Source: Pirellulales bacterium (GTDB lineage: Bacteria; Planctomycetota; Planctomycetia; Pirellulales; PALSA-1355). Taken from it: 64,000 bases of DNA. Every line of letters starts with the position of its first letter. The first letter of the stretch is position 1. The notes under the pieces were generated by a model that searched no databases, had not been told where the DNA came from, and was given only the letters and a program-made list of their open reading frames with translations. Position numbers and translations under genes: made by a program. The stretch covers positions 1-64,000 of the forward strand of contig JALHMI010000017.1 of the NCBI GenBank assembly GCA_022844125.1. Reading direction: 5' to 3'. Shown one piece after another: positions 1 through 64,000 of the stretch.

Positions 1-1
1 C

Positions 2-3000
2 GGCACCGGCACGGTGACGCTGTCGGGACCGAACTCGTACTCAGGTGGCACCACGGTTAGCGGCGGGACGCTCAAGGGGACTACCACCAGCCTGCAGGGG
101 AACATCACCAATAACGCCAGCGTCGAGTTCGATCAGTCGACAGGCGGTACCTATGCCGGAACGATGAGCGGCAGCGGCGCACTGGTCAAAAGCGGCACCG
201 GCACGGTGACGCTGTCGGGACCGAACTCGTACTCAGGTGGCACCACGGTTAGCGGCGGGACGCTCAAGGGGACTACCACCAGCCTGCAGGGGAACATCAC
301 CAATAACGCCAGCGTCGAGTTCGATCAGTCGACAGGCGGTACCTATGCCGGAACGATGAGCGGCAGCGGCGCACTGGTCAAAAGCGGCACCGGCACGGTG
401 ACGCTGTCGGGACCGAACTCGTACTCAGGTGGCACCACGGTTAGCGGCGGGACGCTCAAGGGGACTACCACCAGCCTGCAGGGCAACATCACCAATAACG
501 CCACCACCGAGTTTGATCAGTCGACAGGCGGCACCTATGCCGGAACGATGAGCGGCAGCGGCGCGCTGGTCAAAAGCGGTACCGGCGCCGTCACACTCAC
601 AGGGCCGAACTCGTACTCAGGTGGCACCACGGTTAGCGGCGGGACGCTCAAGGGGACTACCACCAGCCTGCAGGGGAACATCACCAATAACGCCACCACC
701 GAGTTCGATCAGTCGACAGGCGGCACCTATGCCGGAACGATGAGCGGCAGCGGAGCGCTAGTCAAAAGCGGCACCGGCGCCGTGACACTCACAGGGCCGA
801 ACTCGTATTCAGGTGGCACCACGGTTAGCGGCGGCACTCTCAAGGGGACGACCACCAGCCTGCAAGGCAGTATCACCAACAACGCCACCACCGAGTTCGA
901 CCAGAACACGAACGGCACCTTCGCCGGAACCATGAGCGGCAGCGGAGCCCTCGTCAAAAGCGGCACCGGCACCGTCACGCTCAGCGGTCCGAACACTTAC
1001 AGCGGTGGAACGACTGTCAGTGGTGGCACTCTCAAGGGGACGACCACCAGCCTGCAGGGCAATATCACCAACAACGCCACCACCGAGTTCGACCAGTCGA
1101 CAGGCGGTACCTATGCCGGAACGATGAGCGGAACCGGTGGGCTCGTGAAGAACGGCTCGGGAACCGTGACGCTTGACGGTCCGAATTCGTACACCGGCGG
1201 TACGACCGTGAACGATGGCACCTTGCGAGGGACGACGGATAGTCTGCAGGGGGACATGACCAACAACGCCAACGTCGAGTTCAATCAGAGCACGGCGGGA
1301 ACCTATGCCGGAACCATGAGCGGAACCGGCAGCCTCACCAAGGCAGGCACCGGCGCCGTCACGCTGGCTGGGCCGAACACCTACACCGGTGGAACGACCG
1401 TCAGCGGCGGCACTCTCAAGGGAACCACCACCAGCCTGCAAGGCAGTATCACCAACAACGCCACCACCGAGTTCGACCAGAACACGAACGGCACCTTCGC
1501 CGGAACCATGAGCGGCAGCGGAGCCCTCGTCAAAAGCGGCACCGGCACCGTCACGCTCAGCGGTCCGAACACTTACAGCGGTGGAACGACTGTCAGTGGT
1601 GGCACTCTCAAGGGGACGACCACCAGCCTGCAGGGCAATATCACCAACAACGCCACCACCGAGTTCGACCAGTCGACAGGCGGTACCTATGCCGGAACGA
1701 TGAGCGGAACCGGTGGGCTCGTGAAGAACGGCTCGGGAACCGTGACGCTTGACGGTCCGAATTCGTACACCGGCGGTACGACCGTGAACGATGGCACCTT
1801 GCGAGGGACGACGGATAGTCTGCAGGGGGACATGACCAACAACGCCAACGTCGAGTTCAATCAGAGCACGGCGGGAACCTATGCCGGAACCATGAGCGGA
1901 ACCGGCAGCCTCGCCAAGGCAGGCACCGGCACGGTCACCCTCAGCGGACCGAACACGTATTCCGGCGGAACGACCGTCAGCGGCGGCACGCTGCGCGGCA
2001 CAACCAGCAGCCTGCAAGGGAACATCACCAACAACGCCACTACCGAGTTCGATCAGAACACCGCTGGAACTTACGCTGGCGCGATGAGCGGCTCGGGCTC
2101 CTTCGTGAAGAGTGGCGCCGGCACGGTCACGCTCACCGGACCGAACTCCTACACGGGCGGAACGACCGTCAATAACGGCGTGCTGCAAGGTGACGCAACC
2201 AGCCTGCAAGGCGGTATCACGAACAACGCGCACGTCACCTTCGATCAGGCAGCCGACGGAACTTATGTCGGGGTCATTTCCGGCAGCGGTGGACTCACCA
2301 AGAACGGCGCGGGCGTGCTCACCATGAACGGCCATAACAGCTATACGGGAATGACCGGCATCGACGCTGGTGGCCTGATCGTCAACGGCAGCCTCACGAG
2401 CGACGTCACGATCGCCAGCGGCGCTTCGCTCGACGGCAGCGGCGACATCCTGGGCAACGTCACAAACTACGGCACGGTTGGTACGGGGAACTCAATCGGC
2501 ACGCGAACCTTCGCCGGCACCTACACCCAACAGGCCGGCAGCATCCTGGAAGTCGAAATCAGCGACGGCGGCACCACACCCGGCGTGAACAGCGATCTGA
2601 TCCAGGCCAACAGCGTCGTCCTCAACGGCGGAACCGTGAGCGTGCTCGCCGAACCGGGCAACTACCTCGGTGGCAGCCAGTATCGGTTCCTCTCCTCGAC
2701 CACCGCAATCGTCGGTCAGTTTGACGCGATCCTGATCGACCCCAGCGCTTACGCGCTCACGCTAGGTTACGAATATGACGCGGGCCTCTATTGGGCGTAC
2801 TTCACGTTCGACTCCGAGTTCGATTCTTTCGCACAGACTGCGAACCAACTAGCAATTGCCAACTACCTGGATTCGATCTCCGCCGGCGCGACTGGCGACT
2901 TGGAGGTCGTGCTGACGGGACTCAATAGCCTGGCGGGCGATCCCGACGCGATGCGGGCCGCCTTCGACGCGATGACCGACCAGGCCGCTCCGACCATGGC

Positions 3001-4033
3001 CACGGTCGGCCTGCAAAACACGACGCTGGTGGTTCAGCAACTCGCCGGACAGCTGCGTTCGGGCAGTCTGGGCATCGCTGGCGCCGGCACCGCCTTTACC
3101 GAACCCGCCGCTCGTGCTTCCTCCGGACCGATCGTCCTGGTGAGCTACAACAAGGGGAGCGCGCCAGTGGTCTCATTCGTGACGGATGAAAGCTGCCAGC
3201 GCTGGAACGGCTGGACGATGGGTTACGGACTTGGCGGTAGCGCCCAGAGCGATGGCAATGCCGCGGGACTCACCTACGGCATGGGCGGAACGCTGCTGGG
3301 CCTCGACCGCACGCTCAGCGATGACGGCCGGCTCGGCTTCTTCGGCGGCTATCAAGGCACAGGCCTGCAGCTCACCGATCTCTCGCAGCGCGGCACGATC
3401 AACGGCGGGATGCTCGGCAGTTACATTTATCAGGACGACGGCTTCAACTACTACTCCGCGATCAGCGGCCTACAGTTCAATGGTTATGAAACCACGCGGC
3501 GGATCGCCTTCGACGGCATCGACCGCACGGCCCGGGGCAACTTCAGCGGCTGGCAGGGATATGGCTACCTGGAGCGCGGCGTGAACCTGCGCGGCAGCCG
3601 GACCACGCTGCAGCCGTATGCGGCGCTGCAGTACATCTACCTGCGTCAGAACAGTTACACCGAAACCGGCGCCGATACGCTCAACCTGGCCAACTCGGGC
3701 ATCGACGCCAACTCGCTCCGCAGCCTGGTGGGCAGCCGACTCCAATCAAGCTACACGACCCGCGGCGGACACCTGCTGCATCCTGAGCTGCGGGCCTTGT
3801 GGTTGCACGAATTCCTGGCGACGGACATGGTGGTAAACTCGTTCTTCGCGCCGATCGGCGGCAGCAGCTTTGCCACGGACGGGCTGAACCTGGGGCGCGA
3901 CTGGGCAATTCTCGGCGGCGGCGTGCGTTACGAACTGCCCAGCGGCTGGCAGCTGGTGGCCAACTACGACGCCCAGGTAAACACCCAGCAGGTGTTCCAC
4001 GTCGGCTCCGGAAGCCTGCAGTACGCCTGGTAG
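2..4033 (+). CDS. Autotransporter with beta-strand repeats (5' end outside window)
   Basis: The frame is already open at the window edge, so the N-terminus and signal peptide are missing. Nt 14-2317 encode twelve 64-residue units with the motif GPNSYSGGTTVSGGTLKG followed by SLQGNITNNA and GTYAGTMSGSG. These are autotransporter-associated beta-strand repeats, expected to fold as a surface-exposed right-handed beta-helix passenger. A non-repetitive passenger part follows (nt about 2318-3180). Nt about 3190-4033 fits a C-terminal autotransporter beta-barrel, with alternating Gly/aromatic strands, and the protein ends in QYAW, an aromatic terminus typical of outer-membrane proteins recognised by the BAM complex. 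It should therefore be a type V secreted outer-membrane protein, probably an adhesin or surface coat protein; the ligand cannot be told. The gene stands alone, with about 300 bases before the next gene. Confidence 0.88.
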   Translation, partial: GTGTVTLSGPNSYSGGTTVSGGTLKGTTTSLQGNITNNASVEFDQSTGGTYAGTMSGSGALVKSGTGTVTLSGPNSYSGGTTVSGGTLKGTTTSLQGNITNNASVEFDQSTGGTYAGTMSGSGALVKSGTGTVTLSGPNSYSGGTTVSGGTLKGTTTSLQGNITNNATTEFDQSTGGTYAGTMSGSGALVKSGTGAVTLTGPNSYSGGTTVSGGTLKGTTTSLQGNITNNATTEFDQSTGGTYAGTMSGSGALVKSGTGAVTLTGPNSYSGGTTVSGGTLKGTTTSLQGSITNNATTEFDQNTNGTFAGTMSGSGALVKSGTGTVTLSGPNTYSGGTTVSGGTLKGTTTSLQGNITNNATTEFDQSTGGTYAGTMSGTGGLVKNGSGTVTLDGPNSYTGGTTVNDGTLRGTTDSLQGDMTNNANVEFNQSTAGTYAGTMSGTGSLTKAGTGAVTLAGPNTYTGGTTVSGGTLKGTTTSLQGSITNNATTEFDQNTNGTFAGTMSGSGALVKSGTGTVTLSGPNTYSGGTTVSGGTLKGTTTSLQGNITNNATTEFDQSTGGTYAGTMSGTGGLVKNGSGTVTLDGPNSYTGGTTVNDGTLRGTTDSLQGDMTNNANVEFNQSTAGTYAGTMSGTGSLAKAGTGTVTLSGPNTYSGGTTVSGGTLRGTTSSLQGNITNNATTEFDQNTAGTYAGAMSGSGSFVKSGAGTVTLTGPNSYTGGTTVNNGVLQGDATSLQGGITNNAHVTFDQAADGTYVGVISGSGGLTKNGAGVLTMNGHNSYTGMTGIDAGGLIVNGSLTSDVTIASGASLDGSGDILGNVTNYGTVGTGNSIGTRTFAGTYTQQAGSILEVEISDGGTTPGVNSDLIQANSVVLNGGTVSVLAEPGNYLGGSQYRFLSSTTAIVGQFDAILIDPSAYALTLGYEYDAGLYWAYFTFDSEFDSFAQTANQLAIANYLDSISAGATGDLEVVLTGLNSLAGDPDAMRAAFDAMTDQAAPTMATVGLQNTTLVVQQLAGQLRSGSLGIAGAGTAFTEPAARASSGPIVLVSYNKGSAPVVSFVTDESCQRWNGWTMGYGLGGSAQSDGNAAGLTYGMGGTLLGLDRTLSDDGRLGFFGGYQGTGLQLTDLSQRGTINGGMLGSYIYQDDGFNYYSAISGLQFNGYETTRRIAFDGIDRTARGNFSGWQGYGYLERGVNLRGSRTTLQPYAALQYIYLRQNSYTETGADTLNLANSGIDANSLRSLVGSRLQSSYTTRGGHLLHPELRALWLHEFLATDMVVNSFFAPIGGSSFATDGLNLGRDWAILGGGVRYELPSGWQLVANYDAQVNTQQVFHVGSGSLQYAW
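14..2317 (+). repeat. Tandem array of twelve 192-bp coding repeats
   Basis: Twelve consecutive 192-bp (64-codon) units start at 14, 206, 398, 590 and so on to 2126. The first two units are identical at the DNA level and units 3-4 differ at few bases, so the array is homogenised by recent duplication or conversion and not only under protein-level selection. Divergence rises toward the barrel-proximal end (units 11-12). The array continues beyond the left window edge. Confidence 0.95.
782..1933 (+). repeat. Higher-order repeat: three-unit block (576 bp) duplicated in tandem
   Basis: Units 5-6-7 (782-1357) and 8-9-10 (1358-1933) are two almost identical 576-bp blocks. Each contains the same ordered trio: a GSITNNATTEFDQNTNG unit, a GNITNNATTEFDQSTGG unit and a GDMTNNANVEFNQSTAG unit. 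Differences seen are confined to a few bases near the start of the block and one Thr/Ala codon near its end. Confidence 0.9.
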
Positions 4034-4336
4034 AAACGGACATTCTGCGACGGATCTGGCCGCCGGACGACCAGGATTCGTCCACCGGCCGGCTACCTGT
4101 GGCCCTTCCGGCAAGCTATTCCGCCGCGCTCGCCCCCCGGGGTTCATGCGTTCTTCATGATTCCGGCCCAATGATGACCCTATCGCGGCCGGGTGACCAA
4201 AAGTTTGCACTCGGGGCCGGCTTCGGGTGATAATGCCCGGCCGACTTCAGGCCGGTCGCTCGTCGCAAGCCGCGCGGCAGGCTGGCTGCATCCAACAACA
4301 ATCACTCACCGACCGCGATACCAGGAAACTTCCATC
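4034..4336. other. Intergenic, no gene seen
   Basis: About 300 bases between the autotransporter stop and the Spy-like gene. An imperfect hairpin (about 10 of 12 pairs) lies near 4064-4095, but it has no T-tract, so I do not call a terminator. The 3' half presumably carries the promoter of the next gene, but no convincing -35/-10 pair was found. Confidence 0.4.
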
Positions 4337-5029
4337 ATGATCCGCCGCATTCTCATCGCCAGTGCCGCACTGGCCCTGCTCGTCACCTACGCTCCCTCGG
4401 CCCAAGCGCAGCTCAATCTGCGCGGGCTGCGCTTTCCGGCCTCGCTGCAAAACGTGTTTCTACTCCGCGGTGAAGCGGTGCAGACTGAACTCAAGCTCGA
4501 TGAAGACCAGAAGACGAAGCTCGGCGAGCTGTCGCAGCAATTGCAACAGGAAGCCTTCGAGATCATGAGCGGCCTGCAGGACCTGACGCCCGAAGAGCAG
4601 CAGGAACAAATGCCCGAAGTGATGAAGATGATCGAGGAGAAGGGCAACGAAATTCAGGGAAAGGTCGATACTATCCTCAAGGACGAGCAAAAGTCGCGGC
4701 TGAAAGAGCTGTCACTGCAAGCACGCGGAGCGGCCGGACTGGAAGACGAGGAAGTTGCCAAGGCTCTCGAGCTTTCCGATGACCAGCTCAAGAAGCTCGC
4801 CGAGATCCGCGAGGAAGGTAACGCCGCCATTCAAGAAGCGATGCAGAGCTTGCGGGCTGGCGGCGGCGACCAGGGCGAGATGCGAGAAAAGATGGGTAAG
4901 CTCCGCGACGAGCTGAGTGAGAAGGCCCTGGCCGTGCTGACCGACGAACAGCGCGAAAAGCTCAATAAGTTGAAGGGCGCGGAGTTTAAGTTCCCCCAAC
5001 AGCGCGGCGGCCGCGGACTGCCTTTCTAA
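4337..5029 (+). CDS. Spy/CpxP-like periplasmic helical protein
   Basis: 230 residues from ATG 4337, preceded by an AGGAAA-type ribosome site about nine bases upstream; in-frame codons further upstream do not resemble a leader. Residues 1-24 form a signal peptide (MIRRILIASAALALLV, then APSAQAQ), so the protein should be exported. The mature part is highly charged and helical, with repeated segments of the LTxxQ type: LDEDQKTKL, LTPEEQQEQ, LSDDQLKKL and LTDEQREKL. That motif is characteristic of the Spy/CpxP/ZraP family of periplasmic chaperone or stress-sensing proteins. The tail is basic and glycine-rich (QQRGGRGLPF). Planctomycetes carry many such secreted LTxxQ-like proteins of unknown role, so the family assignment is by motif only. 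Neighbouring genes give no functional clue. Confidence 0.7.
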   Translation: MIRRILIASAALALLVTYAPSAQAQLNLRGLRFPASLQNVFLLRGEAVQTELKLDEDQKTKLGELSQQLQQEAFEIMSGLQDLTPEEQQEQMPEVMKMIEEKGNEIQGKVDTILKDEQKSRLKELSLQARGAAGLEDEEVAKALELSDDQLKKLAEIREEGNAAIQEAMQSLRAGGGDQGEMREKMGKLRDELSEKALAVLTDEQREKLNKLKGAEFKFPQQRGGRGLPF

Positions 5030-5099
5030 GGCAAGGACCCCGGCGAGTTTGTATTACGAATCCAGGGATTGAGGCTGGAATCCTCCGCCAGCCACTTTT

Positions 5100-5113
5100 A
5101 GAATACATATTCT
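5100..5113. promoter_or_regulatory. Candidate operator: short AT-rich inverted repeat
   Basis: A perfect inverted repeat AGAATA-CA-TATTCT lies about 125 bases upstream of the redoxin/cytochrome/copper-monooxygenase start, in locally AT-rich sequence that stands out from the GC-rich surroundings. Its position suits a promoter-proximal regulator site, but no matching second copy was found in the window, so the call is weak. Confidence 0.25.
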
Positions 5114-5236
5114 GTTTTAGGAAACCCGATACTAGCAGTTCGGGTAGTGTCCTGTTGCAGGATTGCGCAAGGCCAGGCCCCCACTGGCCCCGGATGCCTG
5201 TTGTTTCGAAATAACACTAGGGTTCGAGGTGACAAG

Positions 5237-7060
5237 ATGGGTAAATTGAAATACTTGGCGCTGGCAGCCGTGCTGGCCTGCGGGGTGGCACCCGCATTAG
5301 CAGACGACCAACCGGCAGGGTCGCCGGTCGGCAAACAGGTCGCGGATTTCACACTCCCCGACCATCACGGCAATGCCCACTCGCTGGCCGAGTTGCAGGG
5401 CAAGCCCGTGGTGCTGGCCTTCCTGGGCGTGGATTGCCCGCTGGCCAAGAACTATGCCCCCCGGCTCAATGAGCTGGCCGCGCAGTACGCCGACCAGGGC
5501 GTGGCGTTCGTAGGGATCGACGCCAACGTGCAGGACTCGCTCAGCGAGATTGGTAATTATGCAAAGGCCTTCGACCTGAAGTTCCCGGTGCTCAAGGACA
5601 ACAACAACGTCGTGGCTGACAAGCTCGGCGCGGTCCGCACGCCAGAAGTCTTCCTGCTCGACAAAGATCACGTCGTTCGGTACTGGGGCCGCATCGACGA
5701 TCAGTACGGCTTCAAGACCGGCGCCGGCTATGTGAAGCCCAAGCTGCGCAACCGGTACCTTGGCGATGCGCTGGATCAAATGCTCGCCGGCAAGGAAGTC
5801 GCCGCGCCGGTGGTCGAGGCTCACGGCTGCTTTATCGGCCGCGCGACGAAGAACGAAGCCCCGGCCAATGCCGAGGTGACGTACTCGAAGCACATTGCAC
5901 GGGTGATGCAGAACCGCTGCGTCGAATGCCACCGCGAGGGCGAAGTCGCGCCGTTCACGCTCACCAGCTACGACGACGTCGCCGCCTGGAGCGAGACGAT
6001 TCGCGAAGTGGTTGACGAAGGACGCATGCCCCCGTGGTTTGCCGATCCGAAGTACGGCCACTGGAAGAATGACGCTCGTCTGACCGACGACGAAAAAGCC
6101 CAACTGCACGCCTGGGTCGAAGCCGGTTGCCCCGAAGGCGATGAGAAAGACCTGCCCGAACCGCGACAGTTCGTCGACGGCTGGCAGATCGGACAGCCCG
6201 ACCAGATCGTCTATATGTCGGACGAGGCTTACGACGTGCCGGCCGAAGGCACCGTCGATTACCAGTACTTCTCGGTCGATCCGGGCTGGACGGAAGACAA
6301 GTGGATTCAGTCTACCGAAAGCCGGCCGGGCAACCGCAGCGTGGTGCACCACATCATCGTGTTCGTCCAGGCGCCAAGCGGTGGCGACTTTGCCAGCCGC
6401 GGCGGCATCGGCGGATACGCCCCGGGCATGACCCCCAACATGTGCCCGCCGGGCACGGCCATCCACGTGCCGGCCGGTTCGAAGCTGGTGTTCCAGATGC
6501 ACTACACCACCAATGGCAAAGCCCAGAGCGACCGCAGCATGGTCGGCATCAAGTTCACCGACAAGGCGAACGTGAAGCAGCTCGTGCGCGGCGGCGTGGT
6601 CGGTAACGCCTCGTTCCGCATTCCCGCAGGCGCCCCAAACCACGAGGTCGTGGCCCGGCATATGTTCTTCAAGGACACGATGCTGCTGAACCTGACCCCG
6701 CATATGCATGTGCGCGGCAAGGACTTCAAGTACGTGGCCGAGTATCCGGACGGCACCAAGGAAACGCTGCTCGACGTGCCCAGCTACGACTTCAATTGGC
6801 AGCTTCGCTACATGTTCAAGGAGCCGAAGCTGATGCCCAAGGGGACGAAGATCGTCGCCACGGCCCACTTCGACAACTCGCCGGACAACCTGGCCAATCC
6901 CGATCCCACGCAGGAGGTCACCTACGGCGACCAGACCTGGGAAGAGATGATGTTCGGGTTCTACACCTCGATCGATCCGAAGCAGGATCTGTCGAAGGAG
7001 AACGCCGGCGTGAAGGAAGGCGAGAAGCCGGCCGAGACGAAGACCTCGGCGACGGACTGA
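5237..7060 (+). CDS. Redoxin / cytochrome c / PHM-like copper monooxygenase fusion
   Basis: 607 residues from ATG 5237, with AGGTGA just upstream and a signal peptide ending at ALA-DDQ. Three modules follow. Residues about 30-195 are an AhpC/TlpA-like redoxin domain with a single cysteine (C67 in DCPLAKNYAP), so the usual CxxC is absent. Residues about 210-300 hold a haem c site, CVECH (C228, C231, H232). Residues about 330-590 resemble the type II, ascorbate-dependent copper monooxygenases (PHM/DBM): a His-His pair (371-372), His422 in QMHYTTN, HMH (489-491) and a Met pair (571-572) where the fold has its copper ligands. The expected location is periplasm or cell surface. The combination suggests electron delivery from haem to a copper oxygenase site, which is inference; the substrate is unknown. 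The gene is followed by a strong terminator. Confidence 0.8.
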   Translation: MGKLKYLALAAVLACGVAPALADDQPAGSPVGKQVADFTLPDHHGNAHSLAELQGKPVVLAFLGVDCPLAKNYAPRLNELAAQYADQGVAFVGIDANVQDSLSEIGNYAKAFDLKFPVLKDNNNVVADKLGAVRTPEVFLLDKDHVVRYWGRIDDQYGFKTGAGYVKPKLRNRYLGDALDQMLAGKEVAAPVVEAHGCFIGRATKNEAPANAEVTYSKHIARVMQNRCVECHREGEVAPFTLTSYDDVAAWSETIREVVDEGRMPPWFADPKYGHWKNDARLTDDEKAQLHAWVEAGCPEGDEKDLPEPRQFVDGWQIGQPDQIVYMSDEAYDVPAEGTVDYQYFSVDPGWTEDKWIQSTESRPGNRSVVHHIIVFVQAPSGGDFASRGGIGGYAPGMTPNMCPPGTAIHVPAGSKLVFQMHYTTNGKAQSDRSMVGIKFTDKANVKQLVRGGVVGNASFRIPAGAPNHEVVARHMFFKDTMLLNLTPHMHVRGKDFKYVAEYPDGTKETLLDVPSYDFNWQLRYMFKEPKLMPKGTKIVATAHFDNSPDNLANPDPTQEVTYGDQTWEEMMFGFYTSIDPKQDLSKENAGVKEGEKPAETKTSATD

Positions 7061-7093
7061 TCGGCCAGCTAACCATTAGCCTGTGACAACTTT

Positions 7094-7137
7094 CAGGTCG
7101 TCCGGATCACTGCGATCCGGACGGCCTGTTTCTTTTG
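7094..7137 (+). terminator. Rho-independent terminator after the copper monooxygenase gene
   Basis: A 15-bp stem (7094-7108 with 7114-7128, one G-T wobble) encloses a 5-base loop and is followed by a T-rich run (TTTCTTTT). It begins 33 bases after the stop codon of the upstream gene. Confidence 0.85.
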
Positions 7138-7144
7138 GTAGCTC

Positions 7145-7204
7145 GACGCGTCAGCGAGGTCTTTGTGAGACGTGCGTTCGCACGCACGACCTTGCTGACG
7201 CGTC
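7145..7204. repeat. Large palindromic element (possible REP-like repeat)
   Basis: Arms 7145-7161 and 7188-7204 pair over 17 positions with one wobble, and the intervening bases contain a second hairpin (stem 7171-7176 with 7179-7184). The nested cruciform directly follows the terminator and lies about 150 bases before the Hint pseudogene. The form is that of a REP/BIME-like intergenic palindrome, but no second copy was noticed in this window. Confidence 0.6.
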
Positions 7205-7352
7205 TGGTTGTCAATTCTTTCCGCTGGCCTGCATTTCAGTTGACTTGAGGCCACCGATGGGGGCAAAATGCCGGCTGCGGGGGGAGTCATGTCCTTGATG
7301 TCCTTTCGCGCTGGCGACACCGGCACTTCTTTGGAACAGAGGAACGGTCGTT

Positions 7353-8104
7353 ATGCGTTACATGCTGCGCATTCCCGTGGGAGTTGCACTTCTTGTCGCC
7401 TGTCTTGCAGGTCGCACTGATGCGGCTGATGCCGCGCGCGGTGCATCGAGCAACGCGCCGGCAAAGGCAACTGCTTCCAACGCCGCGGTTGCCGAGAAGC
7501 TGGTGCGCGAGGCGCTCGAAGCTGAGCTCGCCGGCAATGCAGCGGAGCGGGCTCGGCTGCTCGAAGCGGCGCTTAAGGAAGATCCTGAGCTGACCGCCGC
7601 ACGTTGGCAAAGCGGCCAGATGAAAGTCGGCAAGTCTTGGCTCACCGTCGACGAGGTTGCCCAAAGCAATTCTGAGAACGGGCGGCTCCAGGAGTATCGC
7701 CAGCGGCGGGACTCGCTCGTCGACACGGCCGATGGGCAGCGCGAGTTGGCCCGCTGGTGCCAGCGCTCTCAATTAGCGGACGAAGCCGCGGTGCACTGGC
7801 AGGCGGTACTCGGATTCGTGCCGGATGACGCCGAAGCAATTCGCGCGCTCAAGCTGAAGCCGCACAACGGGCGTCTACTGAACCCGCCCGAGCTGGCCGC
7901 GGCCCGGGCATGGGATGCGCGAGAGAACGAAGCTGCCCGCAAGTGGCAACCGCAGATCATCAAGTGGCGGCCTACAACCTCGTGGTCAGCGACTTCGCCA
8001 CGTACTTCGTCGGACAGCAGAAGATTCTCGTGCACGACAACCAGCCACTCCAGGGCACCGGCGTGCTCGTGCCGGGGCTGGCGGCGCGCGACGTGAAACC
8101 GTAA
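7353..8104 (+). pseudogene. Internally deleted, frameshifted paralogue of the Hint-domain protein
   Basis: The first 200 or so codons (signal peptide MRYMLRIPVGVALLVACLAG, then TPR-like helices ending in KWQPQIIKW) align along their length with the first 200 codons of the gene at 8172. Immediately afterwards, at about 7968, the DNA jumps to the far 3' end of that gene: the +1-shifted frame reads YNLVVSDFATYFVGQQ and then ILVHD, ending VPGLAARDVKP with TAA at 8102-8104. About 400 codons, including the middle region and most of the Hint fold, are missing, and the tail is out of frame. The original frame runs to 8096 as nonsense. A truncated secreted N-terminal domain could still be made, so residual function cannot be excluded. 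Confidence 0.85.
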
Positions 8105-8171
8105 CCAGTCAACCAACCGTTTAGCAGCGACTCATCACACGCAGGCAACTTCGCCCACAGGAACAGACGCA

Positions 8172-10025
8172 ATGTCCAAAGCAAACCGATTGTGCCTTTC
8201 GGTGGCACTGACTCTCCTTCTTGGATTCTCGAACCACGCGCTGGCGGCCGAAGCCAAACTGCCAGCCAAGCCGAATGATGCCCAAGCGCTCGTCACCCAG
8301 GCGCTTCAGGCCGAGCTCGACGGGCGGATGGCCGAGCGAGAGGATCTGCTTCAGCAGGCGATCAAGCTCGATCCGAACTTCGCTCCGGCTCGCTGGCAGT
8401 TGGGGCAGGTCCGCGTCGACGACAACTGGATCAGCGCCGCGGACGCTGCCAGCCGGCCCAGTCCGGAGCGGGAGGCTTATCTCCGCCGTCGCGACGCGCT
8501 CGTCGACACGGCCGATGCGCACCGCGAACTGGCCCGCTGGTGCAAAAAGCACAATCTGCCGGAGGAATCGCGTCTGCACTGGACGATGCTGCTGGAATAC
8601 GAACCGCAGGATTCCGAAGCGCTCACGGCGCTGGGGCTCACGTGGCACGACGGCCAGCTCATGACCCGCCAGCAAATCGCGGAAGCGCAGAAAGCCGGCG
8701 CCCAGCGCAAGCAGGCCCTGCGCACCTGGAAATCGAAAGTGAACCAGTGGCGCGCCGACCTGCTCAGCGGAGATGACCAGCGCGTAGCGAAGGCGCGCGA
8801 GGGGCTGGCTCAAGTCGACGATCCTGCCGCACTGCCAGCTCTGGAGAGCGTGCTGATCCCCAAGGCGGACGACGAGCGTAGCGAGCGGTTGAACCTGGCC
8901 CTCATCTCGACGATCGATCGGATGCCCACACCCGAGGCGACCGAGTTGCTGCTGCGCACGGCGATGGACACACACAGCCAGGCGGTTTGCACGGCCTGCT
9001 GCGCGGCACTCAAGCAGCGACCGCTGTTCACGTTCGTGCCACAACTGATTGCGACCTGGCCCGACAAGCTCACTTCGAAGTTTGAGATCGCGATCGGGGC
9101 CGACGGCACGGTCGTCCACGAACATCAGGTAACCCGCGACGGACTCGGTGGTACCCAGGTGCTGAACCTGAACGCCACAATCCATTCGACGAATTTGGCC
9201 ATGGCTCGCTTGGTCGCGCCGCGCGCCGTCGCGAGCGAAGCCGCTAATGCCGCCGCGATCGAGCGCGACGTGCAGCAAGCCGAGATCTTGAGCACCGCGG
9301 TTCGCGAGCGCGTGAAGTTCGTGCTCAACAACACGACCGGCTTCGAGAGCCCGGACGATCCCGAGCTGCTCGCCAAGCAGTACGAAGAGTACTACGGCTG
9401 GAGTACGTCGGGCGAGGCCAAGCCCGTGCAGACGGCGCACGTGTCTCGCAATGAAACGTACTTTCCGATTCCGGCGCAACGAGATGCACCGGCGCCGCGG
9501 ATGGCGCCGCGGCCCACAGCCGAAGCCGCCAGCATGAGGAGACTGGACCCCAGAACACGCTGGTTGGGGGAGTGCTTCCCCGCCGGGACCAAGGTTTTGA
9601 CCGAGAGCGGCGCGGTCGCGATCGAATCGATTCGGCGCGGCGATCGGGTGTTGTCGCAGGACCTCGCGACCGGCGAGCTGGCTTATAAAACGGTCCAGCA
9701 GCGCACGCTTCGCCAGGGGGTGAAGATGGTTACCGTTCGCTTCGGCGATGAGAACATCGTCGCCACGTTCGGCCATCCGCTGTGGGTGGTCGGTCGCGGG
9801 TGGCAAGTCGCCGGACGCCTGCAAGCGGGTGATCGGCTGCGCGGGCTGACTGGCGAAGTGAAGGTTACCGGTGTCGAAAGCGCTCCGGCGACGGAAGTTT
9901 ATAACCTCGTGGTCACTGACTTCGCGACGTTCTTCGTGGGCGACCAGCGCCTGCTCGCTCACGACGACACGACGCCAACCGCAGTGCCCGTCGCGCTGCC
10001 TGGCTTGGCGGCTGCCGTACGTTAA
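8172..10025 (+). CDS. Secreted TPR/HEAT-like protein with C-terminal Hint domain
   Basis: 617 residues. A signal peptide (to about residue 26, ALAAEA) precedes TPR-like helices (about 35-200), a HEAT-like stretch (about 200-310) and a linker. A Hint (hedgehog/intein) domain runs from Cys468 (GECFPAGTKVLT) to residue 600, with the block-B His535 in ATFGHPLWVV and the closing block YNLVVTDFATFFVG. Hint domains perform N-S acyl shift autoprocessing; here the terminal Asn of the usual VLVHN end is replaced by Asp (LLAHDD, H597-D598), which could change or abolish C-terminal cleavage. Only 17 residues follow, so there is no toxin or ligand cargo after the Hint domain. The gene overlaps nothing but is four bases from the next start, arguing for an operon with the coiled-coil gene. 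The upstream pseudogene is its paralogue. Confidence 0.75.
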   Translation: MSKANRLCLSVALTLLLGFSNHALAAEAKLPAKPNDAQALVTQALQAELDGRMAEREDLLQQAIKLDPNFAPARWQLGQVRVDDNWISAADAASRPSPEREAYLRRRDALVDTADAHRELARWCKKHNLPEESRLHWTMLLEYEPQDSEALTALGLTWHDGQLMTRQQIAEAQKAGAQRKQALRTWKSKVNQWRADLLSGDDQRVAKAREGLAQVDDPAALPALESVLIPKADDERSERLNLALISTIDRMPTPEATELLLRTAMDTHSQAVCTACCAALKQRPLFTFVPQLIATWPDKLTSKFEIAIGADGTVVHEHQVTRDGLGGTQVLNLNATIHSTNLAMARLVAPRAVASEAANAAAIERDVQQAEILSTAVRERVKFVLNNTTGFESPDDPELLAKQYEEYYGWSTSGEAKPVQTAHVSRNETYFPIPAQRDAPAPRMAPRPTAEAASMRRLDPRTRWLGECFPAGTKVLTESGAVAIESIRRGDRVLSQDLATGELAYKTVQQRTLRQGVKMVTVRFGDENIVATFGHPLWVVGRGWQVAGRLQAGDRLRGLTGEVKVTGVESAPATEVYNLVVTDFATFFVGDQRLLAHDDTTPTAVPVALPGLAAAVR

Positions 10026-10029
10026 CAGC

Positions 10030-11256
10030 ATGCGGAACCTGCTGGCAGCCTTACTCGTGCTCGTTTTGCCTGTCCGCATTGCGGCGGCGCTCGAACCGCG
10101 CGCCCAGGTTGAGCGAATGTTCGCGGCCGATCGCACCAAAGCCGGGCTGGCGGCCGCGAGCGCCGCCTATGCCGATTTGCGGAAGGCTGCGCCTGCCGAT
10201 CCGCGCGTGGACTATGCCTGCGCGCTCGCCCTGGTGCGCCAGCAGCGTGTGCCGCAAGCGCATGGGTATCTCGATCGCTACCTGGCGGCCGTTCCGGCGG
10301 ACGTTCAAGCATGGCAGATGAAGATCTTTCTGCATCTGCAAGCCCGCGAGATCGACGCGGCGCTGGCTGGATGCCGAACGATCGCCGACCAGCTTCCGAA
10401 GATGCCGACGAATGACCCCCAATGGCAAGAGGCGGCAAACTTCCTGGGCGTCGTGGTCGGCTACCTGGAACAGGCGTACGTCGAAACCAGCGGCAAAGGG
10501 GACGCACGCACAGAGCAGAAGAATCAGTTGCTGGCGGCCTTGCCGCCACAGTGGCTCGAGCGATTCGACGCCGGCCGGTTGCAGGTTTCCGGCCGACTGG
10601 CCGAACTGCAAGCCGCGCAGGCGGCCAAGGTGGATCTCGTGCTGGCCGAGCGCGAGCAAAAGAAGGAAATGGTTGAAACGACGATCGATCAGCGCAAGTC
10701 GGAAATCGCCTTCAACGACGAGCAGCTCCAATCCAATGCCGAAACGGTGCGCGACTCGCAGCGGCAACTGACCGTGATTCAGGGACAGCTCAACTCGCTG
10801 TTGGCCGATCGCAACGTCCTGGCCACGCAGCTCACCGTGGCGCAGGCGCGATTTATGGAAATGCAGCAGCGAATGAATGACGCCGCCACAAACACCGGCG
10901 GCGGGCCGGCGCGCATCTCCGTCGGCGACATGGCCGTCCTCAATAATCTCGGCATTGCGCTGGCCGGGCTCAGCAAGCAAATGTACGACGTCGATCGGAG
11001 GATCCTGACGCTGCGAGGCCAGGCCGGGCAGCTCATGGCAAAAGCGCGGCTAAGCGGCCAGGTCGTGGCCGAAAGTCAGCAGGCCATCGCCGAAGCGGAA
11101 ACTCGCACCCAGTCGCTCGAGAAGCAGGCCCAGCGACTGGAGCAGGCGAAGCAGCCGGCGGCGCCGCGAATGACCGCACAGATGCGTTCGCTCGCGACGT
11201 ACCTCCCCTCGCCGCTGGAGCGTGAGCAAGGCCGCGTCCTGGAGTGGTTCGATTGA
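10030..11256 (+). CDS. Exported TPR and coiled-coil protein of unknown function
   Basis: 408 residues from ATG 10030, chosen because it starts a clean signal peptide (MRNLLAALLVLVLPVRIAAA) four bases after the stop of the Hint-protein gene. Residues about 25-190 are Ala/Leu-rich helical pairs like TPRs, with wording similar to the TPR part of the upstream protein. Residues about 195-390 are long heptad-rich helices (KVDLVLAEREQKKEMVETTI and the following segments) that should form coiled coils, with one Gly-rich break near GGGPARIS. No enzyme motif was seen. Spacing implies co-transcription and perhaps translational coupling with the Hint protein, and the two may form one periplasmic assembly. 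I do not recognise a named family. Confidence 0.65.
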   Translation: MRNLLAALLVLVLPVRIAAALEPRAQVERMFAADRTKAGLAAASAAYADLRKAAPADPRVDYACALALVRQQRVPQAHGYLDRYLAAVPADVQAWQMKIFLHLQAREIDAALAGCRTIADQLPKMPTNDPQWQEAANFLGVVVGYLEQAYVETSGKGDARTEQKNQLLAALPPQWLERFDAGRLQVSGRLAELQAAQAAKVDLVLAEREQKKEMVETTIDQRKSEIAFNDEQLQSNAETVRDSQRQLTVIQGQLNSLLADRNVLATQLTVAQARFMEMQQRMNDAATNTGGGPARISVGDMAVLNNLGIALAGLSKQMYDVDRRILTLRGQAGQLMAKARLSGQVVAESQQAIAEAETRTQSLEKQAQRLEQAKQPAAPRMTAQMRSLATYLPSPLEREQGRVLEWFD

Positions 11257-11451
11257 GCCGGTTTTTCGCGTCCTGCGGGGTGAGCTTGAGCGCTTCGCCC
11301 CGCTGAGTTGCCCGCCCCTCGCGGGGAGGTTAGAGTCAAGGTTTCGGGCAATTGGAGCGACTTCGGGCGGACAGCTTCAGGCTTGTCGCACCTGCCGTTT
11401 CACTCGCGTCCCGTCCACGCCAAACAAGCCAGCACCTCGCGCACAGGTTCG

Positions 11452-13398
11452 ATGCCTTCCAGCCGCGCCGTCGGAATCGATCTGGGAGCCACGCGCTCCG
11501 CGGTCGCGCTCATTGATGAGCGTGGACGCAGCGCCATGTTTCGCGACTCGCAGGGAGATCTGCTTACGCCCAGTGTGGTGTACTTTGAAGACGACGAATG
11601 GCTGCACGGCCGCGCGGCAAAACTCGCCGCCGCCACCCAGCCCGCTCGGGCCGGAGAATTCTACAAACGCGACCTGGGCGAACGGGCCTATGCCCGCGCG
11701 ATCAGTGGCGAGCTGGTTCCACCGGAAGTCATCGAAGGCTGCCTGGTTCGCAAGCTGCTCGATAATCTCGCAACCGAGGGGATCGCCGCGCCGGCGGTCG
11801 CGCTTTCGCATCCGGCTGGATTCACGCAAGCCCAGCGCCGCGCGCGGGTGGACGCCGCGCGCCTCGCCGGCGCCGACGTGCTGGGCACGATTCACGACCC
11901 AATGGCCGCGGCGCTCTCCTACGCCGAGTCGCAAGGTTACCTGGTTCCCAACAGCAACAAGCCCGGCCAGCGGGTGCTGGTGTTCGACCTGGGAGGCAGC
12001 AAGCTCGACGTGGCGTTGATCGAAATCAAGCCGAACCGGCTGCGCACGATGGCCATCGGCGGCAACACGCGCCTCGGCGGTCGCGACTGGGACCAGCGGC
12101 TCGCCGAGTACCTGGCCGAGCAGTTTGCCAAACAGTTCGGCGACGACCCACGTCACGACATGATCAGCGTTCGCCGGCTGGTCGAGAGCGCCGAGGAGGC
12201 CAAGGAGTCTCTGACCGCGCGGCAGCAAACCCGCGTGCAGGTGCAGCGTGGCGACGATGCGGCGGCGATTATCGTCACGCGCCAGGCCTTCGAAGATCAA
12301 ACGGCCGACCTCCTGGACGCGGCGGTCCAGGTGGCCGAGCAAACCCTGGCCCGGGCGGGAATTGTGTGGCGGGACATCGCGGGGCTCGTGATCGTCGGCG
12401 GAGCGACGCGGATGCCGGCCATCACCGCCCGGCTCAAGACGCTGACCGGTTTCGAGCCGATTGCCGGCGTGCATCCGGACGAGGCCGTGGCGCGCGGCGC
12501 CGCGATCTTTGCCGAGCACCTGCTGGCGAAGCGCGACGGACGCCGCTCGCCGCTGGAGTTCACGATCGTCGATATCACGGTGCATAACCTCGGGCTTGAG
12601 TGGCGCGACGAGCAGACCGGCCGCATCGAAAACGTCGTGCTGATCGCGCGCGGCAGCGAACTGCCCTGCGGTACCGTGGCCAAGGTCGTCACCGAACATG
12701 AGGACCAGGATGCGATCGAACTGGTGCTGCTCGAAGGCGAGGGTCGCCAGGCGGAAGGGAGCACGCGGATCGCACGGCTGGCAATTCGCGATCTGCCGGC
12801 CGGACTGCCCAAGGGCACGCAGATCAATGTGCAGTATCAACTCACGGCCGAAGGACGCGTGCAGGCCAAGCCGCAGCTCGCGCGCACGGGCGCTCCGCTG
12901 ACGGTGAATGTCCGGCGCGAGAATGCACCCACCGACACTGAACTCACCGATTGGAAGCAGTGGCTCGGTAAGCGCTCTGGGCTCAAGTCGCTGCACGAAC
13001 TGCTCGCGCGACATGCGAAGGAGCGACTGGCCCGCGAAGAAGCCGAAGCAGTCGCGGCCCCCCGCCTGCCGCCGCCCGTGCGGCCGCCGGCGCTGCCCGG
13101 CCGAGGAGCCGCGGCGGGCGATGCGGCGCCCGATTTTGCGCTCTCTGGCGGCGAGAATCTGCACGCCCGGCGAATGTCGCGGCGGCGGATGACCCCCCGA
13201 AAACTCGCGATTCTGATCGGCGGCTACATCGTTTCCGCGATCGTGGGAACCGCCATAGGGTACTATATATTGATGCGTATCGACCCCAGTTATAACTGGT
13301 GGAATCTGCGGCTACCGGGCCTCCAAGCACCTCACAGCAGCCTCCGCCCAGACTCGCCCCACATCGCACTTCTCGAGTCGCCGAGCCAAGAGTCATGA
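11452..13398 (+). CDS. Membrane-anchored divergent Hsp70 (DnaK-like)
   Basis: 648 residues from ATG 11452, the start that places the Hsp70 phosphate-1 motif (VGIDLGATRSAVAL) at the N-terminus. The nucleotide-binding domain is complete (residues about 5-385, including LVIVGGATRMP), and a beta-type substrate-binding domain follows (about 400-530). The helical lid is missing. A Pro/Ala-rich linker (about 545-575) leads instead to one transmembrane helix (about 584-606, AILIGGYIVSAIVGTAIGYY) and a short tail. Key changes: the phosphate-2 motif is DLGGSKLDV in place of DLGGGTFDV, putting Lys184 at the conserved catalytic Thr, and EPTAAA is DPMAAA. ATPase activity may be weak or altered. The stop overlaps the start of the next Hsp70 gene by four bases (ATGA), so the two are translationally coupled. 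The membrane topology is inferred: an N-terminal cytosolic Hsp70 anchored at its C-terminus. Confidence 0.85.
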   Translation: MPSSRAVGIDLGATRSAVALIDERGRSAMFRDSQGDLLTPSVVYFEDDEWLHGRAAKLAAATQPARAGEFYKRDLGERAYARAISGELVPPEVIEGCLVRKLLDNLATEGIAAPAVALSHPAGFTQAQRRARVDAARLAGADVLGTIHDPMAAALSYAESQGYLVPNSNKPGQRVLVFDLGGSKLDVALIEIKPNRLRTMAIGGNTRLGGRDWDQRLAEYLAEQFAKQFGDDPRHDMISVRRLVESAEEAKESLTARQQTRVQVQRGDDAAAIIVTRQAFEDQTADLLDAAVQVAEQTLARAGIVWRDIAGLVIVGGATRMPAITARLKTLTGFEPIAGVHPDEAVARGAAIFAEHLLAKRDGRRSPLEFTIVDITVHNLGLEWRDEQTGRIENVVLIARGSELPCGTVAKVVTEHEDQDAIELVLLEGEGRQAEGSTRIARLAIRDLPAGLPKGTQINVQYQLTAEGRVQAKPQLARTGAPLTVNVRRENAPTDTELTDWKQWLGKRSGLKSLHELLARHAKERLAREEAEAVAAPRLPPPVRPPALPGRGAAAGDAAPDFALSGGENLHARRMSRRRMTPRKLAILIGGYIVSAIVGTAIGYYILMRIDPSYNWWNLRLPGLQAPHSSLRPDSPHIALLESPSQES

Positions 13399-14981
13399 AT
13401 CAGGAAAACTGTCCCGCTGTCGGCATCGACCTCGGGACTACTTATAGCGCTGTGGCCTACATCGACGATACCGGTCGCCCGGTGACGCTCGTCAATTCCG
13501 AAGGCGACCTGGTGACCCCGAGCGTGGTGCTGTTCGAAAGCGACATGGCCGTGGTCGGCAAAGAGGCGCTCAAGGCGATCGCCACCGAAGCCGAGCACGT
13601 GGCCCAGTGCGCGAAGCGCGAGCTCGGCGAACGGGCCTTTCACAAAGTGCTGGGCGGCCGAGCCTATCCGCCCGAAACCCTGCAGGCGCTGGTGCTCAAC
13701 AAGGTGCGCCGCGACGCGTCCCGGCATCTGGGCGACTTCAAGAAGGTCGTCATCACGGTGCCGGCCTACTTCGACGAAGTCCGCCGCAAGGCCACGCAAG
13801 ACGCCGGTTACATGGCCGGTTTCGAAGTGCTCGACATCATCAACGAACCCACTGCGGCGGCAATCGCCCACGGTTTTCACAAGGGGTTCCTCAACCGCAA
13901 AGGCGCGGCCGACATGCCGCAGAAGCTCCTGGTCTATGACCTGGGCGGCGGCACGTTCGACGTCACGGTGATGGAAATCATGGGGCACGAGTTCTGCGCC
14001 CTGGCCACCGACGGCGACGTCCAGCTCGGTGGTCACGACTGGGACCAGCGGCTGGTGAACTACGTCGCCGAGGAGTTTAAGAAAACGCACAACCTCGACC
14101 CGCGCGAGGACCCCAACGCGAATGGCCGGCTGTGGCGCGAGTGCGAAGACGCCAAGCGCACGCTCTCGGCCCGGACCAAGGTCTCGATCAGTTGCGATTA
14201 CAAGGGCCTCGCGATGCGCGTCGAGGTGACGCGCGAAAAATTCGAAGAGCTCACGCAGGACCTGCTGGACCGCACCAAGTTCACCACCCGGCAAACGCTG
14301 CAGGCCGCGGGCCTCAGTTGGTCGGACATCGACTACGTGCTGATGGTCGGCGGCTCCACCCGGATGCCGATGGTCGCCAAGATGCTGCGCGATCTCTCGG
14401 GCCAGGAGCCGGACGCTTCGGTCTCGGTGGACGAGGCGGTCGCCCACGGCGCGGCGCTGCACGCCTCGGTGATCCTGGCGCACGAGCGGGGCGAGATCTC
14501 GGCGATCAACGTTAAGAACGTCAATTCACACAGCCTGGGGGTCGTGGCCAGCGATCCGCGTACGAATCGCCGCCGCAACGCGATCCTGATTCCGCGCAAC
14601 ACGGCCCTGCCCGTCACAGCCAAGCGAGTGTTTCGCACGCAGAAGCCGAACCAGAAGAGCATCCTGGTGCAGATCGTCGAAGGCGAAAGCGCGAATCCCG
14701 ACGACTGCTCGCAGATCGGTAAGTGCGTGGTCCGCGATCTGCCCGTGGGATTGCCCGAGCAAACGCCGATCGAGGTTCGCTTCGCCTACCAGGAGAACGG
14801 CCGCTTGACGGTGCACGTCAACGTGGCGGGCACCAACGCCGAGCTGAAGCATGAGATCACGCGCGACAACAGCATGACGACCGAGCAGCTCGACGCCTGG
14901 CGGCTCTATATCACCGGCCAGCAGGGCGACGATTCGCACGTCGGCTCGAGCGACGACACCATGACGGTGGATGAGCTGTAA
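13395..14981 (+). CDS. Hsp70-family chaperone without helical lid
   Basis: 528 residues from ATG 13395, overlapping the preceding stop. The ATPase domain carries intact motifs: GIDLGTTYSAVAYID, VITVPAYFDEVRRKA, INEPTAAAIA, DLGGGTFDVTVME (D182, T187) and VLMVGGSTRMP. A beta substrate-binding domain follows (about 395-500). The protein then ends in a short acidic tail (SSDDTMTVDEL), so the alpha-helical lid of true DnaK (about 640 residues) is absent. It should be an active ATPase acting with or on the coupled membrane-anchored Hsp70 encoded just upstream. No dnaJ or grpE lies next to it, so it is not the housekeeping dnaK locus. Planctomycetes have several such extra Hsp70 genes of unknown client. 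Confidence 0.88.
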   Translation: MNQENCPAVGIDLGTTYSAVAYIDDTGRPVTLVNSEGDLVTPSVVLFESDMAVVGKEALKAIATEAEHVAQCAKRELGERAFHKVLGGRAYPPETLQALVLNKVRRDASRHLGDFKKVVITVPAYFDEVRRKATQDAGYMAGFEVLDIINEPTAAAIAHGFHKGFLNRKGAADMPQKLLVYDLGGGTFDVTVMEIMGHEFCALATDGDVQLGGHDWDQRLVNYVAEEFKKTHNLDPREDPNANGRLWRECEDAKRTLSARTKVSISCDYKGLAMRVEVTREKFEELTQDLLDRTKFTTRQTLQAAGLSWSDIDYVLMVGGSTRMPMVAKMLRDLSGQEPDASVSVDEAVAHGAALHASVILAHERGEISAINVKNVNSHSLGVVASDPRTNRRRNAILIPRNTALPVTAKRVFRTQKPNQKSILVQIVEGESANPDDCSQIGKCVVRDLPVGLPEQTPIEVRFAYQENGRLTVHVNVAGTNAELKHEITRDNSMTTEQLDAWRLYITGQQGDDSHVGSSDDTMTVDEL

Positions 14982-15159
14982 GGCTCGCGGTTGCTCTCCC
15001 GTGTAAACCGTGGACAACGCCGTAAGAGTTGCTTCCGGGCGAAACAGCCGTCAGGAATGCAGGGCGAACTGGGCGAATTTGCACGTTGCGCGGCCCGGTA
15101 TCTATACTGGGCTGGTCAGCCAACCCCGCCTACGCTTCTCGCCCAGGAATCGCTTCCTC

Positions 15160-18150
15160 ATGTTCGGCCCCGCACGTCGACTCTCTGCCCGTACTCTGAT
15201 CGTGTGTCTGCTGTCTGCATCGCCGGCCCTAGCTCAGCTTTCGCCGGACGACGAACTCAAGACGCTGAAGGCCGCGGCGGAGATGGAAGTCTCGCTGTTT
15301 GCCAGCGAACCCTTGATCACGAATCCGGCGGCGATCGATGTCGACACGCACGGCCGAGTCTGGGTGGCCGAGATCCAGTTCTATCGCGGCGGAGCCAAAC
15401 AGCCGCCTGCCGACAAGATCAAAGTCCTGGAAGACACCGACGGGGACGGCCGCGCCGATAAGGTGACCGTGTTTGCCGAGGGACTGTTTGCCCCGATGAG
15501 CGTCTGCGTCGCCGGCAGTAAAGTGTTCGTCGCCACGAGCCCCGACCTGTGGATGTTCGAGGATAAGGACGGCGACCTGAAAGCGGACGGTCCCCCGACA
15601 AAGCTGCTCACCGGCTTTGGCGGGTACAACCACGACCACGGTGCGCACAGTATCGTACTCGGCCCCGACCACAAATGGTGGATGTCGCATGGCGACGAGG
15701 GCTTTGACGTCACCGGGACCGACGGCTCGCACATCAAGTACGAAGACGGCGCCGTGCTGCGCGGCGAGCTCGACGGCAGCCGGCTCGAAACGGTCGCGGT
15801 GAACTTTCGCAATCCGTATGAAGTTTCCGTCGATTCGTTCGGCGAAGCGTACCTGAGCGATAACGACAACGATGGCAACGAGAGCGTCCGCATCTGCTGG
15901 ATCCTCGAAGGGGGCAACTACGGCTGGTTCGGCCGACCGCCGTTCGGCAAGCAGGAACTCGACAGCCAGGTGGCGCCAGGTACGCCCTATCGTGAGGCCT
16001 GGCACTTTCGCGGTCACGTTCCCGGCTTCGTCCCCGGCACGCTGGTGACCGGTTTCGGTTCGCCGACCGGCATGTGCATTTACGAAAGCGACGCTTTCGG
16101 GCCGAAGTTCGCCAACGCACCGCTGCACACCGACTGCGGCCCGCGCGAGTGCCGCGCCTATCAGCATCGCCCGCAAGGCTATGGCATGGCGGCGACCAGC
16201 GAAGTGTTCCTCTCGAACGAAGGGGACAACTACTTCCGGCCGGACGACATTTGCGTTGCACCCAATGGGGCGCTGTACGTTTCCGATTGGTACGACGGCG
16301 GCGTCGGCGGTCATGGGTACAACAATCCCGATCAAGGTCGCATCTTCCTCTTGAAGCCGAAGGGCAAACAGCTCAAGCGTCTTGAGAAACCAGGGCCCTA
16401 CGCCACGGTTGCCGACGCGATCGAGGGGCTCAAGAGCCCGAACCTGGCCACGCAGTTTCTCGCCCGCGAGCGGCTGCTGGCCGGCGGCGCCGAAAGCGAA
16501 GCGGCGCTGGTCAAGCTGCTGGACGATGCGGAGCCGAATTACCGCGCTCGCGCGCTGTGGCTGCTCGATCGGCTAGGGGATGAGCCGCGTGGGCACGTTA
16601 TTGAACAGCTCAAGCATATGGATCCGGCGATGCGCGCCCTCGCAGTGCGGATCCTGCGTCGTCACGGCGACGAATACGGCGATAATATCCTGTCGCTAGC
16701 CGGTGATTCGTCCGACGAGGTGAAGCGCGAAGTCGTGCTGGCGATTCGCAAGGTCAAGGGTCCCACGGCGCTCGCGGTGCTGACCCAGTTGGCCGCCACG
16801 TACAACGGAGCCGATCGCTATCAGCTCGAAGTGATCAATGTCGCCGCCGAGGGTCGCAAGCAGGAATTGCTCGACAAGCTCGAAGCTGATGGTCCGCTCT
16901 CGGCGGCGCAATTCCCGCTGGTGCAAGTGCTCGCGCCCGATCGGGCAGCGGCCCTGGTGCTGGCTCGGCTGAAGGACGCTTCGATCGAAGATGCCGAGGC
17001 GCTCGCCATGATCGACGCCGCCGCACAGCTCGATTCGCTGGATGCCGGCTGGGGGCTGCTGGAAGTCGCGGCTCAGACGAATCGATCGAAGGAGGTTCGT
17101 CGCGCGGCGCTCGAGAAAGTCGTCGCGAACCTGGGACGCGGCGGCGATTGGTCCCAAATGACCGGCGAGGCGCGATTCCGCGAAAGCTTCCAGCGCCTGC
17201 TCGCCGACGAGCAGCTTCAGAACGATGCGCTCCGGGCGATCCGCGAACTGCGTTTGCGACCGCTGGGTGCCGACGTGTTGGCCTTGGCTCAAGACAATGC
17301 GAAGTCAACCGGGCTCCGCGCGACGGCAATCGCCGTTGTCGCGCGGCTGCAACCGGAGGGCGCCGTCGAAGCCCTGCGGACGATGCTCGCGGACAAGGAT
17401 CCCAAGATCGCGGCGACCGCGCTCAATGGGCTGGTCGACATGCAGGACGCGACAAGCCTCCGCACGGTACTGTCCGACGACAACTGTGCGATGGACAAGC
17501 GGCGTGGCGCCTGTGAGCGGCTGATGGACTCGACGCCCGGCGCGATCCTGCTGGTGCGGCTGCTGGAAGAGGAACGCCTGTGCGATGAACTCCGCCAGCT
17601 CGTGCTCGCCAAGGCCACGGCCCATCCCGACGCGAACGTCCGCGTGCTGTACGAAAAGTTCATTCCCGAAGACCAGCGCCCCCAGAAGCTCGGCAGCACC
17701 GTCTCGGCCGACGACATCCTTAAGCTCTCCGCCGATGCCAACCGCGGCCGCAACATCTTCTTCAAGAGCTCGGCCGCGCAGTGCAATCGCTGTCACGCCG
17801 TGCAGGGTTTCGGCAGCGATCTCGGGCCGGAGCTGTCGAACATCGGCAAGAAGTACGAGCGCGCCGCGCTGCTGGAAACGATCCTGCTCCCCTCGAAAGC
17901 CATCTCGCACGAGTACCGGCCTTACCTGCTGGAAACCACCGGCGGCCAGGTGTATGCCGGGTTCCTGGTCGAAAAGACCGACCAGCACATCGTGCTGCGC
18001 GACGTCAATCGGCAGCAAGTCCGCGTGCCGGCCGCCGAAGTCGAGGCCCTCGTCGAGCAGGAAAAGTCGCTGATGCCGGAACTCGTGCTCTCGGAAATCA
18101 CGGCCCAGGACGCTGCCGATTTGCTGGCGTTCCTGGAGTCGTGCAAGTAG
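15160..18150 (+). CDS. PVC-type secreted dehydrogenase/cytochrome c protein
   Basis: 996 residues from ATG 15160, which begins a signal peptide (RTLIVCLLSASPALAQ). Residues about 30-430 match the planctomycete membrane-bound-dehydrogenase beta-propeller domain (MEVSLFASEPLI, VWVAEIQFYRGG, KVLEDTDGDGRAD, YVSDWYDGG). A HEAT-like helical section follows (about 440-800). The C-terminal haem-binding domain contains CNRCH (C875, C878, H879), GSDLGPELSNIGKKY and the closing DLLAFLESCK. This architecture is almost confined to Planctomycetes, Verrucomicrobia and relatives and is thought to act in periplasmic oxidation of sugars or other substrates; the substrate is unknown. It is followed after ten bases by a second member of the same family. 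Confidence 0.88.
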   Translation: MFGPARRLSARTLIVCLLSASPALAQLSPDDELKTLKAAAEMEVSLFASEPLITNPAAIDVDTHGRVWVAEIQFYRGGAKQPPADKIKVLEDTDGDGRADKVTVFAEGLFAPMSVCVAGSKVFVATSPDLWMFEDKDGDLKADGPPTKLLTGFGGYNHDHGAHSIVLGPDHKWWMSHGDEGFDVTGTDGSHIKYEDGAVLRGELDGSRLETVAVNFRNPYEVSVDSFGEAYLSDNDNDGNESVRICWILEGGNYGWFGRPPFGKQELDSQVAPGTPYREAWHFRGHVPGFVPGTLVTGFGSPTGMCIYESDAFGPKFANAPLHTDCGPRECRAYQHRPQGYGMAATSEVFLSNEGDNYFRPDDICVAPNGALYVSDWYDGGVGGHGYNNPDQGRIFLLKPKGKQLKRLEKPGPYATVADAIEGLKSPNLATQFLARERLLAGGAESEAALVKLLDDAEPNYRARALWLLDRLGDEPRGHVIEQLKHMDPAMRALAVRILRRHGDEYGDNILSLAGDSSDEVKREVVLAIRKVKGPTALAVLTQLAATYNGADRYQLEVINVAAEGRKQELLDKLEADGPLSAAQFPLVQVLAPDRAAALVLARLKDASIEDAEALAMIDAAAQLDSLDAGWGLLEVAAQTNRSKEVRRAALEKVVANLGRGGDWSQMTGEARFRESFQRLLADEQLQNDALRAIRELRLRPLGADVLALAQDNAKSTGLRATAIAVVARLQPEGAVEALRTMLADKDPKIAATALNGLVDMQDATSLRTVLSDDNCAMDKRRGACERLMDSTPGAILLVRLLEEERLCDELRQLVLAKATAHPDANVRVLYEKFIPEDQRPQKLGSTVSADDILKLSADANRGRNIFFKSSAAQCNRCHAVQGFGSDLGPELSNIGKKYERAALLETILLPSKAISHEYRPYLLETTGGQVYAGFLVEKTDQHIVLRDVNRQQVRVPAAEVEALVEQEKSLMPELVLSEITAQDAADLLAFLESCK

Positions 18151-18160
18151 TTGATTGGGA

Positions 18161-21100
18161 ATGATGCCGGAAAGACTAACCGCAGAGGACGCAGAGGTGC
18201 GCAGAGAAGGAGACGAGTATCTTGGTTTCTTCCCCTCCGCGTCCCTCTGCGTCCTCTGCGGTAAGTCTCTTTGCTTTCTAGTTGTCTGGTGTGCGATCGC
18301 TTCGCTCGCGGGCGCTCAGGCGCTTACGCCGGACGAAGCCCAAAAGCGATTCAAGCTGGCCGAAGGATTTGCGATCGAGCTATTCGCCAGTGAGCCCATG
18401 GTCCGCCAGCCGGTGGCGATGACGTTCGACGACCGCGGCCGGTTGTGGGTCGTTCAGTACCTGCAGTATCCGAATCCCGCAGGCCTCAAGCCGGTCGAGG
18501 TCGATCGCTACCTGCGTACGAAGTACGACCGTGTGCCCGAGCCGCCGCCGCATGGCCCGGTGGGCGTCGATAAGATCACGATCCTGGAAGACACCGACGG
18601 CGACGGCCGCGCCGATAAGAGCAAAGACTTCGTCACCGGGCTGAACCTCGCCTCGGCGATCGCACTCGGCGACGGCGGTGTCTACGTCGGACAAGCCCCG
18701 TATCTGCTTTTCTATCCTGACAAGAACGGCGACGATGTTCCCGATGGCGAACCCGAGGTATTGCTGAAGGGCTTTGGCCTGGAAGACGCCCACGCCGTGG
18801 TGAATTCGCTGGAGTGGGGCCCCGATGGCTGGCTGTACGGCGCGCAAGGGAGCACCGTGACGGCCGACATTCGCGGCATCGGCTTCCAGCAGGGCCTGTG
18901 GCGCTACCATCCCGCCACGAAACGCTTCGAGCTGTTCAGCGAGGGAGGCGGCAACACGTTCGGACTCGACTTCGATCGGCATGGGAATGCCATCGCCTGC
19001 ACGAACTACGGCAACGTCGTCTGCCTGCACCAGGTGCAAGGTGCGTATTACGTCAAAGGCTTCACCAAGCACGGCCCGCTGCACAACCCATACACGTACG
19101 GCTACTTCGAGCACGTCGCCCACACCGGTCACGCCGGCGGACACGTTACCTGCGGCGGCATTGTGTACCAAGGCGGCGCGTGGCCCGAAGAGTACGAGAA
19201 CACGTACCTCGGCGCGAACCTGCTCTCGAACGCAATCTACTCAAGCAAGCTGACGCCGCACGGCTCGACGTTCACCAGCCAGTATCGAGGCACGCTGCTC
19301 GAGACCGACGACATCTGGTTCCGCCCGATCGATTGCCTCACCGGCCCGGACGGCTCGGTGTACGTGACCGATTGGTACGACAAGCGGGCGAATCACGTGA
19401 TTCCCGAGGACACCTGGGACAAAACGAACGGCCGGATCTGGCGAATCGTGTATCGCGGCGCGGAGGACACAACGCCGGTGCGAAAGCTGGAGCCGATCGA
19501 TCTAGCCGACAAGACGAGCTTTGGCCTGGTCGATTTGTTGGCCCACGACAACGCCTGGTGGCGGCGAAAGGCGCGCAAGCTGCTGGCCGAGCGGCGCGAC
19601 GCGGAAGTTATTCCAATGCTGCACAAGCTGATCGCCGGCAGCGATGAGCGGCTGGCACTCGAAGCCACTTGGGCGCTCTATGTATGTGGCGGCTGGAGCG
19701 ACCCGGTCGCGCTGCGCCTGCTCGATCATCCGAGCGCCGATGTACGCACCTGGACGGTGCGACTGGTTGGCGATGATGCTCGCCCGCTACCGGACAAGCT
19801 GCGGGCGAAGTTTGTCGCACTGGCCGAAAGTGATCCGAGCCCCTCCGTTCGCAGTCAGCTCGCCTGCACGGCGAAGCGCTTGCCGGCGGCAGACGGCCTG
19901 GCCATTGTCGCGGCCTTGATGAAGCGCAGCGAGGACGCCGGAGATACGCATCTGCCGCTGCTGCTCTGGTGGGCGATCGAACCGAAAGCGACGAGCGATC
20001 CGCAACCCGTGCTCGCGCTGTTCGAAAAACCCGAAACATGGCAACTGCCGATCGTGCGCGACGTGCTCGTGGAGAGAGTCACCCGTCGATACCTGGCCGA
20101 GAGGAACGACGCCGGCTATGCGGCCTGCGCGCGAATGCTCGCCCTTGCTCCCAGCGACGAGGCGCGATTAAAGCTGGTCGCGGCGATGGAAAGCGATCTC
20201 TCAGGCCGGCCGCTGGCGGAGGTTCCTGCGCCGCTCTCCGATCGGCTCGCCGCACTCTGGCAGAACCACGCCGCCGATCCGACCGTTACCCGCTTCGCCC
20301 TGAAGCTCGGTCATCCGGCCGCTTACGAAAGTGCCCGCCAGCGGATGCGCAACGCGAACGAACCCGAAGCGGTGCGGCTGTCACTGGTGTCGGCCGTCGC
20401 CCAGGCCGCGCGGCCGGACGATCTGCCGCTGCTGCTGGAACTCGTCGATGCGCAGGCCTCCGGCGAGTCGATTCGCGGCGCGGCACTCAGCGGTTTGGCC
20501 CACTACGATGGCGCCACGATTGGCAGTGCACTGCTCGCGCGCTACCCTGCCCTGCCGCCGGCGCTCAAGCCGCGGGCGATCGCCCTGCTAACGACGCGCG
20601 CGGGCTGGGCCGAGAAGCTTGTGGAAGGCGTCGCGGCTGAGAAGATCGCCGCGCAGGACGTTTCGGTCGACCAGGTTCGCGCGATGCTCGCCGTGGCCGA
20701 TGACGAACTGAAGCAGGCGATCGAATCCCGCTGGGGAAAGATTCGCGCGGCGACGCCGGGCGAGAAGATGTCCTACGTTCCGGTGCTGGGCCGCGTGCTG
20801 AATGCTGCTCCCGGCGAGCTGGCCAGCGGTCACAAGCTGTACATGAAACACTGCGGCGTCTGCCACACGCTGCACGGCGAAGGCCAGAAGATCGGCCCCG
20901 ACCTGACCAGCGCCGATCGCAAGAACCGCGAATCGCTGCTGCTCAACATTCTCGACCCGAGCGGCACGATCCGCCCTGAGTTCATTTCGCAAACGGCCGT
21001 GCTCGTCGATGGCCGCGTGCTCACTGGGCTGGTCACCGAATCCGACGCGGCGCGGCTCACGATTGTCGACGCCAAGCAACAGAGGACGGTGGTCGAGCGC

Positions 21101-21241
21101 TCGGAGATCGAACAACTTGAACCGTCGCCGCTGTCGCTGATGCCCGAGGGCCTGCTTCAGCAGCTCAGCGAGCAGGAGGTTCGCGATCTGTTCCGGTACT
21201 TGCAGAGCGACGGGGCTCCGACGACCTCAGCGGCACGCTAG
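18161..21241 (+). CDS. PVC-type secreted dehydrogenase/cytochrome c protein, with repeat-derived leader
   Basis: 1,026 residues from ATG 18161; a TTG at 18155 is in the same frame. The body parallels its upstream neighbour: propeller-like dehydrogenase domain (FAIELFASEPMV, LWVVQYLQYP, ITILEDTDGDGRAD, YVTDWYDKRAN), HEAT-like repeats, and a haem domain with CGVCH (C898, C901, H902), KIGPDLTSADRKN and a terminal RDLFRYLQSDG. The first 40 or so codons read through a dispersed inverted repeat (RLTAEDAEVRREG and SASLCVLCGKS), and only then comes the hydrophobic export segment (LCFLVVWCAIASLAGAQA). The true start may therefore be near this segment, or the repeat has been recruited as leader. It lies ten bases downstream of its paralogue, so co-transcription is likely. 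Confidence 0.83.
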   Translation: MMPERLTAEDAEVRREGDEYLGFFPSASLCVLCGKSLCFLVVWCAIASLAGAQALTPDEAQKRFKLAEGFAIELFASEPMVRQPVAMTFDDRGRLWVVQYLQYPNPAGLKPVEVDRYLRTKYDRVPEPPPHGPVGVDKITILEDTDGDGRADKSKDFVTGLNLASAIALGDGGVYVGQAPYLLFYPDKNGDDVPDGEPEVLLKGFGLEDAHAVVNSLEWGPDGWLYGAQGSTVTADIRGIGFQQGLWRYHPATKRFELFSEGGGNTFGLDFDRHGNAIACTNYGNVVCLHQVQGAYYVKGFTKHGPLHNPYTYGYFEHVAHTGHAGGHVTCGGIVYQGGAWPEEYENTYLGANLLSNAIYSSKLTPHGSTFTSQYRGTLLETDDIWFRPIDCLTGPDGSVYVTDWYDKRANHVIPEDTWDKTNGRIWRIVYRGAEDTTPVRKLEPIDLADKTSFGLVDLLAHDNAWWRRKARKLLAERRDAEVIPMLHKLIAGSDERLALEATWALYVCGGWSDPVALRLLDHPSADVRTWTVRLVGDDARPLPDKLRAKFVALAESDPSPSVRSQLACTAKRLPAADGLAIVAALMKRSEDAGDTHLPLLLWWAIEPKATSDPQPVLALFEKPETWQLPIVRDVLVERVTRRYLAERNDAGYAACARMLALAPSDEARLKLVAAMESDLSGRPLAEVPAPLSDRLAALWQNHAADPTVTRFALKLGHPAAYESARQRMRNANEPEAVRLSLVSAVAQAARPDDLPLLLELVDAQASGESIRGAALSGLAHYDGATIGSALLARYPALPPALKPRAIALLTTRAGWAEKLVEGVAAEKIAAQDVSVDQVRAMLAVADDELKQAIESRWGKIRAATPGEKMSYVPVLGRVLNAAPGELASGHKLYMKHCGVCHTLHGEGQKIGPDLTSADRKNRESLLLNILDPSGTIRPEFISQTAVLVDGRVLTGLVTESDAARLTIVDAKQQRTVVERSEIEQLEPSPLSLMPEGLLQQLSEQEVRDLFRYLQSDGAPTTSAAR
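18176..18267. repeat. Dispersed inverted repeat inside the leader of a cytochrome gene
   Basis: Perfect 18-bp arms CCGCAGAGGACGCAGAGG (18180-18197) and its complement (18244-18261) are separated by 46 bases, with weaker pairing extending on both sides. From general knowledge, this CCGCAGAGG-type palindrome resembles an intergenic repeat found in many copies in varied bacterial genomes. Here it lies within the open frame of the downstream gene. Confidence 0.8.
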
Positions 21242-21403
21242 CAGCCGCAAGCTTTCGCCAGTTTGCCACGCTTCTCTGGCAATCGGGGGAGATGGCGAGA
21301 CGACGCTCATCAAGCTCTCGCCGGGAATTCGATCAATACTTCTGGCTTCCCCCCCAGCGCTCTTGAGTTACCTGATCGAGATTCATGACGGAGTTGCCCT
21401 CGT

Positions 21404-22087
21404 ATGTTCTGCTCCGAATGCGGCAAAACGGCCCGCGGCAAGTTCTGCTCGCACTGCGGCACACCGCTGGATGTGATCGCGGAAGGCACCATCACACCGC
21501 AACATGATCCGGACGTGCCAGATCCTAATGTGATCCTTGCCGAGGTGGCCGTCGACTGGCAGCGCGAGGTGCGCTACGAGGCGCTGCTGGCCGATCGCGG
21601 AGTCCGCGAGCTTGTCGACTCGCATGCCCGGCTCGCCAAGAAACGAATGAGCGGCGAGCAGTTCCTCTCGATCGCCGACAAGCTCATTCCGCAGCCCGTC
21701 TCGATGGAAGGGCTGGCCGCCATCGCCCAACCGTTGTGGGCCAAGCTGGGTGTAAAAACCGGCAAACACATCGCTGCCGAGATCGACGCACCAGTCGCCA
21801 GGGTCATCGTCCGGGCCATGTGTTCGCTGGCCCGCGCCTCGCAGCCAATTCAGCAGGTGGTGCAGCATGAAGACGGCTGCACGATCGATGCCGAGCTGCC
21901 GAGCGATTTCTTCGCGCTGGCCGGCACGCTCTCGATCGAGATCCTCCGCTCGCCCCACGGCACGCGTGTGACCGCGGCCACGAACATCGCCGGTCAGTGG
22001 ATGGATTGGGGCAAAAGCCGGCGAGCGCTGGAGAAGTTGTTCGCAGATCTCCGGCAGGAGCCGGTGCTAATGCGTGCCGCGGCGTAA
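21404..22087 (+). CDS. Zinc-ribbon protein of unknown function
   Basis: 227 residues. It opens with a double-cysteine zinc ribbon, CSECG and CSHCG (Cys3, Cys6, Cys16, Cys19 by count of MFCSECGKTARGKFCSHC), of the short zinc-ribbon type common at the N-terminus of cytosolic proteins. The rest is mixed alpha/beta with a possible amphipathic helix region (KRMSGEQFLSIADKLI) and a conserved-looking end (MDWGKSRRALEKLFADL). There are no membrane spans and no catalytic motif. It is convergent with the oxygenase gene, their stops being 20 bases apart. I do not recognise the family. Confidence 0.65.
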   Translation: MFCSECGKTARGKFCSHCGTPLDVIAEGTITPQHDPDVPDPNVILAEVAVDWQREVRYEALLADRGVRELVDSHARLAKKRMSGEQFLSIADKLIPQPVSMEGLAAIAQPLWAKLGVKTGKHIAAEIDAPVARVIVRAMCSLARASQPIQQVVQHEDGCTIDAELPSDFFALAGTLSIEILRSPHGTRVTAATNIAGQWMDWGKSRRALEKLFADLRQEPVLMRAAA

Positions 22088-22107
22088 GGGCGAGTAACGG
22101 TCTTCGC

Positions 22108-23097
22108 CTACAGCACTTCCCGCTTCAATTGCGGAAAGACCTTCGACACCTTGCCCAGCAGGTAGTCGCCGTACGTGCCACTGAGCTCGTGCACGCTCGC
22201 CTTGTCCCACCGCTCCTGGGCGTCGTCCGGCTGCGCCTGTCCGGCCAACTCGGCAATCGGGTGCACCTCGGCATTGAAGTTCGGATCGAAGAACAGCGGA
22301 AACGACAGCCGATCGCGCTTCACCGAAGTGATCACGCGATGCGGCGTCGAGCGATAGATGCCGCGCGTCATCCGATCGAGCATGTCGCCGATGTTGCAGA
22401 TGAATGTGCCCGGTATCGGCGGGGCGTCGATCCACCGGCCGCGGCTCTTCACCTGCAGGCCGCCGGTATCGTCCTGCCTGAGAATCGTCAGCACGCCGTA
22501 GTCCGTATGCTCGCCGACACCCCAGCTATCGGCACGATCAGGCGCGTACGGATAGTTGAAGACCCGAAACAGCACGAGCGGGTCGTGCGTGTAGTGGTGA
22601 TCGAAGTAATCCGGGTCGAGCCCCAGGCTTTGCGACAGGCCCGCCATCAGGTGATGCCCCACCTGCGTGAGCGCGTTCATGTACTCGAGCACTATCTCGC
22701 GAAAGCCGGCAACCGCGGGCCATAGGTTCTGGCCATGCAGCGGCGTGCGAGCGACCACGGCCGGATGATCGAGTGCGAGCTCCTGACCGAAGTAAATACC
22801 CTCCTTCATGTCAGGCTTGCCGCTGGTGAGCTCATCGCCAACGCGGAAGTAGCCACGCCAGGCCCGACCGCCGGCGGCCATGTTGATCCGCGACTTCTCT
22901 TCGGTGCTCTTGGCGAAGAACTCGCGGCTGAGCGTTTCGAGCCGCTCGCACAGCTCATTTCTGACGCCATGCCCCGCGATGTAAAAGAACCCATGCTCGC
23001 GGCAGGCGGCGCCAAGCTGACGGGGCACGCCCTCGGAAGCCTGGCCGGAAACGAAAGGCGCGATGTCGATGACGGGAATCTCAGCGGTGGTGCTCAT
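22108..23097 (-). CDS. 2-oxoglutarate/Fe(II) oxygenase, isopenicillin-N-synthase-like
   Basis: 329 residues, the usual length for this family. The N-terminal DIOX_N part begins IPVIDIAPFVSG and includes HGFFYIAGHGV. The C-terminal double-stranded beta-helix carries the iron ligands H197 and D199 (GEHTDYG) and H253 (TPHRV), and the 2-oxoglutarate-binding R263 and S265 (RLSFPLFFDP). It should be a cytosolic non-haem iron hydroxylase or oxidase; the substrate is not deducible, and an antibiotic role is not implied because no biosynthetic genes lie nearby. The start at 23097 has no strong Shine-Dalgarno site, but the family alignment begins right there. Confidence 0.88.
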   Translation of the reverse strand: MSTTAEIPVIDIAPFVSGQASEGVPRQLGAACREHGFFYIAGHGVRNELCERLETLSREFFAKSTEEKSRINMAAGGRAWRGYFRVGDELTSGKPDMKEGIYFGQELALDHPAVVARTPLHGQNLWPAVAGFREIVLEYMNALTQVGHHLMAGLSQSLGLDPDYFDHHYTHDPLVLFRVFNYPYAPDRADSWGVGEHTDYGVLTILRQDDTGGLQVKSRGRWIDAPPIPGTFICNIGDMLDRMTRGIYRSTPHRVITSVKRDRLSFPLFFDPNFNAEVHPIAELAGQAQPDDAQERWDKASVHELSGTYGDYLLGKVSKVFPQLKREVL

Positions 23098-23265
23098 GGC
23101 TGGGCGATACGATCATTGGTGTCCGAAGAATGGTCACACACAGCTGATCGTAGAAGCGAAAGAACTCGGCTGCAATCGCATGAGTGCCTGGCACGTCCCC
23201 TACGATTTCGATCTCGTCATTCTGACACGACAGTCGTAGTGCGCCGAACGGAACGTGCTGCGGTT

Positions 23266-23679
23266 CTATTGCGACGGATCGTCCGCATCGCCCGGGCTTT
23301 CCCAGCCGTAAATCCGACGCATCGCGGCGTCGACAGTGCTGGTGAGCTGGCGGCGCGTCACGGGCTTGGCCAGCACGCTGAAGGCTTCTGCCAGGCGGGC
23401 TTGGCGCTCGAGCGCTTCGTCGAGTCCGGCCGAGAGCAGAATGCAGGGGATGCGCGACTTGAATTGCTTCACGCGCTGAATGGTTTCCAAGCCGGTGAGG
23501 CGGGGCATGTGCATGTCGAGCAGCATCAAGTGCACTTCGCACTTCTGCACAATGTCGAGCGCTTCCTGGCCGTCGCTGGCCAGGATCGTGCGAAAGCGGG
23601 GCTCGAACACGGCGCGCAACGTCTCGCGAAAATCGACGTCGTCGTCGGTGATCAGCAGCGATGGAAGTTCGAGCCGCAT
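23266..23679 (-). CDS. Single-domain response regulator (receiver)
   Basis: 137 residues, only a CheY-like receiver domain: acidic pair D12-D13 (LLITDDDVDF), phospho-acceptor D55 (LLDMHMPRLTG), switch Ser83 (ILLSAG) and Lys105 (LAKPV). The chosen start at 23679 removes 20 upstream in-frame residues that do not belong to the fold. There is no output domain and no histidine kinase next to it, so it acts by protein contact with an unlinked partner. It is upstream on the same strand as the oxygenase gene, but 168 bases separate them, so an operon is uncertain. Confidence 0.85.
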   Translation of the reverse strand: MRLELPSLLITDDDVDFRETLRAVFEPRFRTILASDGQEALDIVQKCEVHLMLLDMHMPRLTGLETIQRVKQFKSRIPCILLSAGLDEALERQARLAEAFSVLAKPVTRRQLTSTVDAAMRRIYGWESPGDADDPSQ

Positions 23680-24346
23680 CGTCGTTTCATCCACACAAGC
23701 CGGACGAGCCGAAACATCGGGCCGGGTTATGGCACACAACCATGCCCGCCAACGCTCACCGTTGCAACTTAAGTACCAGCCGTTTGCCCCTGGCTGTCAA
23801 AGCCCGCGAAAGAACGTCCTAACTTATTTCTATATCTTAACTTATAGCATACCGAAAAAACGCCTCCTAGAGAAACTACGTGGTTTGGGAGGGCACGTGT
23901 TCCTATTACGGCTGCTGCCATTTAGGCAGCCTAAGGCCTGAAGTTGCAACAAGTTCCGGCAGATTGATGCGGACTGTCATGCGCCGGAGCAACGCCTCCA
24001 GTGAACCATGAAATTCGCTTTCCTGGAGTACGCTGCATCGCCAACGGATGATGTGCCTGAGACCGCGCCAAGGCCCCGCGAGAGCACGTTCGGCCGTTAA
24101 CAACCGGCGGGAATTTGCGGTTCTCTATCCCGGTTGAGGGTGCTCGCGGGCGAGCGCGGGACGAATAATTGGCGATGCCGAATAGCGGCGAATCGAGCCG
24201 ATAATCGCCGCCGCCAATCGCGGCTTGTAACGCGTGCCGGCACCCCTATACTAGCGTGAAGTGCTGACTACCATTCACTTTCGCTCGCCCTGACCCCGGC
24301 ATTTTGACGGGTTTTCAGCTCGAGGCGAGCCGCAGGAAAGACCCCC
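23680..24346. other. Long divergent intergenic region upstream of the sdh operon
   Basis: About 670 bases between the receiver gene (leftward) and sdhC (rightward). Bases 23810-23870 are markedly AT-rich and probably hold the promoter area of the receiver gene. A small hairpin (GGCTGC with GGCAGCC arms) lies near 23910-23935. The sdh promoter is near the right end. No open frame here has a convincing start or protein-like composition. Confidence 0.5.
24225..24252 (+). promoter_or_regulatory. Predicted sigma-70-type promoter of sdhCAB
   Basis: TTGTAA (24225-24230) and TATACT (24247-24252) with a 16-base spacer, in the GC-rich stretch about 95 bases before the sdhC start. The -10 box differs from consensus at one position. 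Confidence 0.55.
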
Positions 24347-25153
24347 GTGGAAACAACGACCGCCCCGGTTCCCACCAGCGTCCCCAAGCCGTCGTTTCTT
24401 GTCCGTCACCAGTTCATCATCTACCGCCTGTTTTCGCTGGCTGGGTTGATCCCGGTAGGGGCCTACATGGTCGTCCACCTGCTCACCAATGCCTCGGTGA
24501 TCAACGGCGTTTCGGCCTTCCAGGAGAACGTCGACCGGATCCACTCGCTGGGCAAGGCCCTGTGGATCGTCGAGTGGACGTTCATCTTCATCCCGCTCAT
24601 GTTCCATGCGGCGGTCGGCTGGCTGATCATCTCGGGCGCGATGCCAAACACCGGCTCGTACGCCTACGCCAGCAACATCCGCTACACGTTGCAGCGAGCC
24701 ACGGGCATCATTGCCTTCGTGTTCATCGTGTTTCACGTGATCCAGTTGCACCACTTTTTTGGAGCGCCGTTCAAAGAGATTGGCGATACGAAGTTCGGCG
24801 CCCAGTTCGACCCCACGCATGCCGCCAGTAGCGCCGCCGTGGCCCTGCAGCCGCTGTGGATCAAGGGGCTGTACCTAGTCGGCATGCTCTCGGCGATCTA
24901 TCACTTTGCCAACGGCCTTTGGACGCAGGGCATCACCTGGGGCATCTGGACCAGCGCCAAAGCCCAGCAGCGGGCGAGCTGGGTCAGCGTCTTCGTCGGA
25001 CTGTTGCTGACTGCGGTCGGCGTCACGGCCTTGGCCGGCTTCAGTTTTGTCGATGTCGAGCGGGCCGAAAAGGTTGAGAATGCCATGGAAGCGCAGCGGG
25101 CCGAGATTCGCGCCCTGGACGTCGCACCGGGCGAAGCGCCCGCGGAGCATTAA
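24347..25153 (+). CDS. sdhC: Succinate dehydrogenase cytochrome b subunit
   Basis: 268 residues from GTG 24347, with AGGAAAG seven bases upstream. Five transmembrane helices carry the candidate haem ligands H44 (YMVVHLLT), and His residues in LMFHAAVGWL, FIVFHVIQLHHF and SAIYHFANGLW. A single, fused membrane subunit of this type is the cytochrome b558 of B-type succinate:quinone oxidoreductases (Bacillus, epsilonproteobacteria, Bacteroidetes, planctomycetes), with two haems b and no SdhD. A charged C-terminal tail of about 30 residues is extra. It is first in an operon with sdhA (94-base gap) and sdhB. Confidence 0.93.
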   Translation: METTTAPVPTSVPKPSFLVRHQFIIYRLFSLAGLIPVGAYMVVHLLTNASVINGVSAFQENVDRIHSLGKALWIVEWTFIFIPLMFHAAVGWLIISGAMPNTGSYAYASNIRYTLQRATGIIAFVFIVFHVIQLHHFFGAPFKEIGDTKFGAQFDPTHAASSAAVALQPLWIKGLYLVGMLSAIYHFANGLWTQGITWGIWTSAKAQQRASWVSVFVGLLLTAVGVTALAGFSFVDVERAEKVENAMEAQRAEIRALDVAPGEAPAEH

Positions 25154-25247
25154 GTCTGCCGAACAACAAATCGCCGCGAGCCGCGACCTATCGCGCCGCG
25201 AGAGATCTGAACCACAAACAACGATTTCTGAAAACGAGCGTGTTCTG

Positions 25248-27245
25248 ATGGCAAAGCAGCGAGTGATGATCGTCGGTGGTGGCTTGGCCGGTCTGGCAGC
25301 CGCCATGAAACTGGCCGAACTGGAAATCCCGGTCGACTTGATGAGCCTGACGCCGGTGAAGCGGTCGCACAGCGTGTGTGCCCAGGGTGGCATTAACAGC
25401 GTGAACGCGGTCACCCGGCAGCAGGGCGACAGCGAATGGCTGCACCTCGACGACACCGTCTATGGCGGCGACTTCCTGCAGCATCAGCCGCCGGTCAAAG
25501 AGATGACCGAGTGGGGCCCGAAGATCATCGACCTGATGGACCGGCTGGGCGTGCCGTTCAATCGCACGGCCGAGGGCTTTCGCGATCAGCGCCGCTTCGG
25601 CGGCACCCTCTTCAAGCGAACCGCTTTCTCGGGCGCGACCACCGGCCAGCAGTTGCTCTATGCCCTGGATGACCAGGTCCGCCGCTGGACGGTCGAAGGC
25701 CGCATCAAGATTTACGAAGCCTGGGATTTCCTCGGTCCGATCCTGGATGCCGACGGCGTTTGCCGCGGAGCGATCGGCCAGGATCTGGTCTCGATGGAGA
25801 TTCGGGCCTTCCCCGCCGCCGCGGTGATCATCGCCTCGGGCGGATGCGGTTTGATTTATGGCCGATCGACGATGTCGATGGCCTGCACCGGCAGCGCCGC
25901 CAGCCGCGCGTTTCAGGCCGGCGCGAGGTACGGCAATCCCGAGTTCATCCAGGTCCACCCGACCGCGATTCCGGGCGCGGACAAGCTCCGCCTGATGAGC
26001 GAGAGCGCTCGCGGCGAAGGTGGCCGCGTGTGGGTGCCGCGCAAGCCGCAGGATCCGCGCCCGCCGCGCGAGATTCCCGAGAACGAGCGGTACTATTTCC
26101 TCGAAGAGCGCTACCCGACGTACGGCAACCTCGTGCCGCGCGACATTGCCACGCGCGAGATCTTCAGCGTTTGCACCGAGGACGGGCTGAGTGTCGACAA
26201 GGATCGCCTGGCGGTGTACCTCGACCTGACACATATCCCCCGGGCCACGCTCGACATCAAGCTGGGCGGCATCCTGCACATTTACGAGAAGTTCCAAGGC
26301 GTCGACCCGCGCGAAGTGCCGATGAAGATTTTCCCCGCCGTGCATTACTCGATGGGCGGTCTGTGGGTCGACTACGAGAAGAACGCTGCGGGCGGCCTGA
26401 CGATGGGTTCGCCGCGCAACCAGCGGACGAACGTCCCGCAGCTCTATGCGATCGGCGAATGCGACTATCAGTATCACGGGGCGAATCGCCTGGGCGCGAA
26501 CTCGCTGCTCTCGTGCATCTTCAGCGGCCTGGTCGTGGCGCCAAGCGTGGCCAACGTGATCAAGACCGCCAAGCCGGCCGAAGAGTCGCTGCTTAAGTCT
26601 GCGGTGGCCGAAAAGCAGGCCGAGCACGACCAGATGCTGCGTCGTCCGACCGGCGGCGAAAACCCCTACCTGATCCATCAGGAACTGGGGAACGTCATGA
26701 CCAAGTCCTGCACCGTCGTGCGTCACAACAACGTATTGCGCGAGGCGATCGACAAGGTGAACGAGCTCGGCGAGCGATCGAAACGCTGCTCGCTCTCGGA
26801 CAGCGGTAACTGGAACAACCAGAACGTGATGTTCACCAAAGCCCTGCGCGACATGTTCCCGCTGGCCAAGGCGATCCTGCTGGGCGCGCTGGCTCGCGAC
26901 GAATGCCGCGGTGCTCACTTCAAGCCCGAGTTTGCGATGCCGGGCCTCACCGCGACCGATCCGGCGGAGTTGCGCCGCGAAGCCGAGGCCTGGGTCGACA
27001 GGTTCGATGCGAACACCAACAAGTGGCTCAAGAGCACGATCGCCAGTTGCGACAAGCAAGGCGAAGTGAGCCTGAGCTACGAGGACGTCGACACGACGCT
27101 GATCAAGCCGCGTCCCCGGCTATATGGCCTGGTCGGCGCCGGCATGATCGAAGAAGTCTGGAAGGCACGTCAGGCGGCGAAGAGTTCGAGCGAAGGCAAC
27201 GGCAGCGCGGCCAAGAGCGCCCCGCAACCGGCCGTCGCGCACTAA
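25248..27245 (+). CDS. sdhA: Succinate dehydrogenase flavoprotein subunit
   Basis: 665 residues from ATG 25248. The FAD-binding Rossmann motif is at residues 6-22 (MIVGGGLAGLAAAMKLAE). The covalent-FAD region reads KRSHSVCAQGGIN, and the active-site/capping region has QVHPTAIPGADKLRLMSE and RGEGGRVWVP. The C-terminal FAD contact is RLGANSLLSCIFSG. It oxidises succinate to fumarate (or the reverse) at the cytoplasmic face of the membrane. The length and the B-type partner subunit match the Bacillus/epsilonproteobacterial kind. It is the middle gene of sdhC-sdhA-sdhB. Confidence 0.95.
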   Translation: MAKQRVMIVGGGLAGLAAAMKLAELEIPVDLMSLTPVKRSHSVCAQGGINSVNAVTRQQGDSEWLHLDDTVYGGDFLQHQPPVKEMTEWGPKIIDLMDRLGVPFNRTAEGFRDQRRFGGTLFKRTAFSGATTGQQLLYALDDQVRRWTVEGRIKIYEAWDFLGPILDADGVCRGAIGQDLVSMEIRAFPAAAVIIASGGCGLIYGRSTMSMACTGSAASRAFQAGARYGNPEFIQVHPTAIPGADKLRLMSESARGEGGRVWVPRKPQDPRPPREIPENERYYFLEERYPTYGNLVPRDIATREIFSVCTEDGLSVDKDRLAVYLDLTHIPRATLDIKLGGILHIYEKFQGVDPREVPMKIFPAVHYSMGGLWVDYEKNAAGGLTMGSPRNQRTNVPQLYAIGECDYQYHGANRLGANSLLSCIFSGLVVAPSVANVIKTAKPAEESLLKSAVAEKQAEHDQMLRRPTGGENPYLIHQELGNVMTKSCTVVRHNNVLREAIDKVNELGERSKRCSLSDSGNWNNQNVMFTKALRDMFPLAKAILLGALARDECRGAHFKPEFAMPGLTATDPAELRREAEAWVDRFDANTNKWLKSTIASCDKQGEVSLSYEDVDTTLIKPRPRLYGLVGAGMIEEVWKARQAAKSSSEGNGSAAKSAPQPAVAH

Positions 27246-27330
27246 CCTTCAACCGAGTCGATAAAAATTCCACGGCAGCCAGCTTTTACTGCACGCAACT
27301 GAGCCAGCAAACCTAGCGAACTAGCGAACG

Positions 27331-28191
27331 ATGAGCGATACACACAACGGACAGGGACACTCGCACGCCCGGCGAACTTTCGAGGTGCGTGTTTTGCGAC
27401 AGGACGATCCCGAGTCGCCCAGCTACTGGGAACGGCATCGGCTCGACTATGAGCCCGACATGAACGTCACCAGCGTGCTGCAGCGGATTGCCGCCCAGGC
27501 CGAGACGGTCGACGGCGTGCACGTCGCGCCGGTGTCGTACGATTCCAACTGCCTGGAAGAAGTCTGCGGCGCTTGCACGATGATCATCAACGGCCGCGTG
27601 CGGCAGGCCTGCTCGGCGCTGGTCGACCGGCTGCTCGAAGATCGGCCGGGCGAGATCGAACTGCAGCCGATGTCGAAGTTCCCGGTGATTCGCGACCTGG
27701 CGGTTCGTCGCCGGCGGTTGTTCCGGGCGCTCGAGAAGGTCAAGGCCTGGCTTCCGGTCGACAACTACTACAACATGGGTCCCGGCCCGCGGCAATCGCC
27801 CGAGCAGCAGGAGCAGGCCTATCCGCTCTACGAGTGCATGAGCTGCGGCTGTTGTCTCGACGCTTGCCCGCAGTACAGCCACGTCGAGGTGGTGCGGGCC
27901 GAGGGCGAGACCGACGAGCAGTTCAAGACGCGCGAGAACGCGACGTTCGATCAATACTTCATCGGCGCGCACGCGATCAGCCAGGTGGTGTTCTACAACA
28001 TGAACCCCACGGGCCAGAACAACGCCGGCGAACGGCTGGACGCGATGACCGAGCCGGGCGGCATTCAGGTTTGCGGCAACGCCCAGAACTGCGTGGCCGT
28101 GTGTCCCAAGTCGATTCCGCTCACCACCAGCATCGGCCGCGCGGGCCGAGCCGCCACGAAGCGGATGTTTACGAAGTGGTTTGATAAGTAA
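27331..28191 (+). CDS. sdhB: Succinate dehydrogenase iron-sulfur subunit
   Basis: 286 residues. The N-terminal ferredoxin fold binds [2Fe-2S] through C74, C79, C82 and C94 (CLEEVCGAC and RQACSAL). The C-terminal domain binds [4Fe-4S] and [3Fe-4S] through CMSCGCCLDACP (from C169) and VCGNAQNCVAVCPKS. It passes electrons from SdhA to the haems of SdhC. The His-rich N-terminal tail (HNGQGHSHARR) is longer than usual. It ends the operon; the PII gene on the opposite strand ends four bases further on, so transcripts from the two sides must overlap. Confidence 0.95.
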   Translation: MSDTHNGQGHSHARRTFEVRVLRQDDPESPSYWERHRLDYEPDMNVTSVLQRIAAQAETVDGVHVAPVSYDSNCLEEVCGACTMIINGRVRQACSALVDRLLEDRPGEIELQPMSKFPVIRDLAVRRRRLFRALEKVKAWLPVDNYYNMGPGPRQSPEQQEQAYPLYECMSCGCCLDACPQYSHVEVVRAEGETDEQFKTRENATFDQYFIGAHAISQVVFYNMNPTGQNNAGERLDAMTEPGGIQVCGNAQNCVAVCPKSIPLTTSIGRAGRAATKRMFTKWFDK

Positions 28192-28195
28192 ACGA

Positions 28196-28507
28196 CTAAA
28201 AATCAATCGTCGTTTCGGCGGTCGGCATGATGAAGACTTTGCCGTCGCCCATCCGGCCGGTGCGGGCCACTTCCACGATCTTTCGGTAGACCTCTTCGGC
28301 CCGGGTGTCGTCGACCCACAGGGTGATCTCGACCTTGGGCAGGAAGGCCAGCGAGTATTCGCTCTCGGCGTACTGGTCGAGATAGCTTTTCTGCCGGCCG
28401 TAGCCCTTCACCTCGCGGACGCTGCAAGCTTCGAGCGGGGCCCGCTTGAGGCTCTCGAGCACCTTCTCGGCGAGGAACGGTTTGACGATGGCGATGATCT
28501 GCTTCAT
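28196..28507 (-). CDS. PII-family signal transduction protein
   Basis: 103 residues. The PII fold is clear: MKQIIAIVKPF start, EVKGYGRQKSY entering the T-loop, Tyr51 at exactly the uridylylation position (AESEYSLAF), LPKVEI (K58) and the ATP-binding TGRMGDGKVFI (K90). The C-terminus is about nine residues shorter than GlnB and lacks the RTGE-type arginine end, so nucleotide binding may differ. PII proteins report ATP/ADP and 2-oxoglutarate levels, usually to nitrogen metabolism. No amtB or glnA is adjacent; the partner gene is the 2Fe-2S ferredoxin 52 bases upstream, probably in the same transcript. A glnB or glnK assignment is not possible from context. Confidence 0.88.
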   Translation of the reverse strand: MKQIIAIVKPFLAEKVLESLKRAPLEACSVREVKGYGRQKSYLDQYAESEYSLAFLPKVEITLWVDDTRAEEVYRKIVEVARTGRMGDGKVFIMPTAETTIDF

Positions 28508-28559
28508 GGGTGTTCGCCGCCAAGCGTCGCAGAGCTATTAGCCGCCCGTGCTCGCTCGT

Positions 28560-28907
28560 CTAACTGAAGAAGTTCTCGCCGAACCAGTTCATTGAGGGCG
28601 TGGTCGTGACTTCGATGTCGCCGTTCACCTCGGTCTGGCAGGCGAGCCGCATCTTGTCTTCGTTGCCGATGTAGGCCATCGACATGCCGAGCCGCGTCTT
28701 CTCGATGAAGCCCATGGGGCTCGTGTGGTCCATGCCCTTGGTGACCAGGACGCGGCAACTTCCGCAGGAGCCCAGGCCGTGGCAGTTGACGATCTTGTTG
28801 ATCCCGGGATACAGGGCCACGCCCGCTCGCAGCGCTTCGCGGCGGAGGTTCGAGCCGTCGGGGACCTGGATTTCCTTCTTCTCGTTTACGAACTTGATGA
28901 TCGCCAT
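28560..28907 (-). CDS. 2Fe-2S ferredoxin
   Basis: 115 residues from ATG 28907, which has GGGAAG as ribosome site; a GTG four codons upstream is an alternative. Cluster ligands are C42, C48, C51 (CHGLGSCGSC) and C90 (RLACQT), i.e. C-x5-C-x2-C-x38-C, typical of plant/adrenodoxin-type [2Fe-2S] ferredoxins. It is a soluble electron carrier. The sequence between the third and fourth Cys is long and contains GFIEKTRLGMSMAYIGNEDK, which I read as a planctomycete/cyanobacterial-like variant. It is first gene of a probable two-gene unit with PII. Confidence 0.88.
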   Translation of the reverse strand: MAIIKFVNEKKEIQVPDGSNLRREALRAGVALYPGINKIVNCHGLGSCGSCRVLVTKGMDHTSPMGFIEKTRLGMSMAYIGNEDKMRLACQTEVNGDIEVTTTPSMNWFGENFFS

Positions 28908-29090
28908 CGGGCTTCCCACGTGAGCAGTAGTTACGAACGGATCGGCCGGTTTGCCGGAAGCCCCTAATTTAGCCCTGTCGCCCGTGAAAATCTAGCACGG
29001 GAAGATCCGGTAGAACGTCGCAAAATCCGTCCATTGAGGGCAATCCGGCTATATTGCGATGAAAGCCGAAAGAAGGACCCCCGATCTCGG

Positions 29091-30014
29091 ATGGCAACGA
29101 TGAAACCTCGTCTTCTAATTCTCGGCGCGAGCGGCTTTGTCGGCTCGCATTGGGCTCGCGCGGCCGCGGCCCAGTTCGAAGTGTTCCAGGCTGCGAGGCA
29201 CGTGCCCGGTGACTCGCCAGGCTGGCTCGCCGTCGACATCACCGACCGCGCGAGCGTGGACGCCGCGTTCGAAGCGGCCCGGCCTGATCAGGTGACGCTG
29301 CTGGCAGCGATTTCCGACATCGACCGCTGCCAGCGCGAGCCAGAGCTGGCCGAGCGGATCAACGTCGATGGCGCGCGCAACGTCGCCAAGGCCTGCGCCC
29401 GTACCGGCGCGCGGCTGCTGTACACCTCGACGGACGCCGTGTTCGATGGCACGCGGGGCTATTACCGCGAAGACGACACGCCCACGCCGCCAAACTTTTA
29501 CGGCGAGACGAAAGCCCGGGCCGAGCGGATCGTCGCGGAACTCTGCCCCGATGCGCTCATCGTCCGCCTGTCGCTTGTCTTAGGCACCAGCGTCACGGGC
29601 GGCGGCAACTCGTATCTAGAAAAGGTCATGGGCAACTTGCGCGCGGGGAACGAGATCATCTCGCCGACGTACGAGTATCGCAATCCGCTCGACGCGGGCA
29701 CGCTCGCGGCCATCCTGCTGGAGCTCTCTTCGAACCGCGACGCACGCGGCATCTTTCACGCGGGGGCAAGCGACAAAATCTCCAGGTTCGACCTGGCCCT
29801 GGCGATCGCCCGGCACGTGGGTGCTGAAGAGCGGCTGATCGTGCCGCAGACGGCGCCCGTGCCGGGTCGCGCACCGCGCGGCCGCGACGACTTTTTGGCC
29901 ACCGACCGCCTGGCGGCAACATGCCGCACGCCGATACCCGCCTGCCGCGAAGTGCTCCAGCGGGCGCTGTCTGGCGTCGATCCGCCGGTTGCGCGAACCG
30001 ACCCGGCCCGCTGA
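29091..30014 (+). CDS. NAD(P)-dependent sugar epimerase / RmlD-like reductase
   Basis: 307 residues from ATG 29091 (a second ATG lies at 29100). Extended short-chain dehydrogenase fold: nucleotide-binding LILGASGFVGSHW at the start, TSTDAVFDG before the active site, and the catalytic Tyr/Lys in NFYGETKARAE. The pattern STDAVFDG...Y..ED and the length resemble dTDP-4-dehydrorhamnose reductase (RmlD) and related NAD-dependent epimerases. No other rhamnose or polysaccharide genes are adjacent, so the substrate is open. The protein is cytosolic. Confidence 0.82.
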   Translation: MATMKPRLLILGASGFVGSHWARAAAAQFEVFQAARHVPGDSPGWLAVDITDRASVDAAFEAARPDQVTLLAAISDIDRCQREPELAERINVDGARNVAKACARTGARLLYTSTDAVFDGTRGYYREDDTPTPPNFYGETKARAERIVAELCPDALIVRLSLVLGTSVTGGGNSYLEKVMGNLRAGNEIISPTYEYRNPLDAGTLAAILLELSSNRDARGIFHAGASDKISRFDLALAIARHVGAEERLIVPQTAPVPGRAPRGRDDFLATDRLAATCRTPIPACREVLQRALSGVDPPVARTDPAR

Positions 30015-30097
30015 AAATCAGCCCTTTGCCTCCCGGTCCAGAATTGGTAATTTAGGAAGCATGGGCGAAGCGATCGGCCGGCCTCTACCCAGGCCTA

Positions 30098-30125
30098 TTC
30101 CTTTCGCCCCGGCAGACCCGATAAT
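30098..30125 (+). promoter_or_regulatory. Possible promoter of the tRNA-His gene
   Basis: TTCCTT (30098-30103) and GATAAT (30120-30125) with a 16-base spacer, ending 20 bases before the tRNA. The -10 differs from consensus at one base; the -35 is weak. Confidence 0.35.
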
Positions 30126-30145
30126 GGGTGTTGCCAGAGATGCAT

Positions 30146-30220
30146 GGTGGCTGTAGCTCAGTTGGTTAGAGCGCTAGATTGTGGATCTAGAGGTCGCCGG
30201 TTCAAGTCCGGTTAGCCACC
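30146..30220 (+). tRNA. tRNA-His (anticodon GTG)
   Basis: A complete cloverleaf is present. The seven-pair acceptor (30147-30153 with 30213-30219) is extended by the encoded G-1 (30146) opposite discriminator C (30220), the identity signature of tRNA-His. There is a D-arm with AGTTGGTTA, an anticodon stem CTAGA/TCTAG with GTG at 30181-30183, and a T-arm GCCGG-TTCAAGT-CCGGT. CCA is not encoded. It reads histidine codons CAC and CAT. Confidence 0.97.
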
Positions 30221-30303
30221 CTTTCAAAGCAAAAGACAGGACTGTTGCGGCTTCGTCGCGCCGCAATGGTCCTGTGGTGTTTCCAGCTGCATCCCGCGCA
30301 GTG

Positions 30304-31881
30304 TCACGCGTCCTTCGCGCCCGGCTGGCCTGCTTCAACGACAAACGACCGCCGCGTGACCAGCGGAGCGCCCGGCTTGTCGACGAACTCGACCACTCGG
30401 TAATCGCTCCGCCACTCGGTCGGCGTCACCGTGCAGCTCACGTAGCCGCGCTCGGCATTGTGGAACTTCACGAACGGGTTCTCGGCCAGAATCGATGCGG
30501 TGCGCTCGTGCGTCTGCGCGCCGTTGCCGCCCGAGCTGATCGACGTGCCGACGAACTCGGTGCCGACCGTGGGACCGTCCGGCTTGTCGAAATCGGCCTT
30601 CAGATCGTTGACCCAGTTCGAGTGAATGTCGCCGGTGAGCACCACGGGGTTGGGGATCTGCCGCTCGGCAAAGAAGTTCATCAGCCGCTTCGTGGCCACG
30701 TCGCTTGAAGCCCACTTGTCCATGCTGAAGGCCTGATCCGGACCTGGCTTGGCGTCCACCCGGGCGACGATCACCTGCTGCCCCATCGCGTTCCAAACCG
30801 AAGGGGACTCGAGCAGCGTCTTCATCAACCAGCGTTCCTGCGGAATGCCGAGCATCGTGGTGGCCGGATCGAGCACCGCGCCCGTGGCGGGCTGCATGCC
30901 ATCGCCGTTCGGCTGGTCGCTGCGATACTGCCGGGTATCGAGCATCGTGAAGTCGATCAGCCGGCCGTAGGGCACGCGGCGATAGAGCTGCATGTCGGGC
31001 CCGGCCGGCAGCGAATACTTTCGCAGCGGCATGTGTTCATAGTAAGCCTGGTAGCCGTTCGCTCGGCGCGTGAGCAATTGCTCGACCGTGACGTCGTGCT
31101 TTTCGGAGAATTCGCCGGCGTAGTTGTTGTCCACTTCGTGATCGTCCCACACCACGAGCCAGGGGCACAGTGCGTGCATGGCCTGCAGCGCCGCGTCGGT
31201 CTTGTACTGCGCGTGGCGGTTGCGATAGTCGAGGAGCGACATGATCTCGCCCTCGGTATGCATCCGCACGCCACCCTCGCGGCCGCCGTTCTCATAAATG
31301 TAGTCGCCCAGGTGCATCACCATGTCCAAGTCTTCCTTGGCCATGTGCTCATAAGCCGTGTAGTGACCCGACTCCCAGTGCTGGCAAGAGGCGAACGCGA
31401 ACTTCAGTTTCTCGGGCAGCGCATCGGCCGCGGGCGCCGTGCGTGTGCGAGCCGTCTTGGTCTGGGCATCGCCGCAGGAGAAGCGATACCAATAGGGCCG
31501 ATCCGGCTGCAGGCCTTCCACCTCCACATGCACGGAGTGCGCAAGCTGCGGAGTGGCGAGCGATTTGCCCTTGGCCACGACGTTCTTCATCGCGTCGTCG
31601 CTGGCCACTTCCCAGGCGACTTCATACGGCACCGGCGCCACACCACCACCTTCCAGGGGCTTGGGAGCGAGCCGCGTCCAGATCACGAAGCCGTCGGCCG
31701 CGGGTTCGCCCGAACACACGCCCAGCGAGAACGGATCGCTCTCAAAGCTGGGATTCGTCTTGGTTGCACCGATGGCGATCGAACCGAGCCACGGCAGCAC
31801 GGCGAGCGAAGCGCCCGATAGCAGGAACTGGCGGCGGTCAGTGACGAGCTTTTCGGCCTGAGCGAGTCGGCGGAAAGACAT
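30304..31881 (-). CDS. phoD: PhoD-like alkaline phosphatase/phosphodiesterase, Tat-exported
   Basis: 525 residues from ATG 31881. The twin-arginine signal (TDRRQFLLSGASLAVLPWL) is followed by an N-terminal beta domain (FSLGVCSGEP, DGFVIWTRLAP) and the metallophosphatase domain: SCQHWESG, MVMHLGDYIYE, VVWDDHEVDNNY and VVLTGDIHSNWV supply metal ligands of the PhoD family (Fe3+/Ca2+ enzyme in Bacillus). It should hydrolyse phosphomonoesters or diesters outside the cytoplasmic membrane, releasing phosphate. It is co-directional with gyrB, but 297 bases away and probably independent. No Pho-box was identified. Confidence 0.9.
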   Translation of the reverse strand: MSFRRLAQAEKLVTDRRQFLLSGASLAVLPWLGSIAIGATKTNPSFESDPFSLGVCSGEPAADGFVIWTRLAPKPLEGGGVAPVPYEVAWEVASDDAMKNVVAKGKSLATPQLAHSVHVEVEGLQPDRPYWYRFSCGDAQTKTARTRTAPAADALPEKLKFAFASCQHWESGHYTAYEHMAKEDLDMVMHLGDYIYENGGREGGVRMHTEGEIMSLLDYRNRHAQYKTDAALQAMHALCPWLVVWDDHEVDNNYAGEFSEKHDVTVEQLLTRRANGYQAYYEHMPLRKYSLPAGPDMQLYRRVPYGRLIDFTMLDTRQYRSDQPNGDGMQPATGAVLDPATTMLGIPQERWLMKTLLESPSVWNAMGQQVIVARVDAKPGPDQAFSMDKWASSDVATKRLMNFFAERQIPNPVVLTGDIHSNWVNDLKADFDKPDGPTVGTEFVGTSISSGGNGAQTHERTASILAENPFVKFHNAERGYVSCTVTPTEWRSDYRVVEFVDKPGAPLVTRRSFVVEAGQPGAKDA

Positions 31882-32178
31882 GGCGGTGGGTTCCAGGAAG
31901 GAATGGCTGGCGCGGACTGAGCACGAAAGGCCGAGCGGCCCTCGGCGGCACGATGGGTCCATGATAAATCCAGCAGGCGCGCCACGAAAGCAAATTCACG
32001 CATTCCTAACTGTGCCCGCGAGCACAGCCGGTTGTTGCGGAGTGCCATGGGTGCTGCGGAGCAGTCACCCGTGCTGGCCTTGGCACTCGAAGGCAACCCG
32101 AAGGACAAATCCGATCCGTTCGGCAGCACAGGAGAGCCGCGTCGCGGCCGCCTGTGGCACCGACGGCGCGGCTTTTCA

Positions 32179-34764
<2,586 letters not shown>

Positions 34765-34870
34765 TTACCAGATTCGCAGCCCAGGCGATCCTCCTTGCAT
34801 CTCGGCTGCGTACAGGGCGTGTCAGTTCAAAGCACTCTCTGGAACCGGTTCGGGCCAATCCGGTTCCTGT

Positions 34871-35173
34871 TCACGTCAGGGGCCCTACCTTGAATTTCAC
34901 ATCACGGATCTTTTCGTCGGGCACTAATTGGGCGAGCTCGCGGACCAGGGCTTTCTTCTGAAAGCCTAGCTCCTGGGCCAACGTCGAACTTCCCACCAGC
35001 ACCTCGAGAACCCCGCGTTTCACGGCTAAAGCCCGAGTCCGCGTGGCCCATTTCTCACCGGCCGCGGTTCGCCAGGCTTCGGCAAAAGCGCTGGCCGCTT
35101 GCACGCGAGCATATCCGCGCCGCGCCATAAGTTGCGCCAGCACGTCGCCAATGTGTCGTGGTTCGTGGCTCAT
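34871..35173 (-). CDS. dciA: DciA-family (DUF721) replicative helicase operator
   Basis: 100 residues of the DUF721 type: HIGDVLAQLMARRG, AFAEAWRTAAGEKWATRTRALAVKRGVLEVLV and QELGFQKKALVRELAQLV follow the family pattern of a KH-like fold. DciA assists loading of the DnaB helicase in bacteria that lack DnaC or DnaI. The gene sits 56 bases downstream of dnaN and upstream of gyrB, the place where recF usually lies. Context and family agree. Confidence 0.85.
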   Translation of the reverse strand: MSHEPRHIGDVLAQLMARRGYARVQAASAFAEAWRTAAGEKWATRTRALAVKRGVLEVLVGSSTLAQELGFQKKALVRELAQLVPDEKIRDVKFKVGPLT

Positions 35174-35229
35174 CCGCTCTCGCGTGTTCCAGGGATCCGT
35201 CTGTGGCTACCTTGCCATCCGCGCAGTTC

Positions 35230-36345
35230 CTAACGCTCGCGCGCCAGCGGCATGATCACGTAGCCGTAACCGTCGTCGGTCGTGCAGACCGCGGCGCTCT
35301 CGGCATCCTTCAGCTCGATCGTCACGATCTTCTCGGCGTCGAGCACTTTCAAAAAGTCGTTCAAATAACGCGGGTCGAGCATGATGGCGATCGTCGGACC
35401 GTCATGGGCAATCGGCAGTTCGACGCGCGACTGGCCCACTTCCGCCACGCGGCCACTCAGCACCAGCGTGCCAGGCTCAAAGCTGAAGTCCACGCCGCGG
35501 CTCTCTTCGCTGGTGACAATCGCCGCCTGGCGAACCGCCGAGTAGAGCGGCCCCACCGTCAGGTCCACCTTCGAGGAGCCAGTCCGCTGCGGGAACACGT
35601 CGCGCCACTTTGGGAAACGCCCCTCGACCAGTCGGCTGTAAATCGTCACCCGCGGGCTGCGAACCAGCACCTCGTTGGCCCGGGCCGCGATCTGGATCTC
35701 GGCGTCACCGTCCGATAAAGCCCGATCGATTAGCTGCATGGCCTTGGTCGGCACGATCGTCATGCTGTCGCCCGACTGATGCCCCCCTTCGCTGCGCGCG
35801 GGAACTTCCATCTTGGCGAGTCGGCGGCCGTCGGTTCCCACGGCGGTGATCTTGTCGGATCCCATCTCCAGCAGCACGCCGCCCAGGGCATAGCGGCTGC
35901 TTTCGTTGTCCGTGGCGAAGATTGTCCGGCGAATCATCTCCTTCAGCGCCCGGGCCGGCAGCTCGTGATAGGACTTCTCCGTGAAGTCCGCCACCGAGGG
36001 AAACTCTTGCGGGTTCTCACTGGGGAGCTTGAACTCGCTGCGTTCACCGCGCACCAGCGTGGACTGACCATCGGCCTCAAGGCGAAGCGTGTCGTCCGAG
36101 CTTTCGCGCAGAATCGAACCAAATCGAGCCAGCGGCAGAATCGCGCTGCCCGGCACGTCAACCTGGATGCCCGCCACCTGGATCCGAATGCCAATTTCCA
36201 GGTCCGTGGCCAGCAGGATGGCGCCCGACTCGCTGACTTCGAGCTTGATGTTCTGCAGAATGGGCTTGGGGCTGCGACTGGGGACGACGCTGGCGGCCGT
36301 TTGAAACGCGGTCAATAACTCCTGGCGATCACAGGTGACTTTCAT
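35230..36345 (-). CDS. dnaN: DNA polymerase III beta clamp
   Basis: 371 residues, normal for the family, with three clamp domains: MKVTCDRQELLTAFQTAASVVPSRSPKPIL at the start, LATDLEIGI, the second-domain signature FATDNESSRYALGGVLLE and the C-terminal GYGYVIMPLARER (the MPL end is diagnostic). It forms a ring on DNA that tethers the polymerase. The start lies beside the candidate origin, and the gene is the second in the replication cluster. Confidence 0.96.
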   Translation of the reverse strand: MKVTCDRQELLTAFQTAASVVPSRSPKPILQNIKLEVSESGAILLATDLEIGIRIQVAGIQVDVPGSAILPLARFGSILRESSDDTLRLEADGQSTLVRGERSEFKLPSENPQEFPSVADFTEKSYHELPARALKEMIRRTIFATDNESSRYALGGVLLEMGSDKITAVGTDGRRLAKMEVPARSEGGHQSGDSMTIVPTKAMQLIDRALSDGDAEIQIAARANEVLVRSPRVTIYSRLVEGRFPKWRDVFPQRTGSSKVDLTVGPLYSAVRQAAIVTSEESRGVDFSFEPGTLVLSGRVAEVGQSRVELPIAHDGPTIAIMLDPRYLNDFLKVLDAEKIVTIELKDAESAAVCTTDDGYGYVIMPLARER

Positions 36346-36467
36346 TCGTCGGAGGCCTTTACTTCCTAGTGGCGTTCTTGTTCTTACGACTTGCTATTTG
36401 TTTCGCTGACGGGCGGCGAATTGCGTCGCGGCGTCCCGCTGTGTTCTCTTATCAATTCATAGATCTT

Positions 36468-36482
36468 CAGTAGTAGCAGTAA
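36468..36482 (+). promoter_or_regulatory. Candidate DnaA-trio tract
   Basis: CAG-TAG-TAG-CAG-TAA on the plus strand, i.e. repeated 3'-(G/A)A(T/C)-5' triplets, oriented away from the DnaA boxes and next to AT-rich DNA. DnaA-trios are the elements on which DnaA assembles to open the duplex. The distance to the nearest perfect box (about 95 bases) is longer than in Bacillus. Confidence 0.4.
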
Positions 36483-36576
36483 TGACGCCGGCATGTTTTG
36501 TCGATTGCCGGTTGCGTTCACGAGGTTAGCGCGTTGTGGGACGCGATTTAGCTGCTACTGATGGCTCGCCAGAGGC

Positions 36577-36585
36577 TGTGGATAA
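36577..36585 (-). promoter_or_regulatory. DnaA box, perfect consensus
   Basis: TGTGGATAA on the plus strand, equal to TTATCCACA on the minus strand, in the dnaA-dnaN intergenic region. Confidence 0.85.
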
Positions 36586-36711
36586 CTTGTTGTTGGAAGG
36601 TTGTGGGAGCGTCTGGCGGCAGTCGATGGTTTCATGTCGTTCTCAGGGTTTGCCGCTGACTTGTCGATGGTTGTTGGTTACTGGCCGAATCGCCAACATT
36701 TCAGCAACACG

Positions 36712-36720
36712 TTTTCCACA
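36712..36720 (+). promoter_or_regulatory. DnaA box, one mismatch
   Basis: TTTTCCACA, one base off TTATCCACA, located 39 bases from the dnaA stop codon inside the candidate origin and in opposite orientation to the perfect box. Confidence 0.6.
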
Positions 36721-36758
36721 TGATCACTGCTTTCACAGGGTCGCCGGCAGGTGCGTGA

Positions 36759-37949
36759 TCAAGCCGAGGTCAGGCTGCGCCGCACGTCGGCCACCGCTTG
36801 CCGCACGGCAACGTCGCGGGTCAGCAGCTTTTCGGTCCGCCGGCAGCCATGCAGCACGGTCGTATGGTCGCGGCCGCCGAAGTACTCGCCAATTTCGCTC
36901 AGGCTGGCCGGCGTCAATTGCCGAGCCAGGTACATCGCCACGCAGCGGGCCGCCACGAGCGAGCGCTGACGTTGCGGGCTCCTCAGATCCGCCAGCTTGA
37001 GCCCAAAATGCCGGGCCACCAGCCGAGCGATTTCGCGCACAGTGGGTGCCGATTCCGAATTACGATGTTCAACCAGATTGCGCAACTGCCGCGAGTCGAC
37101 CTGCTCGCTTGAGGCCAGCTTTCCAGTCACGCGGGCAGCCAGCTCAAGCTCGGCAATCGCGGCAACCAGCGCCGGTACGCCACCGGGCACCGCGGCCGCC
37201 AGCTTGTCGAGCACCTGTCGCGAAAGGGGCAAACCGCGCCCCTCGGCCAGGCTTTCCAGAATCGCCCGGCGGGTCGCCTGCGATGGCAGCGCCAGGGGCA
37301 CAGCAAGCGCCGCGCTCAGCCGGCTGCGCAAGGCGGCACAGAGCCCCTGCCATTGGGTCGGCAGGCTCCGCGCCGTCAGGACCACGCGCGCCTCGCGATC
37401 GGCCAGCGCATCGAGCAACAGCAACAACTCCTGCTGCACGGCCGGCTTGCTCGCCAGCTCGCCGAGATTCTCCAGGACCAGCAGATCGGCGCGGTGCAGT
37501 CGATCGCGCCACTCCTCGAGTCGACCGGCTGACAGTGCCGCGGCATATTCGCGGGCGAAATCAGCGCCCGTGCAGTACTCGACCGCGGCCTGCGGAAATC
37601 GCTCACGCCACCACTCGGCCAGGCCATGCGCCAGGTGCGATTTGCCGCTGCCGTGCGGGCCATAGATCAACAGTGGGTTGAACGGCACGGCCCCGTCGAA
37701 GGGAGCTTGCCCACCTTCGAGCAGCAGGCCAAGCGTGCGTGCCGCCAGCAGGTTTTCACTGCCTGCGACAAAACTGCCTGCGACGAAGCTGCCTGCGATT
37801 AAGGGATCGGCGTTCTCACCTGCGGCGGTCCTGTTGGCAGGACGCCTGCCGGAGCGCGCGCGATTCGAGTTCGCCGCGCTGCCGGTCAAAGGGATGGTAA
37901 AAATGCCGTCTGCCACCGTGGGTCCGTCCCCGCCAAAAAGTGCGTTCAA
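36759..37949 (-). CDS. dnaA: Divergent DnaA replication initiator lacking domain I
   Basis: Up to 396 residues. The frame opens at TTG 37949 directly after an in-frame TGA, so the DnaB-binding domain I cannot be encoded; the exact start (TTG, a later GTG or TTG) is uncertain. Domain III begins at FVAGSENLLAARTL and has Walker A GPHGSGKS (97-104). Its Walker B reads DLLVLEN where most DnaA proteins have DLLLIDD, so a key acidic pair is altered. Domain IV carries the DnaA signature GGRDHTTVLHGCRRTEKLL, which binds DnaA boxes. A threefold AGSFV repeat lies at the domain II/III border. The gene adjoins the candidate origin and heads the dnaN-dciA-gyrB direction of transcription. Confidence 0.9.
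   Translation of the reverse strand: MNALFGGDGPTVADGIFTIPLTGSAANSNRARSGRRPANRTAAGENADPLIAGSFVAGSFVAGSENLLAARTLGLLLEGGQAPFDGAVPFNPLLIYGPHGSGKSHLAHGLAEWWRERFPQAAVEYCTGADFAREYAAALSAGRLEEWRDRLHRADLLVLENLGELASKPAVQQELLLLLDALADREARVVLTARSLPTQWQGLCAALRSRLSAALAVPLALPSQATRRAILESLAEGRGLPLSRQVLDKLAAAVPGGVPALVAAIAELELAARVTGKLASSEQVDSRQLRNLVEHRNSESAPTVREIARLVARHFGLKLADLRSPQRQRSLVAARCVAMYLARQLTPASLSEIGEYFGGRDHTTVLHGCRRTEKLLTRDVAVRQAVADVRRSLTSA
37758..37802 (-). repeat. Three 15-bp tandem repeats within dnaA
   Basis: Units 37758-37772, 37773-37787 and 37788-37802 differ at few bases and encode AGSFV, AGSFV and a variant (IAGS, read in reverse order) at the start of the DnaA ATPase domain. They duplicate the conserved FVAGSEN entry motif. 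Confidence 0.85.
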
Positions 37950-38624
37950 TCAGGCCCGAAATTGGGCTCGATTCGCAACCCAAATTGTAGCGAATTTTGG
38001 GTGTTTCGGCGAGGTGGCAAAGTCCTTTTCCGGCCGGGAATTCCGCGGCAAAAACGGCCCCAAAAAGGGTCGCTCCGGCAGGACCATCAGGTCGGCAAGC
38101 GAAGGGCTCGAACTGGGCCCACTGGCCATCCCACGCGGGGAGCCACTCGGCAACAAAAAAAGGCCGAGCCTGATGGGGAGTCAGGCTCGGCCCGGGGTGG
38201 GAGATCGCGAGGTGGGATCGATCGAATGCGGTCGCGGAGGGCTAGGCGGGAGGACGCGGCGCTGCCTGGGGGAAAGGCTTCGCCCGCGCCACTATGGAAA
38301 CCGATCGCGGGGAGTTCTCGTTCGTGACTTCACTCACCGACAGGCCCTTCAGCTTCGCTAGTTGCTTCGCTGCGTCCTGTCCGCACAACAGTCATCGACG
38401 CTACGACCGCGCTGCTGCAAAAGGAAATCGCTTTGCGCCACAACCGGCAGAGGCGGACAACTTTTCCCAGCTTCCGCCCCGGCGCAGCGGCCCCCGCCGT
38501 TCGCCCTCCAGCATGCTCGGGTCGCACGTTCCTGGTAAACTCTGCGGGCGTGCGGCATATGCTAGCGGCCCCGATAGCCGCGGTCTGCGGCCGGCAAACT
38601 CTTCCAATCCCAACCAGGCGCACC
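37950..38624. other. Intergenic region upstream of dnaA and of the oxidoreductase gene
   Basis: 675 bases without a supported gene. Near its left end a TACAAT -10-like hexamer on the minus strand (complement of 37984-37989) could serve dnaA, but no good -35 partner was found. A strong minus-strand terminator lies at 38154-38192. The remaining 400 bases contain open frames without ribosome sites or recognisable protein sequence. Confidence 0.5.
38154..38192 (-). terminator. Rho-independent terminator (minus strand) upstream of dnaA
   Basis: A perfect 12-bp stem (38162-38173 with 38181-38192), 7-base loop, followed on the minus strand by seven T residues. It lies about 205 bases before the dnaA start. 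No minus-strand gene ends just before it, so it either insulates dnaA from antisense readthrough or acts as a leader attenuator if the dnaA promoter is further upstream. Confidence 0.8.
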
Positions 38625-39749
38625 ATGAACGGCACCGCCGGCCAGCTCGACTTTGACCTGAACATCCTGCCACAGCTCCCCCAATCGCGCGAGCTGGGCA
38701 TCGGCTGTATCGGCGCCGGCTTCATCATGGCCGATTGCCAACTCGTCGCTTACCGCCAGGCAGGCTTCAATGTTCGGGCCATCAGCTCGCGCAGCCCAGC
38801 ACGAGCGCGGGAAGTGGCCGCGCGTCACGCGATCCCGAAAGTCTATGCGACTTACCAAGAGCTGCTGGCCGATCGCGAGGTGCAGGTGGTTGACGTCGCC
38901 GTGCCACCGGACGTGCAGCTCTCGGTGATCGAAGAGATCGTGAAGCATTCCGATCACGTGCGCGGCATCCTCGCGCAAAAACCGCTCGGTGCGAATTTCG
39001 CTCAAGCTCGGCGGATCGTGGAGCTGTGCCAGGCCGCTGGCATTGCACTGGCCGTAAACCAGAACATGAGGTTTGATCAATCGGTCCGCGCTTGCAAGAC
39101 ACTGCTCGAGCGCGGCGAGCTCGGCGAGCCGGTGCTGGCCACGATCGACATGCGCGCCATCCCGCACTGGATGCCCTGGCAGGAGCGGCAAGGCTGGGTC
39201 ACCCTGCGAATCATGAGCATCCATCACCTGGACACCTTCCGCTATTGGTTCGGCGACCCCGTGCGCGTGTACGCCAGCGTCCGTCCCGACCCGCGCACCA
39301 GCCGGCAGTTTGCCCATGAAGACGGGATTGCGCTGTATATCCTCGAGTACGCCAGCGGCCTCAGGGCCACCAGTTGCGACGACGTCTGGGCGGGCCCCGC
39401 GCGCGAAGGCGCCGCCAGCGAGATCGGCATTCGCTACCGCGTGGAAGGTACTGAAGGCATGGCGCTCGGTACCATCGGCTGGCCCAAGTATCCCGAACGC
39501 TCGCCGAGCACGCTCGACTTTACGACCACCCAGCGCGGGCCCGATTGGCTGCGACCGCGCTGGGACGTGGTGTGGTTTCCGGATGCATTCGTCGGTCCGA
39601 TGGCCGAGCTGCTTTGTGCGCTCGAAGAAGGCCGCGCCAGCGCGCTCGACGGCCGCGACAATCTGCGCACGATGGCCCTGGTCGAAGCCTGCTACCAATC
39701 GGCCCGCGAACACCGCGCAGTCGAGCCGGACGAAATCTTCAACTCCTAG
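38625..39749 (+). CDS. Gfo/Idh/MocA-family oxidoreductase (cytosolic)
   Basis: 374 residues from ATG 38625. The N-terminal Rossmann fold starts [17 protein letters not shown] and continues [22 protein letters not shown]. The family lysine motif appears as [14 protein letters not shown] (normally EKP, here QKP), and [17 protein letters not shown] supplies the catalytic His/Asp region. No signal peptide, unlike the second family member in this window. It should use NAD(P) to oxidise or reduce a sugar, inositol or related polyol; the substrate is unknown. It is followed after 20 bases by the DUF421 gene, so a shared transcript is possible. Confidence 0.85.
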
Positions 39750-39769
39750 TTCACGAGGAACGGCTGCCG

Positions 39770-40342
39770 ATGTGGACCGACATGTTCGATCTCGACCTGC
39801 CCGTGTGGGAGAAGATCATCCGGGCGATCATCATCTACTTGTTCCTGATCCTAGGCTTTCGCCTGGCGGGCAAGCGCGAGCTCGCGCAGCTCAACGCGAT
39901 GGACCTGGTGGTGCTGCTGTTGATCTCGAACACGGTGCAGAACTCGATCATTGGGAACGACAACACGGTGACCGGCGGCGTGATCGGCGCGACGACACTC
40001 TTGATCGCCAACTACCTCACGGTCCGGTTCCTGTTTGCCCATCCCAAGTTCGATCGCCTGATCGAAGGTTCGCCCACGGTGCTGATGGCCGAGGGGCATC
40101 TGAATCGCGAGGCGATGCAGAAGGAACTCGTCACGCGCACCGAGTTGCAGGTGGCGGCGCATCGCCAGGGCTTCGGCTCGCTCGGCGAAGTGGAGCAGGC
40201 GGTGCTCGAACCGAGCGGCGTGATCTCGTTCATTGGGAAGGACCCAACGCCCACCGAGGCACTGCGCGAAGAAATCGTCGCCAGGCTCGATGAGCTGACC
40301 CGGCAGCTCGACCAGCTCAGGACGCTTGTCGAACGCCGCTAG
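39770..40342 (+). CDS. DUF421 (YetF-like) membrane protein
   Basis: 190 residues from ATG 39770, with GAGGAA ten bases upstream. The pattern of the DUF421/YetF family is seen: two to three N-terminal transmembrane helices (IIRAIIIYLFLILGFRLAGKREL, MDLVVLLLISNTVQNSIIG, VIGATTLLIANYLTVRFLF) followed by the cytosolic domain with RLIEGSPTVLMAEGHLNREAM. A C-terminal amphipathic or coiled-coil segment (LDELTRQLDQLRTLVE) is extra. The family's role is not established (YetF relatives link to spore membrane and stress). Proximity to the upstream oxidoreductase is probably co-transcription only. Confidence 0.85.
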   Translation: MWTDMFDLDLPVWEKIIRAIIIYLFLILGFRLAGKRELAQLNAMDLVVLLLISNTVQNSIIGNDNTVTGGVIGATTLLIANYLTVRFLFAHPKFDRLIEGSPTVLMAEGHLNREAMQKELVTRTELQVAAHRQGFGSLGEVEQAVLEPSGVISFIGKDPTPTEALREEIVARLDELTRQLDQLRTLVERR

Positions 40343-40444
40343 CAGCCACCGGACACGCATCTCGCTGCCGAAATGGCGCAATACGGCACACCCTTTGCTT
40401 TCTCTTCTTGCACGTGCTCATCTCCTGACCCCGAAGCTGCCAAC

Positions 40445-40990
40445 ATGACCGAACGAGCCAAGTCGTTTCAAGGTTTTCCGCGAGATTTGCGGCCGCCGTC
40501 CCCTGCGCGGACCCGACCGGCTGCCGCCACAAACGATGCTCAGTGGACGCGGAATCACGTCCATCAACTTGCCCGCTGGATGGACACCGCCTTTGAAGTG
40601 CCGATTCTCCGCTGGCGGTTCGGGCTCGATGCCTTGATCGGTTTGGTGCCGGGGGTTGGTGACGCGGCGACCACGGTGGTGGCAATCTATATCGTGGGAT
40701 TGGCCGCCAAGATCGGGATGCCCCGCGTGACGGTCGCCCGGATGGCTTTGAATGTGGCCATCGACATGCTCGTCGGCGCGGTCCCCTTCGTGGGAGACCT
40801 ATTCGATGTGTGGTGGAAAGCGAACCACCGCAATGCCACGTTGCTGGCAAACCGCCTGGCCGAAAGCCCGCCCCTCGCTCGCAAGGCTCGGACGGGCGAC
40901 TGGCTGTTCGTGGGCGGCGTGGTGTTGGTGCTCGCGCTACTGTTCGTCGGCATCGTCGCAGTCGCGGCGCTACTGTTTGCGGCGCTGTGA
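40445..40990 (+). CDS. DUF4112 membrane protein
   Basis: 181 residues from ATG 40445; the 24 in-frame codons upstream look non-coding. The DUF4112 core is recognisable: LARWMDTAFEVPILRWRFGLDALIGLVPGVGDAATT, then MALNVAIDMLVGAVPFVGDLFDVWWKANHRN, i.e. two Gly-rich hydrophobic GxVPxxGD motifs. A final transmembrane helix (WLFVGGVVLVLALLFVGIVAVAALL) ends the protein. The function of this family is unknown. It lies convergent to the serine protease gene. Confidence 0.85.
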   Translation: MTERAKSFQGFPRDLRPPSPARTRPAAATNDAQWTRNHVHQLARWMDTAFEVPILRWRFGLDALIGLVPGVGDAATTVVAIYIVGLAAKIGMPRVTVARMALNVAIDMLVGAVPFVGDLFDVWWKANHRNATLLANRLAESPPLARKARTGDWLFVGGVVLVLALLFVGIVAVAALLFAAL

Positions 40991-41004
40991 AACCTGGCGA
41001 CGGG

Positions 41005-41928
41005 TTAGCCCTTCCGCCGGCGGTAGCGGCGCAAGCTTTCCGCACCCAAGGCCAGCAGCCCCAGACCTGCGATGCTAAACGTCGCAGGCTCAGGCACAAG
41101 CATCGTCTGGGCAATCCACTCTGCGTGACCTGCGAGCCGCGTAGCGCCCATCGCATCGCCGTATCCGCCGTTGATGCCATCGCCATTGACGAGCACAAAT
41201 ACCGAGATCGCGGCAAGCTGCGGACCGCTGCCAAAGTCGACGAACACGCCGCCGCCGCTATCCCCTGAGGCCACCAGCATCTCGAGCGCTGTGGGAGTCG
41301 AAGAACCCCAGGTGCTGTACGCCGCCGAGTCCGGATTATCGAAATCGCTCAGCACGACGTTCGAGGACCAGAGGGGATTGAACGCATTGGCCGTGATGTC
41401 GAGAGCGTTGGTTCCGCCGCGCTTGGCCGAGGACGAAACGGTCGAGCCGGTCGAGCCCGTACCCGTGGCGCCAAAGCCGACGAAGGTGCCGTCCTCGCCG
41501 ATCTCGCCGCCTCCGGTGTAGAGGCCCGAAGGCGTGACATTGGAGACCGCGGCGCTCAGGCGCACCAGTGCCAGATCGTTGCCGTTCGTGGATGCGCCGG
41601 CAACATAGCCGGGATGCACGAAGATCTCATCGGCCAGGTAGTTGTTGCCGCCCACGGTGAAACGCACATTCTGCGGTGTGCCAGCCAGGTAGTGCGAGTT
41701 GACGTTGTGCGCGGCCGTCAGGTACCAACTGTCGCCGATCAGGACGCCGCTGCCGGAACCACCGCTGGAGGTGAACGTGACGCGGCCGACGGGATCGTAC
41801 TGGGCATTCGCACCCAGCGAGAGATAGTTTGCATCCGCCACATCGTGCCGGATAACAGCAGCCAGAGAGCTGCCAACAAGAAGAAAGGAAGCCAGTGCCG
41901 CCGTGACGGCAAGTGTTCGCAACCTCAT
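41005..41928 (-). CDS. Trypsin-like serine protease with PEP-CTERM anchor
   Basis: 307 residues. After a signal peptide (LAVTAALASFLLVGSSLAA) comes a chymotrypsin fold with the catalytic triad H74 (LTAAHNVN), D118 (NGNDLALVRL) and S224 (ASGDSGGGVF). The C-terminus is a PEP-CTERM sorting signal: VPEP at 278-281, a hydrophobic helix (IAGLGLLALG) and a basic tail RRYRRRKG, which is normally processed by an exosortase. It should be an exported, envelope- or matrix-associated protease. AGAGGAG is a strong ribosome site nine bases before the start, and a good promoter lies 83 bases upstream. No exosortase gene is in the window. Confidence 0.9.
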   Translation of the reverse strand: MRLRTLAVTAALASFLLVGSSLAAVIRHDVADANYLSLGANAQYDPVGRVTFTSSGGSGSGVLIGDSWYLTAAHNVNSHYLAGTPQNVRFTVGGNNYLADEIFVHPGYVAGASTNGNDLALVRLSAAVSNVTPSGLYTGGGEIGEDGTFVGFGATGTGSTGSTVSSSAKRGGTNALDITANAFNPLWSSNVVLSDFDNPDSAAYSTWGSSTPTALEMLVASGDSGGGVFVDFGSGPQLAAISVFVLVNGDGINGGYGDAMGATRLAGHAEWIAQTMLVPEPATFSIAGLGLLALGAESLRRYRRRKG

Positions 41929-42010
41929 TAGCGGACTCCTCTAGCCAGTGCGTCGGCAGGTGAACCCCGCGCCAAGAAGGGCCATGCCATGCGCAAACGC
42001 GGTAGGCTGG

Positions 42011-42039
42011 ATGATAATTCGAAAAGCCACGGAATTCAA
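42011..42039 (-). promoter_or_regulatory. Predicted promoter of the PEP-CTERM protease
   Basis: Read on the minus strand: TTGAAT (42039-42034), a 17-base spacer, and TATCAT (42016-42011). The -10 is one base from consensus. It predicts a leader of about 75 bases before the start at 41928. Confidence 0.6.
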
Positions 42040-42303
42040 GAATTTATCTCGAACGGCTGCCGCAACTCGTTTTTTTGAAGGAAACCAGGCACATCGCTGG
42101 CACAAGTCTCGCTCAGCCTGCTGCCGATCATTCCGGCCCAGCACAAATTCGCCCACCGCGCGCAGGTGGCGACGAACCGTTGCTGTAGGTTGTTGGGCGC
42201 GGCGAGGGGTGCTTTTCGTCGCAAATCGCAGGCGAGCTTGGTAGCCCCGGCGCAGGTTGGGCCGTTGGCCCACGTTCCGCATGCCCGCAGCGCTCACGCC
42301 GCC

Positions 42304-42564
42304 TTACGCCATCGAGTACATCCCCTGCCCCGCGCGCTTCAGCTTCCCTTGCTTCACCAGCTCTTCCCACACCGCGCGCGGATACTGATCGGGCGGCGTA
42401 ATGCCCGCGATCGACGAGTTGCCGCCAGAGCTCATCGGGCTACGGCCGATCCGCGAAGCGTCGTCGAGCTGCGTGAGCTTGAGCCGCTTTTTGAAGGCCT
42501 TGTAGGCGGCTTTGCAGACTTCGGGCGAGGGAGCGTCTTCGGCAGGTTGTGGCGTGTCGGTCAT
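42304..42564 (-). CDS. Small conserved hypothetical protein
   Basis: 86 residues, start preceded by GAGGAA at good distance. It is charged and soluble, with an acidic N-terminal stretch (TPQPAEDAPSPEVC) and a conserved-looking C-terminal helix pair: AYKAFKKRLKLTQLDDASRI, then SIAGITPPDQYPRAVWEELVKQGKL. I recall similar short proteins from other planctomycetes, without a known function. There is no operon partner. Confidence 0.7.
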   Translation of the reverse strand: MTDTPQPAEDAPSPEVCKAAYKAFKKRLKLTQLDDASRIGRSPMSSGGNSSIAGITPPDQYPRAVWEELVKQGKLKRAGQGMYSMA

Positions 42565-42633
42565 GGTGGTATTCCTCGAGCAAAAGGCGAAGCACGCATC
42601 TTACCGGGCTCATACGCGCGCGGCTACAGGCGG

Positions 42634-42873
42634 TCAGTTGATCCTGTCATGAGGAGTTCGTGCCCGTCGCACACGCCAGTATCGAACTACTTCGACGCAT
42701 CCTAAAGCTGCCAGCCCACCAACAACGAATCCTGCGATCATACACAGCACCCGCCACTCACCGGGTTGTCTCGGGTTGTCGAGCCGTATGATCTCGGACA
42801 CAGCGACGCCTGCGTACGCTCCGGCAACGCACCCGCAGAACGCCGCAATTGCGATGATCGTGAGCCGTTTCAT
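42634..42873 (-). CDS. Small two-helix membrane protein
   Basis: 79 residues. Two hydrophobic helices (LTIIAIAAFCGCVAGAYAGV and VLCMIAGFVVGGLAALGCV) are separated by a short polar loop, and a basic C-terminal tail (RYWRVRRARTPHDRI) suggests the C-terminus is inside. There is no strong ribosome site and no recognised family. It lies between the EF-G terminator and the small gene above and could be real or chance; the composition favours real. Confidence 0.5.
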   Translation of the reverse strand: MKRLTIIAIAAFCGCVAGAYAGVAVSEIIRLDNPRQPGEWRVLCMIAGFVVGGLAALGCVEVVRYWRVRRARTPHDRIN

Positions 42874-42891
42874 GCCACCATTCTACCGCGC

Positions 42892-42927
42892 AAAAAAAAG
42901 CTCCGGCCAGCGAACTGACCGGAGCTT
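42892..42927 (-). terminator. Rho-independent terminator of fusA
   Basis: Stem AAGCTCCGG (42898-42906) with CCGGAGCTT (42919-42927), 12-base loop, followed on the minus strand by eight T residues. It is 33 bases downstream of the EF-G stop. Confidence 0.85.
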
Positions 42928-42959
42928 GGTTGGTTACATGTGGAAGAAGCGTCAGACGC

Positions 42960-45050
42960 TTACTTCGCGCCCACGAGCTGGGCCTTCTTCTTCTCGGCCA
43001 CGATCTCTTCCTGGATGTTGCCCGGCACGCGACGGTACTTGGCAAATTCCATGCTGAACGTGCCCTGCCCCTGCGTCATGCTCCGCAGATCGGTCGAGTA
43101 GCCGAACGTCTCGGCCAGCGGCACTTCGGCCTCGATCAAGGCCAGGCCGCCGTTCATTTCGGTCTGCACGATCAGGCCGCGGCGGCTGTTGAGCTCGCCG
43201 GCCACGGTGCCCTGGAACTGCGTGGGGACTTCGATCACGACCTTCATGATCGGTTCGAGCAGCACCGGCTTGGTCTTCAGGAACGTCTCGCGGAAGCAGC
43301 CGCGGGCACACGTCTGGAACGCCATGTCCGAGCTATCGACTTCGTGATACGAGCCGTCCGTGAGGATGGCTTTGATGCCCACAATCGGGAACTCGGCCAC
43401 GGGGCCCTTGTGTAGCGAGTCGCGGAAGCCCTTCTCGACGCTCGGGATGTATTCCTTCGGAATACGGCCCTGAACGACCTTCTCCTCGAAGATGAAGTTC
43501 TCTTCGGCATCCTCGGGGAGCGGTTCCAGGCTACCCTTGATGTGGGCGTACTGACCCGAACCACCGGTCTGCTTCTTGTGCTTGTAGTCGTAATCGGCGG
43601 CCTTGGTCGGAGCTTCGCGGTAGCTCACCTTCGGAGCGCCCACTTCGACTTCGACGCCATACTCGCGCTTGATGCGTTCGACGTAAATGTCGAGGTGCAG
43701 CTCGCCCATGCCGGCGATCACGGTTTCGCTGGTCTCTTCGTCGGTCGAGACGCGGAACGTGGGGTCCTCGCGGCGGAACCGCTGGAGGGCCTTGCTCATC
43801 TTGTCGCTGCCTTCGCGCGAGACCGGGTTGATGGCCATCTTGATGACCGGCTCGGCGATGAACATGCTTTCGAGCACGCAGAACTTGGGTTCCGAGGCGA
43901 ACGTTTCACCCGAGGCGCAGTCGATGCCCATCACGGCGACGATGTCGCCGGCCGACGCGCTGTCGATTTCCTCGCGCTTGTCGGCGTGCATCTTCAGCAG
44001 ACGGCTGAACCGCTGCTTCTGGCCGGTGCGCTGGTTGTAGTGCATCTCACCCTTGTTGACGGTGCCCTGGTAGATCCGCATGAACGTGAGCTGGCCGAAG
44101 GGGTCTTCTACCAGCTTGAACGCCATGGCCACAAAGGGCTTCTTCGGATCCGGCTCGAGCGGCATGTCCTGCGTCGGATCGGCATGCTGCTTGGCCTTCA
44201 CCGGAGCATTCAGCGGCGAGGGCAGGTAGCGGATGATCGCGTCCAGCAGCAGCTGTACGCCCTTGTTGCGATAGGCGGTGCCCATGAACACGGGGGTCAG
44301 ATCCTGTTCCTGCACGGCGTCGCGAACGACGGTGTGAATCAGTTCTTCGCTGATCGGTTCTTCCGAGAGCATGCGCTCCATCAGCTCGTCGCTGTACATC
44401 GACAGGCTTTCGAGCATGGCCTGGCGGCCGGCGACGGCGGCTTCCTTCAGTTCGGCGGGAATTTCTTCCTCGCGAACCGTCTCGCCGTTCGTGCCGTCGA
44501 AGTAATTGGCCTTCATCGTGATCAGGTCGACCATCCCCTTGAAGTTGTCTTCCTTGCCGATGGCCAGTTGCATCAAGACGGCGTCGGCGCCCATCTTCTC
44601 GCGAACCTGGGCCACGACTTTGTCGGCGTTGGCGCCAATGCGGTCCATCTTGTTGATGAAAGCCAGGCGCGGCACGTGATAGCGCTTCATCTGGCGATCG
44701 ACGGTGAGCGACTGCGACTGCACACCGCCCACGCCGCACAGCACCAGGATGGCGCCGTCGAGCACGCGGAGGCTGCGCTCCACCTCGACCGTGAAGTCGA
44801 CGTGGCCCGGCGTATCGATCAGGTTGATCGGATGTCCCTTCCACTCGACGCTGGTCGCGGCGCTGGTGATCGTGATCCCGCGCTCGCGTTCGAGGTCCAT
44901 GTAGTCCATCGTGGCGCCGTCGCCGCCGCCCTTCACCTCGTTGATGCGGTGAATGCGACCGGCGTAGAACAAGATTCGCTCGCTGAGCGTCGTCTTGCCG
45001 GAGTCGATGTGGGCCGAAATGCCGATGTTACGAAGTTTTGCCAGGTCCAT
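42960..45050 (-). CDS. fusA: Elongation factor G, spirochaete/planctomycete/mitochondrial type
   Basis: 696 residues from ATG 45050, with GAGGT upstream; this start begins MDLAKLRNIGISAHIDSGKT. All GTPase motifs are present: G1 AHIDSGKT, G2 RERGITI, G3 DTPGHVDF and G4 NKMD. Domains II-V are complete. The wording of the G1 region and SERILFYAGRIHRINEVKGG is that of the spdEFG1 subgroup (spirochaetes, planctomycetes and deltaproteobacteria), close to mitochondrial EFG1, and not of the common EF-G. In that group one copy does translocation and another (spdEFG2) ribosome recycling; this is the translocation type. It stands alone, away from rpsL/rpsG, with its own terminator. Confidence 0.93.
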   Translation of the reverse strand: MDLAKLRNIGISAHIDSGKTTLSERILFYAGRIHRINEVKGGGDGATMDYMDLERERGITITSAATSVEWKGHPINLIDTPGHVDFTVEVERSLRVLDGAILVLCGVGGVQSQSLTVDRQMKRYHVPRLAFINKMDRIGANADKVVAQVREKMGADAVLMQLAIGKEDNFKGMVDLITMKANYFDGTNGETVREEEIPAELKEAAVAGRQAMLESLSMYSDELMERMLSEEPISEELIHTVVRDAVQEQDLTPVFMGTAYRNKGVQLLLDAIIRYLPSPLNAPVKAKQHADPTQDMPLEPDPKKPFVAMAFKLVEDPFGQLTFMRIYQGTVNKGEMHYNQRTGQKQRFSRLLKMHADKREEIDSASAGDIVAVMGIDCASGETFASEPKFCVLESMFIAEPVIKMAINPVSREGSDKMSKALQRFRREDPTFRVSTDEETSETVIAGMGELHLDIYVERIKREYGVEVEVGAPKVSYREAPTKAADYDYKHKKQTGGSGQYAHIKGSLEPLPEDAEENFIFEEKVVQGRIPKEYIPSVEKGFRDSLHKGPVAEFPIVGIKAILTDGSYHEVDSSDMAFQTCARGCFRETFLKTKPVLLEPIMKVVIEVPTQFQGTVAGELNSRRGLIVQTEMNGGLALIEAEVPLAETFGYSTDLRSMTQGQGTFSMEFAKYRRVPGNIQEEIVAEKKKAQLVGAK

Positions 45051-45412
45051 AGTGAACCTCGACCTCTCGCTGTCAGTGGGTGGGCGCGTCTCTGAGAAAC
45101 GCTTGTCTCGATATAGAACGACAAACAATACGTCCGCCGCGCATGCTTCACGCGTCAGCCGCTATTCATTCAAAAGGGGGTACATCCGCCCGGGCAGTAC
45201 CGATTGTTCCGCCTAGGCGCTCGCCAGGGGAGTTGGCTGTGCTGGGTTGCTGGATTAAACATCTTACGTAGGGATCGGCTGGTGGCAAAGGCCAAATTGG
45301 GCAAACACTCCCGGTAAAAGCCGTTTTTCGGGCTGTATTCAGGTCCTCCACCCACCGCCTTTCCACAGGACCTATTTGACTTCCGAAACCGCCGAAATTA
45401 GGTTTGCTCCGA
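45051..45412. other. Divergent intergenic region between fusA and the CPBP protease gene
   Basis: About 360 bases that must hold both promoters. I found no convincing -35/-10 pair on either strand; a TATA-containing stretch near 45110-45117 is a weak candidate for fusA. No gene seen. Confidence 0.45.
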
Positions 45413-46201
45413 ATGCCGGACCATGAACCCACTCAATCTCACGAAACGCTCACACAGTCACCGTCGCCAGGCGGTCTGCTGGCTGCCTATCCTTGGGCCG
45501 TGTTCGTCGTGCCGTTTGCTGTGTTCATGCTGGTCGGTTCGCTCGAGCCCTCGCCCGAGAAACCCTTCAGCCTGCTTGGCTTTACGATCGACTACTCGGC
45601 CTATCCGCTCGTCTACACCGCCAAGATCGCCGCGACGCTCGTGGCCATCGCCGCGGTGTTTCCAGGCTACAGGCAATTCCCGTTCCGCGTCTCGCCGCTG
45701 GCGCTAGTCGTCGGCGTGGTTGGCGTGGTTCTCTGGATCGGACTGTGCAAGCTGGGGCTCGAAGCCCGCCTGCTCGGCCCGCTCGGATATGACCAAATTG
45801 CCGACCTGGGCCGCCGCCCTGGCTTCAATCCGCTGGCGGAAATGGCCGATCGGCCGGCTCTGGCTTACGCCTTTTTGGCCGTCCGGTTGTTGGGGCTGGC
45901 ACTCGTCGTCCCGCTGATCGAAGAGTTTTTCATCCGCGGGTTCGTGATGCGTTTTGTCATCGACGCCGACTGGCCGAAGGTGCCTTTCGGCACGCTGACC
46001 CCCACCGCCGCCGCAGCCGGCACCCTGCTGCCGATGCTGATGCATCCGGCCGAGCTGTTTGCCGCCGCCGTCTGGTTTACGCTCGTCACGTGGCTGATGT
46101 TCAAAACCAGGAACATCTGGGACTGCGTCGCTGCTCATGCCGTGACGAATGGCCTCTTGGGGGCCTATGTCCTGGCCACCGGCGAGTGGCAGTTCATGTA
46201 G
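45413..46201 (+). CDS. CPBP (CAAX protease-related) intramembrane metalloprotease
   Basis: 262 residues, start ATG 45413 (TTG 45404 in frame). It has about seven hydrophobic helices, with the family's active-site motifs: EEFFIRGFVMR (paired Glu and Arg), HPAELFAAAVW and DCVAAHAVTN. This matches CPBP/Abi membrane proteases and, in wording and length, resembles the CAAX-protease-related proteins that accompany PEP-CTERM/exosortase systems. That link is inferred; the PEP-CTERM protease 4 kb away is the only local hint. It should act in the cytoplasmic membrane. Confidence 0.82.
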   Translation: MPDHEPTQSHETLTQSPSPGGLLAAYPWAVFVVPFAVFMLVGSLEPSPEKPFSLLGFTIDYSAYPLVYTAKIAATLVAIAAVFPGYRQFPFRVSPLALVVGVVGVVLWIGLCKLGLEARLLGPLGYDQIADLGRRPGFNPLAEMADRPALAYAFLAVRLLGLALVVPLIEEFFIRGFVMRFVIDADWPKVPFGTLTPTAAAAGTLLPMLMHPAELFAAAVWFTLVTWLMFKTRNIWDCVAAHAVTNGLLGAYVLATGEWQFM

Positions 46202-46327
46202 GCATCTTGCTACTTGAGCTTCTCGGCCGCTTCTCTCTGATTGAACCATCGCGCTCGCTTGGGGTAGGCTACGCAGCCGGCGCGGCAACCGGTCCAAAAT
46301 CCGCCCGTTCAGTGGAGTTTCACCCCC

Positions 46328-47353
46328 ATGCGTATCGCCGTCTTCAGCACCCGCAGCTATGACGAAGAATTCCTCCGCCCGGCCTTCGACGGTTCGGGGC
46401 ACGAGCTCGTCTTTCTTTCGCCCCGGCTGACGGCCGAAACGCTGCCGCTGGCCGCCGGGTTCGACGCCGTCTGCGTTTTCGTTCAGGACCGGCTCAATCG
46501 CGGCGTGCTCGAAGCGCTCGCACTCGCCGGCGTGCGGCTGGTGGCCCTGCGCTGCGCCGGGTTCAACAACGTCGACCTCGCCGCCGCCAGCGAGTTTGGC
46601 ATCACCGTGGTTCGCGTGCCGGCCTACTCCCCCTACGCCGTCGCCGAGTTCACCGTCGGCCTGATGCTCGCGCTCAATCGCAAGATCCACCGCGCAGCCA
46701 ATCGCGTGCGCGAGTGGAACTTTGCCCTCGATGGCCTGTTGGGCTTTGACTTCCATGGCCGCACCGTGGGCATCATCGGCACCGGCCACATCGGCGCGGG
46801 CGTGGCCCGGATCATGCACGGTTTCGGCTGCCGGCTCGTGGCCGCCGACATTCGCGAGAACCCCGAACTCGTCGCGCTTGGCGCGCGTTACTGTTCGCAC
46901 GCTGAGCTGTTCGCCGCGAGCGACATCGTCACGCTGCACTGCCCGCTGGTGAAAGAGACCTTCCACCTGATTAGCGACGGGGCGATCTCGCAGATGAAAT
47001 CCGGCGTGATGCTGATCAACACCAGCCGCGGCGCCGTGATCGACACCCAGGCTGTGATCGAGGGACTGAAGTGCGGGCAGATCGGCTCGCTGGGAATCGA
47101 CGTCTATGAAGAAGAGGAGAACCTGTTTTTTCAGGATCTCTCGAACCACATTTCGCAGGACGACATGCTGGCCCGACTACTGACGTTTCCAAACGTGCTG
47201 GTCACCGGGCATCAGGCCTTCTTCACCCGCGACGCGCTCGAAAAGATTGCATGGACCACGCGGGCGAACGTCGACGACGTGGCCGCGGGACGCACTTGCC
47301 CCCACGCGATTCAAGTCGACCGGCAGGCCGCCGTCAAGTCGGCGAAGCAGTGA
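46328..47353 (+). CDS. D-lactate dehydrogenase-like 2-hydroxyacid dehydrogenase
   Basis: 341 residues. The D-isomer-specific 2-hydroxyacid dehydrogenase family is clear: [24 protein letters not shown]-binding [10 protein letters not shown] and the active-site Arg in [12 protein letters not shown]. The active-site Glu and His are in [13 protein letters not shown] and VTGHQAFFT. The extended Glu-rich [10 protein letters not shown] segment is typical of the fermentative D-lactate dehydrogenase (LdhA) branch, so reversible pyruvate/D-lactate conversion with NADH is the likely reaction. The stop shares one base with the next start (TGATG), showing translational coupling with the YhiN-like flavoprotein. 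Confidence 0.9.
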
Positions 47354-48639
47354 TGGCCGGCGCAGAACAGACAAGAGTTGCGGAACAGACCTGGGATGTA
47401 GTGGTCGTCGGGGCCGGCGCGGCGGGGTTGGTGGCCGCGGCCGTCGCCGCCGAGCGCGGCCTGCGCACGCTGCTCCTGGAGAAGAACGCCCGTCCTGGCG
47501 TGAAGATCCTGATGTCCGGCGGCACGCGCTGCAATATCACGCAGAACACCGACGACCGCGGGATCGTCGCGGCTTATGGTCCGCCGGGGCGCTTTCTGCA
47601 TTCGGCGCTCGCCGCCTTCGGCGTGCGCGAATCGATTGCGATGTTCGAAGCCGAGGGCGTCGCCACGAAGGTCGAAGACACCGGCAAGATCTTTCCGGCC
47701 AGCGACAAGGCCAGCGACGTGCTCGACGCTTTGCTGCAGAAGCTCGCGCGCAGCGGCGCGGTACTGGCGACCGAAGAGCCGCTGCTGGAAATCACACGTG
47801 CCGACTCGGGCTTTGAACTGCGAACAGCCAAGCGCGAGATCGTGGCGCGGAATCTCGTGATCACCACCGGTGGCCAGTCGTATCCTGGCAGCGGTACGAC
47901 CGGAGATGGTTACCGCTTCGCTGCCGAGCTGGGACACACGATCGTCCCGCCGCGCCCCTCGCTCGTGCCGATCACGACGGACGAGGTCTGGGTTCGCGAG
48001 CTGCGCGGGATTACGATCCCCGACGTGCTGGTGCGCGTCGTCGAACCGGCCGCCGCCGATGCGAAATCAACGAAGCCCAAGGTGCTCGCCGAGCGCCGCA
48101 ACTCGCTGCTGTTCGCGCACTTCGGGCTCACCGGCCCCGCGGCGCTGGACGTCAGTCGGGCCGTGAGCGGTCACGCCAGCCCGCGCTCGCTGCGGCTGGT
48201 ATGTGATTTTTTGCCGAACCTCAAGCAGCACGAGTTCGACGAGCAACTACGCGCCGCGGCCACTGACGCCGGCAAGAAGCAACTCGTAAACCTGCTCCCC
48301 GACGTGCTGCCACATCGCTTGTTGCTGGCACTGTTGCAAGCGGCGGAGCTTGATCCGACGCTCCGCGCCGCGGAAGTGGGCACCAGGGTTCGCACGCGCG
48401 CGGTCGAAGCCGTGAAAGCCTGTGTGATTCCCATTAGCGGCACGATGGGCTTTCGCAAGGCGGAAGTCACGGCCGGCGGCGTCGCCCTGAACGAAGTCGA
48501 CTCTTCCACGATGCAAAGCAAGCTCGCAGCGGGCCTTTATCTGGCCGGCGAGGTGCTCGACCTGGATGGCCCGATCGGCGGCTACAATTTTCAGGCCGCC
48601 TGGAGCACGGGCTATTTAGCGGGAACCAGCATTGAGTAG
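47353..48639 (+). CDS. YhiN/HI0933-family FAD-dependent oxidoreductase
   Basis: 428 residues from ATG 47353, overlapping the upstream stop. FAD-binding motifs DVVVVGAGAAGLVAAAVAAE and the family signature GVKILMSGGTRCNIT are at the start, LVITTGGQSYPGSGTTGDGY follows, and the C-terminal GAGWxxGG-like region reads LYLAGEVLDLDGPIGGYNFQAAW. The substrate of this widespread family (YhiN, BaiN) is not settled. Tight coupling to the lactate-dehydrogenase-like gene suggests common expression, but not a shared pathway with certainty. Confidence 0.88.
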   Translation: MAGAEQTRVAEQTWDVVVVGAGAAGLVAAAVAAERGLRTLLLEKNARPGVKILMSGGTRCNITQNTDDRGIVAAYGPPGRFLHSALAAFGVRESIAMFEAEGVATKVEDTGKIFPASDKASDVLDALLQKLARSGAVLATEEPLLEITRADSGFELRTAKREIVARNLVITTGGQSYPGSGTTGDGYRFAAELGHTIVPPRPSLVPITTDEVWVRELRGITIPDVLVRVVEPAAADAKSTKPKVLAERRNSLLFAHFGLTGPAALDVSRAVSGHASPRSLRLVCDFLPNLKQHEFDEQLRAAATDAGKKQLVNLLPDVLPHRLLLALLQAAELDPTLRAAEVGTRVRTRAVEAVKACVIPISGTMGFRKAEVTAGGVALNEVDSSTMQSKLAAGLYLAGEVLDLDGPIGGYNFQAAWSTGYLAGTSIE

Positions 48640-48713
48640 CAATGTTGCTGACAGTGGCCGCGTCCATCTGCTAGGCTGTGAAGCGCTCCCCCTTTTCTAC
48701 CCGAGCACATGCC

Positions 48714-49013
48714 ATGCGAGTCCATGCCGTCGGTCGACCGGAACTAGCACCACTGGAAATGCCGGCGCGCTTCAAGCACGACATCGCGTATTTCATGACG
48801 CCGTCGGGCGAGCACGGCGCGCCGACGCTGGCCAGCGACGAGTACTGGATCGACGCGGCGGAAGCTCGCCGCTGGCTTGAGGACGGCGTGCTGCTGTTGA
48901 TTTCGCCGCTCGACAGTGCCAGCAAGGCCGAAGTCGAGATCAGCGAGGACCAGGAGCGCTGGCTCGAATGGCTGATTGAGCACGAGATCCAGCACGTGCG
49001 CGTGGAAGCCTGA
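48714..49013 (+). CDS. Small hypothetical protein
   Basis: 99 residues from ATG 48714 (a GTG at 48678 would add 12 codons). It is acidic and soluble, without membrane spans: RFKHDIAYFMTPSGEH, then YWIDAAEARRWLEDGVLLLISPLD and ISEDQERWLEWLIEHEIQHVRVE. The regular helical pattern argues that it is a real protein. No family or motif is recognised. It lies between the flavoprotein and the rhomboid gene on the same strand, with 56 bases to the latter, so a shared transcript is possible. Confidence 0.65.
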   Translation: MRVHAVGRPELAPLEMPARFKHDIAYFMTPSGEHGAPTLASDEYWIDAAEARRWLEDGVLLLISPLDSASKAEVEISEDQERWLEWLIEHEIQHVRVEA

Positions 49014-49069
49014 CGGCGCGCCCAGACCATCCCGCCAAGACTCACGCCCGAACGACGAACACGATAAAT

Positions 49070-49954
49070 ATGCGGCAAGCCGGCACGATCACCGACAAGC
49101 AAGACGCCACGCGACTGAGCGACTATCTCATCGCCGAGGGCATTCCGAACAAGGTCGAGCCCGTGGGCGAGGCCTGGGCGATCTGGATTCGCGACGAGAA
49201 CCAGCTCGAGCGCGGCCGCGAGGAGCTCGCGCGGTTTCAGGCCGAGCCGCACGATCCTCGTTATAAAGAGGCCGCGAGCGTCGCCAAGCAAGTCCGCCGC
49301 GAGGCCGAGAAGAAACAGAAGCAGGCCCAGCGCAACTTTCACGACATGCGCAACGTGCGGGCCAGTCCCTGGCGACGCACGCCGGTGACGATGGGACTCA
49401 TCGTGATCTCGGTGCTGGTATTTCTCAATGTCTTTGAGATGCTTGGCCTGCGAGATGATTACCTCTATCTCAGCATGACTGACGATCCGAGCAATGCGCT
49501 GCCGGAGATCCGCAGAGGGCAACTGTGGCGGCTCATTACGCCGATCTTCATGCATGCCACGGTCTGGCACCTGGTCTTCAACATGTACTGGCTCTATCAG
49601 TTTGGCACACTGGTCGAGCGTGTGATCGGTTCCTGGCGGCTCGTCGCCTTGGTGCTGCTCACAGCGCTGGTCTCGGACGTGTTGCAATTCGCCATGCAGG
49701 GGCCCTTCTTTCTTGGTATGTCCGGTGTCGTCTACGGCCTGTTCGGCTATGCCTGGATTCGCGGCCAGCTCGACCCAACCAGCGGGCTGTGGCTCCGGCC
49801 GGACGTCGTCTTCATCATGCTGGCCGTGTTTGCGCTCTGTATCACTGGCGTCATCGGCAATGTCGCCAACTGGGCGCACGGCGGCGGCCTGGCCTCCGGT
49901 GCAGCGCTCGGCTATCTCGCCTTTACGATCCAGCAAATGCGCCGCCGGCGTTAG
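49070..49954 (+). CDS. glpG: Rhomboid intramembrane serine protease
   Basis: 294 residues. An N-terminal cytosolic domain of about 95 residues begins like the GlpG N-domain (TITDKQDATRLSDYLIAEGI) and becomes charged and helical (KQVRREAEKKQKQAQRNF). Six transmembrane helices follow, with the catalytic dyad S218 (GMSGVVYGLFGY) and H270 (NWAHGGGLASG), plus H167 and N171 (HLVFNMYWLYQFG) that form the oxyanion site. It cleaves transmembrane substrates in the cytoplasmic membrane. It is followed by a hairpin at 49970-49994. Confidence 0.92.
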   Translation: MRQAGTITDKQDATRLSDYLIAEGIPNKVEPVGEAWAIWIRDENQLERGREELARFQAEPHDPRYKEAASVAKQVRREAEKKQKQAQRNFHDMRNVRASPWRRTPVTMGLIVISVLVFLNVFEMLGLRDDYLYLSMTDDPSNALPEIRRGQLWRLITPIFMHATVWHLVFNMYWLYQFGTLVERVIGSWRLVALVLLTALVSDVLQFAMQGPFFLGMSGVVYGLFGYAWIRGQLDPTSGLWLRPDVVFIMLAVFALCITGVIGNVANWAHGGGLASGAALGYLAFTIQQMRRRR

Positions 49955-49969
49955 TAAACACGCCGCTGA

Positions 49970-49994
49970 AAAACGGGTGTCAGGAACGTTTTTG
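49970..49994 (+). terminator. A-tract/T-tract hairpin after the rhomboid gene
   Basis: AAAAACG (49970-49976) and CGTTTTT (49988-49994) pair over seven bases around an 11-base loop. The short stem makes this a weak, possibly bidirectional terminator, 16 bases after the stop. Confidence 0.4.
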
Positions 49995-50093
49995 ACCGAA
50001 TGCTTGACGCCGCCGGCTGGGGCGCACTAGCCTTGTGGCACGGCAATCCGGCCAACGCTTCCATGCTTCGTACCGCATCCTGAGGACTCCACC

Positions 50094-51113
50094 ATGCCGC
50101 GCGCACGCGTCTTCGGTCTCGCTCTTCTCACCGCATTCACCTTCGTTGCTGCACTCGCGCCCGCCCGCGCGGCAGACAAGCCTTTCGGCAAGATTACGCG
50201 ACTCGATCCCCGGCTCGACAAGCTCGTGCCGAAGGACGCCCAGATGGAGCAACTCGCCGCAGGCTTCGACTGGTCCGAAGGCCCCGTGTGGATCAAAGAC
50301 GGCGGCTACCTGCTGTTCTCCGACATTCCGCCGAACAAAGTCATGAAGTGGAAAGAGGGGGAAGGCGTCAGCCTGTTCATGCAGCCCGCCGGCTATACCG
50401 GCGTCGTCGACTACTCGCCGGAGCCGGGCAGCAACGGGCTGAACGTCAATAAGAAGGGTGAGATCACGTTCTGCGAGCACGGCGACCGGCGGATTTCGGT
50501 GCTCACCAAAAACGGCGGCAAGCGCACGCTCGTCGATAACTACCAGGGCAAACGGCTAAACAGCCCCAACGATTCTGCGTTCAAGTCCAACGGCGATCTC
50601 TACTTCACCGATCCGCCGTACGGCCTGCCGAAGAACTTTGACGACCCGCGCCGCGAGCTGGACTTCTGCGGCGTCTATCGACTCGGCGCCGACGGCAAGC
50701 TAACGCTGCTCACGAAGGACATGACGCGCCCCAACGGCATCGCGTTCAGTCCCGATGAGAAGACGCTGTACGTCGCCCAGAGCGATCCGGCAGCCGCGAT
50801 CTGGATGGCGTTCGACGTAAAGCCCGATGGCACGCTCGGCAAGGGACGGAAGTTCTTCGACTCCACGGCCTGGGTCGAGGAAGGCAAGAAGGGTCTGCCC
50901 GATGGCATGAAGGTTGACGCCAGTGGCAACCTGTTTGCAACCGGCCCTGGCGGTGTGCACATCTTCGCCTCAGACGGGACGCATTTGGGCACGCTGGAAA
51001 CCGGCCAGGCCACCGGCAACTGCGCCTGGGGCGACGACGGCAGTACGCTCTATATCAATGCCGACATGTACCTCGTGCGGATCAAGCTCACGACCAAGGG
51101 TGCGGGCTGGTGA
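50094..51113 (+). CDS. Secreted SMP-30/gluconolactonase-like protein
   Basis: 339 residues, start with GAGGAC seven bases upstream. Signal peptide to about residue 27 (ALAPARA-ADK). The six-bladed propeller of the SMP-30/gluconolactonase/LRE family is recognisable by FDWSEGPVWI, LLFSDIPPNKVMKW, RLNSPNDSAFKSNGDLYFTDPPYG and RPNGIAFSPDEKTLYVAQSD, with the metal-binding Glu, Asn and Asp (E64-type, SPND, PNGI). It should hydrolyse sugar lactones in the periplasm. It is convergent with the ceramidase-like gene. Confidence 0.9.
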   Translation: MPRARVFGLALLTAFTFVAALAPARAADKPFGKITRLDPRLDKLVPKDAQMEQLAAGFDWSEGPVWIKDGGYLLFSDIPPNKVMKWKEGEGVSLFMQPAGYTGVVDYSPEPGSNGLNVNKKGEITFCEHGDRRISVLTKNGGKRTLVDNYQGKRLNSPNDSAFKSNGDLYFTDPPYGLPKNFDDPRRELDFCGVYRLGADGKLTLLTKDMTRPNGIAFSPDEKTLYVAQSDPAAAIWMAFDVKPDGTLGKGRKFFDSTAWVEEGKKGLPDGMKVDASGNLFATGPGGVHIFASDGTHLGTLETGQATGNCAWGDDGSTLYINADMYLVRIKLTTKGAGW

Positions 51114-51122
51114 GCAGCGACA

Positions 51123-51142
51123 CAGGGGAATGCTTTCCCCTG
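51123..51142. terminator. Hairpin between convergent genes
   Basis: CAGGGGAA and TTCCCCTG form a perfect 8-bp stem with a 4-base loop in the 82-base gap between convergent stops. There is no T-tract on either side, so terminator function is uncertain. Confidence 0.4.
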
Positions 51143-51195
51143 GAACTCTTCATCGCATCGCGCGCGGTATTCCAGGAGAAACTATTCCCCTGGCT

Positions 51196-52551
51196 TTAGG
51201 CCACTTCCCCCAGCAGCTTGAGCAGCTCGCGTCGGATCTTCGCCTCGGCCTCGACCTCCAGATAGCTCGACCGTGCGCGCCAGGTCTCGTACCCACCCAG
51301 GGCGTGCTGCTCGGCCGTCGGCAAATAGCCGCGATAGTCGTTCGCCAACTCAATCGTGAACGTCGGCTTCAGTGGGCTTTCGGCCTTGATCGCCAGTCCC
51401 GTTTCAACGAACGTCTCGCACGGCGTCGTGGCAATGCCCAGCGCGCCAATCCGGATCGCCTGCACGATCGTATCAACGTAGGGCGGATAGTCGTTGAGCA
51501 GCACCGTCTCGCGGGCGTAAATCTGCTCGACGCCTTGTAGCTCCATCCCTTTCGCTTCGGAAAGAACAAACTTCGCCCGGGCGACTTCATCCTTGGGAGT
51601 CGAACGGCGGCCGAGGCGCAACTGCGCCTGCCGCATCGCCAGCGGCGCGTGGTCGTGGTACTCGATCTCGCCGGCCACGCGCGCGGCCTCTTTCGCACAC
51701 AGCTCGGCGACCTTGCGAATCTGCGCGTACGGCGGCCGGCTTTCGGGCGCTTCGCGAAAGTTGATGTTATTGATGTTGCCGCTGGTGCCGTTGCTCATCA
51801 TGCCGACAAACGGGGTGTCCAACCGGTTCGAGGCCATGAGTTCGCCGAGCCGCGCGGCGAATGCGCCGTAGTAATCGGCCGAAATGTCGCCGCCGGGCAC
51901 GCCCCCCACGTAGTGCAGCGAATAGTTCGCCAGCAGCGCGAGCGGCCGGCCTTCGGCGTCGCGCAGCGAGAGCACGCCGATCTCGGGATCGGTCGGACCG
52001 GCGGGCTCGACCAGTTCGGGGCTCGCCGCCGGTGGGTTCATCCGCACCTGGTCCAGGCGGCCGAATGGATCGACCATCTTGAACCCGTCTTTCATCCGCC
52101 AGCGGCGATTGAAGACCTGCGTCGGTTCGCTCCCCACTCCCCAGCCAACTTTCGCTGGTTGCAGGTTGTTCACCGCGCGGCGAATCGCATCGCTGATCCG
52201 CCCGGCGAGAAACTCCAGATACGCCGGATCGGGATCGCTCTGAAACACGCTCCCCGCCGTCGGCGCGCTGTGCGTATGCGTGGCCGAGATCGTCATCCGG
52301 TCGAGCGGAATTCCGGTGTGACTGTGCGCCAGGTGCTTGGCCTTGTCGAGTACCGTGCGCGGAATCATGCAGCTATCGCAGACGACGATCGCGATCCGCG
52401 CGGCGCCGTCATCGAGCACCAGCGCCCGGGCGTGCAGTTCGTCGTGCACGTGCGCGGCAGTGCGGTCGCTCATGCCGCCGTTGATCGAAACGCCCAAGGG
52501 CGGCGTGATGTTGCTGGTCGCGGCGCCGGCGCGAAAGGCCTTCTCGTTCAT
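51196..52551 (-). CDS. Neutral/alkaline ceramidase-like hydrolase (cytosolic)
   Basis: 451 residues from ATG 52551 (a GTG two codons upstream is possible). It matches the N-terminal catalytic domain of neutral/alkaline non-lysosomal ceramidases: GAATSNITPPLG at the start, AHVHDELHARALVLDDGA, IVVCDSCMIP, the Zn-site ISATHTHSAPTAG, LANYSLHYVGG and MSNGTSGNINNI. The Ser of NGTSGN would be the active-site residue. The full ceramidase C-terminal domain is absent, and there is no signal peptide; planctomycete relatives of this type are annotated as ceramidase-like but may cleave other amides. It follows the glycerol facilitator gene by six bases. Confidence 0.82.
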   Translation of the reverse strand: MNEKAFRAGAATSNITPPLGVSINGGMSDRTAAHVHDELHARALVLDDGAARIAIVVCDSCMIPRTVLDKAKHLAHSHTGIPLDRMTISATHTHSAPTAGSVFQSDPDPAYLEFLAGRISDAIRRAVNNLQPAKVGWGVGSEPTQVFNRRWRMKDGFKMVDPFGRLDQVRMNPPAASPELVEPAGPTDPEIGVLSLRDAEGRPLALLANYSLHYVGGVPGGDISADYYGAFAARLGELMASNRLDTPFVGMMSNGTSGNINNINFREAPESRPPYAQIRKVAELCAKEAARVAGEIEYHDHAPLAMRQAQLRLGRRSTPKDEVARAKFVLSEAKGMELQGVEQIYARETVLLNDYPPYVDTIVQAIRIGALGIATTPCETFVETGLAIKAESPLKPTFTIELANDYRGYLPTAEQHALGGYETWRARSSYLEVEAEAKIRRELLKLLGEVA

Positions 52552-52557
52552 AGTCAC

Positions 52558-53334
52558 TTACTTTTTCTGCAGGGGCACTTCTTTGTAGTACAGCCGCGTG
52601 ATGAACAGATCGTAGACCAGGCCGCCCACCGCCGCGCCGATCAAAGGGCCGACGACGGGCACCCACCACCAGTTGTCGTGCGCCGTGAACACCTGTTCCC
52701 CCCAGCCCGCCAGGTACGTGAAAATTCGCGGGCCCAGATCGCGGGCCGGATTGATCGCATAGCCCGAGTTCAGTCCGTACGTCATGCCGATCACAAACAC
52801 GGTCGCGCCCACGACGATCGGCCCGATCGACGGCGGCAAGGCCATGTTGCGCGCATCGCTGATGGCAAAGATCACCATCATCAAGAGCGCCGTGCCGACG
52901 ATCTGATCGATCAATCCGCCGGGCACGTTACTCAGGTAGTCCTGCGGATACGTGGCCCAGATGCCGGCCGTCTTGAGCGTGAGTTCGGGATCGACGTGGA
53001 GGATCGCTTCGCGATAGGTGAGGTACACGAGCGCCGCGGCGACCAGCGCGCCGGCAAACTGGGCGACGATATACGGCAGCACCTTGCTCCAGGCGAAGCC
53101 GCGATGGATGGCCAGCGCCAGCGTCACGGCCGGATTCAAGTGCGCGCCCGAGATGCCTCCGGCCACATAACAACCGAGGGTGACAGCAACACCCCAGCCG
53201 AAGTTGATCGACAGGGCTTCACCGAATTTGCCTTCGCCAAGCACGACCTGTGCGACGACTCCCACGCCGAACATAATCAGGGTAAAGGTGCCCAGAAACT
53301 CCGCCGCCGCCTCTCGCAGAGTGTCGCGATTCAT
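52558..53334 (-). CDS. glpF: Aquaglyceroporin (glycerol facilitator)
   Basis: 258 residues from ATG 53334, with GAGGA six bases upstream; in-frame codons above it are not part of the family. Six membrane spans and two NPA motifs, at 67-69 (GAHLNPAVTLA) and 195-197 (GYAINPARDLGPR). Asp199 after the second NPAR and the inserted loop between helices mark the glycerol-conducting GlpF branch as opposed to water-only aquaporins. Other small polyols or lactate could also pass. It is probably co-transcribed with the ceramidase-like gene that follows. Confidence 0.93.
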   Translation of the reverse strand: MNRDTLREAAAEFLGTFTLIMFGVGVVAQVVLGEGKFGEALSINFGWGVAVTLGCYVAGGISGAHLNPAVTLALAIHRGFAWSKVLPYIVAQFAGALVAAALVYLTYREAILHVDPELTLKTAGIWATYPQDYLSNVPGGLIDQIVGTALLMMVIFAISDARNMALPPSIGPIVVGATVFVIGMTYGLNSGYAINPARDLGPRIFTYLAGWGEQVFTAHDNWWWVPVVGPLIGAAVGGLVYDLFITRLYYKEVPLQKK

Positions 53335-53756
53335 AGGGATCCTCGGTTGATGGTTGGAAGCGTGGCAGAGCTGTGTGACGCGTGGAACGGTACGCGCCGC
53401 AATCCGCGTGGTCGGAAGACTGCCAGTGCGGGGAATTATCTCCGCGCGCCGGTCCCTACGCAATCGTGCAGGGACTCGGTTTAAGCTCGGCGGTAGCAAC
53501 GTTGTTGAGCGTCGACGCAGGCGTTATCCTGAAGCATCAGCGACTCAACCCCCGGGCCGCCCCGGTCTCTTGTCTCGCCACAGACCACAGCCCCGGCCAT
53601 TCGACCATGACCGGCCTGCTCGCTCATGTGCGATTCAAAGGCTGGTCGCGCGGACTGGAGCTGCGCTGCGTCTCTTTCTCTTTGCTGCTCAAGGCACGCG
53701 CGGCGACAGCCATGGCCGACCGCACTGCCCCATAGCAAAGCAAGCAGGACCTGACC
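53335..53756. other. Divergent intergenic region, nothing recognised
   Basis: About 420 bases between glpF (leftward) and the ICMT-like gene (rightward). It must contain both promoters; I could not identify them. The open frame 53382-53735 has no ribosome site and no protein-like pattern. Confidence 0.5.
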
Positions 53757-54353
53757 ATGCACCATGACGTGCCGTTTCGTCTGGCCCTGCTCGTGATGTT
53801 CGCGGCCGCAATGTCGATCGGCGTCTATCATCGAATTCAGGCGGCAAAATCGGGCGAGAAGTTCGACCGTCGCCAGGAGGGGCTCTGGCTGGCCGTGACG
53901 CTGCGACTCGCCGGGCTTGTGCTGTGGCTCTCGGCATTTGCTTATCTCGTGTGGCCGCCGCTCGTGAATTGGGCCAGCGTGCCGCTCATCCCGGAGATCC
54001 GCTGGAGCGGCGCCTTCTGCGGAGTTGCCGGCGTCTGGCTGATGTATGCCACGCTCACCAGCCTAGGAAAGAACCTGACCGACACCGTCGCCACGCGCGC
54101 GGACGCCACGCTGGTCACCCGCGGTCCTTACCGCTACGTCCGGCATCCGTTCTACGTAACGGCGGCGCTCCTGATGCTCGCGGCCGGGCTGCTTTCAGCC
54201 AACGTGCTCATCGTCGCGGCCGGGCTGGTCGTGATCGTGATGCTGGCGCTGCGGACGCCGATCGAAGAGCAGAAGCTGATCGAAAAGTTCGGCGATGACT
54301 ACCGCAGCTACATGGTCACCACGGGCAGGTTCATCCCACGGTTTCCGAGTTAA
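53757..54353 (+). CDS. Isoprenylcysteine carboxyl methyltransferase-like membrane protein
   Basis: 198 residues, start ATG 53757 with AGGA about ten bases upstream. It has five hydrophobic helices and the ICMT/PEMT-type signature near the C-terminus: LVTRGPYRYVRHPFYVTA, followed by IEEQKLIEKFGDDYRSYM, which together bind S-adenosylmethionine. In bacteria such proteins methylate lipids, isoprenoid-linked or unknown acceptors; no prenylated substrate is expected. Function beyond methyl transfer in the membrane is inference. It is single, followed by the fragment of the CopZ-like paralogue on the opposite strand. Confidence 0.83.
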   Translation: MHHDVPFRLALLVMFAAAMSIGVYHRIQAAKSGEKFDRRQEGLWLAVTLRLAGLVLWLSAFAYLVWPPLVNWASVPLIPEIRWSGAFCGVAGVWLMYATLTSLGKNLTDTVATRADATLVTRGPYRYVRHPFYVTAALLMLAAGLLSANVLIVAAGLVVIVMLALRTPIEEQKLIEKFGDDYRSYMVTTGRFIPRFPS

Positions 54354-54371
54354 ACTCAGCGGCGATTCACG

Positions 54372-54416
54372 TTACTGCCCGCCGCGCAGCTTCGTAAAAT
54401 ACCGCTGCACGTCGCG
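54372..54416 (-). pseudogene. 3'-terminal fragment of a CopZ-like paralogue
   Basis: The minus strand reads RDVQRYFTKLRGGQ and a stop codon, matching the end of the neighbouring gene (GEVQRYYMKLRGGA and stop). Nothing upstream in this frame continues the homology: the sequence passes directly into the non-coding repeat element at 54416. It is thus the last 14 codons of a lost second copy. Confidence 0.75.
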
Positions 54417-54564
54417 GGTGGCAGCGACAACTTGTTGTCGGCGTGCGCAGCACCAGAGCGGGATCAGGCGAAGCACAAGGGAAGTGTTGAGTGTAATTCT
54501 GCTGCCGTCCGCGTCCTGAACCCTCCTGTGCCACCAGGCACCCTGACATTTGTCAGGGCCACCC
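54416..54564. repeat. Intergenic repeat element, copy 1 (MITE-like)
   Basis: 149 bases with imperfect inverted ends: GGGTGGCAGCGACAAC at the left, and TTGTCAGGGCCACCC at the right, whose complement is GGGTGGCCCTGACAA. Internal parts (TGCGCAGCA..., GGGATCA, AAGTGTTGAGT) match copy 2 at 55054-55241. It has no open frame of its own. Confidence 0.8.
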
Positions 54565-54575
54565 TCTCCAACCGG

Positions 54576-55022
54576 TCAGGCGCCGCCGCGCAGCTTCATG
54601 TAGTAACGCTGTACTTCGCCGATGCAGGGCTGGCCGCTCGCCGCGCGAATCCGGCACTCGGCCGCGGGGCTCTTGGCCTTCTCGATCACGGCGCGGACCC
54701 GCGTCACGCCCCCTTCCGCGAGGTCTGCCTCCACGTCCTCGGCCGTGAGTCCAAAGCAGGCGCACAGCGGCGCTGTCGGATCTTTCGGATAGACCGGTTC
54801 GAGCAGCGCGTCCAACAGCAGCAGCCGCTCGAACATGTCGAAATACACGACGTCGCACCGCGGAAACGGGCAGAAGAACGCCGTCTCGGCCAGCGCCCCG
54901 TGAACCGCTTCCACGACGTGCGCTTGCCACGTCTCCTCGACGACGCCAATCCCCAGCGAGCCGCACCGCGGACAATGCCGCTCGCCCGTGTCGTCCGGTT
55001 CGCGTACAAAGGCCTTGTTCAT
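54576..55022 (-). CDS. CopZ-like zinc and [2Fe-2S] binding protein
   Basis: 148 residues from ATG 55022; the frame upstream runs through the repeat element and is not credible. The N-terminal zinc site is C17, C20 (HCPRCGSLG), C51 and C56 (FFCPFPRCDVVYF). The C-terminal [2Fe-2S] site is C87, C89 (LCACFGLT), C123 and C133 (QPCIGEVQRY), the BFD-like arrangement. This pair is the N-terminal module of the archaeal copper chaperone CopZ, but the heavy-metal-associated (HMA) domain is missing, so copper transfer is not shown. Role is unknown; redox or metal sensing is plausible. It is flanked on both sides by copies of the same repeat element. Confidence 0.72.
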   Translation of the reverse strand: MNKAFVREPDDTGERHCPRCGSLGIGVVEETWQAHVVEAVHGALAETAFFCPFPRCDVVYFDMFERLLLLDALLEPVYPKDPTAPLCACFGLTAEDVEADLAEGGVTRVRAVIEKAKSPAAECRIRAASGQPCIGEVQRYYMKLRGGA

Positions 55023-55053
55023 GAAATATATTTCTTTAGCGTGAAAACCCAGC

Positions 55054-55241
55054 GGGTGGCAGCGACAACTTGCTTGTCGGTGTTGCGCAGCAACAAGAGG
55101 GATCAAGGGAAGCGCGATCGAAGTGTTGAGTCCAGATCTGCCGCGGGCCGTGTCCTGGCAGATTCTGATACCCCAAAACACTTGATTTTCAACACAGTCG
55201 CTCTTGTGCCGGAGGCACCCTGACAGTTGTCAGGGCCACCC
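55054..55241. repeat. Intergenic repeat element, copy 2 (MITE-like)
   Basis: 188 bases, same ends as copy 1 (GGGTGGCAGCGACAAC and TTGTCAGGGCCACCC) with an internal stretch of about 40-60 bases not found in copy 1, between AAGTGTTGAGT and the right end. It begins 31 bases upstream of the CopZ-like start codon, so it may carry or disturb that gene's promoter. Confidence 0.8.
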
Positions 55242-55269
55242 ACATAGTATCGAGCAACTCGTAACTTTC

Positions 55270-56562
55270 TTACACCACGGGTTCCCAGCCCGGGCGATAC
55301 TCGCGGCCCCACAGGGCTTCGGCCGCCGCGTTGCTTTGGATGTGTCCCGTGGCCGGATCGCAGTTAAGCGTGCTCGCCGTCCGATAGGCAATGTTTCCCA
55401 GGTGACACAAGAGCGTGCTCTTGTGGGCATCCTCGATGTCGCACACCGGACGCTCGCCCGAGCGGACGCACTCCAGGAAGTTCCTGATGTGCGGGTCGTG
55501 GCTGCCGAATCCTTTGTCACTCGTGGCACGCAGCTTTCCGTCCGAGTCGTAAAGCTTGTAGTCGCGCCCGTCGGTGATCAATGAGCCCTTATCGCCATAG
55601 AAGCCAATGCCAAACGTGGAACCTTCGAAGCCGCGCGTGTGCCAGTTGCGCCCTTCCCAGGTGATCGCCTTGTCGCCAAAGTCCCAGGTCACCACGTGCG
55701 AGTCAGGCGTTTCCTGATCGTCCTTGAAGAAGTACTTGCCGCCGCCGGCCGTGACGCGGGTCGGAAAGTCGACGCCCAGCCCCCAGCGGCAGATGTCCAG
55801 CGAGTGGATGCCGTTGTTCCCCAGTTCGCCGGTCCCCCAGTTCCAAAACCAGTGCCAATTGTAGTGCACGACATTGTCGCGATAGGGCGTCTCCGGCGCG
55901 GGACCTTGCCACAGCGCGTAGTCGAGCCCTGCAGGCACCGGTGCGGGCTTGCCATAGCCAATCGGCTTGCGGTCGGCGTTGTACCAGCCGCGCGCGAACA
56001 GCACGTTGCCAATCTCGCCGGCTTTCACTCGCTGCACCGCTTCGGCGGTTCCTGGCATGCTGCGGCGCTGCGAGCCCACCTGCACCACGCGCTTGTGCTT
56101 GCGCGAGGCGGCGATCATCAGCTCACCCTCGCGCGGGTTGTGGCAACAAGGCTTTTCGACATACACGTGCTTGCCCGCCTGGCAGGCCATGATCGAGGCC
56201 GGCCCGTGCCAGTGGTCGGGCGTGGCGATGACCACCGCGTCGACCGACGGGTCGTCGAAGACCTTTCGCAGGTCGGTCACCCCTTTGGGATCCGCTGGCG
56301 ATTTTCCGCCGAGCGCACTGACGGTGCGATCGATCGCCTGCTGGTCGACGTCGCAAATATAGGCGACGCGCGCCCCGCCGAGGGTGGCAAACGTATCGGC
56401 CAGCGCTCGGCCCCGCCCGTTGACGCCGATCACCCCCACCACCACGGCCTCGCTGGGGCTGTCGGCAGCCTGGCTGCGGGTGGTCCAGGCGGCGGTCGCA
56501 AGCGCGGTGGCGCCCAGCGCGGATTGCTGCAAAAACGTGCGGCGGGAGGGTTGATTGCTCAT
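55270..56562 (-). CDS. Tat-exported Gfo/Idh/MocA-family oxidoreductase
   Basis: 430 residues from ATG 56562. The twin-arginine signal (SRRTFLQQSALGATALATA) shows export in folded form with bound cofactor. The Rossmann domain begins VVVGVIGVNGRGRALADTF, the family lysine motif is HVYVEKPCCHNPREGE, and the C-terminal domain has WGTGELGNNGIHSLDICRWGL, with His/Asp typical of the catalytic region. Such exported NAD(P)-dependent proteins are abundant in planctomycetes and may act on glycans. The substrate is unknown. It is divergent from the APC permease. Confidence 0.9.
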   Translation of the reverse strand: MSNQPSRRTFLQQSALGATALATAAWTTRSQAADSPSEAVVVGVIGVNGRGRALADTFATLGGARVAYICDVDQQAIDRTVSALGGKSPADPKGVTDLRKVFDDPSVDAVVIATPDHWHGPASIMACQAGKHVYVEKPCCHNPREGELMIAASRKHKRVVQVGSQRRSMPGTAEAVQRVKAGEIGNVLFARGWYNADRKPIGYGKPAPVPAGLDYALWQGPAPETPYRDNVVHYNWHWFWNWGTGELGNNGIHSLDICRWGLGVDFPTRVTAGGGKYFFKDDQETPDSHVVTWDFGDKAITWEGRNWHTRGFEGSTFGIGFYGDKGSLITDGRDYKLYDSDGKLRATSDKGFGSHDPHIRNFLECVRSGERPVCDIEDAHKSTLLCHLGNIAYRTASTLNCDPATGHIQSNAAAEALWGREYRPGWEPVV

Positions 56563-56707
56563 CGGGTGGACCTCGCAATCGGCGGGAATGGGGGGCGCTT
56601 CCAGAACGCGTGCTTCCTCAGAATAACCTGCCCGCGCAGCTTGGGGCAACCTTTTGCTGCGACTGGAGATCGGATCGGGCAGCAATCCCGCGGTCCGCAG
56701 GGTTCGG

Positions 56708-56737
56708 TTGACAGGGCCGCGCTTGCGGACATACGAT
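56708..56737 (+). promoter_or_regulatory. Predicted promoter of the APC permease gene
   Basis: A perfect -35 TTGACA (56708-56713) and TACGAT (56732-56737) with an 18-base spacer, between the divergent oxidoreductase and permease genes. Confidence 0.5.
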
Positions 56738-56886
56738 AACTCCCCATCCATTCAGCGGCCGAAGGGGCGTTCGGTTGCCAGGGTGGAGTGCGACCCCAAT
56801 TGGTGCCGCAACCATCGCCAGTGGCGCACGCGAGGGACATTCGTCGTCCTTCGCTGCAGCCAACGGTGAAGACGCCCAATCAGAAC

Positions 56887-58992
56887 ATGCATTCAGAACA
56901 ACCTTCGTCGAGCTCCACCGCGGGTAGCGCCTCGGAATCGATCCTGCGGGCCGAGAGCGGTGACGCCCGGCCCCCGGCCAGTCATCTCAGCGGCGCTCAC
57001 CTTCCCGCGGCGCCTCACCACCACCACAACTATTTCTGGTTGTGGGTCATGTGCCTGACGGGCGTCGATTACTTCAGCACGCTGGGCTACCAGCCGTCGA
57101 TCGCCTTTGAAGCCGCGGGGACGCTCGCGCCCCTGGCCACGATCGTGCTCGTGCTGGTCACACTGCTGGGCGCGCTGCCGGTCTATTCGCACGTCGCCCG
57201 CCGCTCGCCGAACGGCCAGGGCTCAATCGCGATGCTCGAATGGCTGGTCCACGGCTGGAAGGGCAAGACCATGGTTCTGGTCCTGCTCGGCTTCGCGGCC
57301 ACCGACTTCGTCATCACGAAGACGCTCTCCGCGGCCGACGCCGCGGTGCACGTCCTCCACAACCCGCTGTGGGAATATGCGCCGGCTTTCATTCGCAGTT
57401 GGAGCGAAGACGGCCAGCGCATGGCCCTCACGATCGTGCTCCTGATCATCCTGGGCGCCACGTTCATGCGCGGCTTCCGCGAAGTGATCGGCCTGGCCGT
57501 CATTGTCGTCGTGGCTTATCTGCTGCTGAACGCCGTCGTCATCGGGAGCGGCTTATTCTATCTGTTGCGTCATCCGGGCCCGATTGCCACCTGGTATGAG
57601 CACCTGCGTGAGGGGCAATGGTACATCTCGCACCAGCCGATCGAAGGCACGGGTTTACTCACCGCCATCGGCATCAGCATTTTGTTCTTTCCCAAGCTGG
57701 CGCTGGGGCTCAGCGGTTTCGAAACGGGCGTCGCCGTGATGCCGCTCATCCGCGGCGATGCGACCGATACGCCGGAAAATCCCGAAGGCCGCATCCACAA
57801 CGCGCGCAAGTTGCTGGCCACTGCGGCCGGCATCATGTCAGTCTACTTGCTCGGGTCGGCCATCGTCACCGCGACGCTGATCCCGCCCGAGGAATTGCTG
57901 AGGCGCGAGCATCAGTCTTCGATGGCGCCGGCGGACCCGGTCGACGGCGCAAGCGGCCGGGCTGCCGACCGCGCTCTCGCGTTCCTGGCCCACGGCGAAG
58001 GACCCTATCCGATCAATCCGCTGTTTGGCGAAGCCTTCGGCACGCTTTACGACATCGCCACGGTCGTGATCCTCAGCTTCGCCGGCTTAAGTGCCATGGC
58101 GGGGCTCTTAAACCTCGTGCCGCAATACCTCCCGCGCTACGGCATGGCGCCCGAATGGACCCGCGCCGTGCGGCCGCTCGTGATGCTGTTCACGATCATC
58201 AACCTGATCGTCACCTGGGTGTTCAATGCCGACGTCGATGCCCAGGGCGGCGCCTATGCCACCGGCGTGCTGGTGCTGATCTCGAGCGCCTGCACGGCCT
58301 CGGTCATCGACAAGTACCGGCACGCTACCGGCGATTGGCTGGCCCGCATGCCTTGGCGCTACGTGGCCATCGCGCTGGTGTTTTACTTCACCACCGCGGC
58401 GAACATGATCGAACGGCCCGACGGCATCAAGATCGCCAGTTGGTTTATCGCCGCGATCGTCATCGCCTCGTTTGGTTCGCGGATGAAGCGCAGTACCGAA
58501 CTGCGGTTCCGCAACTTTGAGTTCACGGACAATAACTCGCGATTCCTCTGGGACAGCCTTAAGCACCTGGAGTTTCCGGTGCTGGTGCCGCATCGCCCCG
58601 GCCGCCGCGCGCTCGACGACAAGGAAGCCAGCATCCGGCACCGGCATCGCTTGGGCCCTGACGTGCCAATCGTGTTCATCGAAGCCGAGTTGGGCGACCC
58701 GAGCGAGTTCCAGCAAAGCCCCCTGATGGAGGTCATGCAGGAAGAAGGCCGGTTCATTATCCGCGTGACGCGCTGTGTCTCGATCGCGCACGCCATCGCC
58801 GCCATCGCGCTCGAGCTCTCGCGGTCCGGCACTCCGCCCGAGATCCACTTCGGCTGGTCCGACGAAGGCGAACTGGCGGCCCTGATCGGGTTCTTCCTGT
58901 TTGGCGAGGGCAACGTCCCCTGGCGTGTGCGCGACCTGATCAACAAGGCTGAGCCCGACCCCTCGCGCCATCCGCGCGTAATCATCGGCTAG
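56887..58992 (+). CDS. APC-superfamily permease with C-terminal cytosolic domain
   Basis: 701 residues from ATG 56887; a GTG at 56788 would add 33 codons and cannot be excluded. The N-terminal tail has a four-His run (APHHHHNYF). Eleven or twelve membrane helices follow, opening with the APC-type segment LTGVDYFSTLGYQPSIAFEAAG and including FPKLALGLSGFETGVAVMP. From about residue 560 a soluble domain of about 150 residues follows (RFRNFEFTDNNSRFLWDSL, PIVFIEAELGDPSEF). This resembles the amino-acid/polyamine and KimA-like potassium permeases that have C-terminal regulatory parts. The substrate is undetermined. The stop codon overlaps that of the DoxX gene (CTAG). Confidence 0.8.
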   Translation: MHSEQPSSSSTAGSASESILRAESGDARPPASHLSGAHLPAAPHHHHNYFWLWVMCLTGVDYFSTLGYQPSIAFEAAGTLAPLATIVLVLVTLLGALPVYSHVARRSPNGQGSIAMLEWLVHGWKGKTMVLVLLGFAATDFVITKTLSAADAAVHVLHNPLWEYAPAFIRSWSEDGQRMALTIVLLIILGATFMRGFREVIGLAVIVVVAYLLLNAVVIGSGLFYLLRHPGPIATWYEHLREGQWYISHQPIEGTGLLTAIGISILFFPKLALGLSGFETGVAVMPLIRGDATDTPENPEGRIHNARKLLATAAGIMSVYLLGSAIVTATLIPPEELLRREHQSSMAPADPVDGASGRAADRALAFLAHGEGPYPINPLFGEAFGTLYDIATVVILSFAGLSAMAGLLNLVPQYLPRYGMAPEWTRAVRPLVMLFTIINLIVTWVFNADVDAQGGAYATGVLVLISSACTASVIDKYRHATGDWLARMPWRYVAIALVFYFTTAANMIERPDGIKIASWFIAAIVIASFGSRMKRSTELRFRNFEFTDNNSRFLWDSLKHLEFPVLVPHRPGRRALDDKEASIRHRHRLGPDVPIVFIEAELGDPSEFQQSPLMEVMQEEGRFIIRVTRCVSIAHAIAAIALELSRSGTPPEIHFGWSDEGELAALIGFFLFGEGNVPWRVRDLINKAEPDPSRHPRVIIG

Positions 58993-59420
58993 TCGGACGA
59001 ACTGCGATCGCCCGATGCCCGGTCGTTCACAGCATCAGCGCGCGGGGCATTCGGCCGCGTGTACCACCACGCCCACAGAATCAACACGGCTTGCAGCGGC
59101 AAGCGCAGGAAGTGGGCCTCGCGGCTGATCCCGAAGATCTCCTCCGAATGCTGCCAGCCGTAGATGTTTGCCGGAAAGATGGCAATCAGCAGCGCGATAA
59201 TGCCCCACGCCGCGACTCGCGTGGTTCGTGGTATCAAGAGCAGCACGCCCAGCACGACCTCGGCCACGCCGCTCCAGAACACGGCGGGCTGGTGCAGCCA
59301 GGCGGGAATGTAGTCCGGCATGAGCTTCAGGTAGAAGCCCTCGTCCCGGAAATGGTTGAGGCCGGCGACAATATAAAATGCCCCGTACAGCCATTTCAGC
59401 GCCTCTTTTACGTACCGCAT
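58989..59420 (-). CDS. DoxX-family membrane protein
   Basis: 143 residues from ATG 59420. Four hydrophobic helices: LYGAFYIVAGLNHF, PAVFWSGVAEVVLGVLLLI, AAWGIIALLIAIFPANIY and LRLPLQAVLILWAWWY. The N-terminal AGLNHFRDEGFYLKLMPDYIP and the GVAEVVLGVLL segment are typical of small DoxX-like proteins related to thiosulfate:quinone oxidoreductase subunits, though most have no proven activity. It shares its stop tetranucleotide with the permease gene that converges on it, and its start faces the U32 gene. Confidence 0.85.
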   Translation of the reverse strand: MRYVKEALKWLYGAFYIVAGLNHFRDEGFYLKLMPDYIPAWLHQPAVFWSGVAEVVLGVLLLIPRTTRVAAWGIIALLIAIFPANIYGWQHSEEIFGISREAHFLRLPLQAVLILWAWWYTRPNAPRADAVNDRASGDRSSSD

Positions 59421-59505
59421 GCCTGGCACCCCTCGATTGCTGCACGTTGCGCGGATTCGTACGCCCCTGCATCGTAACAGACGCCGCTGGTAGAATGCAC
59501 TTCCA

Positions 59506-62058
59506 ATGACCGTCGAAGCACAGCCATCCGCCGCGCGACAACACCCCAAGCAATTGCGCCCCGAGCTCCTGGCGCCGGCGGGCGATCTGGTTTGCGCTCG
59601 CGCGGCTGTCGAAAACGGCGCGGATGCCGTCTACTTCGGGCTCGACGCCGGATTCAACGCCCGCGCCCGGGCCACGAACATTTCGCTTGAGGGGCTGGAC
59701 GAGCTGCTCGCCCTGCTGCACGGCCGCGGCGTGAAGGGTTACCTCACGCTCAACACGCTGGTCTTCACCGACGAGCTGGCCGGCGTCGAACAGCTCGTGC
59801 GGCGCGTGGCCGCGGCCGGTGTCGATGCGGTCCTCGTGCAGGATCTCGGCCTCGCCCGACTGGTGCGCGAAATCTGCCCCGAGCTGTCGGTGCACGCCTC
59901 GACGCAGATGACGATGACCAGCGCCGAGACAATTCGCGCGGCCAGCGCGCTCGGTGTGGAACGTGTGGTCCTCGCCCGCGAACTCTCGCTCGACGAGATT
60001 CGTCAGATCAACCAGAAAACTTCCATGCCGCTCGAAGCGTTTGTCCACGGCGCGCTGTGCGTGGCCTACTCGGGCCAATGCCTCACCAGCGAGTCGCTGG
60101 GCGGCCGGAGCGCCAACCGCGGCCAGTGTGCCCAGGCCTGCCGTCTGCCCTATGAACTTGTCTGCGACGGTCGCGACGTCGATCTCGGCGAGCAGCAGTA
60201 CCTGCTCAGCCCGCAAGACCTGGCGGCGTTCGACCTGGTGAACGAGCTGATCGACGCGGGCGTCTGTTCGCTGAAGATCGAAGGCCGGCTGAAGACGCCC
60301 GAGTACGTGGCTAACATCACGCGGCATTACCGCGAGGCGATCGATAGCGCGATGGCTGGGCGACCGGTGGAGTTCACTCCCCGCGACGTGGAGGAGATGG
60401 AGCTCTCGTTCTCGCGCGGCTTCTCGCCCGGCTGGCTGGGTGGTTGCGATCACAAGATGCTGGTGCCGGCCACCAGTTCCGCCAAGCGCGGCGTGTTGCT
60501 CGGCCAGATTCGCGGAGTCCGCGGCGAGCGCGTGGCGGTCGAGCTCCGCGCGCAGATCAAACGTGGCGACGGGATCGTCTTTGCCGGCAATCGCGCTCAA
60601 GGCGACGAGCAAGGCGGCCGCGTTTACGAAGTGTTCAGCGGCCAGCGCTCGCTGACCGATCCGATTGATTCCGGCGTCGTCGAACTCTCATTCGCCCACG
60701 GCGCGATCGACTTCGAGAAGTTGTCCACCGGCCAGGCCGTCTGGAAGAACGACGATCCGGAGCTCAATGCCCGCTTGCGAAATTCGTTTACCGGCGCGAA
60801 GCCGCTCCGCCGCGTCCCACTCGATCTGCACGTGCATGCCAAAGTTGGCCAGCCGCTCGAGGTGCTCGTGGACACCGCGGCGGGGGTCGAATGCACGATT
60901 CGCAGCCCAGAGCCGCTGGCCGAAGCTCGCAAGCACCCGCTTACGCTTGAGGTGCTCCGCGAGCAGTTCGCGCGTCTCGGCGGCACGAACTACGCGCTCG
61001 AGCACATCACGGCGGAAATTGTCGGCACCCCGATGGTTCCGCTCAGCGTCTTGGGGCAGTTGCGCCACGAAATGGTTCGCCAGCTCGACGCTCTGGCGGT
61101 CGCGCCGCCCGCGCGCACGCTGGCCGCACAATCGCCCCTGGCCGCGGCACGCGAGCGGATCGCGCAGAAGATCCCCGCCGAACCGCCCTCCTGCGAACCT
61201 CGCTTGCACGTCCTCTGCCGCTCGCTCGTTCAGCTCGAGAGTGTGCTGGCCGCGAACGTTCGCAGCGTGATGGTCGATTTCCAGGACATTCGCGAGTATC
61301 GCGAAGCAGCGGCCGTGGCCCGCACTGCTGGCGCAGCGCTGCTCATCGCGACCACGCGCATTCAAAAGCCCGACGAGATGGGCCTGCTGCGCGTGATCAC
61401 GCGCCACGGCGCGGCTGGCGTCCTGGTGCGGAACCTCGCCGGGCTGGAGTTCTGCCGCGAGCAGAACATTCCGGCCGTGGCCGACTTCTCGCTGAACGCC
61501 ACCAACGAGCTGACAGTCGAGTGGCTGAAAGCCGTCGGCGCCCAGCGCGTCACGGCGTCCTACGACATGAACCGCGACCAGCTTTTGGACCTGGTGTCGG
61601 CCGTTCCGCCCGCCTGGCTCGAAGTCGTGATCCACCAGCACATGCCGATGTTCCACATGGAGCATTGCGTGTTCTGCGCCGTGCTCTCTCCAGGCACCAA
61701 CAAGCACAATTGCGGACGCCCCTGCGACGTGCACCAGGTGCGCTTGCGCGACCGCGTGGGGCAAGAGCATCCGCTCACCGCCGACGTTGGCTGCCGCAAC
61801 ACGCTCTACAACGCCGTGCCACAAAGCGGCGCCGAAGCCGTGCCCGAACTCATCCGCCGCGGCGTGCGCGACTTCCGCATCGAACTTTTGCACGACGCCT
61901 CGCGAGATTCGATCGCCCGCACGATCCATCTCTACCGGCGGTTGCTGGCGGGCGAAATCACGGGGCGCGAGGTCTACAGCACGCTGGCGGCCTCGAACCG
62001 CGTGGGCGTCACGCGCGGCACGCTTGAAGAACGTCGCAATCCGCTCGCCATCATTTAG
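59506..62058 (+). CDS. U32 peptidase-family protein (RlhA/TrhP-like)
   Basis: 850 residues. The N-terminal TIM-like domain begins LRPELLAPAGDLVCARAAVENGADAVYFGL, and the U32 signature is EAFVHGALCVAYSGQCLTSE with SANRGQCAQACR, whose Cys residues are expected to bind an iron-sulfur cluster. The collagenase-like C-terminal half (about 320-850) includes a second Cys set (HCVFCAVLSP, NCGRPCDVHQ). Family members RlhA and TrhP/TrhO are RNA hydroxylation factors, which fits better than proteolysis. It is longer than E. coli RlhA (about 650), the extra part being in the C-terminus. It heads the rdgB/THUMP methyltransferase group. Confidence 0.85.
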   Translation: MTVEAQPSAARQHPKQLRPELLAPAGDLVCARAAVENGADAVYFGLDAGFNARARATNISLEGLDELLALLHGRGVKGYLTLNTLVFTDELAGVEQLVRRVAAAGVDAVLVQDLGLARLVREICPELSVHASTQMTMTSAETIRAASALGVERVVLARELSLDEIRQINQKTSMPLEAFVHGALCVAYSGQCLTSESLGGRSANRGQCAQACRLPYELVCDGRDVDLGEQQYLLSPQDLAAFDLVNELIDAGVCSLKIEGRLKTPEYVANITRHYREAIDSAMAGRPVEFTPRDVEEMELSFSRGFSPGWLGGCDHKMLVPATSSAKRGVLLGQIRGVRGERVAVELRAQIKRGDGIVFAGNRAQGDEQGGRVYEVFSGQRSLTDPIDSGVVELSFAHGAIDFEKLSTGQAVWKNDDPELNARLRNSFTGAKPLRRVPLDLHVHAKVGQPLEVLVDTAAGVECTIRSPEPLAEARKHPLTLEVLREQFARLGGTNYALEHITAEIVGTPMVPLSVLGQLRHEMVRQLDALAVAPPARTLAAQSPLAAARERIAQKIPAEPPSCEPRLHVLCRSLVQLESVLAANVRSVMVDFQDIREYREAAAVARTAGAALLIATTRIQKPDEMGLLRVITRHGAAGVLVRNLAGLEFCREQNIPAVADFSLNATNELTVEWLKAVGAQRVTASYDMNRDQLLDLVSAVPPAWLEVVIHQHMPMFHMEHCVFCAVLSPGTNKHNCGRPCDVHQVRLRDRVGQEHPLTADVGCRNTLYNAVPQSGAEAVPELIRRGVRDFRIELLHDASRDSIARTIHLYRRLLAGEITGREVYSTLAASNRVGVTRGTLEERRNPLAII

Positions 62059-62083
62059 CTGGCGCGCAAAGTCTCCTCCACAT

Positions 62084-62722
62084 ATGAACTCACCCGCCTC
62101 ACGGCTTATGCTCGTCTTCGGCACCGGCAATCGCAAGAAAGCCGTGGAGCTGGTGGTCTTGCTCGCGCCCACGGACATCCACCTGAAGACGCTGGCCGAC
62201 TTCCCCGCGCCGCTGGATGTCGCGGAAACCGGCACGACCTTCGCCGACAACGCCCGGCTCAAAGCCACCGAGCAAGCGAAGCATCTGGGTCACTGGGTGC
62301 TGGCGGACGACAGCGGACTGGCGGTCGATGCGCTTGGCGGCCGGCCCGGCGTCTACTCGGCGCGCTATGCCGGCGAGAAGGCGACTGATGCCGACAACCG
62401 CCGAAAGCTCCTGGCCGAATTGGCCGACGTCCCGCCGCCGAAGCGTACCGCGCACTTTGTCTGTCATCTCGCGCTTGCCGATCCAACCGGCGCCGTCCGC
62501 GCCGAAGCTACCGGCCGCTGCCACGGTCTGATTCGCGCGGCCGAAGCAGGCAGCGGCGGCTTCGGTTACGATCCACTGTTCGAGGTCCTCGAATACCATC
62601 GCACGTTTGGCGAGCTCGGCCCGGTGACCAAGTCCGTGCTCAGCCATCGCGCCCGAGCCATGTCCGCAATTTTGCCCGAGCTCGTGCGGCTCCTCACAGA
62701 AAGCGAGCCCACTGGTGGCTGA
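62084..62722 (+). CDS. rdgB: RdgB/HAM1-type dITP/XTP pyrophosphatase
   Basis: 212 residues from ATG 62084 (ATG 62108 is possible). The family features are complete: VFGTGNRKKAVEL at the start, ETGTTFADNARLKATEQAK, LADDSGLAVDALGGRPGVYSARYAG and GGFGYDPLFE, then LSHRARAM near the end. It hydrolyses ITP, dITP and XTP to their monophosphates, keeping damaged purines out of nucleic acids. The stop overlaps the next start by eight bases, so it is co-translated with the methyltransferase. Confidence 0.94.
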   Translation: MNSPASRLMLVFGTGNRKKAVELVVLLAPTDIHLKTLADFPAPLDVAETGTTFADNARLKATEQAKHLGHWVLADDSGLAVDALGGRPGVYSARYAGEKATDADNRRKLLAELADVPPPKRTAHFVCHLALADPTGAVRAEATGRCHGLIRAAEAGSGGFGYDPLFEVLEYHRTFGELGPVTKSVLSHRARAMSAILPELVRLLTESEPTGG

Positions 62723-63902
62723 AACGTTCCCGATCATTGCCAAGACGCTCTTCGGCCTCGAAGAGGTCCTTGCCGCCGAGCTGCGCGAGCTGGGGGCCGA
62801 GGACGTGCAAGTCGGCCGCCGCTTGTGTTCGTTTCACGGCGACCAGCGAATGCTCTATCGCGTAAACATTTGTTGCCGCACTGCCACGCGCGTGCTGAAG
62901 CCCATCCTGCGCTTTCCGGCCGACGGCTCGGACGCCCTCTATCGCCGTATCGGCCGCACGAATTGGATCAAGCATCTCGACAAGGAAGGCACGCTGGCAA
63001 TCGATCCGGTCACCAGCGGCACCATCTTCACCAACTCGCTCTACGCGGCGCAAGTCGCCAAGGATGCGATCGTCGATCAGATTCGCCGGGTCAGCGGTCA
63101 GCGGCCGTCGGTTGAACTCGACGACCCCGACCTGCGAATCAACCTGCACATCGAGGGCAAGCGAGTGACGGTGTATCTCGACGCCTCGGGCGAATCGCTC
63201 CACAAGCGCGGGTATCGGCTGGCGACCGGCGCCGCCCCGCTGGGCGAGGTGCTCGCGGCCGGCATCCTACGGCTCACCGAGTGGGACGCCGCCAGCCCGC
63301 TCGTCGACTTCATGTGCGGCTCGGGAACCATTCCGATCGAGGCCGCCATGCTCGCGCGGCGGATTGTGCCCGGCGCGTGCGGGCGCACGTACGGCTATCA
63401 GCGGTGGCTCGACTACGACGCCGCGCTGCACGAAGAAGTGCTCGCCGAAGCGCGGCGCGATGAGCGCCCCAGCCTGCCGTTCCCGATCCTCGGTTCGGAT
63501 CACGATCCCGAGATGATCGCGGCTTCCAAAGAGAACGCGGAACGTGCCGGCGTCGCGGGCGACATCACTTGGCAAGTATCGGATTTCGTGGAGGTGGTGC
63601 CCCCTGCCTCGGCCGGCACGCTGGTCACTAATCCGCCTTACGAAGAACGCCTCAAGACCGACGAGATCATCGAGTTTCACAAGCGCATCGGCGACGTGCT
63701 GAAGCATCGCTGGGCCGGCTACACCGCTTGGGTCCTGGCGGGTAATCTCGACGCGGCGAAGTTCATCGGCCTCAAGCCCAACCGCAAGATTCGCCTGTTC
63801 AACGGCCAGATCGAATGCCGGCTACTGAAATTCGCGATCTATGCCTTCGGCGAGCGCCCGCGTGCGAGGACCGTCGAACCCGAAAGTCCGATTGTCGAGT
63901 AG
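62715..63902 (+). CDS. THUMP-domain class I RNA methyltransferase (RlmL/YpsC-like)
   Basis: 395 residues from GTG 62715, inside the end of rdgB. The N-terminal THUMP/ferredoxin-like part (residues 1-155) begins FPIIAKTLFGLEEVLAAELRELG. The C-terminal Rossmann methyltransferase has the SAM-binding VDFMCGSGTIPIEAAMLARR and the N6/N2-type catalytic motif TNPPYEERL. The close match in layout is to the 23S rRNA m2G2445 methyltransferase part of RlmL and to YpsC. It should be cytosolic. It is the last gene of the probable unit U32-rdgB-methyltransferase. Confidence 0.88.
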   Translation: MAETFPIIAKTLFGLEEVLAAELRELGAEDVQVGRRLCSFHGDQRMLYRVNICCRTATRVLKPILRFPADGSDALYRRIGRTNWIKHLDKEGTLAIDPVTSGTIFTNSLYAAQVAKDAIVDQIRRVSGQRPSVELDDPDLRINLHIEGKRVTVYLDASGESLHKRGYRLATGAAPLGEVLAAGILRLTEWDAASPLVDFMCGSGTIPIEAAMLARRIVPGACGRTYGYQRWLDYDAALHEEVLAEARRDERPSLPFPILGSDHDPEMIAASKENAERAGVAGDITWQVSDFVEVVPPASAGTLVTNPPYEERLKTDEIIEFHKRIGDVLKHRWAGYTAWVLAGNLDAAKFIGLKPNRKIRLFNGQIECRLLKFAIYAFGERPRARTVEPESPIVE

Positions 63903-63918
63903 GGAGTTTCTACCAGCG

Positions 63919-63969
63919 GGTAGCCCTGACAACTTGTTGTCCGGGTGCCTCCGGCACAAGGGGGGTTAG
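63919..63969. repeat. Intergenic repeat element, copy 3 (one end)
   Basis: GGGTAGCCCTGACAACTTG begins an end of the same element as at 54416 and 55054, and GGTGCCTCCGGCACAAG matches the complement of the right end of copy 2. It is in reverse orientation relative to that right end. The other end, if present, lies beyond or near the window edge. Confidence 0.65.
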
Positions 63970-64000
63970 GCAACGCGCTACAAGAAGCAAAGCCTGCCTC

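Follow-up and report, generated by a model that had tools for sequence, protein, structure and literature searches.

How does a palindromic repeat come to lie within the leader of a gene for a putatively exported cytochrome protein, and to what kind of repeat does it belong? The question is raised by a locus in the window (the whole stretch of DNA that was analysed, 64 kb of a Pirellulales genome designated here G000), in which two paralogues adjoin each other in the same orientation, at 15010-18150 and 18155-21241, and a palindrome falls at the beginning of the second. The features concerned are:

15010-18150, + strand: upstream paralogue, DUF7133-HEAT-cytochrome c (ORF list; Pfam PF23500, HEAT_2, Cytochrom_C); 15010 is the boundary given in the ORF list, not an established start
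18155-21241, + strand: downstream DUF7133-HEAT-cytochrome c open reading frame (ORF list, Pfam), its frame open across the entire palindrome
18173-18213, + strand: left arm of the palindrome, with units CGCAGAG at 18181-18187, 18190-18196 and 18200-18206 and spacers GA and GTG
18214-18227, no strand: inter-arm stretch, geneless; gene-bearing relatives hold a GxxExxY ORF at this place
18228-18268, - strand: right arm, with reverse-complement units CGCAGAG at 18254-18260, CGCAGAG at 18245-18251 and CGCGGAG at 18235-18241
18269-18322, + strand: hydrophobic segment LCFLVVWCAIASLAGAQA, putatively for export, directly 3' of the right arm and outside the repeat

The inverted-repeat search delimits the palindrome at 18173-18268, with 41-nt arms that are 83% complementary and separated by a 14-nt gap; the left arm begins 22 nt after the stop codon of the upstream paralogue (18148-18150). 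Each arm consists of three 7-nt units of CRCNRAG-like sequence, the left reading CGCAGAG-GA-CGCAGAG-GTG-CGCAGAG and the right, on the other strand, CGCAGAG-GA-CGCAGAG-GGA-CGCGGAG. In the 64-kb window CCGCAGAGGACGCAGAG occurs in these two arms only, even when 3 mismatches are allowed. The ends of the palindrome are ACTAACCGC and GCGGTAAGT, those of other copies being mostly TTAACC/GGTTAA. A preliminary description of this DNA had placed in the mRNA, beside the start, a hairpin that may affect translational coupling to the upstream paralogue; a hairpin is present in the fold prediction: the RNA of 18150-18330 folds at -91.5 kcal/mol (z -5.96) and the DNA of 18165-18275 has a z of -6.87, with 0/200 shuffles as good in either case.

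The position of the starts determines how much of the palindrome is likely to be translated. Four in-frame starts of the usual kinds precede the right arm (TTG at 18155, ATG at 18161 and 18164, GTG at 18197), and the next ATG, GTG or TTG codons, at 18398, 18413 and 18419 (up to 18420), are all within the conserved region; no such codon separates the right arm from the conserved domain. A start downstream of the repeat would thus require a non-standard codon, and with a usual start the right arm at least must be translated, in the + frame as ..FPSASLCVLCGKS (..SASLCVLCGKS). The codons at 18161 and 18164, set against the beginning of the hydrophobic segment at 18269, confirm that the palindrome sits in the open frame between the first ATG and that segment, as had been described, and the downstream in-frame start that would have left the repeat untranslated is excluded on the sequence for ATG, GTG and TTG. 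The reading of 18269-18322 as an export segment or signal peptide was made by eye, as was its alignment with the corresponding segment of an orthologue, L052 (68% identical). Being outside the repeat and alignable with that of L052, the hydrophobic segment is therefore probably ancestral. The protein of ORF 18155-21241 is probably exported, and the window copy is best read as the repeat-encoded n-region of its putative signal peptide.

The same place in L052, from genome G001 of the same family, is occupied by a different palindrome, CCCTCTCCC..GGGAGAGGG, which precedes the hydrophobic segment and is translated as NPLPSGEGRVRALY..LTPSPRPSPKGSGG; the next GTG and TTG fall inside the hydrophobic segment. 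The pattern of this palindrome, each site being counted once per strand, was found at 95 sites in G001, 3 in G003, 1 in G000 and 0 in G002, with 0 for the reversed-pattern controls. Two other orthologues, L053 and L054, show by eye no such repeat in the leader. It follows that this spot took up two unrelated repeats, and L052 is, to judge from its sequence, an independent capture of a different dispersed palindrome. The closest orthologues share 67-68% identity, which is too little for an exact empty site of the window copy, or a target-site duplication, to be read.

The preliminary description had also called the repeat dispersed and inverted, which is borne out by its copy number in the genome. 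A blastn search with the 106-nt element 18168-18273 gave 61 matches at E <= 0.01 on 27 contigs (many palindromic sites entering once per strand), and the strict pattern ACCRCRGAG-N1-3-CRCRGAG-N1-3-CRCRGAG matched 38 times, its reverse 0 times. Among 28 sites examined, drawn from 20 fetched regions and the window, 17 besides the window copy have a convergent arm pair 168-605 nt apart, and the window copy is the shortest of all. The dispersed copies are mostly intergenic, and many hold an inner palindrome with other units (AACCACAGATGAACACAGAT..). When the neighbours are taken to be the longest ORFs, the flanking genes are tandem at 16 sites, convergent at 10 and divergent at 2; when 7 sites resting on Pfam-less ORFs are left out the figures are 12, 8 and 1 (n=21). 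Nine other long ORFs run into elements of this genome. For seven of them Pfam gave no match, and these are possibly spurious. The two that do bear domains, a sulfatase at L049 and a PQQ protein at L047, can both do without a start codon within or ahead of the element, so that coding capture is supported for the window copy alone of the 28 sites. It is small, multicopy and has terminal inverted repeats, as a MITE would. The suggestion that a mobile repeat had been captured as coding sequence therefore holds for the capture, there being no usual start after the right arm; mobility is supported indirectly, by copy number and by the presence or absence of gene-bearing relatives at orthologous junctions of other genomes.

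These relatives carry, between their arms, a gene of the little-studied GxxExxY family (TIGR04256 / Pfam PF13366, PDDEXK_3), a gene which the window copy does not have. PF13366 gave six matches in G000, representing five GxxExxY loci, of which three are enclosed by arms and two (L094, L096) are not. One of the enclosing elements, C25:20414-20918, contains a broken GxxExxY gene in two pieces with one TGA, and its 34-nt arm agrees with the window palindrome at 88% on one strand and 85% on the other. Among the dispersed copies, the outer arms match that of C25 at 26/28 sites on one strand or both, and at 16/28 on both, partly by construction, as the sites were chosen with the window arm and C25 is among them. 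The inner nested arms match that of another locus, L092, at 75% or more on at least one strand at 17/28 sites (12/22 when six sites whose extent was set by inner-arm hits are left out) and on both at 12/28. The arm of the third locus, L091, matches at 0/28 sites, and controls shifted by 600 nt gave 0/28 for every GxxExxY arm. The two nested hairpin layers thus correspond to two GxxExxY loci. Since the C25 gene, whose arms match the dispersed outer arms, is broken, no active driver is apparent in this genome. The proposed GxxExxY-associated class is marked by convergent arms in which two or more CRCNRAG-like units are set 1-4 nt apart. The window copy has such arms, and it has them in common with a GxxExxY locus of its own genome; with only 14 nt between these arms it is a gene-less relative only.

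Beyond this genome, GxxExxY genes in many phyla lie between arms of this grammar. When one locus was taken from each of 30 genomes, the top-scoring inverted repeat spanning the gene reached at least 40 in 21/30, compared with 3/120 mismatched flanks and 0/54 shifted windows; L121 and L126 have no enclosing arms. A scan of the GTDB set took the best 80 of at least 580 GxxExxY relatives, and after 4/80 had been dropped for a flank below 60 nt, an inverted repeat of at least 35 was found in 48/76 scorable loci, with 17/229 mismatched and 1/133 shifted controls, the mismatched control being raised because different organisms share similar arms. The loci at this threshold come from 12 phyla, counted by eye. 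For the units themselves a pattern was used, C[AG]CN[ACG]A[GT] with 1-4 nt spacers within 300 nt of the gene, which was written after the loci had been inspected; 4/110 loci were dropped before counting. Two or more inward units on both sides were found at 81/106 loci (shifted controls 0/95, 0/95, 0/96 and 0/98) and three or more at 47/106, against 0 in the shifted controls. The other 25/106 loci fall short of two inward units on one side or both, and at 13/106 both sides have two units that point outward. It is proposed, then, that the class consists of inverted arms of two or three 7-nt units (CRCNRAG-like, with 1-4 nt spacers, usually inward), and that its gene-bearing members carry GxxExxY between them.

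Arms and gene are also associated in their distribution over genomes. PF13366 was found at E <= 1e-15 in 68/149 genomes of the phylum, and GxxExxY in 35/42 genomes with the strict arm compared with 33/107 without it (Fisher p 5e-9). The 7/42 strict-arm genomes without GxxExxY at this threshold include G107 (77 copies) and G095 (39). Distances between the proteins vary together with those between the arms (Mantel r 0.31, 0/2000 permutations as good) over 77/110 loci with a score of at least 30 and an arm below 70 nt; the test is confounded by taxonomy, and co-inheritance alone could explain the covariation.

In the protein itself (alignment A1), four residues (D63, K75, Q87, Y91) are invariant and a fifth, E73, is almost so, and these D...ExK...QxxxY residues, the PD-(D/E)XK motif, are consistent with a core of that type. 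A structure model (pLDDT 94) was compared by VIA-align 2 with Foldseek candidates, and the top match was SSO0001, a Cas4 protein (Z 8.8, rmsd 3.8, 96 aligned residues); the archaeal Holliday-junction resolvase Hjc had Z 6.5 (rmsd 3.2, 83 aligned), as one of several rows of similar Z. SSO0001 was the only VIA-align row at Z 8 or above, many unlike proteins reaching 5-7, and nuclease-fold chains head the lists, yet with all Foldseek E-values above 0.08. A search of PDB sequences with A1 gave no match at E <= 1. Taken together, the structure comparison modestly supports a PD-(D/E)XK-like fold, as distinct from any function. Spread of the family by phages or plasmids was considered and rejected: one GxxExxY protein matched 0/50,697 phage and 8/72,556 plasmid records, and the alignment matched 7 IMG/VR loci.

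The siting of gene-bearing elements shows a preference for one orientation. Relative to GxxExxY, the flanking ORFs are (+,+) at 59/85 loci, (-,-) at 6/85 and mixed at 20/85, a count made on longest ORFs and without the 25/110 loci that have no called ORF on one side; of nine such longest ORFs that were tested, seven had no Pfam match. Elements occur next to core genes, as fabD-[element]-fabG in Sphingomonas and radA-[element] in Bacteroides, and by eye between trpE and trpG (in Methylotenera), groEL and dnaJ, sucA and sucB, and serC and serA. At the groEL-dnaJ junction, seven species of one genus comprise two with the element, three with an empty site and two with other inserts. When five junctions filled in G142 were followed in two sister species, 7/8 comparable sites were empty and one held a decayed GxxExxY; for 2/10 combinations of site and species there was no match. 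Two elements, at L271 and L272, start directly after the upstream stop codon and take the place of a short spacer. Because the spacer is replaced rather than simply split, no duplication can be read at these two loci, and intergenic sequence is in general too diverged. Most of the eight G142 elements have arm units of their own, left matching right, two having only weak inverted repeats; the G142 elements are thus not recent copies of one another.

Other explanations bear on the coding status of the window copy as well as on the origin of its class. If the frame through the repeat were accidental, the protein would in truth begin 3' of the right arm, at a non-standard codon such as ATC or CTA. 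This would suit the n-region MPERLTAEDAEVRREGDEYLG, which is acidic and unlike that of a typical signal peptide, and other copies in the genome do lie upstream of genes that start after the element, such as the L049 sulfatase, but the stretch from the right arm to 18398 has no ATG, GTG or TTG, and L052 repeats the situation with another palindrome, save for the GTG and TTG inside its hydrophobic segment; we consider an accidental frame very doubtful. It is just as improbable that the palindrome is of the REP/REPIN type and spread by a RAYT, a Y1 tyrosine transposase. The resemblance consists in dispersed palindromes, many non-autonomous, gene-less copies and arms that also enclose a resident gene of nuclease type, and the genome does have ten Y1_Tnp matches. 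The flanks of these ten loci disfavour a RAYT origin, as their best inverted repeat is a different one (e.g. L086, L087, L089) or weak (L082) and the CRCNRAG grammar is found around 0/10 of them in 600-nt flanks. The large REP superfamilies are defined, in the part of PMC3733652 cited here, by a GTAG or CGTC tag at one end of the palindrome; the window palindrome has neither tag, the arm ends of the family being TTAACC/GGTTAA, the ten Y1 genes all lack the repeat at their flanks, and the partner gene appears to encode a PD-(D/E)XK-like protein, not a Y1 tyrosine transposase.

The hairpin may alternatively act as RNA. One such explanation is that the repeats are a cellular device (a terminator, 3'-end stabiliser or RNase III site at gene ends) with the GxxExxY genes as passengers. 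A very stable predicted stem, the avoidance of divergent gene pairs by the copies in this genome (2/28, or 1/21) and the ending of 12/17 left-hand + strand ORFs 5-53 nt before the first unit are in keeping with this, and the sense bias of GxxExxY elements is also compatible with a transcription-dependent function. What makes it unlikely is that the number of strict arm copies per genome ranges within one phylum from 0 to 420, that sister species have empty junctions at positions orthologous to those of gene-bearing elements, that Rfam at gathering score gave 0 matches over 20 sources (126,391 bases), and that a consensus scan found no intrinsic terminator on the + strand and, on the - strand, a single match with a stem of 5 pairs that is no better than shuffles, which leaves a simple terminator unsupported. 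The strongest rival account of the spread is that the elements live at the RNA level in the manner of the intervening sequences (IVS) of 23S rRNA, in which a transcribed stem-loop with a small ORF in the loop is processed by RNase III. The Coxiella IVS, in the part of PMC4990558 on which we draw, is 428-444 nt long with a 28-bp terminal stem and the S23 ORF in its loop, is cut by RNase III in vitro, and has a mobility that was proposed but is unproven. The GxxExxY elements share this anatomy of a small ORF within terminal inverted repeats forming a long RNA stem, and are mostly sense to both neighbours. In the phylum, genes of the four-helix-bundle family PF05635 are likewise enclosed by arms, with scores of at least 40 in 18/30 (mismatched 1/120, shifted 1/58), the arms being built of other units than those of GxxExxY. 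The differences are that the elements here, in the cases inspected, lie between protein genes and not in rRNA, as does the window copy, and that they have a GxxExxY ORF, arms of tandem 7-nt units and many gene-less copies. PF05635 has no match in G000, on which four-helix-bundle proteins were rejected as drivers in this genome, although control genomes also gave none and the absence is thus weak and unproven. We rate spread of this IVS-like kind as no more probable than a cellular device.

The explanation that we favour as probable overall is that the window palindrome is a gene-less, MITE-like dispersed hairpin element captured in frame; its membership of the class and its capture, taken by themselves, can be held with considerable confidence. 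A copy would have inserted into the short gap between the two paralogues, and the insertion would have removed or displaced the old start of the downstream gene. The captured copy may have survived because both arms are open in frame and the hydrophobic segment still works with an n-region encoded by the repeat. More tentatively, the arms might be extruded as a cruciform or a single-stranded hairpin that is the substrate of the GxxExxY protein, and this protein, with its predicted fold like those of Cas4 and Holliday-junction resolvases, might spread gene-less copies in trans. Movement driven by the protein as a nuclease is possible, though we would stop short of calling it likely. Together the results point to an overlooked class of small hairpin elements that are probably mobile. 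An equally tentative proposal is that the GxxExxY proteins are the nucleases of an undescribed and very widespread class of mobile hairpins: a minimal PD-(D/E)XK enzyme would recognise arms of 7-nt units as a cruciform or hairpin, insertion would be in sense at operon junctions, swarms of nested gene-less copies would arise, the S23/IVS four-helix-bundle elements would be a sister class with other arm units, and the window would hold a copy built into an export signal.

Hairpin repeats captured in frame have been described before, and include one that forms part of a signal peptide. The Rickettsia RPE, Yersinia YPAL and ERIC repeats described in the cited part of PMC2229807 are, like the window copy, small hairpin repeats fused in frame to proteins, and the signal peptide of YPO1552 is partly formed by a MITE (PMC2229807). 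Unlike these, the repeat considered here belongs to another sequence family and gives the n-region before an existing hydrophobic segment. In open-licence PMC papers we did not find CGCAGAGGACGCAGAG, PDDEXK_3, TIGR04256 or the term 'GxxExxY motif', and occurrences of six arm-unit strings were confined to works on other subjects, with no bacterial paper; nor was an association of GxxExxY with the arm grammar found in the open-licence PMC literature, a result that is weak as an absence.

The capture in the window is therefore a good new example of a known phenomenon, strengthened by the independent capture in L052. The wider result on GxxExxY matters more than the single capture: a family named in public databases by its motif only appears to be housed in a defined palindromic element in many phyla, and this gives it a testable function. 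The GxxExxY elements account for dispersed hairpins and make the origin and movement of rRNA intervening sequences and similar hairpin elements, an old question, open to experiment. If the sister-class relation is true, it would explain the origin of the rRNA intervening sequences.

Inverted arms also enclose the 23S_rRNA_IVP/four-helix-bundle (PF05635) genes of the phylum (loci L127-L156), where the best inverted repeat across the gene reached an arm score of at least 40 in 18 of 30 loci, as against one of 120 mismatched flanks and one of 58 shifted windows. The units of these arms are 7-8 nt long and are other than those of the GxxExxY (PF13366) elements, for example AGTGGTTAGTG and TAGTTGTTAG. 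Two GxxExxY elements, L276 and L285 (genomes G176 and G177), bear arm units that are quite different, of the ACAGGAT type. The ACCACAACGACACAACGACACGACG arm, found adjoining GxxExxY locus L096, is matched at one site of the window's own genome (L041, near 3520-3707; 92% on both strands).

Repeats of the inner arm, the palindrome nested in many own-genome copies of the element, lie close to contig ends in that genome (G000), and it is therefore possible that they break its assembly there:
C3, 93-107, inner-arm repeat
C13, 93-107, inner-arm repeat
C11, 194-208, inner-arm repeat

In the G001 orthologue of the cytochrome c reading frame, the corresponding leader has captured a palindrome of a different dispersed kind, with 95 sites across the G001 genome. 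Of the own-genome Y1_Tnp (RAYT-like) genes (L081-L090), several are flanked by palindromes of their own, of a different kind.
L052, read as reverse complement, captured palindrome directly upstream of the match start
L086, L087 and L089, examples of Y1_Tnp loci with their own distinct flanking palindromes

At the groEL-dnaJ junction, two species carry other inserts (L245 in G205, L247 in G204) where their relatives carry a GxxExxY element, which suggests that this junction may be an insertion hot spot.
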